Assembly (NCBI RefSeq): GCF_013377085.1
Contig: NZ_JACAAX010000014.1
Location: forward strand, 1 to 64,000
Source: Rhodoplanes sp.
GTDB taxonomy: Bacteria > Pseudomonadota > Alphaproteobacteria > Rhizobiales > Xanthobacteraceae
Reading direction: 5' to 3'
DNA length: 64,000 nt
The translations under genes and the position numbers were made by a program. Shown piece after piece: positions 1-64,000 of the stretch (positions are counted from its first letter, which is position 1; each line of letters begins with the position of its first letter). The notes beneath the pieces were generated by a model. It was not told where the DNA came from, made no database searches, and saw only the letters and a program-made list of their open reading frames with translations.

Positions 1-43
1 GGCCAAGAAGGCCGCCGTCTTGGTGCCGGCGGCCTTCTTGGCC
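1..43. repeat. Perfect 16-bp inverted repeat in the topA tail
   Basis: Bases 1-16 and 28-43 are perfect reverse complements separated by 11 bases. The repeat lies in the Lys/Ala-rich end of topA. Seen directly; function unknown. It could simply reflect Ala-Lys codon repeats, or it could be an intragenic hairpin. Confidence 0.6.
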
Positions 44-2601
44 GGTGCCTTGCGCTTCGGGGCGCCGCCGGTCTTCTCGGCGCGCGCCGCGATCAGGCTG
101 ACGGCCTCCGCGAGCGTGATGGTCTCCGGCGTCTTGTCGCGAGGCAGGGTGGCGTTGATGCCGTTGTGACTGACATAGGGGCCGTAGCGGCCGGCCTTCA
201 CGACGATGGTGCCGCCGTGCTCGGGATGATCGCCGAGCGCGCGGCCGGGATCGCCGCCGAAGCGTTTTCCACGCGGCCCCTTGGCCAGCTTCTCGGCGAT
301 CAGCGTCACGGCCCGGTTGAGCCCGATGGACAGAACCTCGTCGCCCGGCTCCAGATTGGCGTAGGTCTTGATGTGCTGGACATAGGCGCCGAACCGCCCG
401 ATGCCGGCGAGGATCGGCTCGCCGTCCTCCGGGTGCTTGCCGACCTCGCGCGGCAGCGACAGCAGCCCGAGCGCCAGCTCGAGATCGACGGTCGCCGGTT
501 CGGTGCCCTTGGGCAGGCCGGCGCGCTTCGGCTTCTCGCCATTGGCGGCCTCGCCGAGCTGCACATACGGCCCGAAGCGGCCGTTGCGCAGGCTGACCTC
601 GAGCCCGGTGTCCGGGTCCTGACCCAACACCTTGTTCTCGGCCTCCGGCGCGCCGTCGGCGCCCGGCACCGAGAACGGCCGCGTGTACCGGCACTCGGGA
701 TAGTTCGAGCAGCCGATGAAGGCGCCGTAGCGGCCGAGCTTCAGCGACAGGCGGCCGGTGCCGCAGGTGGTGCACAGGCGCGGATCGGTGCCGTCCTCGC
801 GGGGCGCGAAGATGTGCGGGGCGAGCATCGCGTCGAGAGCGTCGATCACCTCGCTGATCTTGAGGTCCTTGATGCCGTCGACCGCGCCCGTGAAGCCGGT
901 CCAGAAGCGCCGCAGCAGCTCGTGCCACTCGATCTCGTTGTTGGAGACGCGATCGAGCTGCTCCTCGAGATCGGCCGTGAAGTCGTACTCGACATAGCGC
1001 GAGAAGAAGCTCTCCAGGAACGCCACGACGATACGTCCGCGGTCCTCCGGCACCAGGCGGCGCTTGTCGATCCGCACATAGCTGCGGTCCTTGAGCACCT
1101 GCAGGATCGACGCATAGGTCGACGGCCGGCCGATGCCGAGCTCCTCCATGCGCTTGACCAGCGACGCCTCGGAATAGCGCGGCGGCGGCTCGGTGAAGTG
1201 CTGGGTCGAGTCGAGCGCGAGCTTCTTCAGCGCCTCGCCGGCGCTCATCTGGGGCAGGCGGCGGCTTTCCTCGTCCTCCGGATCCTCGTCGCGGCCCTCC
1301 TGGTAGACGGCCAGGAAGCCGTCGAACGTGATCACGCTGCCGGTGGCGCGCAGCTCCAGCACGCGCGACTTCGCCGGCGCGTCGACGTTCGCCGTGATGT
1401 CGACCGTCGTGCGCTCGAGCTCGGCCGATTCCATTTGGCTCGCCACGGCGCGCATGTAGATCAGCTCGTAGAGGCGGGCCTGGTCGGCGTCGAGATGGCG
1501 CTTGAGGTCGCGTGGCCGGCGCGCCATGTCGGTCGGCCGGATCGCCTCGTGGGCCTCCTGGGCGTTCTTCGCCTTGGTCTGGTACTGGCGCGGCGCGCCC
1601 GGCAGATAGCGGTCGCCGTAATCGGCCCGCACCACGTCGCGAACCGCCGCGATGGCCTCGGGCGCCATCTGGACGCCGTCGGTTCGCATATAGGTGATCA
1701 GGCCGACCGTGTCGCCGCCGAGGTCGATGCCCTCATAGAGCCGCTGTGCCACCCGCATGGTATGGGCCGGCGCGAAACCGAGCTTTCGGCTCGCCTCCTG
1801 CTGCAACGTCGAGGTGGTGAACGGCGGCTGCGGGTGGCGCTTGGTCGGCCGCGCATCGACGGTCGCGACCGCGTAGCGGGCGGCCTCGAGCGCGGCCTTG
1901 AAGTCGGCCGCCTCGGCGCCGCTGCCGATGTCGAGCCGGGTGATCTTCTTGCCGTCGGCCCCGACCAGGCGGGCCTGGAAGCTGTCGCCGCGCGGGGTCG
2001 CCAGCGTCGCGATCAGCGACCAGTACTCCTGGGTGACGAACTTCTCGATCTCCAGCTCGCGGTCGCAGACCAGCCGCAGCGAGACCGACTGGACGCGGCC
2101 GGCCGAGCGGGCGCCGGGCAGCTTGCGCCACAGCACCGGCGACAGCGTGAAGCCGACCAGATAGTCGAGCGCCCGGCGTGCCAGATAAGCGTCCACCAGC
2201 GCCTGGTCGATGGCGCGCGGATGCTTCATCGCCTCGGTGACGGCCTGCTTGGTGATGGCGTTGAACACCACCCGCTCGATCGGCTGGTCGGCGGTGAGTG
2301 CGCGCCTTTCCTTGAGGGCTTCGAGCAGGTGCCAGGAAATCGCCTCGCCCTCGCGGTCCGGGTCGGTCGCCAGGATCAGCTTGTCGGCTCCCTTGAGGGC
2401 GCGGGCGATGTCGGCGATCCGCTTCTGCGCCTTCCCGTCGACCTCCCACACCATCTTGAAGTCGGCCTCGGGATCGACCGAGCCATCCTTCGGCGGCAGG
2501 TCGCGGACATGTCCGAAGGAGGCCAGCACCTCGTAGCCACGGCCGAGATACTTGTTGATGGTCTTCGCCTTGGCCGGAGATTCGACGACAACGACGTTCA
2601 T
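1..2601 (-). CDS. topA: DNA topoisomerase I (3' end outside window)
   Basis: Type IA topoisomerase that relaxes negative supercoils through a transient 5'-phosphotyrosine link. The protein begins MNVVVVESPAKAKTINKYLG, the start of the TOPRIM domain. The active-site motif GLITYMRTDG places the catalytic Tyr at about residue 304. A C-terminal zinc ribbon (Cys610, Cys613 and a second Cys pair some 20 residues on) is followed by topoisomerase C-terminal repeats and a Lys/Ala-rich tail. 867 codons are visible and no stop is reached before the window edge, so the gene is incomplete here; relatives are roughly 870-920 residues. The ATG is followed directly by family-typical sequence, so this start is secure. 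dprA lies upstream on the same strand, the usual rhizobial order. The last visible codons (KTAAFLA) coincide with a 16-bp inverted repeat. Confidence 0.97.
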   Translation of the reverse strand, partial: MNVVVVESPAKAKTINKYLGRGYEVLASFGHVRDLPPKDGSVDPEADFKMVWEVDGKAQKRIADIARALKGADKLILATDPDREGEAISWHLLEALKERRALTADQPIERVVFNAITKQAVTEAMKHPRAIDQALVDAYLARRALDYLVGFTLSPVLWRKLPGARSAGRVQSVSLRLVCDRELEIEKFVTQEYWSLIATLATPRGDSFQARLVGADGKKITRLDIGSGAEAADFKAALEAARYAVATVDARPTKRHPQPPFTTSTLQQEASRKLGFAPAHTMRVAQRLYEGIDLGGDTVGLITYMRTDGVQMAPEAIAAVRDVVRADYGDRYLPGAPRQYQTKAKNAQEAHEAIRPTDMARRPRDLKRHLDADQARLYELIYMRAVASQMESAELERTTVDITANVDAPAKSRVLELRATGSVITFDGFLAVYQEGRDEDPEDEESRRLPQMSAGEALKKLALDSTQHFTEPPPRYSEASLVKRMEELGIGRPSTYASILQVLKDRSYVRIDKRRLVPEDRGRIVVAFLESFFSRYVEYDFTADLEEQLDRVSNNEIEWHELLRRFWTGFTGAVDGIKDLKISEVIDALDAMLAPHIFAPREDGTDPRLCTTCGTGRLSLKLGRYGAFIGCSNYPECRYTRPFSVPGADGAPEAENKVLGQDPDTGLEVSLRNGRFGPYVQLGEAANGEKPKRAGLPKGTEPATVDLELALGLLSLPREVGKHPEDGEPILAGIGRFGAYVQHIKTYANLEPGDEVLSIGLNRAVTLIAEKLAKGPRGKRFGGDPGRALGDHPEHGGTIVVKAGRYGPYVSHNGINATLPRDKTPETITLAEAVSLIAARAEKTGGAPKRKAPAKKAAGTKTAAFLA

Positions 2602-2860
2602 GAAAAGCCTTGCACTGGGCGCAAATCGGGGGGCGGTGGACCGGGTCGCCGGTCCGCCGCGGGCCCGGGGAAAATGGTTAAGCAGGGGCCGGGTGTCAAA
2701 TCCGGGCTGCCGCGCGTCGACGGCACACGTGGCCATATATCAAAAGTTGTGTTTCTTTAGCGGTCCAATTTGAGATAGTATTCCTGTCCAAGACGTCGAG
2801 CGAAACTCGCATTCCCGGCGCCGTCCGGCCCGCCTGGGCCGGGCCGCGGCAAGGTTTCTT
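2602..2860. other. Divergent intergenic region, topA / small protein
   Basis: About 260 bases between the topA start and a small plus-strand gene. No convincing ORF, RNA or repeat is seen. It should hold the promoters of both genes; no confident -35/-10 pair was identified. Confidence 0.4.
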
Positions 2861-3070
2861 ATGCCCGAACCGCCACCCGCCGTCGAAGACTCCACGCCGC
2901 AATCGGTCGCCGCCTATATTGCGGATCTGACTGGCGATCTCGCCCGGATCGCCCGCCGTCACGGGCTGCAGACGCTCGGCTACCTGCTCGAGATGGCGCA
3001 CATCGAGGCGGAAGCGACATCGGAGGCCGGCCGCGACCGCGGCCGCGCCAACGGGGCGCCGTCGCCCTGA
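2861..3070 (+). CDS. Small conserved helical protein (69 aa)
   Basis: A 69-residue protein beginning MPEPPPAVEDSTPQSVAAYI. After a Pro-rich start it has an amphipathic helical core (AYIADLTGDLARIARRHGL, then QTLGYLLEMAHIEAE) and a charged, disordered tail. There is no signal peptide or membrane segment. It resembles short uncharacterised proteins found near topA/dprA in rhizobial genomes; that resemblance is from memory. It lies between topA and dprA on the opposite strand. Function unknown. Its reality rests on the regular helical pattern and the clean position in an otherwise empty gap. Confidence 0.6.
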   Translation: MPEPPPAVEDSTPQSVAAYIADLTGDLARIARRHGLQTLGYLLEMAHIEAEATSEAGRDRGRANGAPSP

Positions 3071-3165
3071 TTGGGTGCAGACCGGAGCCCGCAGGTCCGG
3101 CAAGGCGGGGGAGGAGGCTTCGTTCTCGGTATCGAGGTATGATGAGCGCTGGGTTAAGCGCGGCG

Positions 3166-4335
3166 TCACAACAGGGCGACACGGCCGCCGCGCTGGCGGT
3201 CGAGCCGTCCAGCCAGCTCCAGCTCCAGCAGCGTGGTCAGCACGGTGGCGGGGGCGGCGCCCGACCAGCGGATCAGGTCGTCGACGCCGACCGGGGTCGG
3301 CCCGAGCAGCGCCGTGATGCCGTCCCGCGCCTGGCCGTCGGCCGGCAGGTCGAAGGGCAGCGGCAGGGTGATCGGCGCCGGCTCGTCGAGCGGGCGCTCG
3401 AAGCTTTTGCCGAGCATCGGCTCCAGGGCCGCGATCACGTCGGCCGCAGACGTCACCAGGCCGGCGCCCTGCTTGAGCAGGTCGTTCGTTCCCTCGCTGC
3501 GCGGGTCGATCGGCGAGCCCGGCACGGCGAACACCTCGCGGCCGTGGTCGAGCGCCCGCCGCGCCGTGATCAGCGAGCCGGAGCGGCGCGCCGCCTCCAC
3601 CACCACGACGCCCATGACGAGCCCCGAGATGATTCGGTTGCGGCGCGGAAAATCGCGGCCGCGCGGAATCCAACCCATGGGCATTTCCGAGACCACGGCG
3701 CCGGCCCCGGCGATCGCCTCCAGAAGCTCGGTGTGCTCGGGCGGGTAGGGGCGGTCCTGCCCGCCGGCCACCACCGCGATGGTGCCGCGCGAGAGGCTGC
3801 CCCGGTGGGCCGCGCCGTCGATGCCGCGGGCGAGGCCCGAGACGATCGCGAAGCCGGCATCGCCGAGCTCGCGGGCGATTCGTTCGGCGAACATCAGCCC
3901 GGCCGCCGAGGCGTTGCGGGCTCCGACGATGCCGACGGCCGGCTGCTGCAACAGTTCGAGCTTTCCACGCACGCCGATCAGCGGCGGGGCGTCGTCGATC
4001 GCCTGCAGGGCGGGCGGATAATCGGGCTCGCCGAGTGCGACCAGGCGGACGCCGAGCCGACGGCCGGCGACCATTTCGCGCTCGGCTTCGGCCAGGGTGG
4101 CGACATGGGGGGCCCGCACGGCGCCGCCGCGCCGGGCCAGCTCGGGCAGGGCCGCGAGCGCCGCTCGGGCGCCGCCATACCGGTTGAGCAGGGCCTTGAA
4201 GGTGCGCGGACCGACATTCTCGCTGCGGATCAGCCGCAGCCAGTCGAGCCTTTGCTCGTCGGTGAGACGCACGCCGGGCGCCACGCGGACGCTCCCCCTG
4301 CCGGGGCGGCCGAACGCCGGGCCGCCTCGCTCCAC
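3166..4335 (-). CDS. dprA: DNA processing protein DprA
   Basis: A Rossmann-fold protein that loads RecA on incoming single-stranded DNA during transformation. Seen in the sequence: an N-terminal helical segment ([20 protein letters not shown], about residues 24-43), the nucleotide-binding-like stretch [10 protein letters not shown] (134-143), [12 protein letters not shown] (166-177), [12 protein letters not shown] (229-240) and SGSLITAR (252-259), then a C-terminal winged-helix domain (about 325-389). The length of 389 is usual for the family. The longest frame opens with GTG at 4335, and the true start could be one of the internal GTG codons before residue 22. It sits in the rhizobial plsY-dprA-topA block, with a methyltransferase gene inserted upstream. 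Confidence 0.95.
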
Positions 4336-4437
4336 CGGCGCATGGTGTCACGGGATCGCGCGATGCGCGAGAGGAAGATGATGTGCACGCGTTCGAAGAC
4401 GCGGCGGCGGCCGCTGACGCCCGGTCTCGGCGACAGC

Positions 4438-5088
4438 TCAGGCGCGTTTGGTGCCCCGACAGACATAATAGGAGCCGAACAGGAACTCCTCCATCTCGAA
4501 GCCGTCGACCAGCGGCGCGAGGTGCTCCCATGGGCGGATGTGGGGATTGCCCAGAACGGTCCACTTCATCAGCCAGATCGAGAAGGGCAGCACCAGCTTG
4601 CCGCCGACGCCGGGCGGCAGCTTGGCGTCCATGATGACGATGCGGCCACCGGGCTTGAGCAGCTCGAGGGCACGCGCCAGCACGGCGCGGTGGTGCGGCA
4701 TGGTGTTGTAGGAGAGACCGAACATCACGCCGTCGAGCGGCTCGGGCGCGCGGTAGTCGGCGGCGTCCGATTCGGTCAGGTGGACATTGCTCCAGCCGCC
4801 GCGCGCCACCAGGTTGCGGGCCCGGCCCAGCATGCCGGGCGAGAAATCGACGCCGTAGACTTGGCCCCCGGCGCCCACCGCCTCACGCAGGAAGGGCAGG
4901 TTGCGCCCGGTGCCGCAGCCGATCTCGAGCACCCGCGCGCCCGGCTGCAGGCCGATGCGCTCGACCGCGACGCGGCGGAACGCCGTCGGCATGAACAGGA
5001 GCCATTCGAACGGAACGATCAGGCCGGCGATGCGATCGTAACGGCGGCGGATGAAATCGAGATCGTAGTCGGCCCACTGGATTGCCAC
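4438..5088 (-). CDS. Class I SAM-dependent methyltransferase
   Basis: A 216-residue methyltransferase. The SAM-binding motif I is VLEIGCGTGRN at about residues 53-63, with an acidic end of strand 2 (VYGVDFSPGM) and the post-motif LLKPGGRIVIMDAKLPPG. The overall look is of UbiE or phospholipid N-methyltransferase-like enzymes acting on small or lipid substrates; the substrate cannot be told from sequence. Start is GTG at 5088, preceded by a G-rich stretch. It lies between plsY and dprA, same strand, where many relatives have no gene, so it may be a lineage-specific insertion in the block. Confidence 0.85.
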   Translation of the reverse strand: MAIQWADYDLDFIRRRYDRIAGLIVPFEWLLFMPTAFRRVAVERIGLQPGARVLEIGCGTGRNLPFLREAVGAGGQVYGVDFSPGMLGRARNLVARGGWSNVHLTESDAADYRAPEPLDGVMFGLSYNTMPHHRAVLARALELLKPGGRIVIMDAKLPPGVGGKLVLPFSIWLMKWTVLGNPHIRPWEHLAPLVDGFEMEEFLFGSYYVCRGTKRA

Positions 5089-5324
5089 GTGACCCCCCGG
5101 ACGTCGCGCGCCCCCCGGCGCACGGTGTCGCCATTGCGACCGTTCACCCGCAACACGGGATACAAGCGGTCGGTACGACTCGCCATTCGCAAACAGCGGG
5201 GCGCAGCTTCACCAATTCCCGCGATACGGCATTAAGCCTGGAAGTGTAAAGTTGGTGTCAGCCCGGAGTAATACGGGGGCGCCACACTGTTGCGCCGGCA
5301 ACACGCCGCCGTCGGCCGGTGCGC

Positions 5325-5978
5325 TCAGGCGGCCTCGTCGGCCGGCGGCTTGCCCTTGCCGATCTTCGATTCGGTGCCGGCCAGGAGACGCTTCAGGTTG
5401 GCGGCGTGCTTGATCCAGGACAGCACGGCGAGCAGTGCGAACAGGAGCGCCTCCGACGGCCGTCCGGCGGCCCACAGCATGAGCGGTGTCGCGGCGCTCG
5501 CGGTCAGGCCGGCGAGCGAGGAGTAGCGGGTCGCGGCGGCCACCGCGAGCCAGACCAGGCCGAAGCCGACGGCGACCAGCGGCGAGAATGCGACCAGCAC
5601 GCCGATGAAGGTCGCGACGCCCTTGCCGCCGCGAAAGTGCAACCAGACCGGGAAGAGATGGCCGAGAAACGCGCCGAGCCCGGCGAGCAGCGCGAGGTCG
5701 TGGCCGGGTGCCGCGGCACTGCCGACGAGCGGTGCCAGCAGCACGGCCGCCGTTCCCTTGAGGGCGTCGAGCAGCAGCGTCAGGGCGGCGAGGCCCTTGC
5801 GGCCGGTGCGCAGAACATTGGTCGCGCCGATATTGCCGGAGCCGATCGCGCGGATGTCGCCGGCGCCCGCCATCTTGGTGATCAGCAGGCCGAACGGGAT
5901 CGATCCGAGCAGATAGCCGAAGACGATCGCCGCCGCGTAAACCGGGAGGGCGGCGGACCAGTCGGCGGGATGGAGCAT
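5325..5978 (-). CDS. plsY: Glycerol-3-phosphate acyltransferase PlsY
   Basis: Inner-membrane enzyme transferring an acyl group from acyl-phosphate to glycerol-3-phosphate, the first step of phospholipid synthesis. The 217-residue polytopic protein carries the family motifs in order: GSIPFG near residue 25, [12 protein letters not shown] (46-57), DALKGT (71-76) and FRGGKGVAT (115-123), spread over about five membrane helices. The C-terminus is short and Lys-rich. ATG at 5978 is preceded by a purine-rich CGGAG. It is downstream of the pyrBC pair on the same strand with a 110-base gap, probably one transcription unit. Confidence 0.96.
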
Positions 5979-6088
5979 GGTGTCGTCGCTCCGGGGGTGA
6001 ATCCGTGCGCCGCGGCCGCATTCGGCCGGACGTCGCGGCGGACCCTAGCGAGCGACAGGGCGGCCGGCAATGCGCCTCGGCGCGCCGT

Positions 6089-7390
6089 TCACACGAGCTC
6101 GTAGACGGTGCGGCCGCCGACGATGGTGCGCACCACGCGGCCCTGGAGACGGGCCTCGTCGAAGGGCGAGTTCTTGCACTTCGATTTCAGGTCCTCGCGG
6201 TCGAGCACCCAGGGGGTGTCGAGATCGACGACGATCACGTCGGCCGGGCTGCCGGCGCGCAGCGTGCCGGCCGGCAGGCCGAGCAACTCGGCCGGCCGGG
6301 TCGACATCGCCTTGATCAGGGTCGTCAGCGGCACGTCGCCGGCATGGACGAGGCGCAGGCCGGCGACCAGCATGGTCTCGATGCCGATGGCGCCGGGGGC
6401 GGCCTCGGCGAAGGGCAGCCGCTTGGTCTCGACGTCCTGCGGGTCGTGGTCGGACATCACCACGTCGATCAGGCCGGCGCGCAGGGCCTCGACCAGCGCG
6501 GCGCGGTCGCTCTCCGGCCGCAGCGGCGGCGTCACCTTGCAGAAGGTGCGGTAGGAGCCGACGTCGAGCTCGTTCAGCGTGAGATGGTTGATCGAGGCGG
6601 AGGCGGTGACGCGCAGCCCCGCCTGCTTGGCGCGGGCCAGCACCTCGAGCGAGTCGGCACAGGTCAGCGAGGCGGCGTGGTAGCGCGCCCGGGTGAGGCC
6701 GACGAGCCGGACGTCGCGCTCCAGCATGATGGTCTCGGCCGTCTTCGGGATGCCGAGCAGGCCGAGCCGTGCGGCGTACTCGCCTTCGTTCATGACGCCG
6801 TCGGAGGCGAGATCGGGGTCCTCGGTGTGGTGCACCACGAGGGCGTCGAAGTCCCGCCCATAGGTCAGCGCGCGTCGCATCACCTTGGCATCGGTGACGC
6901 TCTTCGCCCCGTCCGTGAACGCGACGGCACCGGCGGCCTTGAGGAGGCCGATCTCGGTCATCTCCTCGCCCTTGAGGCCCTTGGTGAGAGCCGCCATCGG
7001 ATGCACCCGCACGATCGCGGTGTCGCGGGCGCGGCGCATGACGAAGTCGACGGTCGCCGGGTCGTCGATCGGCGGATGGGTGTCGGGCTGGCAGACGATG
7101 GTGGTGACGCCGCCGGCGGCCGCGGCGAGGCTCGCCGACGCGAAGGTCTCGCGATACTCCGCGCCGGGCTCGCCGATGAAGGCGCGCATGTCGACGAGGC
7201 CGGGCGCCACCACCTTGCCGGTGCAGTCGACCACCTCGGTGCCGCCCGGCACGCCGGCCGCGCCGATGCCGCGCTTGATGTCGCGCACCAGCCCGTCGGC
7301 CATCAGGAGGTCGCCGGTGATGTCGAGATCCTGGGAGGGATCGACGATGCGGGCGTTGGTGAGGAGGATCGGGCGGCGGTCGGACAGCAT
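6089..7390 (-). CDS. Dihydroorotase-like protein, probably non-catalytic (PyrC')
   Basis: A 433-residue amidohydrolase-fold protein of the dihydroorotase family, directly downstream of pyrB. The fold markers are present: APGLVDMRAFIGEPG, QPDTHPPIDD, VHHTEDPDLA, KVTPPLRP and VVMSDHDPQD. The metal-binding HxH of strand 1 is absent: where active enzymes have DxHxHxRxPG this protein has DMRAFIGEPG (residues 67-76), so both His and the Arg are lost. Such PyrC' proteins are known in Pseudomonas as structural partners of aspartate transcarbamoylase while another gene supplies the activity. I chose ATG at 7390 because family sequence starts there (MLSDRRPILLTNARIVDP) after GAGAGAAC; the frame is open 21 codons further upstream. 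Confidence 0.9.
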   Translation of the reverse strand: MLSDRRPILLTNARIVDPSQDLDITGDLLMADGLVRDIKRGIGAAGVPGGTEVVDCTGKVVAPGLVDMRAFIGEPGAEYRETFASASLAAAAGGVTTIVCQPDTHPPIDDPATVDFVMRRARDTAIVRVHPMAALTKGLKGEEMTEIGLLKAAGAVAFTDGAKSVTDAKVMRRALTYGRDFDALVVHHTEDPDLASDGVMNEGEYAARLGLLGIPKTAETIMLERDVRLVGLTRARYHAASLTCADSLEVLARAKQAGLRVTASASINHLTLNELDVGSYRTFCKVTPPLRPESDRAALVEALRAGLIDVVMSDHDPQDVETKRLPFAEAAPGAIGIETMLVAGLRLVHAGDVPLTTLIKAMSTRPAELLGLPAGTLRAGSPADVIVVDLDTPWVLDREDLKSKCKNSPFDEARLQGRVVRTIVGGRTVYELV

Positions 7391-7494
7391 GGCGTTGTTC
7401 TCTCGCGGGTCGTCAGGCAGGTCGCTCCGCCGGCGGACCGGCGGGGACGACACAGAGGCGGAGCCGGGGCCGGAGGGTGGCGCCGGCGCGCCCG

Positions 7495-8448
7495 TCAGGC
7501 ATTGGGCAGGTTCCGCGACAGTGCCTCGAGCACCGCCATGCGGACAGCGACGCCCATCTCGACCTGCTCGCGAATCAGCGAGCGTGAGCCGTCGGCGACC
7601 GTCGAGTTGATCTCGACGCCGCGGTTCATCGGGCCCGGATGCATCACCAGGGCGTCGGGCTTGGCCCAGCCGAGCTTCGTCTCGTCGAGCCCGTAATAGG
7701 CGAAGTACTCGGTCGAGGAGGGGATGAAGGAGCCGTTCATGCGCTCGCGCTGCAGGCGCAGCATCATGACGATGTCGGCGTCGCGCAGCCCCTCGCGCAT
7801 GTCGCGATAGACCTCGACGCCGAACCGCTCGATGCCGGGCGGCAGCAGGGTCGAGGGGCCGATCACCCGCACCCGCGCGTCGAGCGCGTTGAGCAGGATG
7901 ATGTTGGAGCGCGCCACCCGCGAATGCAGGATGTCGCCGCAGATCGCCACCGTCAGGCGCTCGATCCGGCCCTTGTTGCGGCGGATCGTCAGCGCGTCGA
8001 GCAGCGCCTGGGTCGGATGCTCATGGGCGCCGTCGCCGGCATTGACGACCGAGCAGTCGACCTTGTCGGCGAGCAGCTTGACGGCGCCCGACGCGTTGTG
8101 GCGCACCACCAGGATGTCGGGGTGCATGGCGTTGAGCGTGATCGCCGTGTCGACCAGCGTCTCGCCCTTGCGGATCGAGGACGCCTGCACGGCCATGTTC
8201 ATCACGTCGGCGCCCAGCCGCTTGCCGGCGAGCTCGAAGGACGACTGAGTCCGGGTGGAGGCTTCGAAGAAGAGGTTGATCTGCGTCCGGCCGCGCAGCG
8301 AGGTGCGCTTTTTCTCGACCTGGCGATTGAGATCGACAAATTCTTCGGCGAGGTCGAGGAGACCGACGATCTCCTCGCGCGATAGGCCTTCTATCCCCAA
8401 CAAGTGACGCTGGTGGAGTACGAAAGCGGCTTTGGGTGCGACATTCAT
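7495..8448 (-). CDS. pyrB: Aspartate carbamoyltransferase catalytic chain
   Basis: Condenses carbamoyl phosphate and aspartate, the committed step of pyrimidine synthesis. The 317 residues carry the carbamoyl-phosphate motif [12 protein letters not shown] (61-72), KGET (94-97), HPTQALLD (144-151) and the C-terminal [11 protein letters not shown]. The frame is open 145 codons further upstream, but that part overlaps the divergent gene and is not protein-like; ATG at 8448 gives the normal family length. No Shine-Dalgarno sequence precedes it, and a plausible promoter would put transcription start only a few bases upstream. It is followed on the same strand by the inactive-looking PyrC homologue. 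Confidence 0.97.
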
Positions 8449-8458
8449 CAAAGCCAGC

Positions 8459-8487
8459 CGTATATGCGCGTTCGAGGATGGCAGCAA
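8459..8487 (-). promoter_or_regulatory. Candidate pyrB promoter
   Basis: On the minus strand, TTGCTG (8487-8482), a 17-base spacer and TATACG (8464-8459). Predicted transcription start is near 8452, only about 4 bases before the pyrB ATG, consistent with the missing Shine-Dalgarno sequence. Pattern match only. Confidence 0.35.
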
Positions 8488-8571
8488 GCGCATCGTGCTA
8501 TGCTTGCCAGTTGTCCCCAGCCGGACGGGACGGCACAGGCGAGGCGGCGGTTGCGCCAGGGGAGACGCACG

Positions 8572-10218
8572 ATGGCCGAAGGCATCATGGTGGGTGACGA
8601 CCGCTTCAACCAGTCGCCGTCCTTCGCGGATGTCGACCTTTATGACAGCGATCGCGCCCTCAAGGATGCCGTGATCGCCAACGAGGCGGTCGACGAGGCG
8701 CGGATGCTCGCCGCCTTCGGGCGCCGCTGGGGCGCCGGCGAGATGGCCGAGCATGCGCGGCTCGCCAACGAGAATCCGCCGCGCCTGCAGGCCTTCGACG
8801 CCAAGGGGTTTCGGCGCGACACCGTCGAGTTCCACCCGTCCTATCACCACCTGCTCAAGGAGAGCATCGGCGCGAGCCTGCACTGCTCGACCTGGTCATC
8901 GTCCGGCGAGCGCGCCGACGCCCCGGCCGAGGTGGCGCGGGCCGCGCGCTTCTACATGGTTGCGCAGGTCGAGAACGGCCACCTCTCCCCGATGATCACG
9001 ACCCGTGCCGCGGTCGCGCCGCTCGCCGCGGGGCCGAAAGCGGCGGCCGACATGATCCGCAAGGTGGTGACGCGCCATTACGACCCGGGTTTCCGCCCCT
9101 GGGAGGAGAAGTTCGGCATCACGATCGGCATGGGCGTGACCGAGCGGCAGGGCGGCACCGACGTCCGCGGGGCCGTCACCAGGGCCGAACCGACCGCCGA
9201 CGGCTACACCATCGCGGGCCACAAGTGGTTCATGTCGGCGCCGATGAGCGATGCTTTCGTGGTGCTGGCCCAGGCCCAGGCGGGACCGACCGCGGTGCTG
9301 GTGCCGCGGTTCCGCCCGGACGGTAGCGTCAATGCCATCGAGTATCAGCGCCTCAAGAACAAGCTCGGCAACCGTTCGAGCGCCTCGGCCGAGGTCGAGT
9401 TCCGCGGCGCCTTCGCCTGGCGGCTCGGCGAGGAGGGGGCGGGGGTGCGCACCGTGATGGAGATGGTGCAGCTCACCCGCGCCGACTGTGCCGTTTCCTC
9501 CGCCGGCCTGATGCGGGCGGCGCTCGCCCAGGCCCTGCATCACACCCGGCATCGCGGCGTCTTCGGTCGCCGCCTGTCCGAGCAGCCGCTGATGCGCGCC
9601 GTGCTGGCCGACCTGGCGCTGGAGGTGGAAGCCGCCGTGGCGCTGGTCTTCCGGCTCGCCCGCTCGTTCGACCTCGCCGGCGAAAGCGAGGCCGAGCGGA
9701 TGCGCGTCCGCCTGCTCACCCCGGCCGCCAAGTACCGGATCGCCAAGGCGGCTCCCGCCTTCGTGGCCGAGGCCATGGAGTGTCTCGGCGGCAATGGCTT
9801 CATCGAGGACGGCGTGCTGCCGCGGCTCTATCGCGAGGCGCCCGTCAATGCGATCTGGGAGGGCTCCGGCAACGTGGTCTGCCTGGATGTTCTGCGGACG
9901 CTCGATCGCCATCGCGAGGCGGTTCTCGCGGTGGTGGCGGATCTGGCCCGCGAGGCGAGCGACCTGCCGGGCGTGGCCGCGACGGTGGCGTCAGTGAAGG
10001 ACGCCTTCGACAGCGACGAGCCCGAGCGCGCCGCGCGGTTGGCGGTCGAGCGGCTGGCCCTGCTGGCGGCGGCGGCCGCACTGCGGACCTCGGACTCGCC
10101 GGTCGCCGAGCTGTTCGCGCGCACGCGCCTGCTGGGCGGCGGCGGGCTCACGGCCGGCACCAGCGGGCTCACCCCGATCGAGACCCATCACCTGCTCACC
10201 CGGGCGATGCCGGAGTGA
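8572..10218 (+). CDS. AidB-like acyl-CoA dehydrogenase
   Basis: A 548-residue FAD-dependent acyl-CoA dehydrogenase of the AidB subfamily (E. coli AidB is a flavoprotein linked to alkylation resistance). It shows the AidB N-terminal FNQSPSF-like segment (residues 12-18), the flavin-binding [13 protein letters not shown] (187-199), [14 protein letters not shown], the C-terminal helical domain with [20 protein letters not shown], and [18 protein letters not shown] at 8572 follows GGGGAGA; the frame is open further upstream, but that part overlaps the pyrB start. It is divergent from pyrB. Whether it acts on short-chain acyl-CoA or in DNA protection cannot be decided from sequence. Confidence 0.93.
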
Positions 10219-10338
10219 CGGCCCCCGTGGTGCTGTCGCGGTGCTTTCGCGACCGCTGATGACTTATCGCGTTCAGGCGTGAATAACGTCTTTATGTCAA
10301 TAACATTGGCTGGGCTGGCGGCGGCCGGGTCCGCCCGG

Positions 10339-10818
10339 TCAAGGCAGCGTGCCGCGGCAGAGCCGGTCGAGCGCGCCCTGCAGGATGAAGATCGCCGCGT
10401 GCTGGTCGATCACGGCCTTGCGCTGCCGGCGGCTCGCATCCGCCGCGATCAGCTCGCGCTCGACCGCGGCGGTCGACAGCCGCTCGTCCCACAGACCGAT
10501 CGGCAGCGCGGTGATGCGCGAGAGGTTTCTGGCGAAGGCGCGGGTCGACTGCGCCCGCGGGCCCTCGCTGCCGTTCATGTTGAGCGGCAGGCCGAGTACC
10601 AGGCCGACCACGCGGCGCTCGCCCGCCAGCGCCAGCAGGCGCGCCGCATCGTCGGTGAACCGCTTGCGCAGGATCGTCTCGACCCCGGTGGCGACCCGCC
10701 GGTCGGGATCGCTGACCGCCACCCCGATGGTCTTCTCGCCGAGATCGAGGCCGACGAGCGCGCCGCGCTCGGGCAGCAGCGCATCGAGGTCGGCGAGCGG
10801 CACGATCGGGGAGGGCAT
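10339..10818 (-). CDS. ruvX: RuvX/YqgF, Holliday-junction resolvase fold
   Basis: A 159-residue RNase H-fold protein of the YqgF/RuvX family, proposed to act in rRNA processing or junction resolution. Catalytic-type acidic residues are visible: GLDLGEKTIGVAVSDPDRR (Asp25 on strand 1), VVGLVLGLPLNMNGSEGP, WDERLSTAAVE and DQHAAIFILQ (Asp138). The frame runs upstream to 10941, but ATG at 10818 gives the usual family length and removes a 41-residue Arg-rich extension. It is convergent with the acyl-CoA dehydrogenase. Confidence 0.93.
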   Translation of the reverse strand: MPSPIVPLADLDALLPERGALVGLDLGEKTIGVAVSDPDRRVATGVETILRKRFTDDAARLLALAGERRVVGLVLGLPLNMNGSEGPRAQSTRAFARNLSRITALPIGLWDERLSTAAVERELIAADASRRQRKAVIDQHAAIFILQGALDRLCRGTLP

Positions 10819-10991
10819 GCGCCCGCCTAACACGGCGCCGCCGCCGCGGCCAGTCCAGACTCTTCCGCGCGATGCCTGCCGGCGGACGAGCCGCCGATTG
10901 ACGCTCGCAGCCGGCTGCGGCTTATCTTCCGCGTCGGTCATGTCGAGGGCGCGCGAGTGTGCCGCCCCGCTGCCCCGTGAGGAGAGTCGTC

Positions 10992-11690
10992 ATGGAGATC
11001 ACCTGGTTCGGCCATTCCGCCTTCCGGCTGGATTTCAAGGGCACGGCCGTGCTGATCGATCCATTCTTCACCGGCAATCCGGCCTTCGTGTCGGACCGCG
11101 CCGCCGCCATCAAGGGCGTCAGCCACATCCTGGTCACCCACGGGCACGGCGACCATGTCGGCGACACGCTGGCGATCGCCCGCGAGACCGGCGCGACCGT
11201 CACGACAAATTATGATCTCGGCATGTGGCTGGTGTCGAAGGGGCTGGAAAAGTTCAACCCGATGAACACCGGCGGCACGACCAATCTCGGCCGCTTCACC
11301 GTGACGCTGGTGCGGGCCGATCACTCCTCCGGCGACATGGTCGACGGCATTCCGATCTATCTCGGCAATCCCTGCGGCGTGATCGTCAAGGCGGCCGGCG
11401 AGCCGACCGTCTACCACATGGGCGACACCGATGTGTTCACCGACATGGGCCTGATCGCCGAGCTGCACGAGCCGAAGATCGCCATGGTGCCGATCGGCGA
11501 CCGCTTCACCATGGGGGCGCGGTCGGCGGCCTTCGCGGTGCAGCGCTTCTTCCGGCTCGATGCCGTGATCCCATGCCATTACGGCTCGTTCCCGATCATC
11601 GACCCGACGGCCGAAAAGTTCGTCGACGCCATGAAGGGCCATGCCACCCGGGTGATCGTGCCGGAGAAGGGCGAGCCGGTCGCCGTCTGA
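10992..11690 (+). CDS. UPF0173 metal-dependent hydrolase
   Basis: A 232-residue metallo-beta-lactamase-fold protein of family UPF0173. It starts [17 protein letters not shown] and carries the HxHxDH metal site as THGHGDH (His50, His52, Asp54, His55), then YHMGDTDVF and IPCHYGSFP, which supply further metal ligands. A GGAGAG sequence lies about 8 bases before ATG 10992. The frame is open 11 codons upstream, but the methionine at 10992 matches the family N-terminus. Substrate unknown. Divergent from ruvX. Confidence 0.93.
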
Positions 11691-11860
11691 GGTGGCGTCG
11701 TCGACGATCGCAGGCGGACAGGGATCGAACCACGGGGAGCGTCGCGCGAACTCAAGGGTGTGAATCTCGCTCGGCACACGGTTCGGGCGGGAACTCTCTG
11801 CCGGTTCGCGCGTTATCACGAGCCGGCCGTGTACGTGTTCGGCGTCTCAGTGGATTGACC

Positions 11861-12616
11861 ATGACCTCCCGCTCTCCCCACGACTTCTCGCTGTGGCCCG
11901 AACGGGCTCGTCCGGTGCGCCGGAAATTATCGGCGTCCCGTGTGGCAGGCGGCGTTGCGGCCAGCCTCGTCTGTCTGGTCGCCGGCTATGCCGTCGTCTC
12001 CGAATTGGTGCGCCCGACGGCCCTCGAGGCGCCGATCGGCCGAAGCTGGGAGGCCTTTGCGGCGAGTGAGCAGACCGGGGCGCTTGTCGCGCCGGTTGCC
12101 GCCACCACGGCGAGCGCGCCGGCGTCGGCCATGGCAGCCCCGGCCATCGCGCCGGCGCCCCCCGTCGCGACGCGGTCCGCCTCCATGGCGGAGCGCGTGA
12201 CCGGTGACGCGGCTCGTCCACGCAGCCGCGGGGCGGTCGCCCCCGTCGCGCTGGCGCCGATCGGCACTGGCGGGCCGCCGAGCACCACCGACGGGCGGAG
12301 CGTTCCGGACGGCAGCCCGAAATCCACACCGGCCCCTGCCGCGAAAGCGGCGCCGGCGGCCGTTTTGCCCGCCAAGGACGCGGTCGAGCGCAAGGCCGTC
12401 GAGCCCCCGAAGGAGGCGATCGTCGCCCTGGGCGAAGAGAAGCCGGTTGCGACCGACCATCCGAAGCCGCTCAAGAAGGCGCGCAAGAAAACCCGCTCCA
12501 ACACGGCCGACCGGTCGCGTGGCGGCGACTGGCAGCGGGCCGAGGCCTATCCGCGCTCCGGCTCCGGCTCCGGCTACGGCTACGGATACCGCCCCGGCGG
12601 ATTCTATCCGTACTGA
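11861..12616 (+). CDS. Ala/Pro-rich single-pass membrane protein
   Basis: A 251-residue protein of unknown function. A charged N-terminus (about 28 residues) leads into one membrane helix (VAGGVAASLVCLVAGYAVVS), then a long low-complexity Ala/Pro/Thr region, a basic patch (PLKKARKKTRS) and a Gly/Tyr C-terminus (SGSGYGYGYRPGG). The topology suggests an inner-membrane anchor with a periplasmic, probably disordered, tail. ATG 11861 is the first methionine with a sensible hydrophobic segment behind it; the frame is open upstream across the end of the preceding gene. No recognised domain. The opposite strand also has an open frame here, which I regard as a shadow. Confidence 0.65.
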   Translation: MTSRSPHDFSLWPERARPVRRKLSASRVAGGVAASLVCLVAGYAVVSELVRPTALEAPIGRSWEAFAASEQTGALVAPVAATTASAPASAMAAPAIAPAPPVATRSASMAERVTGDAARPRSRGAVAPVALAPIGTGGPPSTTDGRSVPDGSPKSTPAPAAKAAPAAVLPAKDAVERKAVEPPKEAIVALGEEKPVATDHPKPLKKARKKTRSNTADRSRGGDWQRAEAYPRSGSGSGYGYGYRPGGFYPY

Positions 12617-12781
12617 GGCACGCTCGAGCGAGGCCGGCGCCGCTTCGATCTCGTGCGGATGCGAGTATTTTTACCGAACCCGCCTTCCGCCCACGGGCCG
12701 AACCCCTATCTGACTGACCGTAACAATTTACCGGTCCGGTCGCCCACGACCGGGCCGACGCGCGACCTCATGGAGTTCGAC

Positions 12782-13336
12782 ATGCGCCCGAGCCGCCAAA
12801 TCCTCCTTCGCCATTCGTCGGCCCGGGTGGCGTTTTCGGTGCTCGCCGTCGTGCTCGGCCTCGCCGCCACGACGCCCGCGTCCGCGGCCGACGAGCCGGA
12901 CCTGATCTTCCGCCGCTCCACCGTGTTCAAGTGGTTGAGCCCGAACGACAAGCTGGCCACCTACGGGCTCGACGATCCCGAGGTCGACGGCGTCGCCTGC
13001 CACTTCACGGTCCCCGAGAAGGGGGGCTTCAAGGGCTGGCTCGGCCTGGCCGAGGAAGTGTCGGACATTTCGCTCGCCTGTCGGCAGATCGGGCCGATCC
13101 GTATAAAGAAGAAGTTCGAGCAGGGTGTCGACGTATTCCGTCAGAGGCGCTCACTTTTCTTCAAAAAAATGCAGATCGTCCGCGGCTGCGATACCAAAAG
13201 AAACGTGCTGGTCTACATGGTTTACTCGGACAGGATCATCGAAGGGTCGCCGAAGAACTCGACATCGACGGTGCCGATAATGCCGTGGGGCGCGAACGAT
13301 ACAATTCAGCGCTGCGCCGACTTCGTCGAGAACTGA
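12782..13336 (+). CDS. CreA-like secreted protein
   Basis: A 184-residue exported protein of the CreA family (function unknown; named from the E. coli cre locus). A signal peptide (VAFSVLAVVLGLAATTPASA) is followed by the family core: FKWLSPNDKLATYGLDDPEV, VACHFTVPEKGGFKGWLGLA, EEVSDISLACRQIGPI, and a C-terminal Cys-containing stretch IVRGCDTKRNVLVYMVYSD. ATG 12782 is preceded by GGAG with about six bases spacing; an in-frame ATG at 12770 is the alternative. Confidence 0.9.
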   Translation: MRPSRQILLRHSSARVAFSVLAVVLGLAATTPASAADEPDLIFRRSTVFKWLSPNDKLATYGLDDPEVDGVACHFTVPEKGGFKGWLGLAEEVSDISLACRQIGPIRIKKKFEQGVDVFRQRRSLFFKKMQIVRGCDTKRNVLVYMVYSDRIIEGSPKNSTSTVPIMPWGANDTIQRCADFVEN

Positions 13337-13901
13337 ATGGTCTCCGAGCGCCTGTGCGGTCCGCCGGTGCAGCACGGCCTCACACGCTCCGATCCACCCT
13401 ATTTTCCACAGTTGCGGCCTACCGTTCGTCCGAACAGTACTGGGATATGGTTGTGACGGAGAACACGACGGGTGCGACGGGTTATACGGTATGCTAGCCG
13501 ACACGAGTGGCGGCAAAGCCGGTCGAGCTGGCTTATCCGCTTGATCTCGGTCAACGAATTCCGGCGGCTGATGACCCAGAAATGCCTCCGGATCGAGGTC
13601 CGCCTGTGTGCCGCTTCGATTGCTCCGGCACACGGCGGGCGCGTTGCCGCGATCTGTCGCCGGGCCGGCATTGCTTTCGCCGGGTTTTTTGGCGTTGCCT
13701 CATTGTTTTGCGCGTCCTTCGCTCTCGGTTCACGGGGCTGCGTGACGGACGTCACATTTTTTGCCAGTTGGATGCCGGAGTCTTCGGCCGCGCGGAAGCG
13801 GATTATACTTCCGGGTCGCGGTTGAACGGCGTGGTTGCCGTTGAACGGCGTGGTTGCCGGAGCGCGTGACCTGCAATAGCTTGGACCTATGTTGGATTGA
13901 G
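13337..13901. other. Long intergenic region before the HWE kinase
   Basis: About 565 bases with open frames on both strands but none with protein-like composition, a ribosome-binding site or a recognisable family. The only clear structure is a 19-bp tandem duplication at its right end. The base composition is less GC-rich in places (13670-13800) than the flanking genes. Confidence 0.45.
13821..13858. repeat. 19-bp unit repeated twice in tandem
   Basis: The unit gttgaacggcgtggttgcc occurs at 13821-13839 and again at 13840-13858 without a mismatch. It lies 43 bases before the start of the PAS-HWE kinase gene, so it may sit in its promoter or leader. Confidence 0.85.
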
Positions 13902-14885
13902 ATGCGGTCTCCACGTGACATCGTTCACATGATCCTTGAATCGGGACCGAGCGGCCTGATCCTGGTGGATGGCGGGGCGCGTATCGCCTTCGCGAACGAG
14001 CACGCGGAAGAGATGCTGGGCTTCGAGCGCGGCGAGCTGCTCGGCCTTCCGATCGACGCCCTGGTGCCGAACCGCTTCCGCGACAATCATCCGGAGATGC
14101 GGCGCATCTTCGATCTGGCGCCACGCGAGCGGCCGATGGGTGTCGGGCGGGACCTGTTGGCGCAGCGCAAGGACGGGACCGAGTTCTCGGTCGAGATCGC
14201 GCTCAAGCCGATGGTGGTCGACGGGCAGACCTACGTGCTGGCCGTGCTGGTCGACATCTCGGAGCGCAAGCGCACCGAGGACCGCCAGCGCCTGCTGATC
14301 GGCGAGCTCAACCATCGCATCCAGAACCTGTTCGCCGTCATCCAGTCGGTGGCGCTGTCGAGCCTCAGCGGCGAGCGCTCGCTGCGTGAGGCGCGCGACG
14401 TTTTCGTCGATCGCCTGCAGTCGCTCGGGCGCGCCTACACGCTGATGACCGAGCAGGAATGGCGCGGCGCGCCGCTGCGGCAGATCCTCGCCTCGGAGAC
14501 CTCGGCCTTTGCCGACCGCGTGACGCTCGACGGCATCGACGTGATGGTGAAGCAGAATGCTGCGCAGAGTTTCGCTCTGCTGCTGCACGAGCTCACCACC
14601 AACGCCGTCAAGTACGGCGCGCTGTCGGCGCCGGAAGGCAGCATCGCCGTGAGCTGGAAGGTGGAGCGGGATTTGCGCCCGACGGCCTTCGTGCTCTCCT
14701 GGCAGGAGGACGGCGGACCGCGTGTCGCGCCGCCGACCCGCAGCGGCTACGGTCGCAAGATCATCGAGGATACGATGCGGCGGATCGGCAAGCACCAGAT
14801 CGAGTATGCGCCGGACGGTCTCAAATACCGGATGGAAGCACCGCTCGACAAGGTCGGCTGGGTGATCGACGATCCATCGCTGTGA
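13902..14885 (+). CDS. PAS-domain HWE-family sensor histidine kinase
   Basis: A 327-residue soluble kinase. An N-terminal PAS domain (about residues 5-122, with GLILVDGGARIAFANEHAEE) senses an unknown signal. The dimerisation/phosphoacceptor helix ELNHRIQNLFAVIQSVA carries His138. The catalytic domain has the N-box LLLHELTTNAVKYG (Asn234) and the W-x-E signature SWQEDGGP (Trp267, Glu269), which together define the HWE family common in rhizobia. There is no transmembrane segment and no response-regulator gene beside it, so the partner is elsewhere (often a PhyR-type regulator; inference). ATG 13902 was chosen over a TTG at 13854 that falls within the tandem repeat. Confidence 0.93.
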   Translation: MRSPRDIVHMILESGPSGLILVDGGARIAFANEHAEEMLGFERGELLGLPIDALVPNRFRDNHPEMRRIFDLAPRERPMGVGRDLLAQRKDGTEFSVEIALKPMVVDGQTYVLAVLVDISERKRTEDRQRLLIGELNHRIQNLFAVIQSVALSSLSGERSLREARDVFVDRLQSLGRAYTLMTEQEWRGAPLRQILASETSAFADRVTLDGIDVMVKQNAAQSFALLLHELTTNAVKYGALSAPEGSIAVSWKVERDLRPTAFVLSWQEDGGPRVAPPTRSGYGRKIIEDTMRRIGKHQIEYAPDGLKYRMEAPLDKVGWVIDDPSL

Positions 14886-15065
14886 CGGCGTGACGAATCG
14901 CGCGATCATGGTAACCCGGCCGGCGGCGTTGCCGACGCGCCACGGATCGTTGCCATCGTCGCGCTAGCGTCATAAATTTCGCAACCGCCATGGCGAATGC
15001 GGTATCCAGGATTTCGTATTTTGACATTCGTAAACGTTGCGCCGGGCACCGCGCTGTCATTGTCG

Positions 15066-15389
15066 ATGAATTGGAACACCGAGCTCGCTTACTTCGTGAC
15101 TCCGAAGTCCGGTCCGATGCGGCCCATGCGGACGTTGATCGACGCCAACCGGGCGTTTCTCGACGATCTGCCGTTCGGCTGCCGCAGACGACCGCACTGG
15201 GCGGCGTTCGGCCGGCTGTTGCTGATCGCCTCCGACACGTCATCGACCATCGACGTTCGGCTGGCGACTGACGCGCTGGTGCGTGCTCTCGAGGCCGAGG
15301 GCTGGATGACGCGCGCCCATCCGTCGCCGCCCGCCGGTCTCGCCGACAGCGCCGGCGACCCTGCGGTGCCGCGTAAGCTCTGGTACTGA
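15066..15389 (+). CDS. Small conserved protein (107 aa)
   Basis: A 107-residue soluble protein with a compact motif pattern: ELAYFVTPKSGPMRPMRTLI, a DANRAFLDDLPFG turn, RPHWAAFGRLLLIA, then helices with ATDALVRALEAEGWM. Short proteins with this TP-x-GP-x-RPMRTL layout occur in Bradyrhizobium-like genomes as hypothetical proteins (recalled, not searched). The frame is open to an ATG at 14997; ATG 15066 was preferred because the recognisable block follows it directly. No signal peptide. Function unknown. Confidence 0.6.
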   Translation: MNWNTELAYFVTPKSGPMRPMRTLIDANRAFLDDLPFGCRRRPHWAAFGRLLLIASDTSSTIDVRLATDALVRALEAEGWMTRAHPSPPAGLADSAGDPAVPRKLWY

Positions 15390-15457
15390 GAACTGTCCTC
15401 GGCCGACTGTCGGCGTCGCCGTACCGGCGTTGATATGTCGGCGCAGCACTGTCGACG

Positions 15458-17239
15458 TCAGGATGTAGCCTCGGGCAAGTTGCCCTGCGCGCCTGTATGC
15501 GTCGTGGTCGGAACGATCCGCTCGATGAGGCCGCGCGCGATCTCGCGCTCGCCCATGATGACGATGGTCGCACCGAGGCTGCGCAGGTGCTCGACCTCGG
15601 CATCGGAATGCGCGCGCGCCAGAATCTCGATGTCCGGATTCGCCGCCTTGGCCTGCGCGACCACCTGCCCGGCCTCGAACGCGTTGGGGATCGCGAGCAC
15701 CAGCCGCTTCGCTGCGGCGATATTGGCAGCGGCGAGAATCTCGGCGCCGGCGGCATTGCCGGCCAGCGTCTCGACATGGCGCACACGCAGATCCGCGAGC
15801 GCATCGTCGGCGTCCTCGATCACCAGCAACGGTACGGCGGCGGCCAGCAGGGCCTCGCCGACCAGCCGACCGACGCGGCCGTATCCGACCAGGATGGTGT
15901 GGCCGGTGAGTGTGGTCGGCACCAGCGCCTCATCGGCGTCCGCCGCCGTGGCCGCCGGCGGTGCGGCGGCAGGCGGTGCGCTGTCGGCAGCGGGCGCCGC
16001 CTGCGTGGCGCGGCGATCGAGCCGGGCCTTGACGGCGGCGACGCCGGCGAAAGCCAACGGATTGAGCAGGATCGACAGGATGGCGCCGGCCAGGATCAGG
16101 TCGCGCGCATCCTCGGGCAGCAGCTTCAGGCCGACGCCGAGCTCGGCCAGGATGAACGAGAACTCGCCGATCTGCGCCAGGCTCGCCGAGATGGTCAGCG
16201 CCGTCCGTAGCGGATGCCCGAAGGCTCGCACGATCAGGAAGGCGGCGACCGACTTTCCGATCACGATGATGAACAGCGTGGCCAGGATGGCGAGCGGCTC
16301 GCGCACCAAGCTCATCGGATCGAACAGCATGCCGACCGAGACGAAGAACAGCACCGCGAAGGCGTCGCGCAGCGGCAGCGACTCCTCGGCGGCGCGGTGG
16401 CTCAATTCTGATTCGGCCAGGATCATTCCGGCGAAGAAGGCGCCGAGCGCAAACGACACGCCGAACAGCTTGGCTGCGCCGAAGGCGACGCCGAGCGCGA
16501 TCGCCAGCACGGCAAGGCGGAACAATTCACGCGAGCCGGTGTGCGCCACCCAATGCAGCACCCACGGGATGACGCGGCGGCCGACCACCAGCATGACCAG
16601 AACGAAGGCCGCGACCTTGACCAGCGTGACGGCGAGGATGCCGCCGACGCCGAGATCGAGCCCGAAGGTGGCGTCGACCGCGTGGGCGCCGCCCGTGCCG
16701 GGCGAGCCCGTGCCGAGCGCGCCGGCGAGCGCCGGCAGCAGCACCAGGGCGAGCACCATGGCCAGATCCTCGACGATCAGCCAGCCGACCGCGATGCGGC
16801 CGCGTTCGGTCTCGACCAGGCGGCGCTCCTGCAGGGCGCGCAGCAGCACAACGGTCGATGCGACCGACAGCGCGAGGCCGAACACCAGGCTTGCCGCGAG
16901 CGGCCATCCCATGAGCCAGGCGAGGCCGGCGCCCATCGCGGTCGCCACCGCGATCTGGACGATCGCGCCCGGCACCGCGATGGCCCGCACCGACAGGAGA
17001 TCGTCGAGCGAGAAATGCAGCCCGACCCCGAACATCAGCAGGACGACGCCGATCTCGGCGAGCTCGGTGGCGAGCGCCTGGTCGGCGACGAAACCGGGCG
17101 TGTGCGGCCCCACCAGCACGCCGGCGATCAGATAGCCGACCAGCGGCGGGATTTTCAGCCGGTGCGCCAGCGCGCCGAGCACGAAGGCGAGCCCGAGCCC
17201 CGCGACAATGGTGGCGATCAGCGGGGTCTCGTGCGGCAT
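15458..17239 (-). CDS. Kef/YbaL-type cation:proton antiporter (CPA2) with TrkA-N domain
   Basis: A 593-residue inner-membrane antiporter of the CPA2 family. About 12 hydrophobic segments span residues 5-400, with the family signatures PPLVGYLIAGVLVGPHTPGF near the start, LSVASTVVLLRAL, and FGVSFALGAFFAGMILAESE. After an Ala/Pro-rich linker, a cytosolic Rossmann TrkA-N (RCK) domain begins near residue 425 with ILVGYGRVGRLVGEALL, the nucleotide-binding glycine motif, so gating by NAD(H) is likely (family knowledge). No glutathione-binding KefC/KefB auxiliary gene is seen nearby; YbaL-like is the better label. ATG 17239. Confidence 0.95.
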   Translation of the reverse strand: MPHETPLIATIVAGLGLAFVLGALAHRLKIPPLVGYLIAGVLVGPHTPGFVADQALATELAEIGVVLLMFGVGLHFSLDDLLSVRAIAVPGAIVQIAVATAMGAGLAWLMGWPLAASLVFGLALSVASTVVLLRALQERRLVETERGRIAVGWLIVEDLAMVLALVLLPALAGALGTGSPGTGGAHAVDATFGLDLGVGGILAVTLVKVAAFVLVMLVVGRRVIPWVLHWVAHTGSRELFRLAVLAIALGVAFGAAKLFGVSFALGAFFAGMILAESELSHRAAEESLPLRDAFAVLFFVSVGMLFDPMSLVREPLAILATLFIIVIGKSVAAFLIVRAFGHPLRTALTISASLAQIGEFSFILAELGVGLKLLPEDARDLILAGAILSILLNPLAFAGVAAVKARLDRRATQAAPAADSAPPAAAPPAATAADADEALVPTTLTGHTILVGYGRVGRLVGEALLAAAVPLLVIEDADDALADLRVRHVETLAGNAAGAEILAAANIAAAKRLVLAIPNAFEAGQVVAQAKAANPDIEILARAHSDAEVEHLRSLGATIVIMGEREIARGLIERIVPTTTHTGAQGNLPEATS

Positions 17240-17410
17240 GACGGCTTCGGCCCTCGACGCGGTCCGGCCTGCGGAACGTCAGTTGGTGTTTTGGATGCCG
17301 GCCATTATGGAGCGCCGCCGACCGGCCGGGCAACCCGGGGCAGGGTGTCGCAGGCCGGCGCAGCGGCTGGAGCGATTTTCGATGGCGACGAATCGGCATT
17401 CGCACCGCTC

Positions 17411-17692
17411 GTCCCCGTGAAGGCGCTACGGGATGCACACAAGGCTTGCCATGCATGAGAGCGTCATGCGCGGGCTCGACCCGCGCATCCATCGATTTTC
17501 GCAAAAATGCTTTGTTCGCAGGATGATGGATCGCCGGGTCAAGCCCGGCGATGACGACGGTGGGGAAGGCGCTCTTTTTGCCGTACCACCAGATGGTCTC
17601 GACAAAACGAGATCTGTGCATCCCGTAGCGTGAAGGCGGGGACCCAGTGCGCTGGGCGTGGCCTCTGGATTCCCGCTTTCGCGGGAATGAGC
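17411..17692. repeat. Composite palindromic intergenic repeat (copy A region)
   Basis: The gap between the antiporter and the DUF3124 gene is filled by repeat sequence. A 15-bp inverted pair (cgctacgggatgcac at 17424-17438 and its complement at 17616-17630) encloses a 95-bp palindromic unit (17462-17556), described with its two sister copies below. To the right, attcccgc-tttc-gcgggaat (17669-17688) forms another perfect hairpin. Short frames here (MRGLDPRIH-like) are the typical spurious products of such alphaproteobacterial repeats. Confidence 0.8.
17462..17556. repeat. Dispersed palindromic element, copy A
   Basis: Two inverted half-sites: cgtcatgcgcgggctcgacc... ending atccatcg, a spacer of about 29 bases, then tgatggatcgccgggtcaag... 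ending atgacg. Each half itself contains a hairpin of cgggc/gcccg type. Related copies are at 20902-20994 and 42063-42150. Confidence 0.8.
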
Positions 17693-17724
17693 GGAGGGGT
17701 GGGTCGAGGTCGCCGGAAAATGCT

Positions 17725-18300
17725 CTAAGGCCTGGCGATGCGGCGGCCGGTGGAGACGAAGCTGTAGCCTTGTGTGCCATGCACCGCGACCATCACGGCC
17801 TCGACCACCGGCTCGTCGATCGCCTCCGGCGACGACCAGTCGACCAAGAAGCTCGCCCCGATGCCGCCGCGGACGTCCTCCTGGGCGATCACCACCTGCA
17901 GCGAGGCGAACGGCTTCAGCGCGACCGGCTTGTCCAGCGAGCGCTCGATCAGCCGGCCGGCCTGGTCGCGATACTCGATGGCGTCGACCACCAGCAGGTG
18001 CCGCTCGGAGGCGTTATGGATCGACAGGAGCCCGGAGAAGTTGAGCCGGGTGCGGCCGCCGCCGGCGATCACGGTGGAATGCAGCGGCACGAGAATGCGC
18101 CCGCGCGCCGCCGGCGTCCCGGCCGGCACCGGCGCGGTGGCGTCAGGCACGATCATGACGGTCTGCTCGGCCGCGGCGGCGCCGGACGTCCCGGCCAGCA
18201 GGGCCAGACCTCCGACGAGGCCTCCGACGATGGCGGCAAAGGCGAGCATCACGGCGCGACGCACGGCGGGTCTTCTCGATGGGGGTGGGTTGCCGGACAT
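17725..18300 (-). CDS. DUF3124 family exported protein
   Basis: A 191-residue protein with a hydrophobic N-terminal segment (AVMLAFAAIVGGLVGGLALL) ending at an AAAAEQ cleavage-like site, so exported or anchored. The mature part matches DUF3124 as I know it: LLSIHNASERHLLVVDAIEY, RDQAGRLIERSLDKPVALKP, SLQVVIAQEDVRGGIGASFL and VDWSS. Function unknown. ATG 18300. It has no close same-strand neighbours and sits between repeat DNA and the tRNA-Pro-associated cassette. Confidence 0.85.
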   Translation of the reverse strand: MSGNPPPSRRPAVRRAVMLAFAAIVGGLVGGLALLAGTSGAAAAEQTVMIVPDATAPVPAGTPAARGRILVPLHSTVIAGGGRTRLNFSGLLSIHNASERHLLVVDAIEYRDQAGRLIERSLDKPVALKPFASLQVVIAQEDVRGGIGASFLVDWSSPEAIDEPVVEAVMVAVHGTQGYSFVSTGRRIARP

Positions 18301-18425
18301 CAGATCCGACTCTTAGAGCCTTTTCGACAGCGATGAAAACCACGGGCGTCGACGGCGACTCACGAATTCCCGGCCCGTGAGCTCGCGCGAACTCGCATCA
18401 TCCGGATTCGTTCGGGGTTCGAAAG

Positions 18426-18475
18426 AGATGGTCGGAGCGGAGAGATTTGAACTCTCGACCCCCAGTCCCCCAGAC
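18426..18475 (-). repeat. Duplicate of the tRNA-Pro 3' end (attR-like)
   Basis: About 50 bases (gatggtcggagcgg... to ...cccagac) identical to the 3' half of the intact tRNA-Pro at 19646-19695. Identity stops abruptly after the 3' side of the anticodon loop region. Similarity continues weakly a few bases outward (ttcgaaagagatgg versus ttcgagaaggatgg). This is the usual product of site-specific integration into a tRNA 3' end. It marks the far edge of the 1.2-kb cassette. Confidence 0.85.
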
Positions 18476-18784
18476 CGGACAGTAGAGAGTATAATATTCT
18501 GTAATATCAGTTATTTGTATGAGAATTTGCAGTCAGCTCGGGACTCGTTTCGGGACTTTCGGAAACGGACGGGCCGCCCCGCGGGAACGGTTTGACCCGG
18601 CTGTGCGGAACTCCTCCGGCACACGCGTGATCAGATCATCGAACATCGCGGGTCTCATCCAGGGCCGCGAAGGGGGAGACCTGGACTCGGCCTGGCCGGG
18701 CTCGCGCCGACATGCGACTGCCCGTATGCCTGCCCAAGGAAGCCTCGTAAACCGAGGCCTCAACTCGATGAGGCCTCTGCTCGA
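18476..18784. other. Cassette arm without genes
   Basis: About 300 bases between the tRNA duplicate and the antitoxin stop. The first 70 bases are AT-rich (18481-18535) and unlike the surroundings; the rest is GC-rich without a plausible ORF. A hairpin gcctcg-taaac-cgaggc (18742-18758) lies downstream of the TA operon and could help end its transcript, though no T-run follows on the minus strand. No integrase remnant was recognised. Confidence 0.5.
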
Positions 18785-19123
18785 TTACGTGATGGCGTCG
18801 AGGCCCTTGGCCTTGACGATCGACAACAGCTTCAGTGACGGGCCGCTCGGCCGCTTCTCGCCGCGCTCCCATTCGCTCACGAGCTTCGGCTTGACGTTCA
18901 GGTAGTGCGCGAAAACACCCTGGCTGACGCCGGCGTGCTTGCGGATGGCGACGATCTCCCCGGCCGACAGGGGCTCGACGGCCGTCAGGCACGAGGCGTC
19001 GAACTCGCGCATGGTGGCCTTGTCCACCAGCCCGATCCGGTGCAGGCCGGCGGCGGTCTCGTGGATGGCGGCCGCGATGCGGCTGCGCGGCTTACCGGCC
19101 GTGCTCTTCTTCGTCGTCGGCAT
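18785..19123 (-). CDS. HTH antitoxin (HigA/XRE type)
   Basis: A 112-residue protein with a basic N-terminus and a C-terminal helix-turn-helix of the XRE/HigA kind: PLSAGEIVAIRKHAGVSQGV, FAHYLNVKPKLVSEWERGEK, PSGPSLKLLSIVKAKGLDAI. In HigBA-like modules this protein neutralises the toxin and represses the shared promoter. It overlaps the end of the toxin gene by 32 bases, so the two are co-transcribed, toxin first, as in higBA. ATG 19123. A palindrome in the promoter (19514-19523) is a likely operator. Confidence 0.88.
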   Translation of the reverse strand: MPTTKKSTAGKPRSRIAAAIHETAAGLHRIGLVDKATMREFDASCLTAVEPLSAGEIVAIRKHAGVSQGVFAHYLNVKPKLVSEWERGEKRPSGPSLKLLSIVKAKGLDAIT

Positions 19124-19487
19124 AGGGTAGCTCCTTCAGCTCCTGCTCCGCGACCGCCTTTGCGATCTGGCGGTCGGTGTAGGCGAGGACCAGCTTGGCG
19201 AGCTTCTTCAGGTCGGTCAGCTCCGCCACATCGATGTTGGCCCGTTCGTTCTTGGCGAAGCCGTACAAAAACACGCTCCGCTCGGCCGTCCGAAACGCAA
19301 CCACGGTGCGGTACCCGCCGGACCGGCCACCGCCCGGTCGCGCGACGCGCTGCTTGATGAGGCCACCGCCGAGGTCCGCATCGACCGCGCCGCGTTCCGC
19401 ACGGGCGACGGCCTCGCACAGGCGCCTGTCGTCGAGGCCTTCCTTGCGGGCGAACCGCGCGAAGACCCGCGTCATGAAAACTCGCAT
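19092..19487 (-). CDS. RelE/HigB-like toxin
   Basis: A 131-residue protein of the type II RelE/ParE/HigB fold (the subgroup annotated as RelE-type with HTH antitoxin downstream). It shows FARFARKEGLDDRRLCEAVA, GGGLIKQRVARPGGGRSGGY, TVVAFRTAERSVFLYGFAKN and ERANIDVAELTDLKKLAKL. Family members are ribosome-dependent mRNA endonucleases. ATG 19487 is preceded by GTGGGGGA; a GTG three codons upstream is possible. First gene of a two-gene operon inside the tRNA-Pro-bounded cassette. Confidence 0.88.
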   Translation of the reverse strand: MRVFMTRVFARFARKEGLDDRRLCEAVARAERGAVDADLGGGLIKQRVARPGGGRSGGYRTVVAFRTAERSVFLYGFAKNERANIDVAELTDLKKLAKLVLAYTDRQIAKAVAEQELKELPYADDEEEHGR

Positions 19488-19504
19488 GTCCCCCACCCGC
19501 CGGC

Positions 19505-19533
19505 ATAATATGCCCCCTAGGGGTATAGTTCAA
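19505..19533 (-). promoter_or_regulatory. TA promoter with embedded palindromic operator
   Basis: Minus strand: TTGAAC (19533-19528), exactly 17 bases, TATTAT (19510-19505), a good sigma-70 promoter. The perfect palindrome CCCCTAGGGG (19514-19523) lies inside the spacer, the expected place for autorepression by the HTH antitoxin. Operator assignment is inference. Confidence 0.6.
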
Positions 19534-19648
19534 GGCGCGAGCGCACCGGGCGCCTCGCCGATCCTGGCTCTCAGGGGCGGATTCATCTGTGGGGCCGGTC
19601 GCAGCGCCGCGGCCGGTGGAGCGGAGATCATTCGATTTTCGAGAAGGA

Positions 19649-19726
19649 TGGTCGGAGCGGAGAGATTTGAACTCTCGACCCCCAGTCCCCCAGACTGGTG
19701 CGCTAACCGGGCTGCGCTACGCTCCG
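19649..19726 (-). tRNA. tRNA-Pro (GGG)
   Basis: Complete cloverleaf on the minus strand: acceptor CGGAGCG paired with CGCTCCG, D-arm GCGC/GCGC, anticodon stem CCAGT/ACTGG with loop CTGGGGG (anticodon GGG), T-arm GAGAG-TTCAAAT-CTCTC, and encoded ACCA at the 3' end. The 3' half is duplicated 1.2 kb downstream at 18426-18475, marking it as an integration site. Confidence 0.96.
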
Positions 19727-19735
19727 AGCGGCGGG

Positions 19736-19764
19736 ACTATAGTGATGCGGCCGCGGCGGCGCAA
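19736..19764 (-). promoter_or_regulatory. tRNA-Pro promoter
   Basis: Minus strand: TTGCGC (19764-19759), a 17-base spacer, TATAGT (19741-19736), ending ten bases before the tRNA 5' end. The fit in sequence and spacing is good. Confidence 0.55.
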
Positions 19765-20026
19765 CCGACCCGGCCGCGGCCGTGCACGGGTGGAGCGGGA
19801 GGCTGCGATGCAGCGGGCGGGGCGCCGGCGATCCGACCAAAACGGTACTAGTGTGCCGCCCCGGTACCGCACGGCCGCGACCTCGCAGTGAATTGTCCCG
19901 CAGGACCGTGGCGTTAAGCTAAAACCAACGTCCGTCGCGTAATCGTCTGACGTTTCGGGTGCGCCCCCTCGGGCCGCGAAGGCGGCCTGGGTCGCGACGG
20001 CGACCACGTGCCCGCGGGAGGATCGC

Positions 20027-20785
20027 GTGAGCCAGGCCGTCTCGATGAAACAGCAAGGTGCCTCGGTTTCCTCGGGTTTTTGGGACGAGGTCTACACGAC
20101 CAACCCGATCTACTCGAAAGAGCTCGGTCCGCACGCCCGCGAGGCGATCCATGCGGCGGCCGACTGGTTCGGCGACCTGCGCGGCAAGACCGTGCTGGAT
20201 CTCGGCTGCGGCGCCGGCGCCTCCTCGCTGCTGCTCGCCGAGACCGGCGCCAATGTCGTCTCGGTCGATGCCTCGCCGGTGGCGATCGCGTCGCTGGAGA
20301 GCCGCTGCGCCAGCCTCGGCGTCACCAATGTGCGGCCGGTGGTCTGCAACGCCATGACGATCGACACGCTCGGGCCGGTGGACTTCGTCTACGGTTCGAT
20401 GATCCTCCACCATCTCGAGCCGTTCGGCGAGTTCTGCCAGGCGCTGCGCCGCGCCGTGCGGCCGGGAGGAAAGGCCTTCTTCTGGGAGAACAACGCGGCG
20501 AGCGACCTGCTGCTGTGGTTCCGCGAGCACGTGGTCGGCAAGCTGTGGGTGCCGAAATACGGCGATCCGCACGAGTTTCCGCTGACCCCGTCGGAGATCG
20601 AGGTTCTGCGCGGCGTGTTCGACGTGACCATCGAGTATCCGCGCATGGAGTTCTTCGCGCTGGCCTCGCTCTATCTGCTGCGCAGCCGCCTGATGAAGCC
20701 GATGGTCGCGGTCGACGACTTTCTCTTCCGCCACGACATCGGCAAGCGCTACTCGTATCAGCAATATGTTCGCGTGCAGGGCTGA
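20027..20785 (+). CDS. SAM-dependent methyltransferase of the polysaccharide locus
   Basis: A 252-residue class I methyltransferase. Motif I is TVLDLGCGAGASS (about residues 55-67), followed by VVSVDASPVAI, a strand-4 region FVYGSMILHHLEPF and a post-motif AVRPGGKAFFWENNAASDLL. The C-terminal third is rich in aromatic and basic residues, as in membrane-associated small-molecule or glycan methyltransferases. GTG 20027 follows GGGAGG at good spacing; ATG 20045 is an alternative. It lies at the edge of the exopolysaccharide genes, opposite strand to the polymerase, so a role in modifying the glycan is inferred from context only. Confidence 0.85.
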   Translation: MSQAVSMKQQGASVSSGFWDEVYTTNPIYSKELGPHAREAIHAAADWFGDLRGKTVLDLGCGAGASSLLLAETGANVVSVDASPVAIASLESRCASLGVTNVRPVVCNAMTIDTLGPVDFVYGSMILHHLEPFGEFCQALRRAVRPGGKAFFWENNAASDLLLWFREHVVGKLWVPKYGDPHEFPLTPSEIEVLRGVFDVTIEYPRMEFFALASLYLLRSRLMKPMVAVDDFLFRHDIGKRYSYQQYVRVQG

Positions 20786-20901
20786 GGCAGGCCGGAAGCC
20801 GCACGAAAACCCGACACCTCGCTGACAGGCGCCCCGCCTGTCAGGTCGGTGCGAGCGCTGCGCGGCTCATCATGCCGGTATTCGTCGTCCTCGACCTTCA
20901 C

Positions 20902-20994
20902 CGTCATTGCCGGGCTTGACCCGGCAATCCATCGAACGTCGAAAGAAGCTTTTCTTTCAAGCGATGGATGCGCGGGTCGAGCCCGCGCATGACG
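20902..20994. repeat. Dispersed palindromic element, copy B
   Basis: Same two-half structure as copy A: cgtcattgccgggcttgacc... atccatcg, a spacer of about 27 bases, cgatggatgcgcgggtcgag... atgacg. Its right half encodes the last dozen residues and stop of the polymerase/ligase gene on the minus strand. Confidence 0.8.
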
Positions 20995-22327
20995 AGTCGG
21001 AGCTTCTGAAGGCTGGTATCATCTGTCCGGGCGCGTCATTCGTCAGGCGGCCCGCCGGCCGCGCCGGACGTGACGCCACCATCAGGCCCCAGACGATCCC
21101 CATGATCAGGAAGTAGTGGCGCCAGTGCGCCACGTCGATGATGTAGCTCTCGCCGACCTCGCCCACGAAGGCCGCATAGGCGGCGATGAAGGTCGGCTGC
21201 CAGGGGGTGCGCACGAAGGCGTGCTTCAGCCCGAGCACCAGCGTGACGATCGTCAGCGCCAGCCAGGTCGTGCCGGCGAGCCAGCCGCCGTTCATGTAGG
21301 CGCTGATGAAGGAGTTGTGCGGCTCGAAGCTGAAGACGGTCGAGAACTGCAACGGGCCGACGCCCAAGGGCAGCTCGAACACCCGCAGCATGCCGGCGAC
21401 GTGGCGGCCGAAGCGGCCCTGCTCGCCGGCGTCGTAGTCCTGCACCAGGTTGGCGCGCACCTTGAACATGTCGCCGACGACGTCGAAGGACAACAGCACG
21501 ACGACCAGGCCGGCCAGCACGGCGACCCCGATGGCGGCAAGCAGCGTCAGGCGGAAACGGTCGGCGGCCGAGCGGGTCGTCACATAGGTGAGGCCGAGCA
21601 TCACGATGGCCGAGACGGCGAAATGCCCCCAGGCGCCGCGCGAAAAGGTGAGCAGGAGCCCGGCTGCGATCAGCAGCACCTTGGCGCCGGCGCCGGCGAT
21701 GACGCGCAGGCTCGCGCCGGAGAGAATGCGCTGCAGCAGGACCAGGGCCGGCAGCACCAGGAAGGGGCCGAACACGTTCGGGTCCTTGAAGGTGGAGGCG
21801 GCGCGGTCGTAGAGGATGAACGAGTCGGCGCCCGGGATCAGGCGGAAGAACGCCAGCACGGCGATGGCCGAGGTCACCAGCGCGGCGGCCACGTAGCCAC
21901 GCATCAGGATGTCCAGGCGCCGCGCCGTGCTCTGCGACAGCACCATGGCGAAGAACAGCGTGGTGAGCGACAGGAAGCAGGTGACGATCGTCCACATGAA
22001 GGTGCGGGGCAGCTCGATCACCGGCATCAGCGAGACGATGTAGCCGATGTTCTGGACGAGCAGCAGCGCGAGGAGCGGCAGCAACGACGCCCGCAAGGTG
22101 AGGCCGGTGGCGGCGAACACCACGATGGCGACCGAGACGAACAGCTCGTAGGGCGCCGGCTCGATCTGCACGAAGCCGCTGGTGAAGGCGATCATCCACA
22201 GGAGCGCGAGGCGCAGCCGCTCGCCCGCCGTGGCGGAATCGGCGCCCGGACGCCCCGCACCGGCGTGCGAAAACGCCGCAGCGCGGGGCGCGGCGTCTCC
22301 GAGCGGCTCGGTGGCGGCGATGGACAT
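20957..22327 (-). CDS. O-antigen ligase / polysaccharide polymerase (Wzy-like)
   Basis: A 456-residue integral membrane protein with about 12 hydrophobic segments and the Wzy_C (O-antigen ligase) region: PGADSFILYDRAASTFKDPN, FGPFLVLPALVLLQ, LLLTFSRGAWGHFAVSAIVM and FEPHNSFISAYMNGGW, including the large periplasmic loop. It would polymerise or ligate lipid-linked repeat units in the inner membrane. ATG 22327 begins MSIAATEPLGDAAP. The last 13 residues (DSSCAGSTRASIA) and the stop are read from the palindromic repeat copy B, so the native C-terminus was probably replaced. Downstream of, and likely co-transcribed with, the priming transferase. Confidence 0.9.
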   Translation of the reverse strand: MSIAATEPLGDAAPRAAAFSHAGAGRPGADSATAGERLRLALLWMIAFTSGFVQIEPAPYELFVSVAIVVFAATGLTLRASLLPLLALLLVQNIGYIVSLMPVIELPRTFMWTIVTCFLSLTTLFFAMVLSQSTARRLDILMRGYVAAALVTSAIAVLAFFRLIPGADSFILYDRAASTFKDPNVFGPFLVLPALVLLQRILSGASLRVIAGAGAKVLLIAAGLLLTFSRGAWGHFAVSAIVMLGLTYVTTRSAADRFRLTLLAAIGVAVLAGLVVVLLSFDVVGDMFKVRANLVQDYDAGEQGRFGRHVAGMLRVFELPLGVGPLQFSTVFSFEPHNSFISAYMNGGWLAGTTWLALTIVTLVLGLKHAFVRTPWQPTFIAAYAAFVGEVGESYIIDVAHWRHYFLIMGIVWGLMVASRPARPAGRLTNDAPGQMIPAFRSSDSSCAGSTRASIA

Positions 22328-22364
22328 CAGCCCGGCCTCTTCCCGCCACACGGCGGTCGTGCGC

Positions 22365-23888
22365 TCAATACGCGTTCTCGGTCTTCAGCAGCGCGAAGGG
22401 CGTGCGCAGCAGGATGTAGAGGTCGAACAAGAGCGACCAGTTCTCGATGTAGTAGAGGTCGTGCTCGACGCGCTGCTGCAGCTTCTCGGGGCTGTCGAGC
22501 TCGCCGCGCCAGCCGTTGATCTGGGCCCAGCCGGTGATGCCTGGCTTCACCCGGTGGCGGGCGAAATAGCCGTCGACCACGTCGTCCCACAGCTTGTTGG
22601 CGAGCGGCGCGTGGATGGCGTGCGGCCGCGGGCCGACCAGCGAAAGGTCGCCGCGCAGCACGTTGAGGAGCTGCGGCAGCTCGTCGATCGAGGTTTTCCG
22701 GATGAAGCGTCCGACCCGGGTGACGCGGTTGTCGCCCTTGGTGACGACGCGCTTGGCGTCCGGATCGGAATGCTCGTGATAGAGCGAACGGAACTTGAGG
22801 ACGTCGATCACCTCGTTGTTGAAGCCGAGGCGGCGCTGCTTGAACAGGATCGGGCCGCGGCTGTCGAGCTTGATGGCGACGGCGGTCGCCAGCAACACCG
22901 GCGAGATCGCCAGCAGGATCAGGAATGCGGCGACACGGTCGAACACCGACTTGATGACCAGGTTCCAGTCGGCGATCGGCTTGTCGAAAATGTCGAGGAC
23001 CGGGATATTGCCGATGTATGAATAGGCGCGCGGGCGGAAGCGCAGCCGGTTCATGTGGGCGGCGAGCCGCACGTCGACGGGCAGCACCCACAGCTTGCGC
23101 GCCATTTGCAGAACCCGCTCTTCGGCCGTCAGTGGCAACGAGACGAGGATCAGGTCGACGCGGGTGCGGCGGGTGAACTCGACCAGGTCGTCGACGGTGC
23201 CGAGCTTCGGCACGCCGGCCACCACGGAGGGCGAGCGGTCGTCGGCGCGGTCGTCGAACACGCCGCAGACCCGCAGGTCGGAATGCGCCTCCGAGGCGAT
23301 GGCGCGCACCAAGGCCTCGCCCTCGCGGCCGCCGCCGACGATGACGACGCGGCGGATCAGCCGGCCCTGGTCCGCCCAATGCCGCACCAGCGCGCCGAGC
23401 GCGATGCGGAAGCTGAACAGCGTGACGAGGCCGACGACGTACCAGCCGGCCGTCCAGGCGCGCGAAAAGGTGTTCTCGTATTTGGCGAAGAACGACAGGG
23501 CCAGCGCCAGCAGGAACACCAGCGTCCAGGCCAGGCCGAGGCGGCCGAGCTGGTAGACATGCGAGCGGAACGCCGGCACGTTGTAGATGTCGAACACCTG
23601 GAAGGCGACGATCGCGGCCGCCGCGATCGCGAACTCGATGACCACATACATGGCCTCGAGCCCCTCGACCGGATAGATCCAGACGGCGTGCACCAGCGCG
23701 CCGGTGAGGACGATCAGGACGAACTCGACGACCCGCACGATGCCGGTGATCACCACGGGCGAGACCGCCTTGGCGACCGGCTCCTCGGCGATGGCGCGGG
23801 CGATCGGGCTGAGCTCGCGCGGCGTCGGCGAATGGCTCCCGGGTCGACCGGGCAGGGGATCATTGATCGGCGGTATGGCGAGCGCCAT
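22365..23888 (-). CDS. Undecaprenyl-phosphate glucose/galactose phosphotransferase (priming)
   Basis: A 507-residue polyprenyl-P hexose-1-P transferase (WcaJ/ExoY superfamily) that starts exopolysaccharide repeat units on undecaprenyl phosphate. N-terminal membrane helices (about 50-190) are followed by a CoA-binding-like Rossmann segment (RVVIVGGGREGEALV) and the C-terminal catalytic Bac_transf domain: PILFKQRRLGFNNEVIDVLK, FRSLYHE, TRVGRFIRKTSIDELPQLLN, GDLSLVGPRPHA and GITGWAQINGWRGE. ATG 23888 has GGAGAA seven bases upstream; an in-frame extension upstream is not family-like. It precedes the polymerase by 37 bases. Confidence 0.95.
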   Translation of the reverse strand: MALAIPPINDPLPGRPGSHSPTPRELSPIARAIAEEPVAKAVSPVVITGIVRVVEFVLIVLTGALVHAVWIYPVEGLEAMYVVIEFAIAAAAIVAFQVFDIYNVPAFRSHVYQLGRLGLAWTLVFLLALALSFFAKYENTFSRAWTAGWYVVGLVTLFSFRIALGALVRHWADQGRLIRRVVIVGGGREGEALVRAIASEAHSDLRVCGVFDDRADDRSPSVVAGVPKLGTVDDLVEFTRRTRVDLILVSLPLTAEERVLQMARKLWVLPVDVRLAAHMNRLRFRPRAYSYIGNIPVLDIFDKPIADWNLVIKSVFDRVAAFLILLAISPVLLATAVAIKLDSRGPILFKQRRLGFNNEVIDVLKFRSLYHEHSDPDAKRVVTKGDNRVTRVGRFIRKTSIDELPQLLNVLRGDLSLVGPRPHAIHAPLANKLWDDVVDGYFARHRVKPGITGWAQINGWRGELDSPEKLQQRVEHDLYYIENWSLLFDLYILLRTPFALLKTENAY

Positions 23889-24040
23889 CGTCAGTTTCTC
23901 CGGGGGGCTGCGGAGCGGTCGTGCCTCCGGCCCGTCTGCGCGTCGGAGCAACGCCCGAAAGAGTCTTAGCTTCAAATGGCGAGGAACGCGTAAACGTCGA
24001 TGGGCCCCGCCCGGTATTCACACAATCTGGTAAATGCCGG

Positions 24041-25267
24041 CTAGACCGTTGCGGACGACCCGTTCGTCGACTTGGCGTCGTTCCCGAGGGCCTTGTTGGC
24101 CAACGGTTTCAGGGCCCGGGTCTTGGTCGCCAGGATCTCGCGATAGAGCTCGTCCACGCGGCGCTGCATCGCATCAATGTGGAAGCGGGGCCGCACCCAG
24201 TCAAGCCGCGCCGCGGCGTCGATCTGGGCCCGTACCGGGTCGGCGAGCAGGGCGTTCAGCGTCGCCGCGAGCGCGTCGGGATCACCGGGTGGCACCAGCT
24301 CGCCGGCGCGGGGCCCGAAAATCTCCGGGATGCCCCCGACCCGCGTCGCCACGATCGGCAGCCCGGCCGCGATCGCCTCCAGCACGATATAGGGCATCGA
24401 TTCGGCGCGCGACGGCACCACCACGGCGCGGCCGAAGGAAAACGCCTCGCGGGTCGGGGCGGGGTCGTGGAACGTCACCCGATCGCCGATGCCGAGCGCG
24501 GCGGCGAGCGCCTGGTAACGGGCGCGGCCCTCGTCCTCGGCCTGGCCGAACAGATGGGCGCTGGCGCGCCGGCCCCAGCGGCTCTCCAGCCGGGCGATCG
24601 CCTCCAGGAACACGTCGGTGCCCTTGAGCTCGCGATACATCCCCAGAAACAACAGGTCGCGGGCGTTCTCGCGCGGGATGACCGGCTCGAACTCCTCCTC
24701 GCGCAGCCCGTTCGGAATCACCACGGCGCGGCAGCGCGGCGGGCCGATCTTCTGCCGATAGGTCTCCGCCTCGTAGGCGCTGACATGGACGAGGGCGTCG
24801 GTGACGCGCTCCAGCACCCGCTCGATCGCGAAGTAGAAGCGGCCTTCCATCGAGCCGGTCGCATAGTGCAGACTGCCGCCATGCGGTGCGTAGAGGCAGG
24901 CGATGGGCCGGCGGCGCCCGAGCCAGGCTCCGATCAGCCGGCCGTAGACCCCGCCCTTGGCGCCATGGCAGTGGATCACGTCGGGAGCGAGCGTCTGCAC
25001 GTGCCGGGTCAGGCGCACGAGCGCGCCGAGATCGGCCGGCGAGACATCGCGTCGCATCGGCAGGCGGGTGGCGCCGAGCGCGAGCCGGCCGGCGACCGCC
25101 TCGACGGATTTTGCCTCGAAAGCCCCGCCGGTGCGCGAATCGCAGACGATCCCGACCGTATGGCCGGCGGCGCTCTGGGCGGTGGCGAGGTCGCAGACAT
25201 GGCGGAAAATACCGCCGATCGGGGCACGCACGACGTGCACGATTCTCAACCGAACCGGCACGTGCAT
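24041..25267 (-). CDS. Glycosyltransferase family 4
   Basis: A 408-residue GT-B fold transferase. The N-terminal acceptor domain starts RIVHVVRAPIGGIFRHVCDL. The C-terminal donor-binding domain has LLFLGMYRELKGTDVFLEAI and the EX7E-type block VPSRAESMPYIVLEAIAAGL, PIVATRVGGIPEIF and GELVPPGDPDALA. It would transfer a sugar from a nucleotide donor to the growing lipid-linked unit; sugar identity is unknown. ATG 25267 begins MHVPVRLRIVHVV. Divergent from the chain-length determinant, upstream of the priming enzyme. Confidence 0.94.
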   Translation of the reverse strand: MHVPVRLRIVHVVRAPIGGIFRHVCDLATAQSAAGHTVGIVCDSRTGGAFEAKSVEAVAGRLALGATRLPMRRDVSPADLGALVRLTRHVQTLAPDVIHCHGAKGGVYGRLIGAWLGRRRPIACLYAPHGGSLHYATGSMEGRFYFAIERVLERVTDALVHVSAYEAETYRQKIGPPRCRAVVIPNGLREEEFEPVIPRENARDLLFLGMYRELKGTDVFLEAIARLESRWGRRASAHLFGQAEDEGRARYQALAAALGIGDRVTFHDPAPTREAFSFGRAVVVPSRAESMPYIVLEAIAAGLPIVATRVGGIPEIFGPRAGELVPPGDPDALAATLNALLADPVRAQIDAAARLDWVRPRFHIDAMQRRVDELYREILATKTRALKPLANKALGNDAKSTNGSSATV

Positions 25268-25493
25268 GGCCGAATCCTCCGCGCGTCGGGCAGGGGTCGA
25301 GGGCCGCGGCATCGACAGCGGACCCGGCGGCAGAAACTAGCCCATTGCGAATTCATGACAGCGGAAACCCTCTGTCAAGGTTAAGCCGGTCTTGCGGCAT
25401 CGCGTCCCGGGCCGTGACGATTAACGCGATGGCAACCATAATGGGTTGAAATCCACCTGCGTGCGTATTGTCTGCCGGTTGTGGAGTTCCAGT
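25268..25493. other. Divergent intergenic region of the polysaccharide locus
   Basis: 226 bases between the GT4 and Wzc-like genes; must contain the promoters of the two divergent units. The part at 25335-25480 is less GC-rich than its surroundings. No palindromic operator or confident promoter was picked out by eye. Confidence 0.35.
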
Positions 25494-27851
25494 ATGTCGT
25501 TCGGAGCGGACCGTGATCCCATGGGCGCGCGTGTCGGGGAACTCGACATGCGCGCCATCGGCCGCGCGCTGTGGCGCAGCAAATGGCTGATCGTGCTGCC
25601 GACGCTCCTGGTCGCCCTGGCCGCCACCGTCGCGGTCAATCTGCTGACCCCGCGCTACAAGTCCGAGGCGCGCATCCTCTACGAGGGCCGCGAGAACGTC
25701 TTCCTGCGGCCGGAGGCCGAGCGCGCCACCATGGAGCGCAGCGCCGCCGACCAGGAGGCGATGACCAGCCAGGTTCAGCTCATCCTGTCGCGCGAGCTCG
25801 CCACCCAGGTGATCGCCGAGCTGAAGCTGAACGAGCGGTGGGAGTTCGACCCGCTGATCGAGGGCCTGCCGATCTACAAGCAGGTCATGGTGGCGCTCGG
25901 CATCTCTCGCGACCCCTACCGGATGACTCCCGAGGAGCGGGTGCTCGACGCCTATTACGAGCGGCTCACCGCCTTCGCGGTCGACAAGTCGCGGGTCATC
26001 ACGCTGGAGGTCCAGTCCTACGATCCGGTGCTGGCCGCCCGCATCGCCAATGCGGTCGCCCAGGGCTATCTCAAGCTGCAGCAGGGCAACAAGCAGGATG
26101 AGATGCAGGCGGCGAGCCGCTGGCTCTCCGGCGAGATCGAGCGGCTGCGCCGCGAGGTCGGCGAGGCGGAGGCGCGGGTCGAGGATTTTCGCTCGCGCAG
26201 CAATCTGTTCGTCGGCACCAACAACACCACGCTGTCGAATCAGCAGCTCGGCGAGTTCAACACCCAGCTCGGGACGGCGCGCGCCCGCAAGGCGGACCTC
26301 GAGACGCGGGCCCGCCTGCTGCGTGACATGCTGCGGCGGGGCGACGCCATCGAAGCCTCCGAGATCGCCAATTCCGAGTTCATCCGTAGGCTCTCCGAGC
26401 AGCGCGTGGCCTTGCGCGCCCAGCTCGCCGAGCAGTACTCGACGCTGCTCGACAACCATCCGCGCATCAAGGAGCTGAAGGCGCAGATCTCCGACTATGA
26501 TCGGCAGATCCGCTCGGAAGCCGAGAAGCTCGTCCGCACGCTCGAGAACGACGCCAAGGAGGCGGCCGAGCGGGTCACCAAGCTCGGGACCGAGCTCGAC
26601 TCGCTCAAGCGGCAGGCGACGACCAGCAACGAGGACGACGTGCGGCTGCGTGCCTTCGAGCGCGACGCCAAGTCGAAGCGCGACCTGCTCGAGTCGTATC
26701 TCGGCAAGTACCGCGAGACGAGCGCCCGCGAGAGCATCGGCTCGGCGCCGGCCGACGCCCGCATCATCTCGCGCGCCATCGTGTCGAACACGCCGTTCTT
26801 CCCCAAGAAGTTGCCGATGGTTCTGGTCGCCACCTTTGCGACGCTGGCGGTGTTCGCCGCCATCGTCACGGCCGGCGAGCTGTTGCGCACGACACCCGAG
26901 GATGTTGCGGCCCGGCCCGAGCCGGCCCGGATCGATCCGTCCAGGTGGGAGCCGTCCCGCGCGCCGGCGGCCGTCGTCGCGGCCCCGAGGCCGGCGGCCG
27001 AGCCGGCCGGTCCGGCGCTCGCCGCACCGTCCGGCGGGTCGACCGGATTGGCGCGCCGCCTGTTCGGGCGGGCGCTGCCCGCCATCACGTCGCGCGCGCC
27101 GCCTTCGTCGCGAACCGAGCCTGACGCGCCTGCTGCGGGTCCCTCGGCGCCTGCGGCGGAGCCTGAAGCCGCCGCGCACCCCGAGACCCTCGCCTCCGAG
27201 ATCGCCGCGGCGCCATCCGCGCCGGCAGAGGGTGACGACGAGCGGACGGTCCTGACGCTGTCCTCGGTCGACGAGCTCGCCCGCCGCCTGCGCGATGGTG
27301 ACCTGGGCCGTCAGGTGGCGATCTTCGGCACCGCTCCGGACGGGCGCACCACCCAGGCGGCCGTCGCGGTGGCGCGGCTGCTCGCCCGCGACTCCCTCGT
27401 GGTGCTGGTGCGGCTCGGCGCCGAGCCGGCCGGATCGACCGCGCCGGCGATCGGCGGGGACGGGCCGGGCGTCACCGACATGATCCGGGGCGAGGCGACG
27501 TTCGGCGAGATCATCGCCCGCGACAAGCTCTCGCGCGCCCATGTGGTGCCGCGCGGCCGCGGCGAGGCCGACACCGGCGCGCTGCTCGCCTCGCTGCGCT
27601 TCGTCACCATGATCGATGCGCTCGCCCGCACCTACGACCACGTCATCATCGATGTCGGCTCGTTCGATGGGGTGGCGGCCGACCAGATCGCCGAGCTGGC
27701 GCCGGCCGGCGTACTGGTGGTGTCAGAGACGTCCGACCCGATCGCCGGGGTCGCCCGCCTGCGCCTCGCATCGTCCGGCTACGGCGAGGATCTCATCGTG
27801 CTGGCCGGCGCCCCGCTGGTCGCCCCGACGCCGCAGCCAGAGGCGGCGTGA
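25494..27851 (+). CDS. GumC/Wzc-like polysaccharide co-polymerase with degenerate kinase domain
   Basis: A 785-residue chain-length determinant. First membrane helix at about 31-51 (WLIVLPTLLVALAATVAVNL), a periplasmic Wzz-type region with a long coiled coil (about 190-420), second helix at about 441-465 (MVLVATFATLAVFAAIV), then an Ala/Pro-rich linker and a cytosolic P-loop-like domain (583-785). In active BY-kinases Walker A reads GxGKT; here it is GTAPDGRTTQ (residues 612-621), with Arg618 in place of Lys. Walker A' (VLVRLGAE) has lost its Asp, Walker B is recognisable (HVIIDVG), and no C-terminal Tyr cluster exists. ATG 25494 follows GTGGAG at seven bases. Probably a non-catalytic co-polymerase. 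Confidence 0.92.
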   Translation: MSFGADRDPMGARVGELDMRAIGRALWRSKWLIVLPTLLVALAATVAVNLLTPRYKSEARILYEGRENVFLRPEAERATMERSAADQEAMTSQVQLILSRELATQVIAELKLNERWEFDPLIEGLPIYKQVMVALGISRDPYRMTPEERVLDAYYERLTAFAVDKSRVITLEVQSYDPVLAARIANAVAQGYLKLQQGNKQDEMQAASRWLSGEIERLRREVGEAEARVEDFRSRSNLFVGTNNTTLSNQQLGEFNTQLGTARARKADLETRARLLRDMLRRGDAIEASEIANSEFIRRLSEQRVALRAQLAEQYSTLLDNHPRIKELKAQISDYDRQIRSEAEKLVRTLENDAKEAAERVTKLGTELDSLKRQATTSNEDDVRLRAFERDAKSKRDLLESYLGKYRETSARESIGSAPADARIISRAIVSNTPFFPKKLPMVLVATFATLAVFAAIVTAGELLRTTPEDVAARPEPARIDPSRWEPSRAPAAVVAAPRPAAEPAGPALAAPSGGSTGLARRLFGRALPAITSRAPPSSRTEPDAPAAGPSAPAAEPEAAAHPETLASEIAAAPSAPAEGDDERTVLTLSSVDELARRLRDGDLGRQVAIFGTAPDGRTTQAAVAVARLLARDSLVVLVRLGAEPAGSTAPAIGGDGPGVTDMIRGEATFGEIIARDKLSRAHVVPRGRGEADTGALLASLRFVTMIDALARTYDHVIIDVGSFDGVAADQIAELAPAGVLVVSETSDPIAGVARLRLASSGYGEDLIVLAGAPLVAPTPQPEAA

Positions 27852-27878
27852 ATCGGGATTCGCGAGATCGACCGCCGC

Positions 27879-29114
27879 TCATCCGGCGGCGGCGACGCCG
27901 CGGCGCAGCCGCTGCACCAGCGATTTGATCGTCTCGCTCTCCTTGGCGCGCCGCTTGGCGGCGGCCGTGGCGGCGAGCACGGCTGCGGCGGCGTGGCCAC
28001 GCCACGACACCGGCACGATGCTGTCGAGCAGCCCTTCCGGCTCGCGGCAGAAGAATGCCTTGTAGGGCGCCGCACCGGGCCCGAGGTCGAAGCCGGCGAG
28101 GCCGCGCTCGGCGCAGTCCCGGATGATGTGGGTGATCAGCACCAGGCCAGGGCTCCAGCGGCCGTTCTCACTGGTCGTGTAGGAGTTGAACATAGAGGAG
28201 AAGCGGTGGTCGTCGGCGACCCCGCCCATCACGGCGATCACCTCGTCGTCGTCCTCGAGGGCATGCAGCTCGATCCGCGGCATGCCGTCGGCGAGGCCGA
28301 TATGGCAGCCCTCACGCAGGAAGGCCGCGACGCCCGGCTCTGCGAACACGTCGTGGATGCCCTGGGCGGCGAAATGCGACGCCTTCTGGATGAGGAAGGC
28401 GTCGAGCACCCGGTCGGCCTCGGCCGGCGTGGTGACGCGGACATAGCGGTAGCCCGGCAGCTTCTCGAGCTTGCGCTCCTTGCCGCGCAGGCGCCCGCGC
28501 ATGTCGCGCGTCAGCGCCGCCTCGAGGGCCTTCTCGGGGCCGCCGGCCGGGAAGGTCAGGCCGGGCACGTCGTCGACCGCGGCCTGGGCGGGCAGGCTTG
28601 CGAACGGGTTGGCGATGCCGCGCCAGCGCGGCGGCTGCCGGGTCAGGGCGAAGACGTCGATGCCGCAGCGGCGGCCGGTGCGGCGCAGGATGTCGATGAC
28701 GGCCGCAGCGTCCATCGCGGCGGCCGCGTCGCGCCGCCACAGGCCGATATTGAGCCCCGAATGGTCGCCGCCGGGAAAGCGGGCGACCGTGACGGCGCGC
28801 GGGGCGTAGACGAAGGGCCACAGGAAGGCGGGGGAGCCTGTTCGGTCATGGCCGATCACCACCAGGGGGCGCAGCCCGGCCGGGGCGCCGACATGGCGCT
28901 GCCAGGCAGCCACCCAGTCGAACCGCTGGAAGGCGGTCCCGACCGCCCCGCGGGCGGCGAGGTCGCGCCAAATGGGCTCGGCGGTGGCGAAATCCTCCAC
29001 CCAATCGACCGATCCGGGCATGGTGTCGTCCCGCGACAGAGGCATCCCGGCAGGCGCGGGATCGCTCCTTTGCGCCACATGGGTTGCGGTCAGGTCGACG
29101 GTGACGACGGTCAT
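27879..29114 (-). CDS. GNAT-type acyltransferase (CelD/BcsL, FemAB-like)
   Basis: A 411-residue protein of the GNAT Acetyltransf_6 group named after CelD of cellulose synthesis; members N- or O-acylate sugars in polysaccharide loci. The double-GNAT pattern is visible: WVEDFATAEPIWRDLAARGA, TAFQRFDWVAAWQRHVGAPA, LRGKERKLEKLPGYRYVRVT and the C-terminal core FSSMFNSYTTSENGRWSPGL with AERGLAGFDLGPGAAPYKAF. ATG 29114 follows AGGATC; a long upstream extension in the same frame is Pro/Arg-rich noise. Convergent with the chain-length gene, leaving 27 bases between stops. Confidence 0.88.
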   Translation of the reverse strand: MTVVTVDLTATHVAQRSDPAPAGMPLSRDDTMPGSVDWVEDFATAEPIWRDLAARGAVGTAFQRFDWVAAWQRHVGAPAGLRPLVVIGHDRTGSPAFLWPFVYAPRAVTVARFPGGDHSGLNIGLWRRDAAAAMDAAAVIDILRRTGRRCGIDVFALTRQPPRWRGIANPFASLPAQAAVDDVPGLTFPAGGPEKALEAALTRDMRGRLRGKERKLEKLPGYRYVRVTTPAEADRVLDAFLIQKASHFAAQGIHDVFAEPGVAAFLREGCHIGLADGMPRIELHALEDDDEVIAVMGGVADDHRFSSMFNSYTTSENGRWSPGLVLITHIIRDCAERGLAGFDLGPGAAPYKAFFCREPEGLLDSIVPVSWRGHAAAAVLAATAAAKRRAKESETIKSLVQRLRRGVAAAG

Positions 29115-29362
29115 GGGGATCCTGGCCGGATTAATCGATGTTGGTGAGTGAGGCTGGCAAAGAAAAATCAACAAAGCGTTGGTAAAGCCATTGGACGTAT
29201 CGTCCGGTCGAGGGGCCGGGCGGCCCGCGCGCCGCACCCGTGCGGACGCCGGAGCTACGCCAGCCGACCAGAGGGGCTCCCGCGGTGGGCTTGGCGGCGA
29301 GCCCGGAGGTGACGCATCATGGCCGATCAGGTTGCGCCGCATCGCCTCGACGGACGCAGGAC

Positions 29363-30421
29363 GTGGACCAGTTGAGAAAAGCCATCATCCGATCCGGCCT
29401 CGAGGCGCTGTACTTCTCCGGCGCTCACCGGGTCATGCGCCGCTTCGTCGGCGGCGTCGGCGCCATCTTGGTGCTTCACCATGTCCGCCCGGCTCGCCGG
29501 GACGGATTCCAGCCGAACCAGCTTCTCGAGATCACGCCGGACTTCCTGGAGGCCGTGATCGACCGGCTGGCCAGCACGGGGGCCGACTTCGTCTCGCTCG
29601 ACGAGGTGCATCGTCGCCTCACCGAGCGCGATTACGGCCGCCGCTTCATCGCCTTCACGTTCGACGACGGCTATCGCGACAACAAGCAGTGGGCCTACCC
29701 GATCCTCAAGCGGCACGGCATTCCGTTCGCCGTCTATGTCCCGACCAGCTTTCCCGACCGCCTCGGCGAGCTGTGGTGGGACGCCCTCGAGGCCGTGATC
29801 GCCCGCAACGACTCGATCGTGCTGGAGATGGACGGTCGCGACTGCCGTATCGACTGCGCCACCCCGGCCGAGAAGTTCGAGGCCTACCAGGTGCTGTACT
29901 GTTGGCTGCGGGCGATGCCGAGCGACGCCCGCATGCTCGATGCCGTCCGCGAGCTCACCACCCGCTACCGGATCGATACCAGCGCGATCTGCGACGCGGT
30001 GTGCATGACCTGGGACGAGATCGCCGAGATCGCCGCCGACCCTCTGGTCACCATCGGGGCCCACACGGTCAACCACGTGAGGCTGGCCAAGGCGTGCGAC
30101 ACGGTCGCCCGCTCGGAGCTGAAGATGGGCCGCGCCGTGCTGGAGGCCGCCCTCGGGGTGAGGCCGCTGCACCTCGCCTATCCGTACGGCGACTGCAACT
30201 CGGCCGGGCCGCGCGAGTTCGCCATCGCGGCCGAGCTCGGCTTCAAGACGGCCGTCACGACCCGCCCCGGCGTGCTGTTCCCGGCCCATGCCCAGACCCT
30301 GATGGCGTTGCCGCGCATCTCGATCAACGGCGAGTTCCAGCGCAGCCGCTACGTCGACGTGCTGGTGTCGGGCGCCGGCACGGCGCTGTGGAACGGCCTG
30401 CGCCGGCTCCGGGTGGCGTGA
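29363..30421 (+). CDS. Polysaccharide deacetylase (NodB domain)
   Basis: A protein of about 352 residues with a NodB homology domain: FTFDDGYRDN gives the catalytic and metal Asp (about 101, 102), GAHTVNH the two metal His (about 234, 238), and LAYPYGDCN motif 3. It would N- or O-deacetylate the locus glycan or its lipid-linked precursor; the N-terminus lacks a signal peptide. Start is uncertain: GTG 29363 (a GGAC is seven bases upstream) or TTG 29372; the family N-terminus (RKAIIRSGLEALYFSGAHR) begins right after both. The frame is open to 29240 but without protein character. Confidence 0.92.
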   Translation: MDQLRKAIIRSGLEALYFSGAHRVMRRFVGGVGAILVLHHVRPARRDGFQPNQLLEITPDFLEAVIDRLASTGADFVSLDEVHRRLTERDYGRRFIAFTFDDGYRDNKQWAYPILKRHGIPFAVYVPTSFPDRLGELWWDALEAVIARNDSIVLEMDGRDCRIDCATPAEKFEAYQVLYCWLRAMPSDARMLDAVRELTTRYRIDTSAICDAVCMTWDEIAEIAADPLVTIGAHTVNHVRLAKACDTVARSELKMGRAVLEAALGVRPLHLAYPYGDCNSAGPREFAIAAELGFKTAVTTRPGVLFPAHAQTLMALPRISINGEFQRSRYVDVLVSGAGTALWNGLRRLRVA

Positions 30422-30430
30422 CGCAAGTGA

Positions 30431-30456
30431 TTCCGGGGCGTCGCGCCGTCCCGGAA
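30431..30456. repeat. Hairpin between convergent genes
   Basis: ttccggg (30431-30437) and cccggaa (30450-30456) form a 7-bp stem with a 12-base loop, between the deacetylase and DUF2842 stops. It may be a short bidirectional terminator or a REP-like remnant; no T-run. Confidence 0.35.
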
Positions 30457-30480
30457 CGACGACCATCCAGGCGTGTTCGC

Positions 30481-30681
30481 TCAGCGCCGCGACATGAAGC
30501 TGACGATCGGCATCGCGAAGGGCAGCCAGCCGGCGCCGGCGATGGCGTAAAAGGCCATGCGCACCATCCAGCTCGGCGAGTCGAGAACGAAATAGGCGGC
30601 GGCCAGCGCCAGGAATCCCCAGACCAGGAACAGGGCGATCAGCCCGAAGATGCCGATGAAGCGGCGCCGGCGACGATTCAT
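30481..30681 (-). CDS. DUF2842 small membrane protein
   Basis: A 66-residue protein beginning MNRRRRRFIGIFGLIALFLV, with two membrane helices (about 9-31 and 40-62) and a basic end (FMSRR). This matches the DUF2842 family of small alphaproteobacterial inner-membrane proteins, which often lie next to cox15/ctaA as here (the divergent neighbour). The same frame is open far upstream, but only this ORF looks like protein. Function unknown; association with haem A synthesis is context-based inference. Confidence 0.85.
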   Translation of the reverse strand: MNRRRRRFIGIFGLIALFLVWGFLALAAAYFVLDSPSWMVRMAFYAIAGAGWLPFAMPIVSFMSRR

Positions 30682-30807
30682 GGGATCACCGTGATGGCGG
30701 GTCGCGACCACGCGGGCGCGCCCCTGAAAAATCGCTGCCGGACCCGGTCGGGCGCGGTCGAAAAGGACCGGTTCGGTTGACGATTGCGGCCCGGAACCCA
30801 CGTCTAT

Positions 30808-31962
30808 ATGGTCCGCTCGTGCCCGCGCAAGCAGCGTTGCAGCGCAGGCGCCCGTGCCCGCGCAAGCGGGCCGAACCCCCGGGATCCGCTCGTGCCATAT
30901 CGACGCATCCGTCTCGTCCGGCTGTGGCTGTCGCTCGTCGCCGCGCTGGTGTTCCTCACCGTCGTCGTCGGCGGGGCGACCCGGCTCACCGAGTCCGGGC
31001 TGTCCATCGTCGAGTGGCGCCCCTTGGCCGGCACGGTGCCGCCGCTGTCGCAGGCCGGCTGGCAGGCCGAGTTCGACAAGTACAAGGCCATCCCGCAATA
31101 CGAGATCGTCAATCGCGGCATGTCGCTTTCCGAGTTCAAGACGATCTACTGGTGGGAGTGGGGCCACCGCAATGTCGCGCGGCTGACCGGCCTCGTCTTC
31201 CTGCTGCCGTTCCTGTGGTTGCTGTGGCGCCGCGCGCTGCCGCCCGGGCTGAGCGGCGGGCTCGCCGTGATCTTCGGCCTCGGCGCCGTGCAGGCCGGCG
31301 TCGGCTGGTGGATGGTGTCGTCCGGGCTCGCCGACCGCATCAGCGTCTCGCACTACCGGCTCGCCTTCCATCTGACGCTCGCCTGCCTGGTGTTCACCGC
31401 CCTGGTATGGACGGCGGCGCGGGTCGGGGCGCCGCGCGGTCTCGCCGTCTCGTGGCGGCTGCGGGCGGGCGCCATGCTGCTCGGCGCGCTGGTGCTGGTG
31501 CAGATCTATTTCGGCGCACTGGTCGCCGGGATGCGGGCGGGCCTCGTCTACAACACCTGGCCGCTGATCGACGACAGGTTTTTCCCGCGTGCCGACGACC
31601 TGTTCTTTGCCGATCCGCCGTGGCTGAATTTCTTCGAGAACGCCCTGACGATCCAGTTCACCCACCGGATGGTCGGCTACGTGCTGGCGCTGGTGGCGCT
31701 GCTGCATCTCGTCGACGCGGTCGCGACTGCCGGCGCCCGCAAGGGCGTGCGCGGCGGCGCGCTGGCGCTGGCGCTCGCCATCCTGGCGCAGATCGCCGTC
31801 GGGGTCTTCACGCTGGTCTATCGCGTGCCGATCGAGCTTGCGCTGCTGCACCAGGGCGCTGCCCTGGTGGTCCTCGCGCTGGCGACCCTGCATGCCGAGC
31901 GCCTGACCCGCCCCGCCTCGGTCGCGATGCCGGTGCCCAATCTGGTGCTGGCGGCGCGGTGA
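30808..31962 (+). CDS. ctaA: Haem A synthase (CtaA/Cox15)
   Basis: Inner-membrane enzyme oxidising haem O to haem A for cytochrome oxidase. Type-2 (Cox15) signatures are clear: VVVGGATRLTESGLSIVEW, YWWEWGHRNVARLTGLVFLL, VGWWMVSSGLADRISVSHYR, ALVAGMRAGLVYNTWPLID, ENALTIQFTHRMVGYVLAL and LLHQGAALVVLALATLHAE, which include the four haem-ligand His. Eight membrane helices are predicted. The start is unclear: ATG 30808 gives 384 residues but its first 25 codons cover direct repeats, whereas GTG 30892, with GGGATC five bases upstream, would start VPYRRIRLVRLWLSLV, nearer to relatives. Confidence 0.95.
   Translation: MVRSCPRKQRCSAGARARASGPNPRDPLVPYRRIRLVRLWLSLVAALVFLTVVVGGATRLTESGLSIVEWRPLAGTVPPLSQAGWQAEFDKYKAIPQYEIVNRGMSLSEFKTIYWWEWGHRNVARLTGLVFLLPFLWLLWRRALPPGLSGGLAVIFGLGAVQAGVGWWMVSSGLADRISVSHYRLAFHLTLACLVFTALVWTAARVGAPRGLAVSWRLRAGAMLLGALVLVQIYFGALVAGMRAGLVYNTWPLIDDRFFPRADDLFFADPPWLNFFENALTIQFTHRMVGYVLALVALLHLVDAVATAGARKGVRGGALALALAILAQIAVGVFTLVYRVPIELALLHQGAALVVLALATLHAERLTRPASVAMPVPNLVLAAR
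30812..30896. repeat. Short direct repeats at the ctaA start
   Basis: cgtgcccgcgcaagc occurs at 30818-30832 and 30853-30867 (35-base period), and tccgctcgtgcc at 30812-30823 and 30885-30896. The repeats overlap the disputed N-terminal codons of ctaA. Confidence 0.75.
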
Positions 31963-31976
31963 GGGCAGGGCGCGCC

Positions 31977-33530
31977 CTATCGGGCTCGGTCGGAAAACAC
32001 CGCGAGCTTGGAGATCGCCGTGTCGGTGTAGGTCGTGCCCCGATAGGTGCGGTCGATGACGAACTGAACCCAGTGGGCGTGTACCGGACGGTCGAGCGCG
32101 ATGGTCTGCGGACCGAGGCGGTCCTGCAGCGTGACGGTGCGGCTCTCGCCGGTCGAGAAGACCAGCCGCAGCGTCTGCACCCGGCCGTTCTTGACGTAGA
32201 GATCCGTGCTCTTCTCGTAGCCGTTGTTCACCACCACGGCCCGCACCGTCCGCTCGCCGTCGAACGCGACCGTCACCCATTCGCCGGTGCCGTCGCCGGC
32301 CGCGCCCTCCACCCAGGCCGCGCTGATGTCGCCGCCGAACAGATTGCGCACCCCATAGGTGTTGCCGAGCTGCGGCTGCAGCACCGAGCTGGCGCAGTAG
32401 AGATCGACCCCGGCCGGCGCGTTGAAGCTCGCGCAATTTTCACGCGGCGACTGCGGGCGGGGCGGCACGCCGCCGGCCGGCTCCAGCGCGCCGACCCGGG
32501 TGCGGCCGTCGTCGGTCGGGCGGCCCGGCGTCCGGCTCTCGATCTCCTCGATGCGCAGGCGGGCCAGCGCCACGAAGGTGCCGTTGGGGAAGGCTGCGAT
32601 GTAGCTGCGGATCTGCGCGACGTTGCCCGTGTCCTTCACCGAGTTCCAGTAGGCGATATCGACGTCCTGGCCACGGTCGCTCGTCGCCGGTGGCGGCTTG
32701 ACGGGTGGCGGTGTGACGGACGGCTGGGCCGGGGGCTCCGTGCCGGCCGATGCCGCAGATCCCGGGACCAGCACGACATCGCCGATCAGCGAGGAATGGT
32801 CCCACGGCACCTGCCGCGAATGCGTCGAGGCGACCACGTCGGAGCGGATGCGCCGCATCAGCACGGCGACGTCGAGCCCTGGGGTCGGCAGGTGCTTGAG
32901 CAGCGCCGTCGTGAACGGGCTGTTGCGGCCCTCGCCGTCGAGCGCGACATTGTCGGGCTGGGTCGCGTAGGCGATCATGGTGCCGACCGCGCTCTGGATC
33001 GAGGCGAGGCCGGCGCCGACCGAGGCGGAGCGCGCGCCGAGCGAACGGGCGAGCGTACGGGCCAGCGGGTTGTCGCGGCAGGCGTCGAGAAAAACCAGGT
33101 TCACCCGCGCCTCCGCCTCCATCTGGCCGAGCACCTGGCCGACATCGATGGTCTCGAAGGAGAGGTCGCCGGGGCGCTCCAGCTTGGCGTCGACCGGCAC
33201 CAGATAGTTCCTGCCCGCCACCTGCAGGCCGTGCCCGGCATAGAAGAACAGCGCCACCGAGGCGCCGTCGAGGGCGCGGCCGAAGGCGCGGATCTTGTCC
33301 TCCAGGGCGTGCTTGTCGAGGTCGCGGCCCTCGATCACGGCGAAGCCGAGCCGGCGCAGCGCCGCCGCGACGTCGGCGGCATCGTTGGGTGGATTGGCGA
33401 GCGGGGTCGCGTTGCGGTAGGCGCCGTTGCCGACGACCAGCGCAACTTTCTGCTGCGCGCCGGCGGACGGCGGCGCGACGACCAGCAGGACCGCCATGGC
33501 GGTGAGCGCAGCGAGCCATCGGAACGGCAT
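31977..33530 (-). CDS. Secreted caspase-fold (peptidase C14) protein with C-terminal glycan-binding-like domain
   Basis: A 517-residue exported protein. Signal peptide (LAALTAMAVLLVVAPPSAGA). The p20 caspase domain starts KVALVVGNGAYRN; the catalytic dyad is complete: His100 in FFYAGHGLQ and Cys151 in VFLDACRDNP. It continues to about residue 250 (VPWDHSSLIGDVVLVPG). A Pro/Thr linker and a tetratricopeptide/SPOR-like bit (VAQIRSYIAAFPNGTFVALA) follow. The last 150 residues (YCASSVLQPQLGNTYGVRNL, AWVEGAAGDGTGEWVTVAFD) resemble the discoidin-like 'NADase-type glycan-binding' domain as I recall it. Substrate unknown. ATG 33530. The frame is open far upstream without protein character. Convergent with ctaA. 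Confidence 0.88.
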   Translation of the reverse strand: MPFRWLAALTAMAVLLVVAPPSAGAQQKVALVVGNGAYRNATPLANPPNDAADVAAALRRLGFAVIEGRDLDKHALEDKIRAFGRALDGASVALFFYAGHGLQVAGRNYLVPVDAKLERPGDLSFETIDVGQVLGQMEAEARVNLVFLDACRDNPLARTLARSLGARSASVGAGLASIQSAVGTMIAYATQPDNVALDGEGRNSPFTTALLKHLPTPGLDVAVLMRRIRSDVVASTHSRQVPWDHSSLIGDVVLVPGSAASAGTEPPAQPSVTPPPVKPPPATSDRGQDVDIAYWNSVKDTGNVAQIRSYIAAFPNGTFVALARLRIEEIESRTPGRPTDDGRTRVGALEPAGGVPPRPQSPRENCASFNAPAGVDLYCASSVLQPQLGNTYGVRNLFGGDISAAWVEGAAGDGTGEWVTVAFDGERTVRAVVVNNGYEKSTDLYVKNGRVQTLRLVFSTGESRTVTLQDRLGPQTIALDRPVHAHWVQFVIDRTYRGTTYTDTAISKLAVFSDRAR

Positions 33531-33740
33531 GGTCGATTCTCCTGACCCGATCGCGGGCAGGATAGCGCATCCGCGCCGGCCACGCGAAATGCCCGCCGGA
33601 ACCACCCGATGCCGGCCGCAATGGTCACTGCGAGGTTTCGGCAACAGCCGCAATGCATCAGCAAAAAAGCGATAAACTCGACGCTGTTCCGGCGACGTCT
33701 GCGTAAGGGAGTCGAAATCGTTCCGGCCTAGAACGCCGCA

Positions 33741-35693
33741 ATGATGTGGTGGACCTCGATCAGTGCCGGTTGGGCTCGCGTGAATGCCAGACTCCCGGTG
33801 AGGTGTCTGTGCCAGCCTGCGACGGCGCTCGGCCTCCTGACGATCGCGCTCTTGTGGGTGATCATCGGCTATCACCTCGGCCTGGAGCGCGACCAGTTGC
33901 AGGCGATGGCGTTTCAGAACACGCGCAACATCGCGCGCGTCGTCGAGGAGCATTTCGTCCGTTCGGTGGCCGAACCGGACCAGATCCTGCGGCTCGCCCG
34001 CGCGGCGTATCTGCTCGATCCGGCCGGCTTCGATCTCCGGGCCTTCGCGCACGGCGCGACGATGTCCGGCGGCGTGGCGCTGCAGCTCTCGCTGGTCGGC
34101 CCGGACGGCATGCTTCTCGCCACCAGCGGCCAGGCCTCCGGGCCCGTCGATCTGTCCGACCGGCGGCATGTCCGGGTTCACCTCGACGGCGACGACGACA
34201 CGCTGTTCGTCAGCGAGCCGGTGCTCGGGCGCGTCTCCGGCAAGCGGTCGATCCAGTTGTCGCGGCCGGTGCGCGACCGCGACGGCATCCTGCTCGGCGT
34301 CCTGGTCGCCTCGCTCGACGCCGAGTACTTTTCGCGCTTCTACCGCTCGATCGATCTCGGCGCCGGCGGCGCCATCGTGCTGGTCGGCACCGACGGAGTC
34401 GTGCGGGCCGGAGCCGGGGCAGGGACACCGTTGGTCGGCCGCTCGTTTCGCGAGTGGGCGACGCTGCGACGGCTCGACGAGGCTCCGAGCGGCTCGCTGG
34501 TCGTCCGCAGCCCGCGGGACGGTGTGACCCGCCTGGTCTCGTACCGGAAGGTCGACGGACTGCCGCTCGCCGTCTATGCGGCCGTGTCGACGGTCGAGGC
34601 CTTCGCCGACAACGCCTGGTACGTGAAAGTCTACTCGGTGATCGCCGCCGTCCTCACCCTGGTGATCCTGGCCGCGATCGCGTTGGCGGTGCGCCAGCGC
34701 CTGGCGCTGGAGCGCACGGCCGCGGCGCTGCTCGCCAGCGAGGCGGCGGCGCGCCGCAGCTCGCAGGAGCTCGCGGTCACGCTGCAGACCATCTCGCAGG
34801 GCATCGTCACCATCGATCGCGACGGCCGTATCGCGGTGTTCAACCGCCGGGCCGTCGAATTGCTCGGCGTGCCGGAGGCGTTTCTCGCCGAGCGGCCGCA
34901 TTTCTCCGAGGTGCTCGCCGAGATGCGCCGGCGCGGCGAGTTCGGCTCGGCCGGCGAGCTGGCGAACGCCGACCTGGTCGCGTTCGGGCACGCGGCCAGG
35001 CGCGATGGGGCCACCGCCATGTTCGAGCGCATCCGGACGAACGGCCAGACCATCGAGATCTGCTGCGTCTCCATGCCGGACGGCGGCATGGTGCGCACCT
35101 ACACGGACGTCACCGAGCGGCGCGCCAGCGAGCGGCGCATCGCCTACATGGCGCTGCACGATTCGCTGACCGGCCTGCCCAACCGTGCGATGTTCCAGGA
35201 CCACATGGAGGAGGCGCTGAAACGCCTGCACGAGCGCGGCGCCCGTTTCGCCGTGCTCAGCATCGATCTCGACCGCTTCAAGGAGGTCAACGACCTGCAC
35301 GGCCATCCGGTCGGCGACGAGCTGTTGCGCCGGGTGTCGGAGCGGCTGCGGAGCTGCCTGCGCGACGGCGACCTCGCGGCGCGGCTCGGCGGCGACGAGT
35401 TCGCCGTGGTGGCCACCCGCACGGATGTCAACGGTGAGCTCGACGCGATGGTGCGCGGCCTCTTGCAGTCGGTCGCCGAACCCTACCGGATCGACGGCCG
35501 CACCGTCGAGATCGGCGCCAGCATCGGCATCGCGCTGGCCCCCGAGGACGGCGACGGCCTGGAGACGCTGCTGCGCAAGGCCGACCAGGCCATGTACCGG
35601 GTCAAGGCCGGCGGCCGCAACGGCCTGTGCTGGGCCGGCCGGGCGATGCGCTCCTTCGGGGGCGCGCGCGGCGCGCGCGACGACGCTGCCTGA
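33741..35693 (+). CDS. Membrane diguanylate cyclase (Cache-PAS-GGDEF)
   Basis: A 650-residue signalling protein making cyclic di-GMP. Membrane helix about 28-47, a periplasmic dCache-like sensor (about 55-290, ending with the IPLAVYAAV-type motif), a second helix (VIAAVLTLVILAAIALAV), a PAS domain (about 345-460) and a GGDEF domain. The active site is intact (GGDEF at 550-554), and the inhibitory RxxD (RDGD) sits five residues before it, so product inhibition is expected. No EAL domain. ATG 33741 (the first of two adjacent ATGs). The divergent neighbour is the caspase-fold gene. Confidence 0.94.
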   Translation: MMWWTSISAGWARVNARLPVRCLCQPATALGLLTIALLWVIIGYHLGLERDQLQAMAFQNTRNIARVVEEHFVRSVAEPDQILRLARAAYLLDPAGFDLRAFAHGATMSGGVALQLSLVGPDGMLLATSGQASGPVDLSDRRHVRVHLDGDDDTLFVSEPVLGRVSGKRSIQLSRPVRDRDGILLGVLVASLDAEYFSRFYRSIDLGAGGAIVLVGTDGVVRAGAGAGTPLVGRSFREWATLRRLDEAPSGSLVVRSPRDGVTRLVSYRKVDGLPLAVYAAVSTVEAFADNAWYVKVYSVIAAVLTLVILAAIALAVRQRLALERTAAALLASEAAARRSSQELAVTLQTISQGIVTIDRDGRIAVFNRRAVELLGVPEAFLAERPHFSEVLAEMRRRGEFGSAGELANADLVAFGHAARRDGATAMFERIRTNGQTIEICCVSMPDGGMVRTYTDVTERRASERRIAYMALHDSLTGLPNRAMFQDHMEEALKRLHERGARFAVLSIDLDRFKEVNDLHGHPVGDELLRRVSERLRSCLRDGDLAARLGGDEFAVVATRTDVNGELDAMVRGLLQSVAEPYRIDGRTVEIGASIGIALAPEDGDGLETLLRKADQAMYRVKAGGRNGLCWAGRAMRSFGGARGARDDAA

Positions 35694-35694
35694 T

Positions 35695-35725
35695 CCTCAC
35701 CCCGCCAGCGCCTGTTCCAGGTCGG
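35695..35725. repeat. Duplicate of the metY 3' end (left boundary of TA cassette)
   Basis: 31 bases (cctcaccccgccagcgcctg...) identical except for one base to 36537-36567, which is the 3' end of metY. On the minus strand this copy still reads DLEQALAG-stop. It lies directly after the diguanylate cyclase stop. Confidence 0.85.
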
Positions 35726-35793
35726 TTACCGGTGGCTCTCTCGGGCCAGAGCGACCGCGCATCGTGTCTCTTCGCGTCGTCCGAGCGGCCTGT

Positions 35794-35799
35794 TATGAT
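35794..35799 (+). promoter_or_regulatory. Candidate -10 element for a leaderless TA transcript
   Basis: TATGAT at 35794-35799, with a weak -35 (TTCGCG, 35771-35776) at 17 bases. Transcription would begin at about 35806, the A of the antitoxin ATG. No Shine-Dalgarno sequence precedes that ATG, consistent with a leaderless message. Inference. Confidence 0.35.
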
Positions 35800-35805
35800 G
35801 CCGCC

Positions 35806-36027
35806 ATGAAGCACACGCGGATCGAGATCAACCCGGAGATCATGGGCGGCAAGCCTGTGGTTCGGGGAACGCGTATTCCGGTCGAGACCATCCTCCGGAA
35901 GCTCGGTGCCGGGATGACGGCCGACGCGGTCATGGCGGATCATCCGCGCCTGACGGCGGACGACATTCGAGCCGCTCAGGCGTTTGCCGCCGACTATCTG
36001 GCCGACGAAGACGTCGCCTACGGTTGA
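35806..36027 (+). CDS. DUF433 antitoxin (VapB-like)
   Basis: A 73-residue DUF433 protein: RIEINPEIMGGKPVVRGTRI, PVETILRKLGAGMTADAVMA, DHPRLTADDIRAAQAFAADY. The GGKPVVRGTRIPV motif is diagnostic. DUF433 proteins pair with PIN-like DUF5615 toxins, and that gene follows after six bases. The N-terminal half is a winged-helix-like DNA-binding fold, so autorepression is likely. ATG 35806; the frame is open upstream without protein character. The module lies in an insert bounded by copies of the metY 3' end. Confidence 0.9.
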   Translation: MKHTRIEINPEIMGGKPVVRGTRIPVETILRKLGAGMTADAVMADHPRLTADDIRAAQAFAADYLADEDVAYG

Positions 36028-36033
36028 GCGGCC

Positions 36034-36405
36034 ATGCGATGGCTCGCCGACGAATGCGTGGATGCCTCGCTCATTGTCTTCCTGCGCCAGTCTGGTCATG
36101 ACGTTCTCGAGGTCGCCGAGCATGTGCCGGGTGCGACCGACCGGGAGGTCGTCAGGCTGGCACAGTCCGAGCAACGATTGCTGCTGACCGAGGACAAGGA
36201 TTTCGGCGACCTCGTCTTCCGCCGCGCGAACGCCGTGCCCGGTCTCGTGTTGCTGCGGATCGACCCGGAACGGCGCGCCACCAAGGCGGCACGCGTCCGT
36301 GCGGCCTTGGACTTGCACGGGGAGAAGCTGTTCGGCCGCTACACCGTCATCGAGGATGCCAGGATTAGAAGTCGTCCGTTGCGGCCCATCGGCGGAGCCG
36401 ATTGA
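36034..36405 (+). CDS. DUF5615 PIN-like toxin
   Basis: A 123-residue PIN-like (Mut7-C related) nuclease-fold protein. Acidic residues typical of the fold are present: RWLADECVDASLIVFLRQSG (Asp6, Glu7, Asp10) and LLLTEDKDFGDLVFRR (the acidic EDKDFGD cluster). It is the probable RNase partner of the DUF433 antitoxin directly upstream. The C-terminus (IEDARIRSRPLRPIGGAD) is ordinary. ATG 36034. Target RNA unknown. Confidence 0.9.
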   Translation: MRWLADECVDASLIVFLRQSGHDVLEVAEHVPGATDREVVRLAQSEQRLLLTEDKDFGDLVFRRANAVPGLVLLRIDPERRATKAARVRAALDLHGEKLFGRYTVIEDARIRSRPLRPIGGAD

Positions 36406-36518
36406 ACTGCTGGTGACGGACTCGGTCCGGTGCCGATCGCGATCTCGATCGGCGCTGCGCAGGTCCAAGTCGTCCGGGCCGGCGCCTGGCGAACCAGCCC
36501 CCGTCCGGTTTGATCTTT

Positions 36519-36535
36519 GGACGGCCGTGCCGTCC
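36519..36535. terminator. Hairpin beyond the metY stop
   Basis: ggacggc-cgt-gccgtcc, a 7-bp GC-rich stem (36519-36535), three bases downstream of the metY stop (minus strand). A T-run is present only on the other side, so efficiency as an intrinsic terminator is doubtful. It falls inside the TA cassette, so it may have arrived with it. Confidence 0.35.
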
Positions 36536-36536
36536 G

Positions 36537-36567
36537 CCTCACCCCGCCAGCGCCTGCTCCAGGTCGG
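36537..36567. repeat. metY 3' end, second copy of the 31-bp direct repeat
   Basis: The native copy: last codons and stop of metY. It matches 35695-35725 at 30 of 31 positions (T715 versus C557 in the last three digits of position). The two copies enclose 811 bases carrying the DUF433/DUF5615 pair. Confidence 0.85.
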
Positions 36568-37819
36568 CGATGATGTCGGCCTTGTCCTCGATGCCGATCG
36601 ACAGGCGGACCACGTCGGGGCCGGCGCCGGCCTGCACCTTCTGGGCGTCGGAGAGCTGCTTGTGGGTGGTCGAGGCCGGGTGGATGATCAGCGAGCGGGT
36701 GTCGCCGATATTGGCGAGGTGGGAGAACAGCTTCACGTTGGAGACGAGCTTGACGCCCTCGTCGTAGCCGCCCTCGAGGCCGAACGTGAACACCGCGCCG
36801 GCACCCTTCGGCACGTATTTCTTCGCGAGGTTGTGATAGCGGTCGCCCGGCAGGCCCGGATAGCTCACCCAGGCGACGCGCGGATGCGCCGACAGCCACT
36901 CGGCCACCGCCAGCGCGTTGTCGCAATGGCGCTGCATGCGCAGCGGCAGCGTTTCGATGCCGGTGAGGATCAGGAAGGCGTTGAACGGCGACAGCGCCGG
37001 GCCGAGGTCGCGCAGGCCCAGCACCCGGCAGGCGATCGCGAAGGCGAAGTTGCCGAAGGTCTCGTGCAGGACGATGCCGTTGTACTCGGGGCGCGGTTCG
37101 CACAGCATCGGATAGCGGCGCTCGCGCGACCAGTTGAAGGTGCCGCCGTCGACGATGATGCCGCCGATCGAGTTGCCGTGGCCGCCCAGGAACTTGGTCA
37201 GCGAATGCACGATGATGTCGGCGCCGTGCTCGAAGGGGCGGCACAGATAGGGCGTCGCCAGCGTGTTGTCGACGATCAGCGGCACGCCGGCCCGCTTGGC
37301 GATCTGGCTGATCGCCGCGATGTCCGTGATCACGCCGCCCGGATTGGCGATCGACTCGATGAAGATCGCCTTGGTCTTGGGCGACACGGCGCGCTCGAAG
37401 CTTTGGAGGTCGTCCGGGTCGGCCCACACGACGGTCCAGCCGAAATTCTTGAACGAGTGGTTGAACTGATTGATCGACCCGCCATAGAGCTTCTTCGAGG
37501 CGACGAACTCGTCGCCCGGCGTCAGCAGCGCGTGCATGATCAGCAGTTGCGCGGCGTGGCCGGAGGCGACCGCGAGCGCCGCGGTGCCGCCCTCGAGCGC
37601 GGCGACGCGCTCCTCCAGCACGGCGTTGGTCGGGTTGCCGATGCGCGTGTAGATGTTGCCGAACGCCTGCAGGCCGAACAGCGAGGCGGCGTGGTCGACG
37701 CTCTCGAACACGTAGGAGGTGGTCTGGTAGATCGGCGTCGCCCGCGCCCCGGTGGTCGGGTCGGGCTGGGCGCCGGCATGGATGGCGAGCGTGGAGAAGC
37801 CGGGCTGGCGGTCGGTCAT
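36539..37819 (-). CDS. metY: O-acetylhomoserine sulfhydrylase (PLP enzyme)
   Basis: A 426-residue Cys/Met-metabolism PLP enzyme that makes homocysteine from O-acetylhomoserine and sulfide. Signatures: [59 protein letters not shown] and the PLP lysine in [11 protein letters not shown] (Lys209). The length and the insertion [19 protein letters not shown] point to MetY rather than MetZ or MetB. ATG 37819 starts [16 protein letters not shown]. Its last nine codons and stop are repeated 0.84 kb further on, on the far side of a TA pair. Confidence 0.95.
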
Positions 37820-37920
37820 GGGTGCTCCGTGGGTCGCCGGGGGCGGAATTTTATTCCGTCCGGTGTAGCCCACCCCGACGGGCCGTCAAGGCTGCCCGGT
37901 GCCGCGGCGCGCGCGGGTCG

Positions 37921-40900
37921 TCACCACGTGTAGCGGAGCGTTCCGGTGCCGGCGACCGTGCTGGTGCTGCGGCCGACCTCGCCGTCGAACTTGCCGATCA
38001 GGGCGATGCCGTTGGCGAGCCGCAGCTCGGCCGCGGCGGAGAGGAGCGCGAGGTCGGCGTCGGGCGTCGCGCCGTTCACCGCGAAGCTCGCCCCCGGCAG
38101 GGCCAGGAAGGTCGGGGTGAGGCGGCGATCGGTCTGGTAGTCGTGCGCCCAGGCGGCGCGGGCGCGCAGGATCACGACGCGGTCGCGGCCGGCGAGCCTC
38201 GTGTCGGCCCAGGCGCCGAGTTCTGTGCGCGGCGCTGTGACGGTTTCGCCCGCATAGGAGAGCGCGAAGGTGCCGGGGCCGAAGGCCGCCGCCTCGGTGT
38301 AGCCGGGCATGCGAAAGGCCTGCACTTGGCCGGCCGCGTAGGGGGTGAGGCCGAGCGCCGGGCCGCCGAGCCGCCAGCCGGTCTCCAGCCGCGCCCCGAA
38401 CACTTGCGGATGGAAGCGGCCTTCGAGCGTCTCGATGCCCGGGATGGTGATGTTGCGGGTCGTCGTCGCGTCGTGCCAGGCATAGGCGAGCGCGGCCGAG
38501 ACATAAGCGGGGCCGAAGCGGTGCGAGCCGTAGGCGCCGGCCTGCGCGACGTCGGATTTGCCGCTGCCGGTCGACACGCCCCACGCGGTCTCGCCGCCGG
38601 CGACCGCGAAGCCCAGCACGGTGTCGCGCGACAGCCGATAGTCGGCGCCGGCCGCGAGGCCCCAGGCGCGGGCGTCGAGATCGTGGCTGCCGATCACGGC
38701 GTCGCCGGCGACCCGGGCGCGTCCGCCATAGGCGGCGCCCCAAAAAGTCCAGCGTGGCTCGACGACCGCGAGCGGCGGGGCCTTGGTGACGAGGCCCGGC
38801 ATCGCCCGCGCATAGGCGAGCGCCGTCTCGGGCGAAAAATTGCCCGACGGGTCGGACGCCGGCTCGCCCGAGAAGGCGAGGGCAGGGCCGCCCGCGCCGG
38901 CGTCGCCGCGCGCCATCACGAACGGATCGAGCATCAGGTTGAGGAACGCGCCGGTCGACTGCAGCGCCGCTTGCTGGGCGCCGGTCGCCGGCTCGCCCGA
39001 GATCTGGGTCAGCGCCGCGCCGAGCGTCGGGCCGGTGAGGCCGAACAGGCCGGCAAAGGCCGGCGGCAGCGCGCCGCCATTGTTGAAATACGTGTTCAGC
39101 GAGGAGGAGACGGCCTGCTGGTTCTGGTTCAACCCCTGGCCGACGCCGAGCGCGGCCGTGAGGTTCAGCAACACGTCGGTGGTCGTGTAGCTGAACCCGG
39201 TGGTGAAGCCGGCCGGCAGGTTGGTGGACGCCAGGCCGGCGAACTGCGTGCCGCCGAGGCCGCCGGCGGCCGACAGGATCACGTAGTTGCGGGTGACGTA
39301 GGTGCCGGGCTGGAACAGCGCCGCGACCGAGCCGGCGAGCGTCGCCGTGCCGGTGACATTGGTGCGGTCGGCGGCGCTCGGCGACACCTCGACCCGGTAG
39401 GTGCTGCCCGCCCCGAAGGTCAGATTGCCCGCGACCGTGATGGTGCCGATCGAGTTGCCGGGCGACAGCGTGCCGTTGATCACGGTGGTCGGCAGCGTGC
39501 CGGTGCCGCCGACCGTCGCCCCGGCGTCGACGGTGAGCCCGCTCGACGACGCGATCGAGCCGTTGACGATCAGGGTGCCGCCCGAGACCTGCGTCGCGCC
39601 CGTGTAGGTGTTGGTGCCGGTCAGCGTGACGGTGCCGACCGTCGTCTTGCTGACGTTGCCGGAGCCGGCCAGCACGGCGCCGATGTTGCCGTCCTGAAGG
39701 TCGAACGCACCGGACGAGGAGAGCGTGCCGTTGCGGACGGTGCCGCCGTTCTGGACCGTGAGGCCGCCGTCCTGAATCCGGGTGGTGCCGCCGAGATCCA
39801 GCACCGCCGTCGCCCCGTTCACCGTGGTTCTGCCCGTGTCGGCGCCCAGCGTGCCGCCGAGGCCGATCAGCAGGGTGCCGGCCGCGACCGTGGTGCCGCC
39901 CGTGTAGGCGTTGGCGCCGGACAGCGTCAGCACATGGCCCGAGCGACCGTCGTCGACGATGACGCCGCCCGTCCCGGTGATGATGTTGGCCACCGTCGCG
40001 TCGATGGTGGTCTGCGTGAAGGTGAGGGTCGTTCCGGTGCCGGCGACGCCGATATTGCCGAGCAGGCTCCAGCCGGCGTTCAGGGTCAGGACGTTGGCGC
40101 CCCCGGTCAGCGTGACGGCATTGCCGCGCGTCGTGCCGCCGCCGCTCATCCCGCCCGAGATCGCGCTGTTGTCGACGATGGTGATACCGGCCCCGACGAT
40201 GCCGTCGCCGCCGGCCCCGGCCCTGGTGCGCGCCGCCGAGTTGGAGTTTTGTCCGATTCCGATGGCGCCGCCGTCACCGCCCGTGATGGCGGCGTTGACG
40301 ACGACGGTGGCGCCCTGCTGGGTGACACGCAGGCCGGTGCCGCCGTCGCCGCCGCCGCCCGGATAGCTGCCGAGACTCCCGTAGCCCAGGCCGCCGTCGC
40401 CGCCCACGCCGCCGTTGCCGCCCGTGATCGTGCCGTTCACGGTCAGCACCCCGGCGCCGGTGAAGACCGCGCCGATGCCGCCGCCCCCGCCGCCGCCCCC
40501 GTCGCCGAAGGATCCGACGCCGTTTCCGCCCTTGCCGCCGATCCCGCCCGTGACCGGATCGGTCGCGGCGATCGTCGCCGTGGCGGTCGAGATCGTCGCG
40601 CCGCGGCCGCCGCCGCCCCCGCCGCCGCCCCCGGCGTCGGTGGACGAGAGGCCGCCGTAGCCGCCGCCGCCGCCGGCCTCCTCGCCGCCGCCCTTGGGCG
40701 GCGCGGTCGACGTGCCGCCGGCCCCGCCCACCCCGAACTCGCTGCCGCCGCCGGCGCCTCCGGTCGGATACGTCAGAGGGGGATAAGAGATGTCCCGACC
40801 GCCGCCGCCACCACCGCCCCCGTTCCCGTTGACGCCTGCAACGCCAGTGCCGCCGACGGCTGTCGCGGCGCCGGTGCCGCCGCTGCCGGGCGAACCCGCG

Positions 40901-41142
40901 CCGTCACCGCCGGAGCCGCCGGTCGTCGTTCCATCGCTGCCCGCCGCCCCGTTCGCGCCGACGATCGGGCCGGCCTGCGCCACCGCCGCCAGACTCACCG
41001 CGAGACACAAGGAGAGCGGCGCGAGGCTCAGGGCCGACGATGCGAGCAGGCCTGCCCGGGTGACCGCCCGGCGTCCGGGGCGGGCTGCCGACGGGTATCG
41101 CCGGGCCGTCCATGAAACGAGTGCTAGCCCGATACGGTCCAC
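37921..41142 (-). CDS. Autotransporter with Gly-rich passenger and PATR repeats
   Basis: A 1073-residue type V secretion protein. An extended signal region (about residues 1-57, ending AAVAQAG) leads to an extreme Gly/Ala/Thr passenger with runs of 8-9 glycines (about 108-175). Then come autotransporter-associated repeats (LTLSGANAYTGGTTVAAGTL, LTGTNTYTGATQVSGGTLIV) typical of PATR beta-helices, and from about residue 800 a C-terminal beta-barrel (FWGAAYGGRARVAGDAVIGS) ending in Tyr-Thr-Trp, the aromatic end expected for an outer-membrane barrel. GTG 41142 is the first usable start; later GTG codons before the hydrophobic segment are possible. Function (adhesion, autoaggregation) is inferred from the class. 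Confidence 0.92.
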   Translation of the reverse strand: MDRIGLALVSWTARRYPSAARPGRRAVTRAGLLASSALSLAPLSLCLAVSLAAVAQAGPIVGANGAAGSDGTTTGGSGGDGAGSPGSGGTGAATAVGGTGVAGVNGNGGGGGGGGRDISYPPLTYPTGGAGGGSEFGVGGAGGTSTAPPKGGGEEAGGGGGYGGLSSTDAGGGGGGGGGRGATISTATATIAATDPVTGGIGGKGGNGVGSFGDGGGGGGGGIGAVFTGAGVLTVNGTITGGNGGVGGDGGLGYGSLGSYPGGGGDGGTGLRVTQQGATVVVNAAITGGDGGAIGIGQNSNSAARTRAGAGGDGIVGAGITIVDNSAISGGMSGGGTTRGNAVTLTGGANVLTLNAGWSLLGNIGVAGTGTTLTFTQTTIDATVANIITGTGGVIVDDGRSGHVLTLSGANAYTGGTTVAAGTLLIGLGGTLGADTGRTTVNGATAVLDLGGTTRIQDGGLTVQNGGTVRNGTLSSSGAFDLQDGNIGAVLAGSGNVSKTTVGTVTLTGTNTYTGATQVSGGTLIVNGSIASSSGLTVDAGATVGGTGTLPTTVINGTLSPGNSIGTITVAGNLTFGAGSTYRVEVSPSAADRTNVTGTATLAGSVAALFQPGTYVTRNYVILSAAGGLGGTQFAGLASTNLPAGFTTGFSYTTTDVLLNLTAALGVGQGLNQNQQAVSSSLNTYFNNGGALPPAFAGLFGLTGPTLGAALTQISGEPATGAQQAALQSTGAFLNLMLDPFVMARGDAGAGGPALAFSGEPASDPSGNFSPETALAYARAMPGLVTKAPPLAVVEPRWTFWGAAYGGRARVAGDAVIGSHDLDARAWGLAAGADYRLSRDTVLGFAVAGGETAWGVSTGSGKSDVAQAGAYGSHRFGPAYVSAALAYAWHDATTTRNITIPGIETLEGRFHPQVFGARLETGWRLGGPALGLTPYAAGQVQAFRMPGYTEAAAFGPGTFALSYAGETVTAPRTELGAWADTRLAGRDRVVILRARAAWAHDYQTDRRLTPTFLALPGASFAVNGATPDADLALLSAAAELRLANGIALIGKFDGEVGRSTSTVAGTGTLRYTW

Positions 41143-41444
41143 CGCGGTTCCCCGCTAGAGGTTGTCTCGTCGGGGCTGACGGTAATTATCGCTGCTACTT
41201 TAAGTCAATAAACGAGAAACGGTCGTTCACGTGGCTCGACGGCGCTTACGATTTGTTAACAAAAGCGAATTTCACGCTCGTGACCGGTTAGCCGATCTGG
41301 GCTGAGAACAATTTGTTAGCCCGGTGTCGCCGTTGCGCAACATTCGCGTGAACCGGCCCGCACGGCCGGCCGGCGATGCGATCGCTGCCGCGGACCCACC
41401 GGGCCGTTGCAGGCAGGGAGCGCCCCAAGGCCGGCGGGCGCCGC
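41143..41444. other. Intergenic region upstream of the autotransporter
   Basis: About 300 bases. The portion 41185-41315 is AT-rich with ttgttaacaaaa and caatttgttag motifs and should hold the autotransporter promoter (minus strand). No ORF or repeat is recognised; the right part is the 3' flank of the CoA-binding gene. Confidence 0.4.
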
Positions 41445-42026
41445 TCAGGGCCGTCCCGTCTCGTCCGGCTCGGAGGCGCGGGCGATGCTGCCGCCGGCCG
41501 TGGTGACGCGCCCGAGAGCCAGGCGCTGGACGCCCTTCTGGGGCATCGGCGCCCGCTTCGAGGAGAGGGTGCGGGAGTTCACGCCCATCCAGCCGATCTC
41601 GGAGGAGAGGCGGCCGTACTCGATCTTCGGGCAGCGGTCCATCACCACCTTGATGCCGGCCGCCTCGGCCCGCGCCGCGGTCGCATCGTCGCGCACGCCG
41701 AGCTGCATCCACAGCACGGCGGGCCGCGGCGTCATCGCCAGCATCTCGTCGAGCACCTGCGGCGCGACGCTCGCATTGCGGAACAGGTCGACCATGTCGA
41801 CCGGCTCGGGGATATCGGCGAGCCGCGCATAAACGGTCTGGCCGAGAATTTTTTGGCCGGCCAGGCCCGGATTCACCGGGATCATCAGGTAGCCGCGCTC
41901 GAGCAGATATTTGAAGGCGAAGAAGCTCGGCCGATTGTCCTTCGCCGAGGCGCCGACCATCGCAATGGTCCGGCACGTGACCAGGATGCCGCGGATGTAG
42001 GAGTCGGGGTACGTGTCGTGAGTCAT
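41445..42026 (-). CDS. CoA-binding domain protein (YccU-like)
   Basis: A 193-residue CoA_binding Rossmann protein. Nucleotide motif RTIAMVGASAKDNRPSFFAF, then YLLERGYLMIPVNPGLAGQK, PEPVDMVDLFRNASVAPQVL, VLWMQLGVRDDATAARAEAA and GIKVVMDRCPKIEYGRL. Such proteins resemble the N-terminal CoA-binding part of succinyl-CoA synthetase alpha; a biochemical role is not established. ATG 42026. The in-frame region upstream is repeat copy C, not protein. Next to metY-type sulfur genes only by chance as far as can be seen. Confidence 0.9.
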   Translation of the reverse strand: MTHDTYPDSYIRGILVTCRTIAMVGASAKDNRPSFFAFKYLLERGYLMIPVNPGLAGQKILGQTVYARLADIPEPVDMVDLFRNASVAPQVLDEMLAMTPRPAVLWMQLGVRDDATAARAEAAGIKVVMDRCPKIEYGRLSSEIGWMGVNSRTLSSKRAPMPQKGVQRLALGRVTTAGGSIARASEPDETGRP

Positions 42027-42062
42027 GACGGGTTCGAGACCAGGTCCGAGATCGCTCGCCTG

Positions 42063-42150
42063 GTCATGGCCGGGCTCGTCCCGGCCATCCACGGCGCCGC
42101 CCGTGCCCCGGACGAAGACATGGATGCCCGGCACGAGGCCGGGCATGACG
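42063..42150. repeat. Dispersed palindromic element, copy C
   Basis: Third copy: ggtcatggccgggctcgtcc... ccatcc, a longer GC-rich spacer, catggatgcccggcacgagg... catgacg. More diverged than copies A and B but with the same two-half inverted layout. Lies between the CoA-binding gene and the next minus-strand gene. Confidence 0.7.
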
Positions 42151-42215
42151 AGCAGAAGAGCTGGGCCGGTCGTAGAGCGTCCCGCGCAGTTTGGGAAGAC
42201 GTCCGGCCGTGAGCC

Positions 42216-42479
42216 TCAGTACGACGAGCCCGGCCGGTTGCGGCGGGGCGCTTGGCCACGGCTGATGGCGGCGCGGCAGGCCTGGCTGATCCTCGCCTTG
42301 TTGCGCTGCAGGCAGCGGAAGACCTTGCCGTGATCCGGGATCGCCTCCTGGCAATAGGTCTGGGCGTCGAACTGGCAGGCCTGCTGATCGTCGGCGGCCT
42401 GGGCGCGGGCAGCCTGCGGGGCGGCGCCGAGGGCGAGCAGAAGCGCGAGGGCGAAAGCGGTGAGCAGGGAACTCCGCAT
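42216..42479 (-). CDS. Small secreted Cys-containing protein
   Basis: An 87-residue protein with a signal peptide (TAFALALLLALGAAPQAARA) and a mature part with four Cys in a CX7C...CX10C spacing: ACQFDAQTYCQEAIPDHGKV, FRCLQRNKARISQACRAAI. The end is basic and disordered. Similar short exported proteins (two Cys pairs, 'IPD...CL..N...LS.ACR') are common in Bradyrhizobium-type genomes with unknown function (recalled). ATG 42479. Confidence 0.8.
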   Translation of the reverse strand: MRSSLLTAFALALLLALGAAPQAARAQAADDQQACQFDAQTYCQEAIPDHGKVFRCLQRNKARISQACRAAISRGQAPRRNRPGSSY

Positions 42480-42496
42480 GGGTCGTCTCCTCGTTA

Positions 42497-42751
42497 TCAG
42501 TTGCGGCGGCGATCGACCCGACGGCCGACGGCGGCGAGCGGCCCGATCGTCACGGTGCCGATCATGGCCGTCACTAGTCCGTCGAATGCGGCGGCTTCGA
42601 GACAGACGGTGCCGTACCTCCAGGTGCGGATCGCCGTGAGGCTGGCGAGGGCGGCGACGCCCCAGGCCGTGCCGGCGAGCACCATGCGGCGCAGCAGCCG
42701 CGCGTCGAGGCGGACCGGCGTGAGCCTGGCGAGGGCGGCGTGAGGTCTCAT
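42497..42751 (-). CDS. Small two-helix membrane protein
   Basis: An 84-residue protein: basic start (MRPHAALARLTPVRLDARLL), a first hydrophobic helix (MVLAGTAWGVAALASLTAI) and a second (LVTAMIGTVTIGPLAAVG), basic end. Its ATG overlaps the stop of the enoyl-CoA hydratase gene as ATGA (42751-42748), which indicates translational coupling and supports the gene being real. No recognised family. Confidence 0.65.
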   Translation of the reverse strand: MRPHAALARLTPVRLDARLLRRMVLAGTAWGVAALASLTAIRTWRYGTVCLEAAAFDGLVTAMIGTVTIGPLAAVGRRVDRRRN

Positions 42752-43605
42752 TGATCCTCCCAGCGGGGCGGGCGCTTCTCCACGAAGGCGCCGATGCCCT
42801 CCTCGGCGTCGCGTGCCAGCATGTTCTCGGTCATGACGGCGGCTGCATAGTGGTAGGCGTCGGCGAGCGGAAGCTCGAGCTGGCGGTAGAAGGCCTGCTT
42901 GCCGAAGCGGATCGCCGTCGCCGACGTCGTCGCGATCTGTTTGGCGAGCGCCAGCGCCACGGCGCGCTCCTGGCCCGGGTCGACCAGCCGGTTGACCAGG
43001 CCGAAGCGCAGCGCGTCCTCGGCGCCGAACAGGTCGCCGGTCAGCAGCATCTCCATGGCGTGCTTGCGGGCGAGGTTGCGCGACAGCGCCACCATCGGGG
43101 TGGAGCAGAAGAGCCCGATATTGACGCCCGGCGTGCAGAAGCGGGCGTCGTCGGCCGCGACCGCGAGGTCGCAGGTGGCGACGAGCTGGCAGCCGGCCGC
43201 CGTGGCCGTGCCCTGGACGGCGGCGATCACGGGCTGCGGCAGGGCGACGATCGCCTGCATGACGGCGGCGCAACGCCCCAACAGGTCGGCGAAATAGGCG
43301 CGGCCGCGGTCGGGGTCGGCGCGGCGGCCGGTCATCTCCTTGAGGTCGTGGCCGGCGCAGAACACCGGCCCTTCGGCCGCCAGCACCACGGCCCGAACAG
43401 AGCGGTCCTGGGCGATCGCGGCAAAGGTCGCGGCGAGCGCGCCCAGCATGTCGTCGGAGAGGGCGTTGCGGGCTTTTGGGCGGTCCAGCACCACCAGGGC
43501 GACGCCGTCGGCGTCCTCGCGGCGCAGGATCGCGGCTGCGCTCGGCGCAGCATCGGCGCCTTGCGGAGCGGGGGTGGGGGAGGCGAGGGTGGAAGCGGCC
43601 GTCAT
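42748..43605 (-). CDS. Enoyl-CoA hydratase/isomerase (ECHDC3-like)
   Basis: A 285-residue crotonase-fold protein. It shows ALVVLDRPKARNALSDDMLG, the oxyanion-hole region FCAGHDLKEM, and AAVQGTATAAGCQLVATCDL, AVAADDARFCTPGVNIGLFC, STPMVALSRNLARKHAMEML. The catalytic Glu of classical hydratases is not obvious, as in the ECHDC3 subgroup, so substrate and reaction stay open. ATG 43605 (AGGAGA upstream) is preferred over the GTG one codon before. Overlaps the small membrane-protein gene by four bases. Confidence 0.92.
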   Translation of the reverse strand: MTAASTLASPTPAPQGADAAPSAAAILRREDADGVALVVLDRPKARNALSDDMLGALAATFAAIAQDRSVRAVVLAAEGPVFCAGHDLKEMTGRRADPDRGRAYFADLLGRCAAVMQAIVALPQPVIAAVQGTATAAGCQLVATCDLAVAADDARFCTPGVNIGLFCSTPMVALSRNLARKHAMEMLLTGDLFGAEDALRFGLVNRLVDPGQERAVALALAKQIATTSATAIRFGKQAFYRQLELPLADAYHYAAAVMTENMLARDAEEGIGAFVEKRPPRWEDQ

Positions 43606-44004
43606 CACGGGTCTCCTGGCTGCAATCGCAGCGGGGTGCGGGTCGCAGCGGGCTGCGGGGCGCCGGCGGTGGTCGCCCGCAACGATCGCTGTGGTGTGGC
43701 CGTCCGATACTCTCAGGCGTCGGACCCCGGAAGGCCCGGACGCCAGTTCGAAAACCCTTGCTCCGCAATGCCCGCGCGGGTGGTCATCCTGCTCCGTCGG
43801 CGGGTTGGAACGATAAGCTTACTCCCGAGGCGCCGTCACGCACCTCGCCGCGGTCTTGCCGATAGGGCAACGCGGGCCGAGCCGTCCGGATCCCCCGTCG
43901 GCGCGGCGCGACGATCCGCTTCGCTGCAGCATGTTCGGAACAGGTATCAAAATACCATATTTATAAGCCGCTGATCTAAAAGGACGAATTTCAGCCATTG
44001 CGGA
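43606..44004. other. Intergenic region between enoyl-CoA hydratase and rplM
   Basis: About 400 bases before the ribosomal-protein promoter. The right end (43940-43990) is AT-rich, with a short ggtat/atacc hairpin. Open frames on both strands lack protein character. It probably carries the promoter of the hydratase gene at its left edge. Confidence 0.4.
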
Positions 44005-44033
44005 TTGACGCGAGGCCGTCCCGCAGGCTAGAA
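44005..44033 (+). promoter_or_regulatory. rplM-rpsI promoter
   Basis: TTGACG (44005-44010), 17 bases, CTAGAA (44028-44033), a typical alphaproteobacterial housekeeping promoter, with transcription start about 55 bases before the rplM ATG. Confidence 0.6.
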
Positions 44034-44095
44034 GCGCCGCCACGGTGGAGGCCTTTCGGCGCCCGCCGATTTCAGACACATCGGAACAGGACGCC

Positions 44096-44560
44096 ATGAA
44101 GAGCTATTCGGCCAAGCCTGCCGAGGTCGACAAGAAGTGGGTGATGATCGACGCCTCCGGCCTCGTCGTGGGCCGGCTCGCCGCGATCGTCGCGATGCGG
44201 TTGCGCGGCAAGCACAAGCCGACCTTCACGCCCCATGTCGACTGCGGCGACAACGTCATCATCGTCAACGCCGAGAAGGTCGTGTTCACGGGCCGCAAGG
44301 TGCAGCAGAAGGTGTACTACCGGCACACCGGCTACATCGGCGGCATCAAGGAGCGCTCGGCGCGCTCGATCCTGGAGGGACGCTTTCCGGAGCGCATCCT
44401 GGAGAAGGCCGTGGAGCGCATGCTGCCGCGCGGCCCGCTCGGGCGCCAGCAGCTCAGCAATCTGCGGGTCTACCGCGGCCCCGAGCATCCGCACGCCGCC
44501 CAGACACCCGAGAAGGTCGACATCGCGGCTCTGAACCGCAAGAACGCAAGGAGCGCGTGA
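44096..44560 (+). CDS. rplM: 50S ribosomal protein L13
   Basis: A 154-residue L13, an early-assembly protein of the large subunit. It shows [60 protein letters not shown] and [23 protein letters not shown] 44096 follows GGAACAGGA; the frame is open 17 codons upstream but the family starts at MKSYSAKP. First gene of the conserved rplM-rpsI operon. Confidence 0.99.
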
Positions 44561-44562
44561 TC

Positions 44563-45039
44563 ATGGCCGAGACCATGCAGTCGCTGGAAGAGCTCTCGGC
44601 CCTGAAGCCGGCCACGCCGGAAGCGCCGAAATACGAGCAGAAGATCGACAAGCAGGGCCGCGCCTACGCGACCGGCAAGCGCAAGAACGCGGTCGCCCGC
44701 GTCTGGATCAAGCCGGGCCCCGGCAAGGTGGTCATCAACGGCCGGGACGTCGAGGTCTACTTCGCCCGTCCGGTGCTGCGCATGATGATCCAGCAGCCGC
44801 TCGTCTCGTCCAACCGCAACGGCCAGTACGACATCATCTGCACGGTGTCGGGCGGCGGTCTGTCGGGCCAGGCGGGCGCGGTGCGCCACGGCATCTCCAA
44901 GGCGCTGACCGCCTACGAGCCGGACCTGCGCGGCATCCTCAAGCGCGGCGGCTTCCTCACCCGCGACTCGCGCGTGGTCGAGCGCAAGAAGTACGGCCGG
45001 GCGAAGGCGCGTCGGTCGTTCCAGTTCTCGAAGCGCTGA
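44563..45039 (+). CDS. rpsI: 30S ribosomal protein S9
   Basis: A 158-residue S9. The N-terminal extension typical of rhizobia ([20 protein letters not shown]) is followed by the core: [55 protein letters not shown] and the basic tail [19 protein letters not shown], whose end contacts the P-site tRNA. ATG 44563 has AAGGAG nine bases upstream; the in-frame GTG at 44557 is too close to it. Starts two bases after the rplM stop. Confidence 0.99.
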
Positions 45040-45064
45040 TCGCGCGTCGCGTCGACGGAATGCG

Positions 45065-45094
45065 AAAGGGGGGCTCCGGCCCCCCTTTTTGTTT
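45065..45094 (+). terminator. Intrinsic terminator of rplM-rpsI
   Basis: aaagggggg-ctccgg-cccccc followed by TTTTTGTTT: a strong 9-bp stem and U-tract 25 bases after the rpsI stop. Confidence 0.93.
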
Positions 45095-45137
45095 GCTCTA
45101 TCGCCAGTCGACGGCGGCAGCCCCCCGCCGGCGCGGT

Positions 45138-45779
45138 TTACGCTGCTGCCAGGCTCGTGACGTTGCTGGTCGTGCTGCCGCTGGCGCTCGATGTGGATGA
45201 GCTCGACGTGCTCGTGTCGGTCGCGGTTGCCGTGGCCGGATGCGCGGCATCGTAGGCGGCCTGCTCGGCGGAGCTGACGACGCCGTCCTTGTTGGTGTCG
45301 GCCGCTTCGTAGGTCTCGCTCGACGACGACGAGCCACCGGCCCCGCCGGCTCCGCCTGCGCCGCCGCCGCCGCCACCACCACCACCTCCGCCGCCGCCGC
45401 CTGCGGGCGGCGCCGCCGATGTGCCGGACGAGCTGTCGGTGGTCGCCGTCGCCGTCGCGGCGCTGGTCAGCGCCTGCAGCGTGTCGGTCGAGGCGGTCGA
45501 GGATTCCTGCTCGCCGATGAGCTGGCTGCGCATGTCGGTGGAGAGACTGTCGAAGGCGGTCTTCACCTCCGACTGCGAGAGGAGACCGTCGCTGTTGGTG
45601 TCGGAGCTGGTGAACAGCGTCGCGGCGTCGGTGCTGGACGTGCTGCTGCCCAGCATGGTCTGCGAGGAGGACTTGAGCTCGTCCAGCGTGATGCCGCCGC
45701 TCTGGTCCTGGTCGATCTTGTTGTACAGCGTCTGCAGCAGCGCGCTGGAGGACGCCGACGACACCGAACCCACACTCAT
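45138..45779 (-). CDS. EF-hand calcium-binding protein with poly-Gly linker
   Basis: A 213-residue Ser/Thr/Ala-rich protein with three EF-hand loops: DQDQSGGITLDE, DTNSDGLLSQSE and DTNKDGVVSSAE. Between the second and third is a run of 14 glycines followed by GA repeats. There is no signal peptide; the low-complexity composition and the start MSVGSVSSASSSALL resemble XopAW-type EF-hand proteins of plant-associated bacteria and other rhizobial EF-hand proteins (recalled). Calcium binding is expected; cellular role unknown. ATG 45779; the longer frame upstream is not protein-like. Convergent with rpsI. Confidence 0.88.
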   Translation of the reverse strand: MSVGSVSSASSSALLQTLYNKIDQDQSGGITLDELKSSSQTMLGSSTSSTDAATLFTSSDTNSDGLLSQSEVKTAFDSLSTDMRSQLIGEQESSTASTDTLQALTSAATATATTDSSSGTSAAPPAGGGGGGGGGGGGGGAGGAGGAGGSSSSSETYEAADTNKDGVVSSAEQAAYDAAHPATATATDTSTSSSSTSSASGSTTSNVTSLAAA

Positions 45780-46310
45780 GGAATTTCGTCCTTGCTGCCT
45801 GGGATGTCGCGCATGCGGCAGGCCAGCTTCGATTCGATGGCCTCTACGATCGCACCACCGTATTGACGCTAAGTAAAACCGCGGCACCGTAATTGTTTCT
45901 GTAGTGTATCTGGCGAACACACGAAGCAGAGCCAATTCGCAGCGAACAACACCGATTTTGCCAAGACGAACGCCATCGACGCCGTCGACGGTGGTGTGCT
46001 GGCACCCCCGTCTGGGTTAATCCGAAACGGACGGCTTGGCGTCGTTCGGCTCCCCGGCGCGCGCGTGGTCCGCGGGCGGCCCGGAGGTCTGCCCCGGCGA
46101 CACTCGCAACCCACGGACAGAACAGTAGAAACGAGCACGCCTAAGCTTTGTGCGGTGATTTCGACGCATTCTTCCCATGTTGCGAGGAATTTCACCGAGA
46201 AAACCCGCCTATCTTGTTCAGGAGCCCGCAAAGCGTCTCCCCAAGCTCTGCTCGTCGGTGCACCGCGACAGCGTTACAGTCGCAGTGTTCACCGGCCATC
46301 GGAGCCCGTC
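45780..46310. other. Long divergent region, EF-hand gene / diguanylate cyclase
   Basis: About 530 bases. AT-richer stretches at 45850-45965 and 46135-46230 are the likely promoter regions of the two divergent genes. No ORF with protein character or recognised RNA is seen. The cyclase frame is open leftwards to 45996 without a better start. Confidence 0.4.
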
Positions 46311-47654
46311 ATGGTCACGCATTATCCTACAGCGACGATCGCCCTCGACGTCTCGACGCTGTTCGTGATCGCCACCTGCATCAGCTCGCTGCTCGGCCTG
46401 TTCCTGCTCAGCGTCTGGCGCCAGGAGCGGATCCGGGCGCTGGCCTGGTGGGGTGCGGCCTATCTGCTGGGCGGGTTCTCGGTTGCGTTGTGGAGCCTCG
46501 AGGGGAGCGGCCTGCCGTTGCCGTCCGGGCTGCCGAACGCGCTCCTTTACCTCGCATGCGGGTTGATCTGGAGCGCGGCGCGGGTGTTCCACGGCCGTCC
46601 GGTCCTGTGGGTCGCGATGTCGGCCGGCGGTTTCGCCTGGCTGCTGGCGAGCGCCTTTCCGGACCTGATGGCGGCGGCGTCGCATCGTGTGATCGCCAGC
46701 TCGGTCATCATCTCGATCTATGCGTTCCTGACCGCCTTCGAGCTGTGGCGCGAGCGCCGCAAGGCGCTGATCCAGCGCTGGCCGGCCCTGTTCGTGCCGC
46801 TGCTGCACGGCATCGTGTTTCTGGCGCCGGTTCCGCTCGCCAGCCTGATCCCCGACGAGAACGGCATGCTCAGCCTCGCCACCGGCTGGTTCGCCGTGTT
46901 CGCGCTGGAGGCGATCCTCTACATCGTCGGCACCGCCTTCATCGTGATGACGCTGAGCAAGGACCAGGTGTTGCGGCTGCAACGCAGTGCCGCCTCGACG
47001 GACCCGCTCACCGGCCTCTACAACCGCCGCGCCTTCTTCGAAGGGGCGCCGCAGCTCAAGGCGGCCCAGATGCGCAAGCGCGAGCCGCTCGCCGCGCTGG
47101 TGTTCGACCTCGACCACTTCAAGGCGATCAACGACCGCCACGGCCATTTCGTCGGCGACGAGGTGCTGAAGCAGTTCGCCTCGGTCATCTCCACCAGCCT
47201 GCGGGCGACCGACCTGGTCGCGCGGTTCGGCGGCGAGGAGTTCGTGGTGCTGCTGCCGGGCAGCGTCGACGAGGCGGCGATCGCGGCCGAGCGCGTCCGC
47301 AACGCCTTCGAGGAGGCCGGGCGGCAGGTCGGCACCCATGCGATCGGCGCGACCGTCAGCGTCGGCGTGGCGGCGGGCGATCCGTCGGGCGACGTCTCGG
47401 TGCTGCTGATGGAGGCCGACGCGGCGCTCTATCGGGCCAAGGCGCTCGGGCGCAACCGCGTGATCCGCGCGCTGCCGGGCGAGGCCGGGCTGGCGGCCGC
47501 CGAGACCGTGCCGGAGATGCCGCCCGTGGTGGTCACCGGCATCGGTCTCGGCACCTCGCAGGCCGATGCCGCCGCCTGGGAAGAGGCGCATGCCGCGATC
47601 CTGTGGAGCGCGCATGCCGACGACGATCCACAGCTCGGCAGCGCCGTGGCCTGA
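46311..47654 (+). CDS. Membrane diguanylate cyclase (six-helix sensor-GGDEF)
   Basis: A 447-residue protein. Six or seven membrane helices occupy about residues 8-215 (FVIATCISSLLGLFLLSVW to ILYIVGTAFIVMTLS), an integral-membrane sensor of unknown ligand. The GGDEF domain follows: STDPLTGLYNRRAFFEG, FDLDHFKAINDRHGHFVGDE and the active site GGEEF at 307-311, with an RxxD inhibitory site (RATD) five residues before. A C-terminal Ala-rich extension of about 50 residues is unassigned. ATG 46311 has GGAG six bases upstream. Confidence 0.94.
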   Translation: MVTHYPTATIALDVSTLFVIATCISSLLGLFLLSVWRQERIRALAWWGAAYLLGGFSVALWSLEGSGLPLPSGLPNALLYLACGLIWSAARVFHGRPVLWVAMSAGGFAWLLASAFPDLMAAASHRVIASSVIISIYAFLTAFELWRERRKALIQRWPALFVPLLHGIVFLAPVPLASLIPDENGMLSLATGWFAVFALEAILYIVGTAFIVMTLSKDQVLRLQRSAASTDPLTGLYNRRAFFEGAPQLKAAQMRKREPLAALVFDLDHFKAINDRHGHFVGDEVLKQFASVISTSLRATDLVARFGGEEFVVLLPGSVDEAAIAAERVRNAFEEAGRQVGTHAIGATVSVGVAAGDPSGDVSVLLMEADAALYRAKALGRNRVIRALPGEAGLAAAETVPEMPPVVVTGIGLGTSQADAAAWEEAHAAILWSAHADDDPQLGSAVA

Positions 47655-47713
47655 TTCTTCTCAGCACAGACGATGCCCGAGTGGCGAATGCCGGTCCGCA
47701 CAGGGGCCGGCAT

Positions 47714-48949
47714 TCAGCTTTGCCGCAGCGTGTCGGCGACCGGGATGCGGAAGGCGGCGAGCGCCGGCAGCAGCGCCAGCAGGCTGCCGGCGCCGAGCAG
47801 GGCGAGCAGCGGCAGCACGTCGGCGGTCGCGATCGACGGCGACAGCGACAGTCCGGTGCGGGCCTCGACCAGGGCGCCGACGATCCAGACGGTGAGCTGG
47901 GCCAGCACGAGCCCGGCGGCGCAGCCGGCCGCGAGGATGACGGCGGCGCCGAGCCACACGGTCGCGAGGACGTAGAGCCGCGAGGCGCCGAGCGCCCGCA
48001 GCACGGCGTAGCGGCGCCGCCGCAGGCCGGCGAGCGCCAAGAGCAGGATCGCGATCGCGGCGAACACCACCACGTCGTTGAGCACGGCGGCGATCACCAT
48101 CAGATCGCGCACGTCGCCGAGCGTGCGGTAGACGGAGACGAGAACCTCGGCCGGGAAGAACGCCATGGTGCCGCCCTGCCGGTATCTTGCGCGCAACACA
48201 TAGGCGTCGGCGACGGCGTTCGGCTTCACCGCCACGGCCGGCACGCCCGGCACTGTCGCAGCGTCGAAGGGCGGCCCGATCGGCCCCTCGGCGGCGTGGC
48301 CGTTGCCGAGCCCGTGGGTCTCCCACACGCTCTCGATCGGCACCAGCACGGCGCGGTCATAGGGCGAGCCCAGCCGCGGCAGCCGGCCCACCACGGTGTA
48401 GTGCACGCCGGCATGGCGGTGCGCCGCCTCGTCGGGCGCCTCGACGCCGAACGGACTCTTCTGGCCCGCATGGGCATGCGACGGCGCGACCGCGTCGCCG
48501 AGCGCGAGCGTGACGTCGGCGCCGACGACGGCCTCGCCCTCGCGGGCGAAGACGCGGCCCTCGGTGGGCGCCAGCCGGCCGAAGCGCGTGGCAAAGTCCG
48601 CCGTGGTGCCGATAATCGGAAAACCGCGAAACATATCGCCGAAGGCGATCGGCGCCGCCGCCTTCACCCGCGGATCCCGGGCGAGGGCGGCCAGCACGGC
48701 GCCGTCGATCAGCGGCAGGGCCTCGGGCTGCAGATAGATCGCGGTGAGGACGAGCTGAGTCTGGCTGCCGGGCGCGCCGATCAGCAGATCGAAATCGGCC
48801 GCGGCCTGGGTGCCCGCCTGCCGCAGCGCGCGCTCCTGGGCGCTGAGCGCAACGCCGACCGACACGGCAACGGCGACCAGCAGGGGGGCGATCAAGGCGA
48901 TCCAGCGCAGCGAGCGGAGGTCGGCGCGGACGACCGGAAAGGGGTTCAC
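47714..48949 (-). CDS. FtsX/MacB-type ABC transporter permease
   Basis: A 411-residue permease: a first helix (WIALIAPLLVAVAVSVGVAL), a large periplasmic domain (about 45-285), then three C-terminal helices (VVVFAAIAILLLALAGL onward) with the FtsX core RYAVLRALGASRLYVLATVW. The periplasmic part has a His-rich patch (SHAHAGQ and EAAHRHAGVH), suggesting metal contact. GTG 48949 overlaps the stop of the ATPase gene as GTGA, so translation is coupled. The His patch and the neighbouring 153-residue exported protein recall zinc-regulated ABC systems of the Zrg type (inference). Confidence 0.9.
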   Translation of the reverse strand: MNPFPVVRADLRSLRWIALIAPLLVAVAVSVGVALSAQERALRQAGTQAAADFDLLIGAPGSQTQLVLTAIYLQPEALPLIDGAVLAALARDPRVKAAAPIAFGDMFRGFPIIGTTADFATRFGRLAPTEGRVFAREGEAVVGADVTLALGDAVAPSHAHAGQKSPFGVEAPDEAAHRHAGVHYTVVGRLPRLGSPYDRAVLVPIESVWETHGLGNGHAAEGPIGPPFDAATVPGVPAVAVKPNAVADAYVLRARYRQGGTMAFFPAEVLVSVYRTLGDVRDLMVIAAVLNDVVVFAAIAILLLALAGLRRRRYAVLRALGASRLYVLATVWLGAAVILAAGCAAGLVLAQLTVWIVGALVEARTGLSLSPSIATADVLPLLALLGAGSLLALLPALAAFRIPVADTLRQS

Positions 48950-49680
48950 GGCGCAGCCTCCGCCACGAGCGGTTCTGCGACGAGCCGTCCGGCCACCAGC
49001 CGGTGCACCCGGTCGGCTCGGGCGAGCAGGGCGGGATCGTGGCTGACGATCAGCAGGCTGGCGCCGGTTTCGCGGGCGGCGTCGAGCAGGAGGTCGGCGA
49101 CACGGGCGCCGGTCGCGGCATCGAGGCTGGCGGTCGGCTCGTCGGCGAGCAGCAGGGCCGGCCGGCGGATCAGGGCGCGGGCGACGGCGACCCGCTGCTG
49201 CTCGCCGCGCGACAGCGCCGCGGTTCGTGGCGCGAGCATCTCGATGCCGACCCGGGCCGCGAGGGCCTCGGCCCGCCGGCGCGCCTCGGCGGGCAGGCGA
49301 AAACCGTCGAAGCGCAGCGGCAGCAAAATGTTCTCGATCACGCCGAGCTCGGGGACGAGGGCGAAATCCTGGAACACCAGGCCGACCGTGTCGCGCCGCC
49401 AGCGGTCGCGCTGGCGCTCCGGCCAGGCCGAGACGTCGGTGTCGCCCCAGCTCACCGTGCCGCGGTCGGGCCGCAGCAGGGCGGCGACGGCATGCAGCAG
49501 CGTCGTCTTGCCGGCGCCCGACGGGCCCGTGACGGCGACCGTCTCGCCGGCCGCCAGCACGAGGTCGATGTCGTCCAGGATGGCGCCGGCCGGGCGGCCG
49601 CGCTCGCGGCGGTCGACCCCGACACGGGCGAGACGCAGCGCCGCCGCGGCGGCGCGCTCAGGCGTGGCGGAAAACGGCAT
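48946..49680 (-). CDS. ABC transporter ATP-binding protein (LolD/MacB class)
   Basis: A 244-residue ATPase with Walker A GPSGAGKTT (52-60), Q-loop VFQDFALVPELGVIEN, signature LSRGEQQRVAVARAL, Walker B LLLADEPTASLD and the H-loop IVSHD. The class (LolD/MacB-like) partners with FtsX-type permeases, as here. ATG 49680 begins MPFSATPERA, and the gene starts inside the last 23 bases of the upstream gene; a longer N-terminal frame is out-of-frame noise over that gene. Confidence 0.93.
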   Translation of the reverse strand: MPFSATPERAAAAALRLARVGVDRRERGRPAGAILDDIDLVLAAGETVAVTGPSGAGKTTLLHAVAALLRPDRGTVSWGDTDVSAWPERQRDRWRRDTVGLVFQDFALVPELGVIENILLPLRFDGFRLPAEARRRAEALAARVGIEMLAPRTAALSRGEQQRVAVARALIRRPALLLADEPTASLDAATGARVADLLLDAARETGASLLIVSHDPALLARADRVHRLVAGRLVAEPLVAEAAP

Positions 49681-50119
49681 CGACGATCCGCAATTGGCTG
49701 ACGAAGCCGGTCTCGAGATCGGTGGCCGAGCCGACCTCCAGGCGCCCGCGCACCACCACGGCCTCGCCGCCGCCCAAAAGCGGTGTCGTGCGGTCGAGAT
49801 AGACGACGACGATGTCGGCCGGCCAGTCGGCGTCCGACTGGCAGAACGGGCAGAGCGCCATCGGCTCGCGGGTGAGGACGAAGAAGCGGCTCTCCGGCTT
49901 GAGCGGCGGCGCCATGTAGCCACGCATCGCCACCGGCTGGCCTTTCAGCGCCTGCACCATGTCGGAGAAGACCAGGCCGCGCACGCCCATGCTCTTGTAG
50001 AGCTGCTCGAACAACAGCGGCACCGGCTCGACCGCGTGGGCAGGGCGGGAGAGGAGGGCGAGGGCAGGGAGGGAGAGTAAGGCGCTGCGGCGGGTGAGAG
50101 AGCGGTCGCACTGAAACAC
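49658..50119 (-). CDS. Exported partner of the ABC unit (DUF3299-like)
   Basis: A protein of about 153 residues with a signal peptide carrying twin Arg (LTRRSALLSLPALALLSRPA HA in two pieces). The mature part, VRGLVFSDMVQALKGQPVAM, RGYMAPPLKPESRFFVLTRE, CPFCQSDADWPADIVVVYLD, then VVRGRLEVGSATDLETGFVS, resembles DUF3299-type proteins that accompany such ABC genes; it has a CPFC motif. No ATG is available near the signal peptide; GTG 50119 has GGGGAGGG just upstream, but that sequence is part of a dispersed multi-hairpin repeat. Overlaps the ATPase gene by 23 bases. Family call moderate. Confidence 0.75.
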   Translation of the reverse strand: MFQCDRSLTRRSALLSLPALALLSRPAHAVEPVPLLFEQLYKSMGVRGLVFSDMVQALKGQPVAMRGYMAPPLKPESRFFVLTREPMALCPFCQSDADWPADIVVVYLDRTTPLLGGGEAVVVRGRLEVGSATDLETGFVSQLRIVDAVFRHA

Positions 50120-50271
50120 CCTCCCCTGGAGGGGGAGGGTCGGAGCGCGCGACAGCGCGCACCGGGGTGGGGTGAAGCCCCAAGCGTCGGCTTCGCCGAT
50201 CATCCCCTCCCGGCGGACTTCGTCCGCCGACCTCCCCGTCGCGGCAAAGCCGCGACACCCAGGGGGAGGTG
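50117..50271. repeat. Multi-hairpin intergenic repeat
   Basis: About 155 bases of consecutive hairpins: ccctcccctggagggggaggg (50119-50139), gcgcgc/gcgcgc (50145-50160), gtcggc-tt-cgccga (50186-50200 region), cggcgga-cttcg-tccgccg (50211-50229), gtcgcgg-caaag-ccgcgac (50238-50256), the last enclosed by cctcccc/gggggagg. Such elements (giving LPLQGRV-like spurious peptides) are common between genes in alphaproteobacteria. This copy touches the start of the exported ABC partner. Confidence 0.8.
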
Positions 50272-50316
50272 AAGGTTGGGTGCTCAATGTCCGCTCGTCA
50301 GGTGGTATTGCAGACC

Positions 50317-52080
50317 TCACTCGCCGTTGCCGGGCGACAGCCCGAGCGCCGTCGCCATGATGCGGAAGACGCGGGTGTTGTCGATACGGCCACGGAACAG
50401 CTCGGAGCCCGGGCCGGTGGCGGTCAGCACCACGTCGTCGGCCGAGTGCACGCCCTGCGGCGCGCTCTGCGGCAGGTTGCCTTCGCGACGGGCCGCGCCC
50501 GGCACGTTGCAATAGGCCTCGTTGGCGATGAAATCCTTGTTGGGGCCGGCGACCGCCGGCACGTTCTCGCCGGACAAATAAGGGTGGCCGGTCTCGCACC
50601 AGTCCGGATAGGAGCCGAACATGAAGGCGAGGCGGCGCGACACGTCGACCTTGTCGGGATAGCCGGCTGCATTGGCGGCCGGATAGTTCGGCACGATCGA
50701 CTGCTCGTAGACGCCGAGCTTGTCGCGTAGCCGCTGGCCGGGCCGCTCGTCGTCGTAGGTGCCGATGATCGACACCCCATGCGCGTGGTCGCCGACCACG
50801 ACGATCAGGGTGTCGTTGCGCGGCGCGGCAAAATCCTTGGCGATCTTTACGGCGTTGTCGAGCATGATGGTGTCGTAGACGGCGCGTTCCCAGTCGAGCG
50901 AGTGGCTGTACTTGTCGATGCGGCCGGACTCGACCATCAGCACAAAACCCTTGTCGTTCTTCGACAGCACGTCGAGGGCGGCGCGCACCTGGTCGGTGAG
51001 GTCGGGCTGGTCGGGGAACTTGTCCACCGTGCCCTTCTTGAGGACGAAGCGGTCCAGCGCCCCGTCGAGATTGCCGGTGTGGAACAGGCCGAGCAGCTTT
51101 TGCGCGCCCTTGGCGGCGTCGAGCTCGGTCCTGGTCGAGACGAACTTCCAGCCCGTCTCCTCGAACCTCTTGATGTAGTCGGTGTCGTCGGTGCGCTTCG
51201 AGCCCGGCGTCGACTTGGCGAGGAAGTTGGGCGAGCCGCCACCCATGATCACGTCGGGCTTCACGGCCCAGAACATGTCGACGATGTCGTTGTAGTCGGC
51301 GCGGCGGCGCGTGTGCGCCACCATGCCGGCCGGGGTCGCGTCCTCGATCTCGGTGTTGGTGACGACGCCGACCGCCATGCCGCGCGAGCGCTTGACGATC
51401 TCCGAGATCGTCTCGACCTTCGGGTGGGCGAGGTTGCCCTTGCTGAGCGAGCAGTACACGCCCATCGCGTTGACGCAGGACTTGTGGCCGGTCGTGTAGG
51501 CGCTCATGGCGTTGGCCGAGTCTGTGACGACCGCGTCCATACCGGAGGTCGACACCAGCGCCATGGCCGGCATGTCGTCGATGGCGAGCTCGCCGCCGTA
51601 TTTGCCTTCCTTCAGCCCCTTGGCGAGGATGCGGGCGGCGGTGCGGTGCGCGACGGTGAGGCCGTCGCCGATGAACAGGATGACGTTCTTGGCCTTGCCG
51701 CCCGCCTGGGTGTCGAACACCTCCCAGGTGACGCTCGCCTTGCGGTCGCCGGCCGTGGCCTCGACCGTGTAGCGGCCCGGCTTGGTGATCACGGCGTCGC
51801 GCACCCAGAAGGCCGAGTGGCCTTGGCCGTCCTCGCGCTCCTGGAACGCCACCGGCTTGCCGAGCACGGCCGCCGCGTCCTGCCCGTTGATCGTCACCTT
51901 GGCGGCCCCGGCCGCCGGGGCGCCCGGGAACTCGACCTTGAGATCGAATTTCGAGCCCGCCAGGATCTCGGCCCGGTCGATCGGATAGATGGTCTGGGCG
52001 GCCGCCGGCAGAGCCGCGACGGTCAGGGCGAGCGTCGAGACGACGAAAAGCGCGGCGCGAGGCGCGAGCGACCGAGCCAT
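50317..52080 (-). CDS. Secreted alkaline phosphatase (PhoA superfamily)
   Basis: A 587-residue periplasmic phosphomonoesterase. Signal peptide ALFVVSTLALTVAALPAAAQ, an N-terminal beta domain (about 30-120), then the catalytic alkaline-phosphatase domain: NVILFIGDGLTVAHRTAAR (metal Asp139), the nucleophile in VVTDSANAMSAYTTGHK (Ser188), EDATPAGMVAHTRRR, FVLMVESGRIDKYSHSLDW and VVVGDHAHGVS, which provide the zinc/magnesium ligands. ATG 52080; an upstream in-frame TTG/GTG region is not signal-like. No Pho-box was identified by eye upstream. It is upstream of, and on the same strand as, the ABC unit, but the multi-hairpin repeat lies between. Confidence 0.94.
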   Translation of the reverse strand: MARSLAPRAALFVVSTLALTVAALPAAAQTIYPIDRAEILAGSKFDLKVEFPGAPAAGAAKVTINGQDAAAVLGKPVAFQEREDGQGHSAFWVRDAVITKPGRYTVEATAGDRKASVTWEVFDTQAGGKAKNVILFIGDGLTVAHRTAARILAKGLKEGKYGGELAIDDMPAMALVSTSGMDAVVTDSANAMSAYTTGHKSCVNAMGVYCSLSKGNLAHPKVETISEIVKRSRGMAVGVVTNTEIEDATPAGMVAHTRRRADYNDIVDMFWAVKPDVIMGGGSPNFLAKSTPGSKRTDDTDYIKRFEETGWKFVSTRTELDAAKGAQKLLGLFHTGNLDGALDRFVLKKGTVDKFPDQPDLTDQVRAALDVLSKNDKGFVLMVESGRIDKYSHSLDWERAVYDTIMLDNAVKIAKDFAAPRNDTLIVVVGDHAHGVSIIGTYDDERPGQRLRDKLGVYEQSIVPNYPAANAAGYPDKVDVSRRLAFMFGSYPDWCETGHPYLSGENVPAVAGPNKDFIANEAYCNVPGAARREGNLPQSAPQGVHSADDVVLTATGPGSELFRGRIDNTRVFRIMATALGLSPGNGE

Positions 52081-52216
52081 GAAGACCTCCGATGTCCGTG
52101 GGTGCCGCCCGCGTGGTACGGCGCCCACATGACAGTCTCGTGACGATGATGACGTATCGGCGGATATCCCGGCAACAACGTCGCGCCGGGCGAGACCGCC
52201 CGACCGTGCGCCCGTC

Positions 52217-52720
52217 TCAGCCGGCGAGATGGCGGTCGAGCGAGGTGCGCAGCGCCGTGATCTCCGCCTGCAGGCGGCGCGCGTCGTCGAGCGAGAGGCC
52301 GGATGCCTCGGCGATGCCGCGCGGAATGCGCGCCGCCTTGCTGCGCAACGCCCGACCGGCCGGTGTGAGGCGCACCCGCACCTGGCGCTCGTCGGCCGGA
52401 TCGCGCCGCCGCGTCACGTGGCCGGCCGCCTCCATGCGCTTGAGCAGCGGCGTGAGCGTGCTCGACTCGAGAAAGAGCTTGTCGCCGAGGTTTCCCACCG
52501 TCTGGTCGTCATGGTCCCAGAGTAGAACCAGCACCAGGTACTGCGGATAGGTCAGGCCGAGCGGGTCGAGCAGCGGCTTGTAGACGCGCCCGAAGGCATG
52601 GCTGGTCGAATAGAGTGCGAAGCACAGGAACTCGTCGCGTCCCAGCGCGTGGTCCATGGCGGCCGTGTCGGCGGCGGCGCCCGGGTCTTTTCGGGTCCGG
52701 AGATCTTTCGGGGCGGGCAT
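52217..52720 (-). CDS. ohrR: OhrR-like MarR-family regulator
   Basis: A 167-residue MarR-family repressor. The N-terminal ELLCFALYS-like block (DEFLCFALYSTSHAFGRVYK) carries Cys33, at the position of the peroxide-sensing Cys of OhrR. The winged helix follows: LDPLGLTYPQYLVLVLLWDH, LFLESSTLTPLLKRMEAAGH and VTRRRDPADERQVRVRLTPA. Family members release DNA when the Cys is oxidised by organic peroxides. ATG 52720 is preferred; the frame opens further upstream into the operator region. Divergent from an alpha/beta hydrolase, with two perfect palindromes between them. Confidence 0.92.
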   Translation of the reverse strand: MPAPKDLRTRKDPGAAADTAAMDHALGRDEFLCFALYSTSHAFGRVYKPLLDPLGLTYPQYLVLVLLWDHDDQTVGNLGDKLFLESSTLTPLLKRMEAAGHVTRRRDPADERQVRVRLTPAGRALRSKAARIPRGIAEASGLSLDDARRLQAEITALRTSLDRHLAG

Positions 52721-52745
52721 GGCGGTAGCCTCACTCGGAAGTGAC

Positions 52746-52774
52746 GATATAGATTGCGTGCGATTGGATCGCAA
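52746..52774 (-). promoter_or_regulatory. ohrR promoter overlapping operator 1
   Basis: Minus strand TTGCGA (52774-52769), 17 bases, TATATC (52751-52746). Operator 1 covers its -35 and part of the spacer, so binding would block it (autorepression, inferred). Confidence 0.5.
52759..52773. promoter_or_regulatory. OhrR operator 1
   Basis: TGCGAT-TGG-ATCGCA, a perfect 6-3-6 palindrome, in the divergent region. An identical half-site arrangement recurs 56 bases to the right. Confidence 0.75.
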
Positions 52775-52814
52775 GCGCTTGACTTTAGTCCCGGCTCTCG
52801 GCATTTATATCGCG

Positions 52815-52829
52815 TGCGATATAATCGCA
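52815..52829. promoter_or_regulatory. OhrR operator 2
   Basis: TGCGAT-ATA-ATCGCA, same palindrome with a different centre, also preceded by GCG as in operator 1. It overlaps a TATAAT (52820-52825) that is a probable -10 of the hydrolase gene, so repression by occlusion is likely. Confidence 0.75.
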
Positions 52830-52863
52830 CGATAGGCATCAGCCCTACACAGGAGTCGCCCCC

Positions 52864-53700
52864 GTGACCAAGACCGCCTCCACCATCACCACCCGCGACG
52901 GCGTCGACATCTATTTCAAGGACTGGGGCAAGGGCCCCGCGGTCGTGCTCAGCCATGGCTGGCCGCTGTCCTCGGACTCCTGGGAGTCCCAGGCCTTCCA
53001 TCTCGCGTCCAACGGCTTCCGGGTGGTCGCCCATGACCGCCGCGGCCACGGCCGTTCCAGCCAACCCTGGGACGGCAACGATATGGACCACTATGCCGAC
53101 GATCTGGCCCAGGTGATCGAGGCGCTGGATCTGCGCGACGTCTCGCTGTTCGGCTTCTCGACCGGAGGCGGTGAGGTCGCCCGCTATGTCGGCCGCCACG
53201 GCACCGGGCGGGTGGCGAAGCTCGGCCTGATCTCCGCCGTGCCGCCGCTGATGCTGAAGACCGACAAGAACCCCGGCGGCCTGCCGATCGAGGTGTTCGA
53301 CGGCATCCGGGCGGGCGCGCTCGCCGACCGCTCGCAGCTCTACAAGGACATCGCCTCGGGCCCGTTCTTCGGCTTCAACCGGCCGGGCGCCAAGGTCTCG
53401 CAGGGCATGATCGACTCGTTCTGGCTGCAGGGCATGCAGGCCGGCCACAAGAACGCCTACGACTCGATCGCGGCGTTCTCGGCGACCGACTTCACCGAGG
53501 ACCTGAAGAAGTTCGACAAGCCGACCCTGATCGTTCACGGCGACGACGACCAGATCGTGCCGATCGACGCCGCCGGCCGTGCTTCCAAGACGCTCGTGCC
53601 GCACGCGATCCTGAAGGTCTATCCCGGCGCCCCGCACGGGCTCGGGGATACGCACAAGGACCAGCTCGACAAGGACATGCTGGAGTTCCTGCGGAGCTGA
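52864..53700 (+). CDS. Alpha/beta hydrolase (non-haem chloroperoxidase-like)
   Basis: A 278-residue hydrolase of the non-haem haloperoxidase/esterase family: [20 protein letters not shown], the nucleophile elbow [12 protein letters not shown] (Ser99), the acid in HGDDDQIVP (about 227-229) and His258 in APHGL. These enzymes show esterase and perhydrolase activity. GTG 52864 has AGGAG nine bases upstream and family sequence starts directly after. Divergent from the OhrR-like regulator, with operators at both promoters, so induction by organic peroxide is expected. Confidence 0.94.
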
Positions 53701-53805
53701 CGGCGACGACAGCTTCGGCGTCGTGGGGTGGGTCAGGCGCATGACGCCGTGACCCACCTTTTCTCCGTCAGCAATGACGACCGAATAGATCAGCCGGATT
53801 GGATG

Positions 53806-54504
53806 TCAGGTCAGCACGTCGGTCTGGTTCCGGGATCGGGCTTTGTCGTCCGCCGGCGACAGCGAGTCCGCGTATTCGACGGCCGCGGAGGTCAGCTTGC
53901 CATCCTCCAGGGTGAGGGAGCCCGACAGCTCCTGGATGCGGAGGCTGCGCGTCGTGTAGCGGTCCCGCACCGCGGACTGGGAATCCTTGTCGTGGGCGGA
54001 CTTCATTTCCTCGTTGTAGCGGCGCAGGGCCTCCGCGGCCGCCTTCATCGTGTTGAGCGAGGCGACGTCGCGGACTTCCTTGGCGATCTCCGGATTGTCG
54101 CGGAAGAACTGCTCGATCCGTTCCTTCTGCGGCCCGTCGGTGCGGATCCGGCCGGAACTGTCGACCTGCAGCGCGATCTTGCTGTCGACATCGATGCCGG
54201 CGTCGGCGAAGTTTTGGGTGAGCTTCTGCGCGAGGGCCTCGGTGCGGCGCAAAAGCAGCTCGTCGAACGATTTCGGCAGATCGAGCGATGCCAGCGCGGC
54301 GGATCCGGCGCCCTGGGCCGCAACCATTGCGGTGTCGGAGAGATCGACCACCACGGCAGGGCCATGGCCGCTCGTCGCCGCGGAAGTCGTGGTCGCGGAC
54401 CTTGTGGTCGAGGACGTCGGGCTGGAGGTCGGCGAAGCGGACGAGCCGGTTCGCGCAAGCGAACCCGGACCATCGCCGGTGGTCGAGGTCGAGATCGTAC
54501 TCAT
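53806..54504 (-). CDS. Hypothetical Ser/Thr-rich protein
   Basis: A 232-residue protein without a recognised family. The N-terminus (about 1-50) is Ser/Thr/Ala low-complexity; the remainder is mixed helical with LPKSFDELLLRRTEALAQKL, VDSKIALQVDSSGRIRTDGP, FFRDNPEIAKEVRDVASLNT and AEALRRYNEEMKSAHDKDSQ. There is no signal peptide or membrane helix. The low-complexity start with a charged helical body resembles uncharacterised rhizobial proteins with flagellar-like or cell-surface secretion styles, but no claim is made. ATG 54504. Convergent with the hydrolase. Confidence 0.7.
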   Translation of the reverse strand: MSTISTSTTGDGPGSLARTGSSASPTSSPTSSTTRSATTTSAATSGHGPAVVVDLSDTAMVAAQGAGSAALASLDLPKSFDELLLRRTEALAQKLTQNFADAGIDVDSKIALQVDSSGRIRTDGPQKERIEQFFRDNPEIAKEVRDVASLNTMKAAAEALRRYNEEMKSAHDKDSQSAVRDRYTTRSLRIQELSGSLTLEDGKLTSAAVEYADSLSPADDKARSRNQTDVLT

Positions 54505-54733
54505 GTTGTCACCACGTTCTGTGGTTGCGGTGCCGGCGCTGCCACGCAGAGCCCGGCACTCGGTCGTCGCGCGTCGTCAGCGATCTCAGGTCGGCCGAGC
54601 GCTCGACTTGCGCTCGAATCGGCCATGTCTCAGACCTCAGTATAATGCGTTTTGGTTAATTCCTTGTTGCCCGGTGGGCCTGCGGTGCACTATCCGCCGG
54701 GGCGACGGTTCGTCGGCGCGGCGTCGGCGGACC

Positions 54734-54763
54734 AACAAAAAGGGGCGCCCCGAAGGGCGCCCC
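54734..54763 (-). terminator. Intrinsic terminator of glnBA
   Basis: Minus strand GGGGCGCCC-TTCG-GGGCGCCCC then TTTTTGTT, 40 bases after the glnA stop: a 9-bp GC stem with a UUCG tetraloop. Confidence 0.93.
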
Positions 54764-54802
54764 AAAGTCGGATCGTGATTGACGATCGCGGACGAGCCGG
54801 CG

Positions 54803-56212
54803 TCAGCCGGAGTAGTACATCTCGAACTCGACCGGATGCGGGGTGTGCTCGAAGCGGATCACCTCGCCCATCTTCAGCTCGATATAGGCGTCGATGAAGT
54901 CGTCGTCGAAGACGCCGCCGGCCTTCAGGAAGGCGCGGTCCTTGTCGAGGCACTCGAGCGCCTCGCGCAGGCTGCCGCACACCGTCGGGATCTGCTTGAG
55001 CTCGGCCTTCGGCAGGTCGTAGAGGTCCTTGTCCATCGCCGGGCCGGGATCGAGCTTGTTCTTCACGCCGTCGAGGCCGGCCATGCACATCGCCGCGAAG
55101 GCCAGATACGGGTTCGCCAGCGGATCCGGGAAGCGGACCTCGACGCGCTTGGCCTTCGGGTTGGTGGTGTAGGGGATGCGGCACGAGGCCGAGCGGTTGC
55201 GCGCCGAGTAGGCGAGCAGCACCGGCGCCTCGAAGCCCGGGACCAGCCGCTTGTAGGAGTTGGTGGTCGGGTTGGTGAAGGCGTTGATCGCCTTGGCGTG
55301 CTTGATGATGCCGGCGATGTAGGACAGGCAGGTCTCCGAGAGGTCGGCGTACTTGTTGCCGGCGAACACCGGCTTGCCGTCCTTCCAGATCGACTGGTGG
55401 CAGTGCATGCCCGAGCCGTTGTCGCCGTAGATCGGCTTCGGCATGAAGGTCGCCGTCTTGCCGTAGATGTTGGCGACCATGTGGATGCAATACTTGTAGA
55501 TCATGAGCTGGTCGGCCATGAATGTCATGGGCGCGAACTTGAGGCCGAGCTCGTGCTGGGCCGACGCCACCTCGTGGTGGTGCTTCTCGACCTTGCAGCC
55601 CATCTTGGCCATGGCGGCCAGCATCTCCGAGCGCATGTCCTGCGCGGAGTCCTGCGGCGGCACCGGGAAGTAGCCCTTCTTGAAGCCGATCCGGTGGCCG
55701 AGATTGCCGCCCTCGTAGTCGGTCGCGCCGTTGATCGGCAGCTCGATCGAATCGAGCTTGAAGCCGGTGTTGTAGGGGTCGGCCGAGAACTTGACGTCGT
55801 CGAACACGAAGAACTCGGCCTCGGGTCCGAACGAGATGGTGTCGCCGATGCCCATCGACTTGACCAGCGCCTCGGCCTTCTTGGCCATGCCGCGCGGATC
55901 GCGATTGTAGGGCTCGCCGGTGGTCGGCTCGAGCACGTCGCAGACCAGGACCACCGTGGTCTCGGCGAAGAACGGGTCGATCGTCGCCGTCGACGGGTCG
56001 GGCATCAGGCACATGTCGGATTCGTGGATCGCCTTCCAGCCGGCGATCGAGGACCCGTCGAACATCACGCCCTCGGAGAAGGTCTCCTCCTCGATCTGCG
56101 AGATGTCCATGGTGACGTGCTGCCACTTGCCGCGCGGATCGGTGAAGCGCAGATCGCAGTACTTTACGTCATTATCCTTGATCAGCTTCAGCACGTCTTT
56201 GGCCGTCGTCAT
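54803..56212 (-). CDS. glnA: Glutamine synthetase type I
   Basis: A 469-residue GSI, the ammonium-assimilating dodecamer. Signatures: beta-grasp start [52 protein letters not shown], the ATP/metal motif [40 protein letters not shown] and the adenylylation loop DLYDLPKAE, so GlnE control is expected. ATG 56212 starts [11 protein letters not shown]; the upstream frame is noise. glnB precedes it by 67 bases, the classical glnBA operon of alphaproteobacteria, and a terminator follows. Confidence 0.99.
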
Positions 56213-56279
56213 AGATGCGTCCTTTGCTTTGCGAGAATTACGATTGTCCAACCCGGGAGTTCGGCCAACCCGCGGTGGT

Positions 56280-56970
<691 letters not shown>

Positions 56971-57582
56971 TCAGCGCATCGGGGCGGCGGGAGCCGGCCG
57001 CGGGGCCGGGCTCGCGGCGGGGGCCGGTGGCGCGGCGGGCGCGGCCTGCGGGGCGGCGGGCGACGTCTGGCCGAGTGCGACCGACAGACCGAACAACCGC
57101 CACTGGCCGTCGACGGCGGCGAAGATCATCTCGAAATTGACCTGCTTCGGAATCGACGGGAAGAAGCCGGCGAGCCGCATCATGCCGTTCTGTTCGATCT
57201 GCGGCAGCAGGCTGAGCTGCGGCTCGATCACCGCGACGCCGGAGAGGTCGAGCTTGTCGCGCCGCTGGTCGGCGAAGATTTCGGCGAGCCGCGCCGCGGT
57301 GTTGACCTGGAAGCCGGGTGCTGCGAGGTCGCGCAGCACCGTGTAGTTGCCGGTTCGGTTGGCGTGGTCGAGGGCCAGGATCGTCGAGCGGACCAGGATC
57401 AGCACGCCGTTGCGGTCGATCTGGGCCGGGCGTGGCGCGCTCTGCGTCGCCGCGGGCTGGGCCGGCTTGGCGGCCGGCTGGGCGAGGGCGCCGGACAGCA
57501 TCGCGGCGCCGCTCACCATCGCCAATGCCGCTGCGACGAAACCGACGAACGCGGGGGTTCGCCGCGTCGGGCCGGGCTGCAT
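56971..57582 (-). CDS. Exported protein of unknown function next to YadA-like gene
   Basis: A 203-residue protein with a signal peptide (FVGFVAAALAMVSGAAMLSG ALA in two pieces), an Ala/Pro/Gln stretch, and a 110-residue folded part: VLILVRSTILALDHANRTGN, FQVNTAARLAEIFADQRRDK, LDLSGVAVIEPQLSLLPQIE, MMRLAGFFPSIPKQVNFEMI, FAAVDGQWRLFGLSVAL. The pattern (helices then strands, ending with a WRLFGLSV strand) suggests an NTF2-like/SnoaL-type fold. An Ala/Pro-rich C-terminus follows. ATG 57582, eight bases after the YadA-like stop, so probably co-transcribed with it. Confidence 0.85.
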   Translation of the reverse strand: MQPGPTRRTPAFVGFVAAALAMVSGAAMLSGALAQPAAKPAQPAATQSAPRPAQIDRNGVLILVRSTILALDHANRTGNYTVLRDLAAPGFQVNTAARLAEIFADQRRDKLDLSGVAVIEPQLSLLPQIEQNGMMRLAGFFPSIPKQVNFEMIFAAVDGQWRLFGLSVALGQTSPAAPQAAPAAPPAPAASPAPRPAPAAPMR

Positions 57583-57589
57583 CCCGTGC

Positions 57590-59074
57590 TCACCAGGCGA
57601 GTGTCGCACCAACCCGCCCACCCACGCCGCCATATTGAAATCCCGACGCGATGCCGCCGTTGAGCACCAGCGTCTCGTTGACCCGCACATGGGCGACCAC
57701 GCTGCCGGCGTTCTCGCCCCGGAACGTGCCCCAATTGGTCGACACGGCGAACCGCTTGCCCTCGGGCAGGGCGCCGCCGCCGAGCGCGATCGCGACGGCG
57801 CTGCCCTCGAAACCCCGTCGGACATCGGTCTGCAGGGCGCCGACCTGCTGCTGGAGGGTCGCGACGTTCGACTGCAGGCCGGTGATGTCCTGCGGCCCGA
57901 AGCTCGCCGTGGCCAGATTTCCGGCCGCGTCGGTGGTGACGAAGCGCGTCGCGCCGCTCTGCGCCGCGAGGCTCGCGGCCGAGCCGAGGCCGGCCATCGT
58001 GTAGGTGGACGTCCCGGTGCCGAGCGCGATCTGGTCGGTCCGGGTCGTGACGGCGCCGGTGCCGATCGCTGTGGAGTTGGCGAAGGTCGCCTGGGCGCCG
58101 GGGCCGATGGCGGTGGAGAGCGATCCGGTCGCCACCGTGTTGTCGCCGAAGGCGGCGCCGCCGTTGCCGGCGCTCGCCAGCGTGCCGACCGCCACCGAGC
58201 CTGTGGCGACCGCGCCGGTGCCGATCGCGATGGCGTTGACGCCGGTCGCCTGGCTGGTCTGTCCGATCGCCACCGCGCCGGTGGCGGAGGCCAGCGCGCC
58301 GTCGCCGGCCGCGAAGCTCGACACGCCGGTCGCCTGCGCGGCATTGCCGAGCGCCATCGCGTTGGTGGCGGTCGCCTGGGAATTGGCTCCGAGCGCCGTC
58401 GAGCCGTCGGCGGTGGCATGGGCGGCGTTGCCGGCCGCCAGGCTGGACACGCCGCTCGCCTGCGCGTTGATGCCGAACGCCGCAGCATTGTCCCCGCTCG
58501 CCGAGGCGGTCGAGCCGATCGCCGTGGCGCTGCTGCCACTCGCCGAGCTGTTGAAGCCGACCGAGACGGCGGTGCCCCCGCTGGCATTGGCCCCCACGCC
58601 GAGGGCCGTGGCACCGGCGGTCGCGTTCGCTCGCTCGCCGACCGCCGTGCCCAGGAAGAGAGCGGTCGCTTGATATCCTACCGCCGTGCTGAAGCCGCCG
58701 TTCGCGTTGGCGCTGTCGCCGATTGCCGTGGCTCGGAGTCCAGTGGCGACGGCGCCGCGTCCAACCGCCGTCGAAAACTGATCGTCCGCGGTCGCCTGGC
58801 AATCAGCCAGCGCCACCGAGTCGGGAAAGGTCCCGACGCCCGAGACGCAGCCGGCCATGGCCGGCCCCGGCGCGAGTGTCAAACCGGCCGCAACGGCCAG
58901 CCCGCAGAGCAGGATGGCCGGCAAAGCCGCTGCGGCCGATGGGACCTTGCCGAAATGCAAAGACCCAGCCTCGACCGACGCCGATGTCTGCACCAGCCTC
59001 CCGCCGGGACCGGCGCAGCCCCCGGCGGCGGGCGATCGAGGCGAAAACGTCCACTGCGACCGCGCCGCTGCCAT
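57590..59074 (-). CDS. YadA-like trimeric autotransporter adhesin
   Basis: A 494-residue trimeric autotransporter. A long N-terminal signal region (hydrophobic AAALPAILLCGLAVAAGLTL, cleavage near AMAG, about residue 74) is followed by about 20 head repeats of the TAIGxxAxAxGxxS type (about 95-350), a short stalk with coiled coil (LQSNVATLQQQVGALQTDV) and the YadA membrane anchor (about 420-494: GSAVAIALGGGALPEGKRF, FQYGGVGGRVGATLAW, ending in an aromatic). Outer-membrane adhesion is expected. Repeat-rich DNA can vary in unit number. ATG 59074. Confidence 0.92.
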   Translation of the reverse strand: MAAARSQWTFSPRSPAAGGCAGPGGRLVQTSASVEAGSLHFGKVPSAAAALPAILLCGLAVAAGLTLAPGPAMAGCVSGVGTFPDSVALADCQATADDQFSTAVGRGAVATGLRATAIGDSANANGGFSTAVGYQATALFLGTAVGERANATAGATALGVGANASGGTAVSVGFNSSASGSSATAIGSTASASGDNAAAFGINAQASGVSSLAAGNAAHATADGSTALGANSQATATNAMALGNAAQATGVSSFAAGDGALASATGAVAIGQTSQATGVNAIAIGTGAVATGSVAVGTLASAGNGGAAFGDNTVATGSLSTAIGPGAQATFANSTAIGTGAVTTRTDQIALGTGTSTYTMAGLGSAASLAAQSGATRFVTTDAAGNLATASFGPQDITGLQSNVATLQQQVGALQTDVRRGFEGSAVAIALGGGALPEGKRFAVSTNWGTFRGENAGSVVAHVRVNETLVLNGGIASGFQYGGVGGRVGATLAW

Positions 59075-59358
59075 GTGTCATGTCCCGGGGGAGGAACTGG
59101 TTCGTCGTTACCCGTTGTTGTTGTCGAAGGTAACCGGTCCGGGTTAGCCGCAGCAATCGCGCCGGGTGGGCGATCCCGGGTTTGGGCCGGAATTCCAGGG
59201 ATCTGTGGCCGCAACGCAACTATTCCTCGCATCATGGCAGGCTGCGGCATTTAAGTCGTTCGGGGGCGCGACGTCGGCCGATTTCGTCACCGGTCATGAC
59301 GAAGTGGCTTATGCCGGTCTATGGTGGTTCACCGATCCCCCGTCATCGTGTGCCGGTC

Positions 59359-60909
59359 ATGCCCCCCGTCCGCAACGAGCTCCTCACCACGGCCGAGATG
59401 GGCGAGTGCGACCGCCTGACGATCGCGGCCGGCACGCCCGGCATCGTCCTGATGGAGAACGCGGGCCGGGCGGTCGCCGACGCGGTGGCGCGGCGCGATC
59501 CGCCGGGCAGCCGGGTGGTCGTGGTGGCGGGTCCCGGCAACAATGGCGGCGACGGCTTTGTCGCGGCGCGCCTTTTGGCTGAGCGGCGATACCGGGTCGA
59601 GCTGCTGCTGGTCGGCGCCGTCGAGGCCTTGAAGGGCGACGCCGCCGAGGCGGCGCGGCGCTGGACCGGGCCGACTTTCCCGGCGGCGCTGGAGCGGCTC
59701 GATGGTGCGCATGTCGTCGTCGACGCCCTGTTCGGGGCCGGGCTTGCCCGCCCGGTCGACGGCCTCGCGAAGCAGATGATCGAGGCCGTGAATGCGGCCG
59801 GGGCACGCGGCGCCACCGTGGTCGCGGTGGATCTGCCAAGCGGCATAAACGGAACCACGGGCGCCGTGATGGGCGCCGCCGTCGAGGCCGCCGAGAGCGT
59901 CACGTTCTTTCGCGCAAAACCGGGGCACTGGCTGCTGCCGGGCCGGCTGCATTGCGGGCGGCTGACGGTCGCCGACATCGGGATTCCCGCCTCGGTGCTG
60001 GAGACGGTGCGGCCGGGTTGCGTCCGGGTCGGCCCGGCGATGGTGCGCGGCATTGTGCCGGTGCCGAGCCTCGCCGGCCACAAATACAGCCGCGGCCATG
60101 CCGTGGTGGTGTCGGGATCGGCCAGCACCACCGGGGCGGCGCGGCTCTCCGCACGGGCGGCGCTGCGGGCCGGGGCGGGGCTGGTCACGCTGGCGTCGCC
60201 CTCCGACGCGCTCGCCGTCAATGTCGCCGCCAACCTCGCCGTGATGGTGCGGGTCGTCGACGGGGCGGCGGCGCTCGCGGCCTTTCTGGAGGATCGCCGG
60301 TTCAACGCCGTGGCGCTCGGACCCGGGCTCGGCGTCGGCCCTGCGACTCGCGACCTGGTCGCCGCGGCGCTCGCTGGGCAGCGCAGCGTGGTGCTCGACG
60401 CCGATGCGCTGACCAGCTTTGCAGCCGCTCCCGAGGAATTGTTCGCTGCGGTGCGGGGGCGTGGCGGGGCGGCCACGATCCTGACCCCGCACGAGGGTGA
60501 GTTCTCGAGGCTTTTCGGTCACTTGGACGAGGTTCGTGAGGGGGCTTCCAAACTCGAAAAAGCAAGGGCTGCGGCGCGTCGTGCGGGTGCCGTGGTCCTG
60601 TTGAAAGGGGCCGACACCGCGATCGCGGACCTTGACGGGCGGGCTGCGATCAACGCCAATGCCCCGGCCCATCTCGCGACTGCGGGAGCCGGCGACGTTC
60701 TCACCGGGATCGTCACCGGCCTGTGCGCCCAGGGGGCGGGCGCCTTCGAGGCTGCCGCGGCGGCCACCTGGCTCCACGGAAAAGCGGCCTGCGAGGTCGG
60801 ACCGGGGTTGATCTCAGAGGATCTTTCCGAAGTCATGCCGAGTGTTTATGCGCGTTTGTTCGATCCGCTCGCGGCCCTCGAGGCGGCCGGCGTGAAGGGT
60901 GTCCGATGA
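59359..60909 (+). CDS. nnr: Bifunctional NAD(P)HX repair protein (epimerase-dehydratase)
   Basis: A 516-residue fusion. The N-terminal YjeF_N (NAD(P)HX epimerase) domain has ELLTTAEMGECDRLTIAAGT, GIVLMENAGRAVADAV and VVAGPGNNGGDGFVAARLLA. The C-terminal ribokinase-like ADP-dependent dehydratase has HKYSRGHAVVVSGSASTTGA, VALGPGLGVGPATRD, ILTPHEGEFSRLFG and AGAGDVLTGIVTGL. ATG 59359 fits the family start; ATGs at 59296 and 59311 are in frame but would add a non-conserved leader. Its stop overlaps a tiny ORF as ATGA. Confidence 0.95.
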   Translation: MPPVRNELLTTAEMGECDRLTIAAGTPGIVLMENAGRAVADAVARRDPPGSRVVVVAGPGNNGGDGFVAARLLAERRYRVELLLVGAVEALKGDAAEAARRWTGPTFPAALERLDGAHVVVDALFGAGLARPVDGLAKQMIEAVNAAGARGATVVAVDLPSGINGTTGAVMGAAVEAAESVTFFRAKPGHWLLPGRLHCGRLTVADIGIPASVLETVRPGCVRVGPAMVRGIVPVPSLAGHKYSRGHAVVVSGSASTTGAARLSARAALRAGAGLVTLASPSDALAVNVAANLAVMVRVVDGAAALAAFLEDRRFNAVALGPGLGVGPATRDLVAAALAGQRSVVLDADALTSFAAAPEELFAAVRGRGGAATILTPHEGEFSRLFGHLDEVREGASKLEKARAAARRAGAVVLLKGADTAIADLDGRAAINANAPAHLATAGAGDVLTGIVTGLCAQGAGAFEAAAAATWLHGKAACEVGPGLISEDLSEVMPSVYARLFDPLAALEAAGVKGVR

Positions 60910-61022
60910 GTGTCGCGCAGGCGCCAGGCGCCGGTGCCGGGATCGTCCGGCGCTGTGAAACCGTTCTCGGTCTGGAGCAGAAATCGGTGTCTATACCGAC
61001 CTTTGGCTCAACCTTGCCATAA
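60906..61022 (+). CDS. Possible 38-aa peptide overlapping the nnr stop
   Basis: ATG 60906 overlaps the nnr TGA as ATGA and opens a 38-codon frame (MSVAQAPGAGAGIVRRCETV, then LGLEQKSVSIPTFGSTLP). The overlap is the arrangement used for translational coupling, but nothing else supports the peptide. Confidence 0.22.
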   Translation: MSVAQAPGAGAGIVRRCETVLGLEQKSVSIPTFGSTLP

Positions 61023-61136
61023 TTTGTAGGTGGATTCCGGCGCACGAGGAGTGGGGACCCTCGTGACCGGGCTACATCCGAATGTCGTCGGGGGCGGCGA
61101 TCCTTCGGGGGATATCTTGGTTTCGGGAGGCGGTGG

Positions 61137-62411
61137 ATGGCCATTCTGCAAAATCTGTTGGAGACGGGAGATGCGATCCCGCACGGCGCCTGCATGGGGT
61201 GGCGGCCCGAGCTGATCTCGCTTCACGTCGTTTCCGACGCGATCATCGCGGTGTCCTACCTGTCGATTCCCATTGTCCTTGCGGTCTTCGTCTCGCGCCG
61301 GCCCGACCTGGTGTTCGGCTGGGTCGCCTGGGCGTTCGCGATCTTCCTGGTCGCCTGCGGCGCCTCGCATCTTCTCGACATCTGGACCGTCTGGTATCCG
61401 CATTTCGGCGCCGAAGGCGTCGTCAAGGCGCTCACCGCCGTGACCTCGCTGGCCACCGCCATCGTCTTGTGGCCGCTGCTGCCGAAAGCCCTGAGGCTGC
61501 CGTCCGCCGGCGAGCTTCGCCGTGCCGTCGAGGCGCTGCGCATCCAGATCCGCGAGCGCGACATCGCCCTGAAAGCCCTCGAATGCGAGCGCGAGGAGCG
61601 CCGCCGCGCCGAGGACATGCTGCGCCAGGCGCAGAAGATGGAGGCGATCGGCCAGCTCACCGCCGGCATCGCCCACGACTTCAACAACCTCATGACCGCC
61701 GTGATCGGCAATCTCGAGCGCGCCCGCCGGCTGCTGCCGCAGGACGGCTCGCGCCAGCTCGCCCGGGCGATCCGCGGCGCGGCCCTCGGCGCCGAGCGCG
61801 CCGGGGTGCTGACCCACCGCCTTCTCGCCTTCGGCTGCCGCCAGCCGCTTGCGCCCAACGTCATGAACGTCAATGATGTGCTCGAGCATCTCGCCGATAC
61901 CCTGCGGCGGACCCTCGGAGGCAACATCCGGGTGGTCAGCAACCTGATGTTCGATCTCTGGCCTACAAGGGTCGATGCCGACGCGCTGGAAAGCGCGATC
62001 CTCAATCTCGCCGTCAATGCGCGCGACGCCATGCCGGAGGGAGGGAACCTGGTCATGACCACCCGTAATGTCGCGGCCGGCGATGGCCTGGTGGCGGAGC
62101 TTGGGCTGGCCGAAGGGGACTACATCGAGATCGCCGTCGCCGACACCGGTGTCGGCATGGCCGAGGAGGTCGCGAGCCGGGCGTTCGAGCCCTTCTTCAC
62201 CACCAAGCCGGTGGGTGAGGGCTCCGGTCTCGGGCTCAGCCAGGCCTACGGTTTCGCCGTCCAGTCGGACGGCACCGCCGTCCTCGACAGCAGCCAGGGG
62301 CAGGGCACCACCGTCAAGCTCTACCTGCCCCGGGCCCAGATCGCCGCCGCGCCCGCCTATGCGCGCAGCTTCACGTCCGGACTGCTCACGAACGCCCCGG
62401 CGTATCCATGA
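61137..62411 (+). CDS. Histidine kinase with ethylene-receptor-like membrane sensor
   Basis: A 424-residue kinase. The N-terminal three-helix domain (about 28-118) matches the plant/cyanobacterial ethylene-binding domain: LISLHVVSDAIIAVSYLSIP, then FLVACGASHLLDIWTVWYP. The copper/ethylene residues of ETR1 are conserved: Asp34, Tyr41, Ile44, Pro45, Cys74 and His78; the ETR1 Ile62 position is Leu71. A coiled coil (about 120-170) links to the phosphoacceptor helix GQLTAGIAHDFNNLMTAVI (His180) and a full HATPase domain (LNLAVNARDAMPEGGNL, DTGVGMAEEV, GSGLGLSQAYG). ATG 61137 has GGAGG upstream. The response regulator overlaps by ATGA. Confidence 0.93.
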   Translation: MAILQNLLETGDAIPHGACMGWRPELISLHVVSDAIIAVSYLSIPIVLAVFVSRRPDLVFGWVAWAFAIFLVACGASHLLDIWTVWYPHFGAEGVVKALTAVTSLATAIVLWPLLPKALRLPSAGELRRAVEALRIQIRERDIALKALECEREERRRAEDMLRQAQKMEAIGQLTAGIAHDFNNLMTAVIGNLERARRLLPQDGSRQLARAIRGAALGAERAGVLTHRLLAFGCRQPLAPNVMNVNDVLEHLADTLRRTLGGNIRVVSNLMFDLWPTRVDADALESAILNLAVNARDAMPEGGNLVMTTRNVAAGDGLVAELGLAEGDYIEIAVADTGVGMAEEVASRAFEPFFTTKPVGEGSGLGLSQAYGFAVQSDGTAVLDSSQGQGTTVKLYLPRAQIAAAPAYARSFTSGLLTNAPAYP

Positions 62412-62800
62412 GTCAGCAACCTGCCGTCGGCGGCGTCACGGTCCTCATCGTCGAGGACGAGCCGCTTGTCCTGGACATGATTTCCCAGGAGCTCACCGAC
62501 CAGGGTTTCGCCGTGCTGGAGGCCGACACGGCCGAGGCGGCGCTGTCGATCATCCAGAGCGGCCAGGCGGTCGACGTGCTGTTCACCGACATCCGCCTGC
62601 CCGGCGAGATGGACGGCTGGCGCCTCGCCGCCACGGTGCGCGAGTCGAAGCCCTCGCTGCCCGTCATCTACGCCACCGGCTACACGGTCGAGCGCGCCTC
62701 GCAGGTGCCCGGCAGCGTGTTTCTCAAGAAGCCCTACCGACCCTCGGCGATCGCCGAGACGATTCGCACCCTGATGGGCGGCAACGGCACCGCCAACTGA
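62408..62800 (+). CDS. Single-domain response regulator
   Basis: A 130-residue CheY-like receiver: VTVLIVEDEPLVLDMISQEL (acidic pair), phosphoacceptor Asp61 in VLFTDIRLPGEMDGWRLA, VIYATGY and FLKKPYRP (conserved Lys). It has no output domain. ATG 62408 overlaps the kinase stop (ATGA), so it is the partner of the ethylene-receptor-like kinase, acting by phosphorelay or stand-alone interaction. Confidence 0.94.
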   Translation: MSQQPAVGGVTVLIVEDEPLVLDMISQELTDQGFAVLEADTAEAALSIIQSGQAVDVLFTDIRLPGEMDGWRLAATVRESKPSLPVIYATGYTVERASQVPGSVFLKKPYRPSAIAETIRTLMGGNGTAN

Positions 62801-62965
62801 ACCGCCGACCGACCGTCCCGCCGGGCCGCCCGGCGGGGTCCGAAACGGCTGTCGCGGCTGCCCCGTTGGCCGAACCGGCCTCCTTGCCTATTTTTTGTGA
62901 TGCGCCGGCAAGGGAGCATGTTATAAGCCCGCCCGCTCGGAGGATGGCTGGCCGAGCGGCCCCTG

Positions 62966-63050
62966 GCGGGCGTGGCGGAACTGGTAGACGCGCTGGATTT
63001 AGGTTCCAGTGACGAAAGTCGTGGGGGTTCAAGTCCCTCCGCCCGCACCA
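62966..63050 (+). tRNA. tRNA-Leu (TAG)
   Basis: 85 bases with encoded CCA: acceptor GCGGGCG/CGCCCGC, anticodon stem CTGGA/TCCAG with loop TTTAGGT (anticodon TAG), a variable arm (TGACGAAAGTCG) and T-arm GGGGG-TTCAAGT-CCCTC. AT-richer DNA with TTATAA (62921-62926) lies upstream. It precedes tig, a common arrangement. Confidence 0.95.
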
Positions 63051-63132
63051 CGCCGGGGCTCGCTGCCGCCGACCGACCGGGAGACCGCGCTAGGCGCGCG
63101 ACCGCCCCATTTGTTCACCACATGAGACTGAC

Positions 63133-64000
63133 ATGGATGTGACCCAAACCACGGCCGACGGGCTGAAGCGCGAATTCCGGGTGGTCGTCCCGGCCACCGA
63201 TCTGGCGACCCGGCTGAACGACAGGCTGGCGCGCCTGAAGGATCAGGTCCGGCTGAACGGCTTCCGCCCCGGCAAGGTGCCGGTCGCGCATCTCCGGAAG
63301 CTCTACGGGCGGGCCGTGATGGCCGAGGCGATCGAGGAGCTGGTCCGCGAGACCAACGCCAAGATCGTCTCCGACAACGGGTTCAAGCTCGCCATGGACC
63401 CGCAGGTGAAGATGTCGGAGGACAAGGCCGAGCTGGAGGGCGTCGTCGAAGGCAACGCCGACCTCTCCTACACGGTCGCCCTCGAGGTGGTGCCGGCGAT
63501 CGAGCTCGCCGACTTCCAGGGGATCGTGCTGGAGCGTCTGGTCGCCGAGGTCGGGGACGACGAGGTCAAGGAGGCCACAAAGCGCCTGGCCGACCAGAAC
63601 CGCCCCTTCGCCGCCAAGGCCGAGGACGCCGCCGCCGAGACCGGCGACCGGGTGGTCGTCGCCTTCACGGGCCGGATCGACGGCGAGGTCTTCGAGGGCG
63701 GCACCGGCGAGGACATTCCGCTGATGCTCGGCTCGGGCCAGTTCATCCCGGGCTTCGAGGAGCAACTCGTCGGCATCAAGGCCGGTGAGACCCGAACCGT
63801 CACGGTGACGTTCCCGGCCGGCTACATGGCCGAGAAGCTCGCCGGCAAGACGGCCGAGTTCGAGGTCACGGCGAAGACCGTCGAGGCCCCGGGCGAGCTG
63901 GCGCTCGACGACGACTTCGCCAAGAAGCTCGGCCTCGAGTCGCTCGCCAAGCTCGAGGAGGCGATCCGCGAGCGCCTGAAGGCCGACTACGCCGGCCAGA
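63133..64000 (+). CDS. tig: Trigger factor (3' end outside window)
   Basis: Ribosome-bound chaperone and prolyl isomerase. The ribosome-binding N-domain starts [20 protein letters not shown], with the signature [10 protein letters not shown] carrying the GFRxGKxP ribosome-contact loop. The FKBP-like PPIase domain (about residues 165-250) has [40 protein letters not shown] and [20 protein letters not shown]. The C-terminal helical domain has begun ([20 protein letters not shown]) when the window ends; 289 of about 450 codons are visible. ATG 63133. Confidence 0.97.

Follow-up and report, generated by a model that had tools for sequence, protein, structure and literature searches.

Toxin–antitoxin cassettes between copies of gene 3′ ends: a DUF433/DUF5615 pair at metY in Rhodoplanes and a layout that recurs at other protein genes

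When an element integrates at the 3′ end of a gene, the usual outcome is an intact gene accompanied by a displaced copy of its own 3′ end. For R-M systems, insertion with long target duplication is reportedly known from work by Nobusato in 2000 and by Furuta in 2010. The passages cited here on R-M systems describe insertion with long and variable target duplications, on the order of 100 bp (PMC3874152, PMC3031569), and the section that deals with such duplications does not say the same of toxin–antitoxin (TA) systems. Elements of the ICE/IME/CIME types are described, in the part of the source used here, as integrated in the 3′ ends of fda, rpsI and rpmG (PMC7563491). Homology-facilitated illegitimate recombination is reported, in the corresponding part of another source, for three competent species and for E. 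coli (PMC3240628). Finally, the relevant passage of a survey of TA systems assigns DUF433 (COG2442) as the antitoxin of PIN-associated TA pairs and describes these pairs as mobile (Makarova, 2009; PMC2701414). How bare TA pairs, which are called mobile and carry no transposition gene, travel between chromosomal sites is an open question.

The window analysed here comprises the first 64 kb (64,000 nucleotides) of contig C6 in the 6.48-Mb genome of a Rhodoplanes species (G000), and contains a DUF433/DUF5615 pair between two copies of a 31-bp sequence (Table 1). The first-pass annotation had described this direct repeat, and comparison of the copies bears it out: they are identical at 30/31 positions, with a single T versus C mismatch, and lie 842 bp apart from start to start. 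Its reading of the left copy also holds, as both copies encode DLEQALAG-stop on the minus strand. The right copy had been taken for the last nine codons and stop of metY; it is indeed the end of that gene, but consists of two bases of the preceding codon, the last eight codons, the stop and two bases beyond. The 3′ end of metY is duplicated and the gene itself is left intact. Under a simple base model, about 4e-7 such repeat pairs would be expected by chance in the whole window. Identity breaks off abruptly around the 31 bp (14/60 in the left 60 bp, 11/60 in the right 60 bp), so the left copy is not continued as a longer degraded metY, the continuation that the annotation had named as fatal to its reading. 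A tandem duplication of metY is ruled out by the same flanks, and a dispersed repeat by a search of the genome with up to 3 mismatches, which returned these two copies only.

The enclosed genes are small and adjacent, as a DUF433/DUF5615 type II (VapBC-like) TA pair requires, and their Pfam matches lie far above the curated cut-offs; the DUF5615 protein also matches PIN_10, below the cut-off of that model. Judged by length, 811 bp with two genes leave no room for an integrase, and the locus belongs with long, variable direct repeats around a module without transposase or integrase, a classification in which the absence of a recombinase is likewise judged by length. The stop of the diguanylate cyclase lies 1 base short of the left repeat copy. 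At the position of a possible −10-like element just upstream of DUF433, the alignment has CTGTTAGAAT in G002 and CTGCTAGAAT in G004, two genomes of the same genus, and the 38 bp upstream of the DUF433 start are identical at 26/38 positions between G000 and G002. Promoter and terminator consensus scans of the cassette were negative, with no sigma-70 site.

Table 1. Features of the metY 3′ end and its cassette, with positions in the window.
Feature	Position	Strand	Size	Evidence or remark
Diguanylate cyclase, dCache-PAS-GGDEF, intact	33741..35693	+		Pfam
Left repeat copy, metY 3′-end fragment (DLEQALAG-stop)	35695..35725	-	31 bp	Between diguanylate cyclase and TA pair; sequence comparison
Cassette between the copies, TA pair with spacers	35726..36536	+	811 bp	
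Possible -10-like element, CTGTTATGAT, just upstream of DUF433	35790..35799	+		Alignment; inference
DUF433 protein, predicted antitoxin	35806..36027	+	73 aa	Pfam PF04255, E 1.3e-23
DUF5615 protein, predicted PIN-like toxin	36034..36405	+	123 aa	Pfam PF18480, E 9.3e-24
Right repeat copy, true metY 3′ end with stop and two bases beyond	36537..36567	-	31 bp	Sequence comparison
metY (O-acetylhomoserine aminocarboxypropyltransferase), intact, convergent with TA pair	36539..37819	-		NF004650, E 1.5e-259

Elsewhere in the window, a 49-bp perfect direct repeat (18427-18475 and 19647-19695) is the 3′ part of tRNA-Pro(ggg) (19649-19726). Its copies surround genes for a RelE-type toxin (PF06296) and for an HTH protein, and the order is once more gene, TA, 3′ fragment. 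G002 has a 55-bp match to the far copy of this repeat, about 3.6 kb from its tRNA-Pro match. The tRNA-Pro cassette region is flanked by two inverted pairs about 3.4 kb apart (17462-17556 and 20902-20994), one of 33 bp and perfect, the other of 32 bp with 2 mismatches. On contig C23 of G000, 180 kb contain several occurrences of a dispersed repeat (GCGAGCCCGGAATCCATA... and relatives) that looks intergenic, near 138896, 139517 and 174490.

The metY site was compared in a genus sample of six genomes including G000. Five of these contain metY (the sixth, G005, is 58% complete), and the metY end is readable in four, as the contig of G003 stops 49 bp past metY. The gene order is caspase gene, diguanylate cyclase, DUF433/DUF5615 and metY in G002; caspase gene, DUF433/DUF5615 and metY in G004; and caspase gene, diguanylate cyclase, TPR gene, HicA/HicB and metY in G001. 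A caspase gene (PF00656) is also present in the window. The DUF433/DUF5615 pair at metY is common to three of the four readable genomes (G000, G002 and G004) and the repeat is present in one, the left copy being absent from G001, G002 and G004 with a best other match of 19/31. Since G002 and G004 carry a homologous pair in the same place without the left copy, the repeat, contrary to what had been supposed, does not date from the initial entry of the pair at metY. In R. tepidamans (G001), HicA/HicB and the large TPR gene replace DUF433/DUF5615 at the same metY 3′ end (L202, 11395-12005), which indicates that this spot exchanges TA pairs.

In a wider set of metY loci, none of 80 (the best 80 of 567) had a second copy of its own metY end at a threshold of at least 24/31, within flanks that cover between 68 and about 6500 bp past metY and beyond which larger islands are possible. 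The search for the same repeat-bounded unit at other metY genes, which the first-pass annotation had proposed, was negative in these 80 loci. The same count, together with the absence of the left copy from the three congeners, gives no support to a repeat that is ancestral to the metY family, the other outcome under which that annotation would have withdrawn its reading. Its proposed empty site was not found in relatives either: the 18-bp junction sequence occurs only in G000 loci among 354 loci, a set from which same-species genomes are absent, and G001 has HicAB at its metY end.

Divergence between the congeners allows the repeat to be placed in time. Between G000 and G002, dS is 0.61 for the diguanylate cyclase, 0.64 for DUF433, 1.31 for DUF5615 and 0.23 for metY; the DUF433 antitoxins are 92% identical, and the DUF5615 value, which is near saturation, compares with 0.77 between G002 and G004. 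A neutral left copy as old as the G000–G002 split would be expected to show about 9-12 differences in 31 bp, and 1 is seen (P 9e-4 to 6e-5), which suggests that the repeat is probably younger than this split unless gene conversion preserved it. In the rpoB tree, G001 groups with G002 (support 0.999) and the placement of G000 and G004 is weak; the metY tree puts G000 beside G001 and G002 (0.987). Topology tests do not reject a single clade of the three metY pairs, or a grouping of G000 with G002, for either gene (AU at least 0.17), and reject a grouping of G002 with G004 for DUF433 only (AU 0.013). A foreign replacement of the G000 toxin is what dS points to, but the topology tests do not. The closest relative of this toxin in a family sample of 198 genomes is that of G002 at 67%, followed by one at 66%; at E 1e-30, G000 stood alone among the 397 genomes sampled at order level and the 398 at phylum level, neither of which included the congeners and both of which were scored for limited candidates per genome. 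Windows of 80 bp along metY show no clear breakpoint of an imported tract.

The layout is not confined to metY. In a first set of 27 TA loci, near-exact direct repeats surround 4 of the 24 complete pairs. The full DUF5615 set consists of 107 loci (27 + 36 + 44, leaving out a repeated G000 row from the second group of 37 and, from the third group of 49, 3 rows already in the set and 2 partial or contig-end matches), 103 of them with enough flank. Direct repeats with a score of at least 20 around the pair were found at 12/103 loci, in a test keyed to toxin position in which the antitoxin was not confirmed locus by locus; all 12 right-hand copies start within 164 bp of the toxin end. For Gp49/HigB, a second TA family, the count is 8/64, the set being those loci with enough flank among 66 of 95 listed matches, largely the top-ranked ones. 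Cores placed at random with the same geometry had such repeats in 85/5000 cases in 464 kb of G000 and in 14/5000 in about 0.94 Mb of metY loci. Against the less favourable of these controls, which resample limited stretches, mostly from genomes other than those of the TA loci, and which represent random cores as opposed to non-TA accessory genes, Fisher P is 4e-7 for DUF5615 and 2e-5 for Gp49. A protein-level repeat test was positive at 6/101 DUF5615 loci versus 3/500 and 4/500 controls; the metY and PIN cases fall outside it because their repeats are too short.

In 8/12 DUF5615 and 5/8 Gp49 matches, what is repeated is the 3′ end of a gene or ORF. Around DUF5615, these are the ends of metY (31 bp), a FAD-linked oxidase (186 bp), a histidine kinase (84 bp), a RACo-type protein (about 121 bp), an alcohol dehydrogenase (75 bp), a polyprenyl synthetase (41 bp), a PIN protein (26 bp, with similarity that runs past the stop) and a 269-aa ORF without Pfam match (45 bp). 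Around Gp49, they are those of a LacI-type regulator (151 bp), two TctC-type proteins (82 and 79 bp), an HTH-S24 protein (118 bp) and a histidine kinase with receiver domain (37 bp, ending 35 nt before the stop). The target genes are mostly unrelated. Along the gene, the order is gene, TA cassette and 3′ fragment at all 13 loci, with the TA pair directed either with or against the gene, and at 12/13 no more than 14 nt separate the end of the repeat from the stop codon. At several loci (e.g. L129, L133, L211, L214) the gene start lies beyond the available stretch, and intact there refers to an intact 3′ part. Gene-end repeats in this layout occur at 13/167 TA loci, about one in thirteen, in the two families sampled.

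The gene-end repeats measure 26-186 bp and the bracketed cassettes 547-1038 bp, which is too short for an integrase beside the pair. Cassettes of this length, at target genes that are mostly unrelated, weaken the analogy with tRNA-targeting elements drawn in the first-pass annotation. Its idea of an insertion stands in part: the duplicated end looks like an insertion scar and the layout recurs at other protein genes, but a repeat at metY that records the first entry of the pair is not supported. The remaining repeats, in 4/12 DUF5615 (L121, L234, L244, L308) and 3/8 Gp49 matches (L326, L329, L346), lie away from a clear gene end and were counted as repeat matches, not as gene ends; that of L346 is near the end of a 367-aa ORF without Pfam match, and L326 was rejected as a gene end as it had been flagged solely through an ORF antisense to the toxin. 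At L133 (G105:C29, toxin 1501-1629 in pair orientation), the DUF5615 gene looks shortened by an internal deletion yet is bracketed by the repeat, so that a decayed pair still shows the scar.

The differences between the copies bear on how the duplication arose. A duplicated target would be dead from birth, and amino-acid changes would therefore be expected in the fragment. Counted codon by codon over 12 gene-end loci, the copies differ by 39 synonymous and 13 nonsynonymous changes; the locus of the 269-aa ORF has zero differences and stands outside this count. A model of one dead and one working copy (omega 0.1) predicts 39-44% synonymous differences (P 1e-7 to 5e-6, with a worst P of 1e-5 over the settings tried). 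Two working alleles at the same omega predict 78-81% (P 0.36 and 0.17), and at omega 0.05 they predict 88-90%, which fits poorly (P at most 0.01). If, naively, half of the differences are assigned to the working copy and all of these are taken as synonymous, 64% is expected (P 0.06). The synonymous excess is uneven between loci (9:7 at L269, 1:1 at L296, 0:1 at L129), and amounts to 30 synonymous to 6 nonsynonymous differences without L269, the largest contributor. At metY the one difference is synonymous, and with a single difference a target duplication and a donor-derived end cannot be told apart at this locus alone. Taken over the whole set, the copies resemble alleles of two working genes more than a target duplication that has drifted. 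This resemblance to the ends of two separately evolving working genes suggests that one gene end probably came with the TA pair. Homologous docking at a gene end, whether of a linear piece with an illegitimate joint at its far side or of a circle closed on that end, fits the pattern of the copies, and plain target duplication fits it less well.

The reading that we favour, with a probability of roughly 0.5, is that the TA pair came joined to the end of a donor gene and that the host's own gene end stayed behind as a scar. An ancestor of G000 without the pair would have had an empty site, with the stops of the diguanylate cyclase and metY 3 bp apart. Incoming DNA from a related lineage would have carried a metY 3′ end followed by the TA pair; lineages like G002 and G004, with the pair behind metY, are plausible donors. 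Through homologous recombination inside metY, the host gene would have acquired the donor end together with the TA pair. The cassette's far side would have been attached 26 bp before the host metY stop, either with no long homology or through a circle closed on the gene end. The host would be left with a metY that is intact and possibly chimeric and with the TA pair, and the last 31 bp of its own gene would persist next to the diguanylate cyclase as a scar. A process of this kind may account for the layout of gene, TA pair and 3′ fragment at the 12 other loci. Donor, recombination route and empty host site are all parts that we infer, as no donor, recombination junction or empty site was seen at any locus. 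More tentatively, at somewhat less than an even chance, unrelated TA families may in general spread without integrase or transposase, joined to the 3′ ends of ordinary genes and carried by general recombination to the same gene in a new host, which would stay intact with a donor-derived end while the original end persists past the cassette as a scar.

Alternatively, insertion of a bare cassette in the G000 lineage could have duplicated 31 bp of target at the metY end, the pairs of G002 and G004 then being separate or older insertions whose repeats have decayed. We consider this unlikely, although it has much in common with the data: the layout, the lack of room for an integrase, gene-end repeats of 26-186 bp and the low divergence of the 31-bp repeat would all follow, and the passages cited on R-M systems provide a precedent with long, variable duplications of about 100 bp. 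It sits badly with the ratio of 39:13, in which synonymous differences exceed the expectation for a dead fragment (the weaker model gives P 0.06), and with repeats that end within 14 nt of the stop in 12/13 loci and are not spread past it. Repeated targeting would also be needed to account for the homologous pair that two congeners have at this site. In another reading, the pair was inherited vertically at metY and a local rearrangement, by tandem duplication of the TA pair and metY end followed by deletion, or by a templated repair insertion, placed 31 bp of metY ahead of it in this lineage. G000, G002 and G004 share the flanks and the TA orientation, a single clade of metY pairs is not rejected by the topology tests, the G000 and G002 antitoxins (92% identical, dS 0.64) have diverged about as much as the diguanylate cyclase (0.61), and the identity of 26/38 extends ahead of the antitoxin start. 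Even so, we regard this explanation as rather improbable, as it leaves the recurrence of the layout around TA pairs at other genes unexplained, and the toxin dS of 1.31 between G000 and G002, versus 0.77 between G002 and G004, exceeds the vertical expectation, with the reservation that these values are near saturation.

We attach very little probability to the cassette being the remnant of an integrase-dependent (cis-mobilizable) element whose attachment site was the metY 3′ end. An intact gene with a displaced 3′ end is the classic layout of such integration, and decayed elements without recombination genes are described, in the source part used here, at the 3′ ends of protein genes. Against this stand the 811 bp, which are too few to hold an integrase in addition to the pair, and the count of 0/80 metY loci (the best 80 of 567) with a second metY end, a count compatible with larger islands further out. 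Unlike what a single integrase would produce, one TA family is bracketed by several unrelated gene ends.

If TA pairs do arrive joined to a donor gene end, as we favour, a displaced gene end past a cassette would be a readable scar that bounds the age of the insertion and names the docking gene, and its synonymous differences can tell whether the gene end came with the cassette. With such scars, the way in which the pairs move could be tested both in genomes already available and in laboratory strains. They also call for caution in annotation, since a short piece of a gene end next to a TA pair may represent a scar and not a gene. The interest lies in the recurrence and the synonymous signature above metY itself, which is one example of a recurrent layout.

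The first-pass annotation knew of no described system in which a bare TA pair inserts at the 3′ end of a metabolic gene. This was too strong, as R-M target duplications and elements at the ends of fda, rpsI and rpmG are described in the passages cited above; TA pairs bracketed by gene ends, for their part, were not described in the papers surveyed by title and start of the abstract, a result that is no proof of novelty. As in the PIN-associated TA pairs of the cited survey, a DUF433 antitoxin lies here beside a predicted PIN-like toxin, but this toxin is DUF5615, and repeat-bracketed cassettes are absent from the passage that describes those pairs. With the ICE/IME/CIME elements, as far as the cited part describes them, the loci share a gene followed by cargo and, as is usual for integration at gene ends, a displaced 3′ end of the same gene; they differ in having no integrase, in cassettes of about 0.5-1 kb and in several unrelated target genes per TA family. 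Homology-facilitated illegitimate recombination, as presented in the source part cited, combines a homologous joint at one end with an illegitimate one at the other and can add DNA beside a gene, which is what we propose here; that process was observed in the laboratory, whereas ours is a proposal read from scars. The long target duplications of R-M systems, according to the sections cited, likewise concern a transposase-free, addictive module of two genes between direct repeats of tens to hundreds of bp. Here, in contrast, the modules are TA pairs, the gene-end repeats are the 3′ ends of genes and stop near the stop codon, and the differences between copies over the set are mainly synonymous, a pattern suggestive of two alleles and not of a duplicated target.
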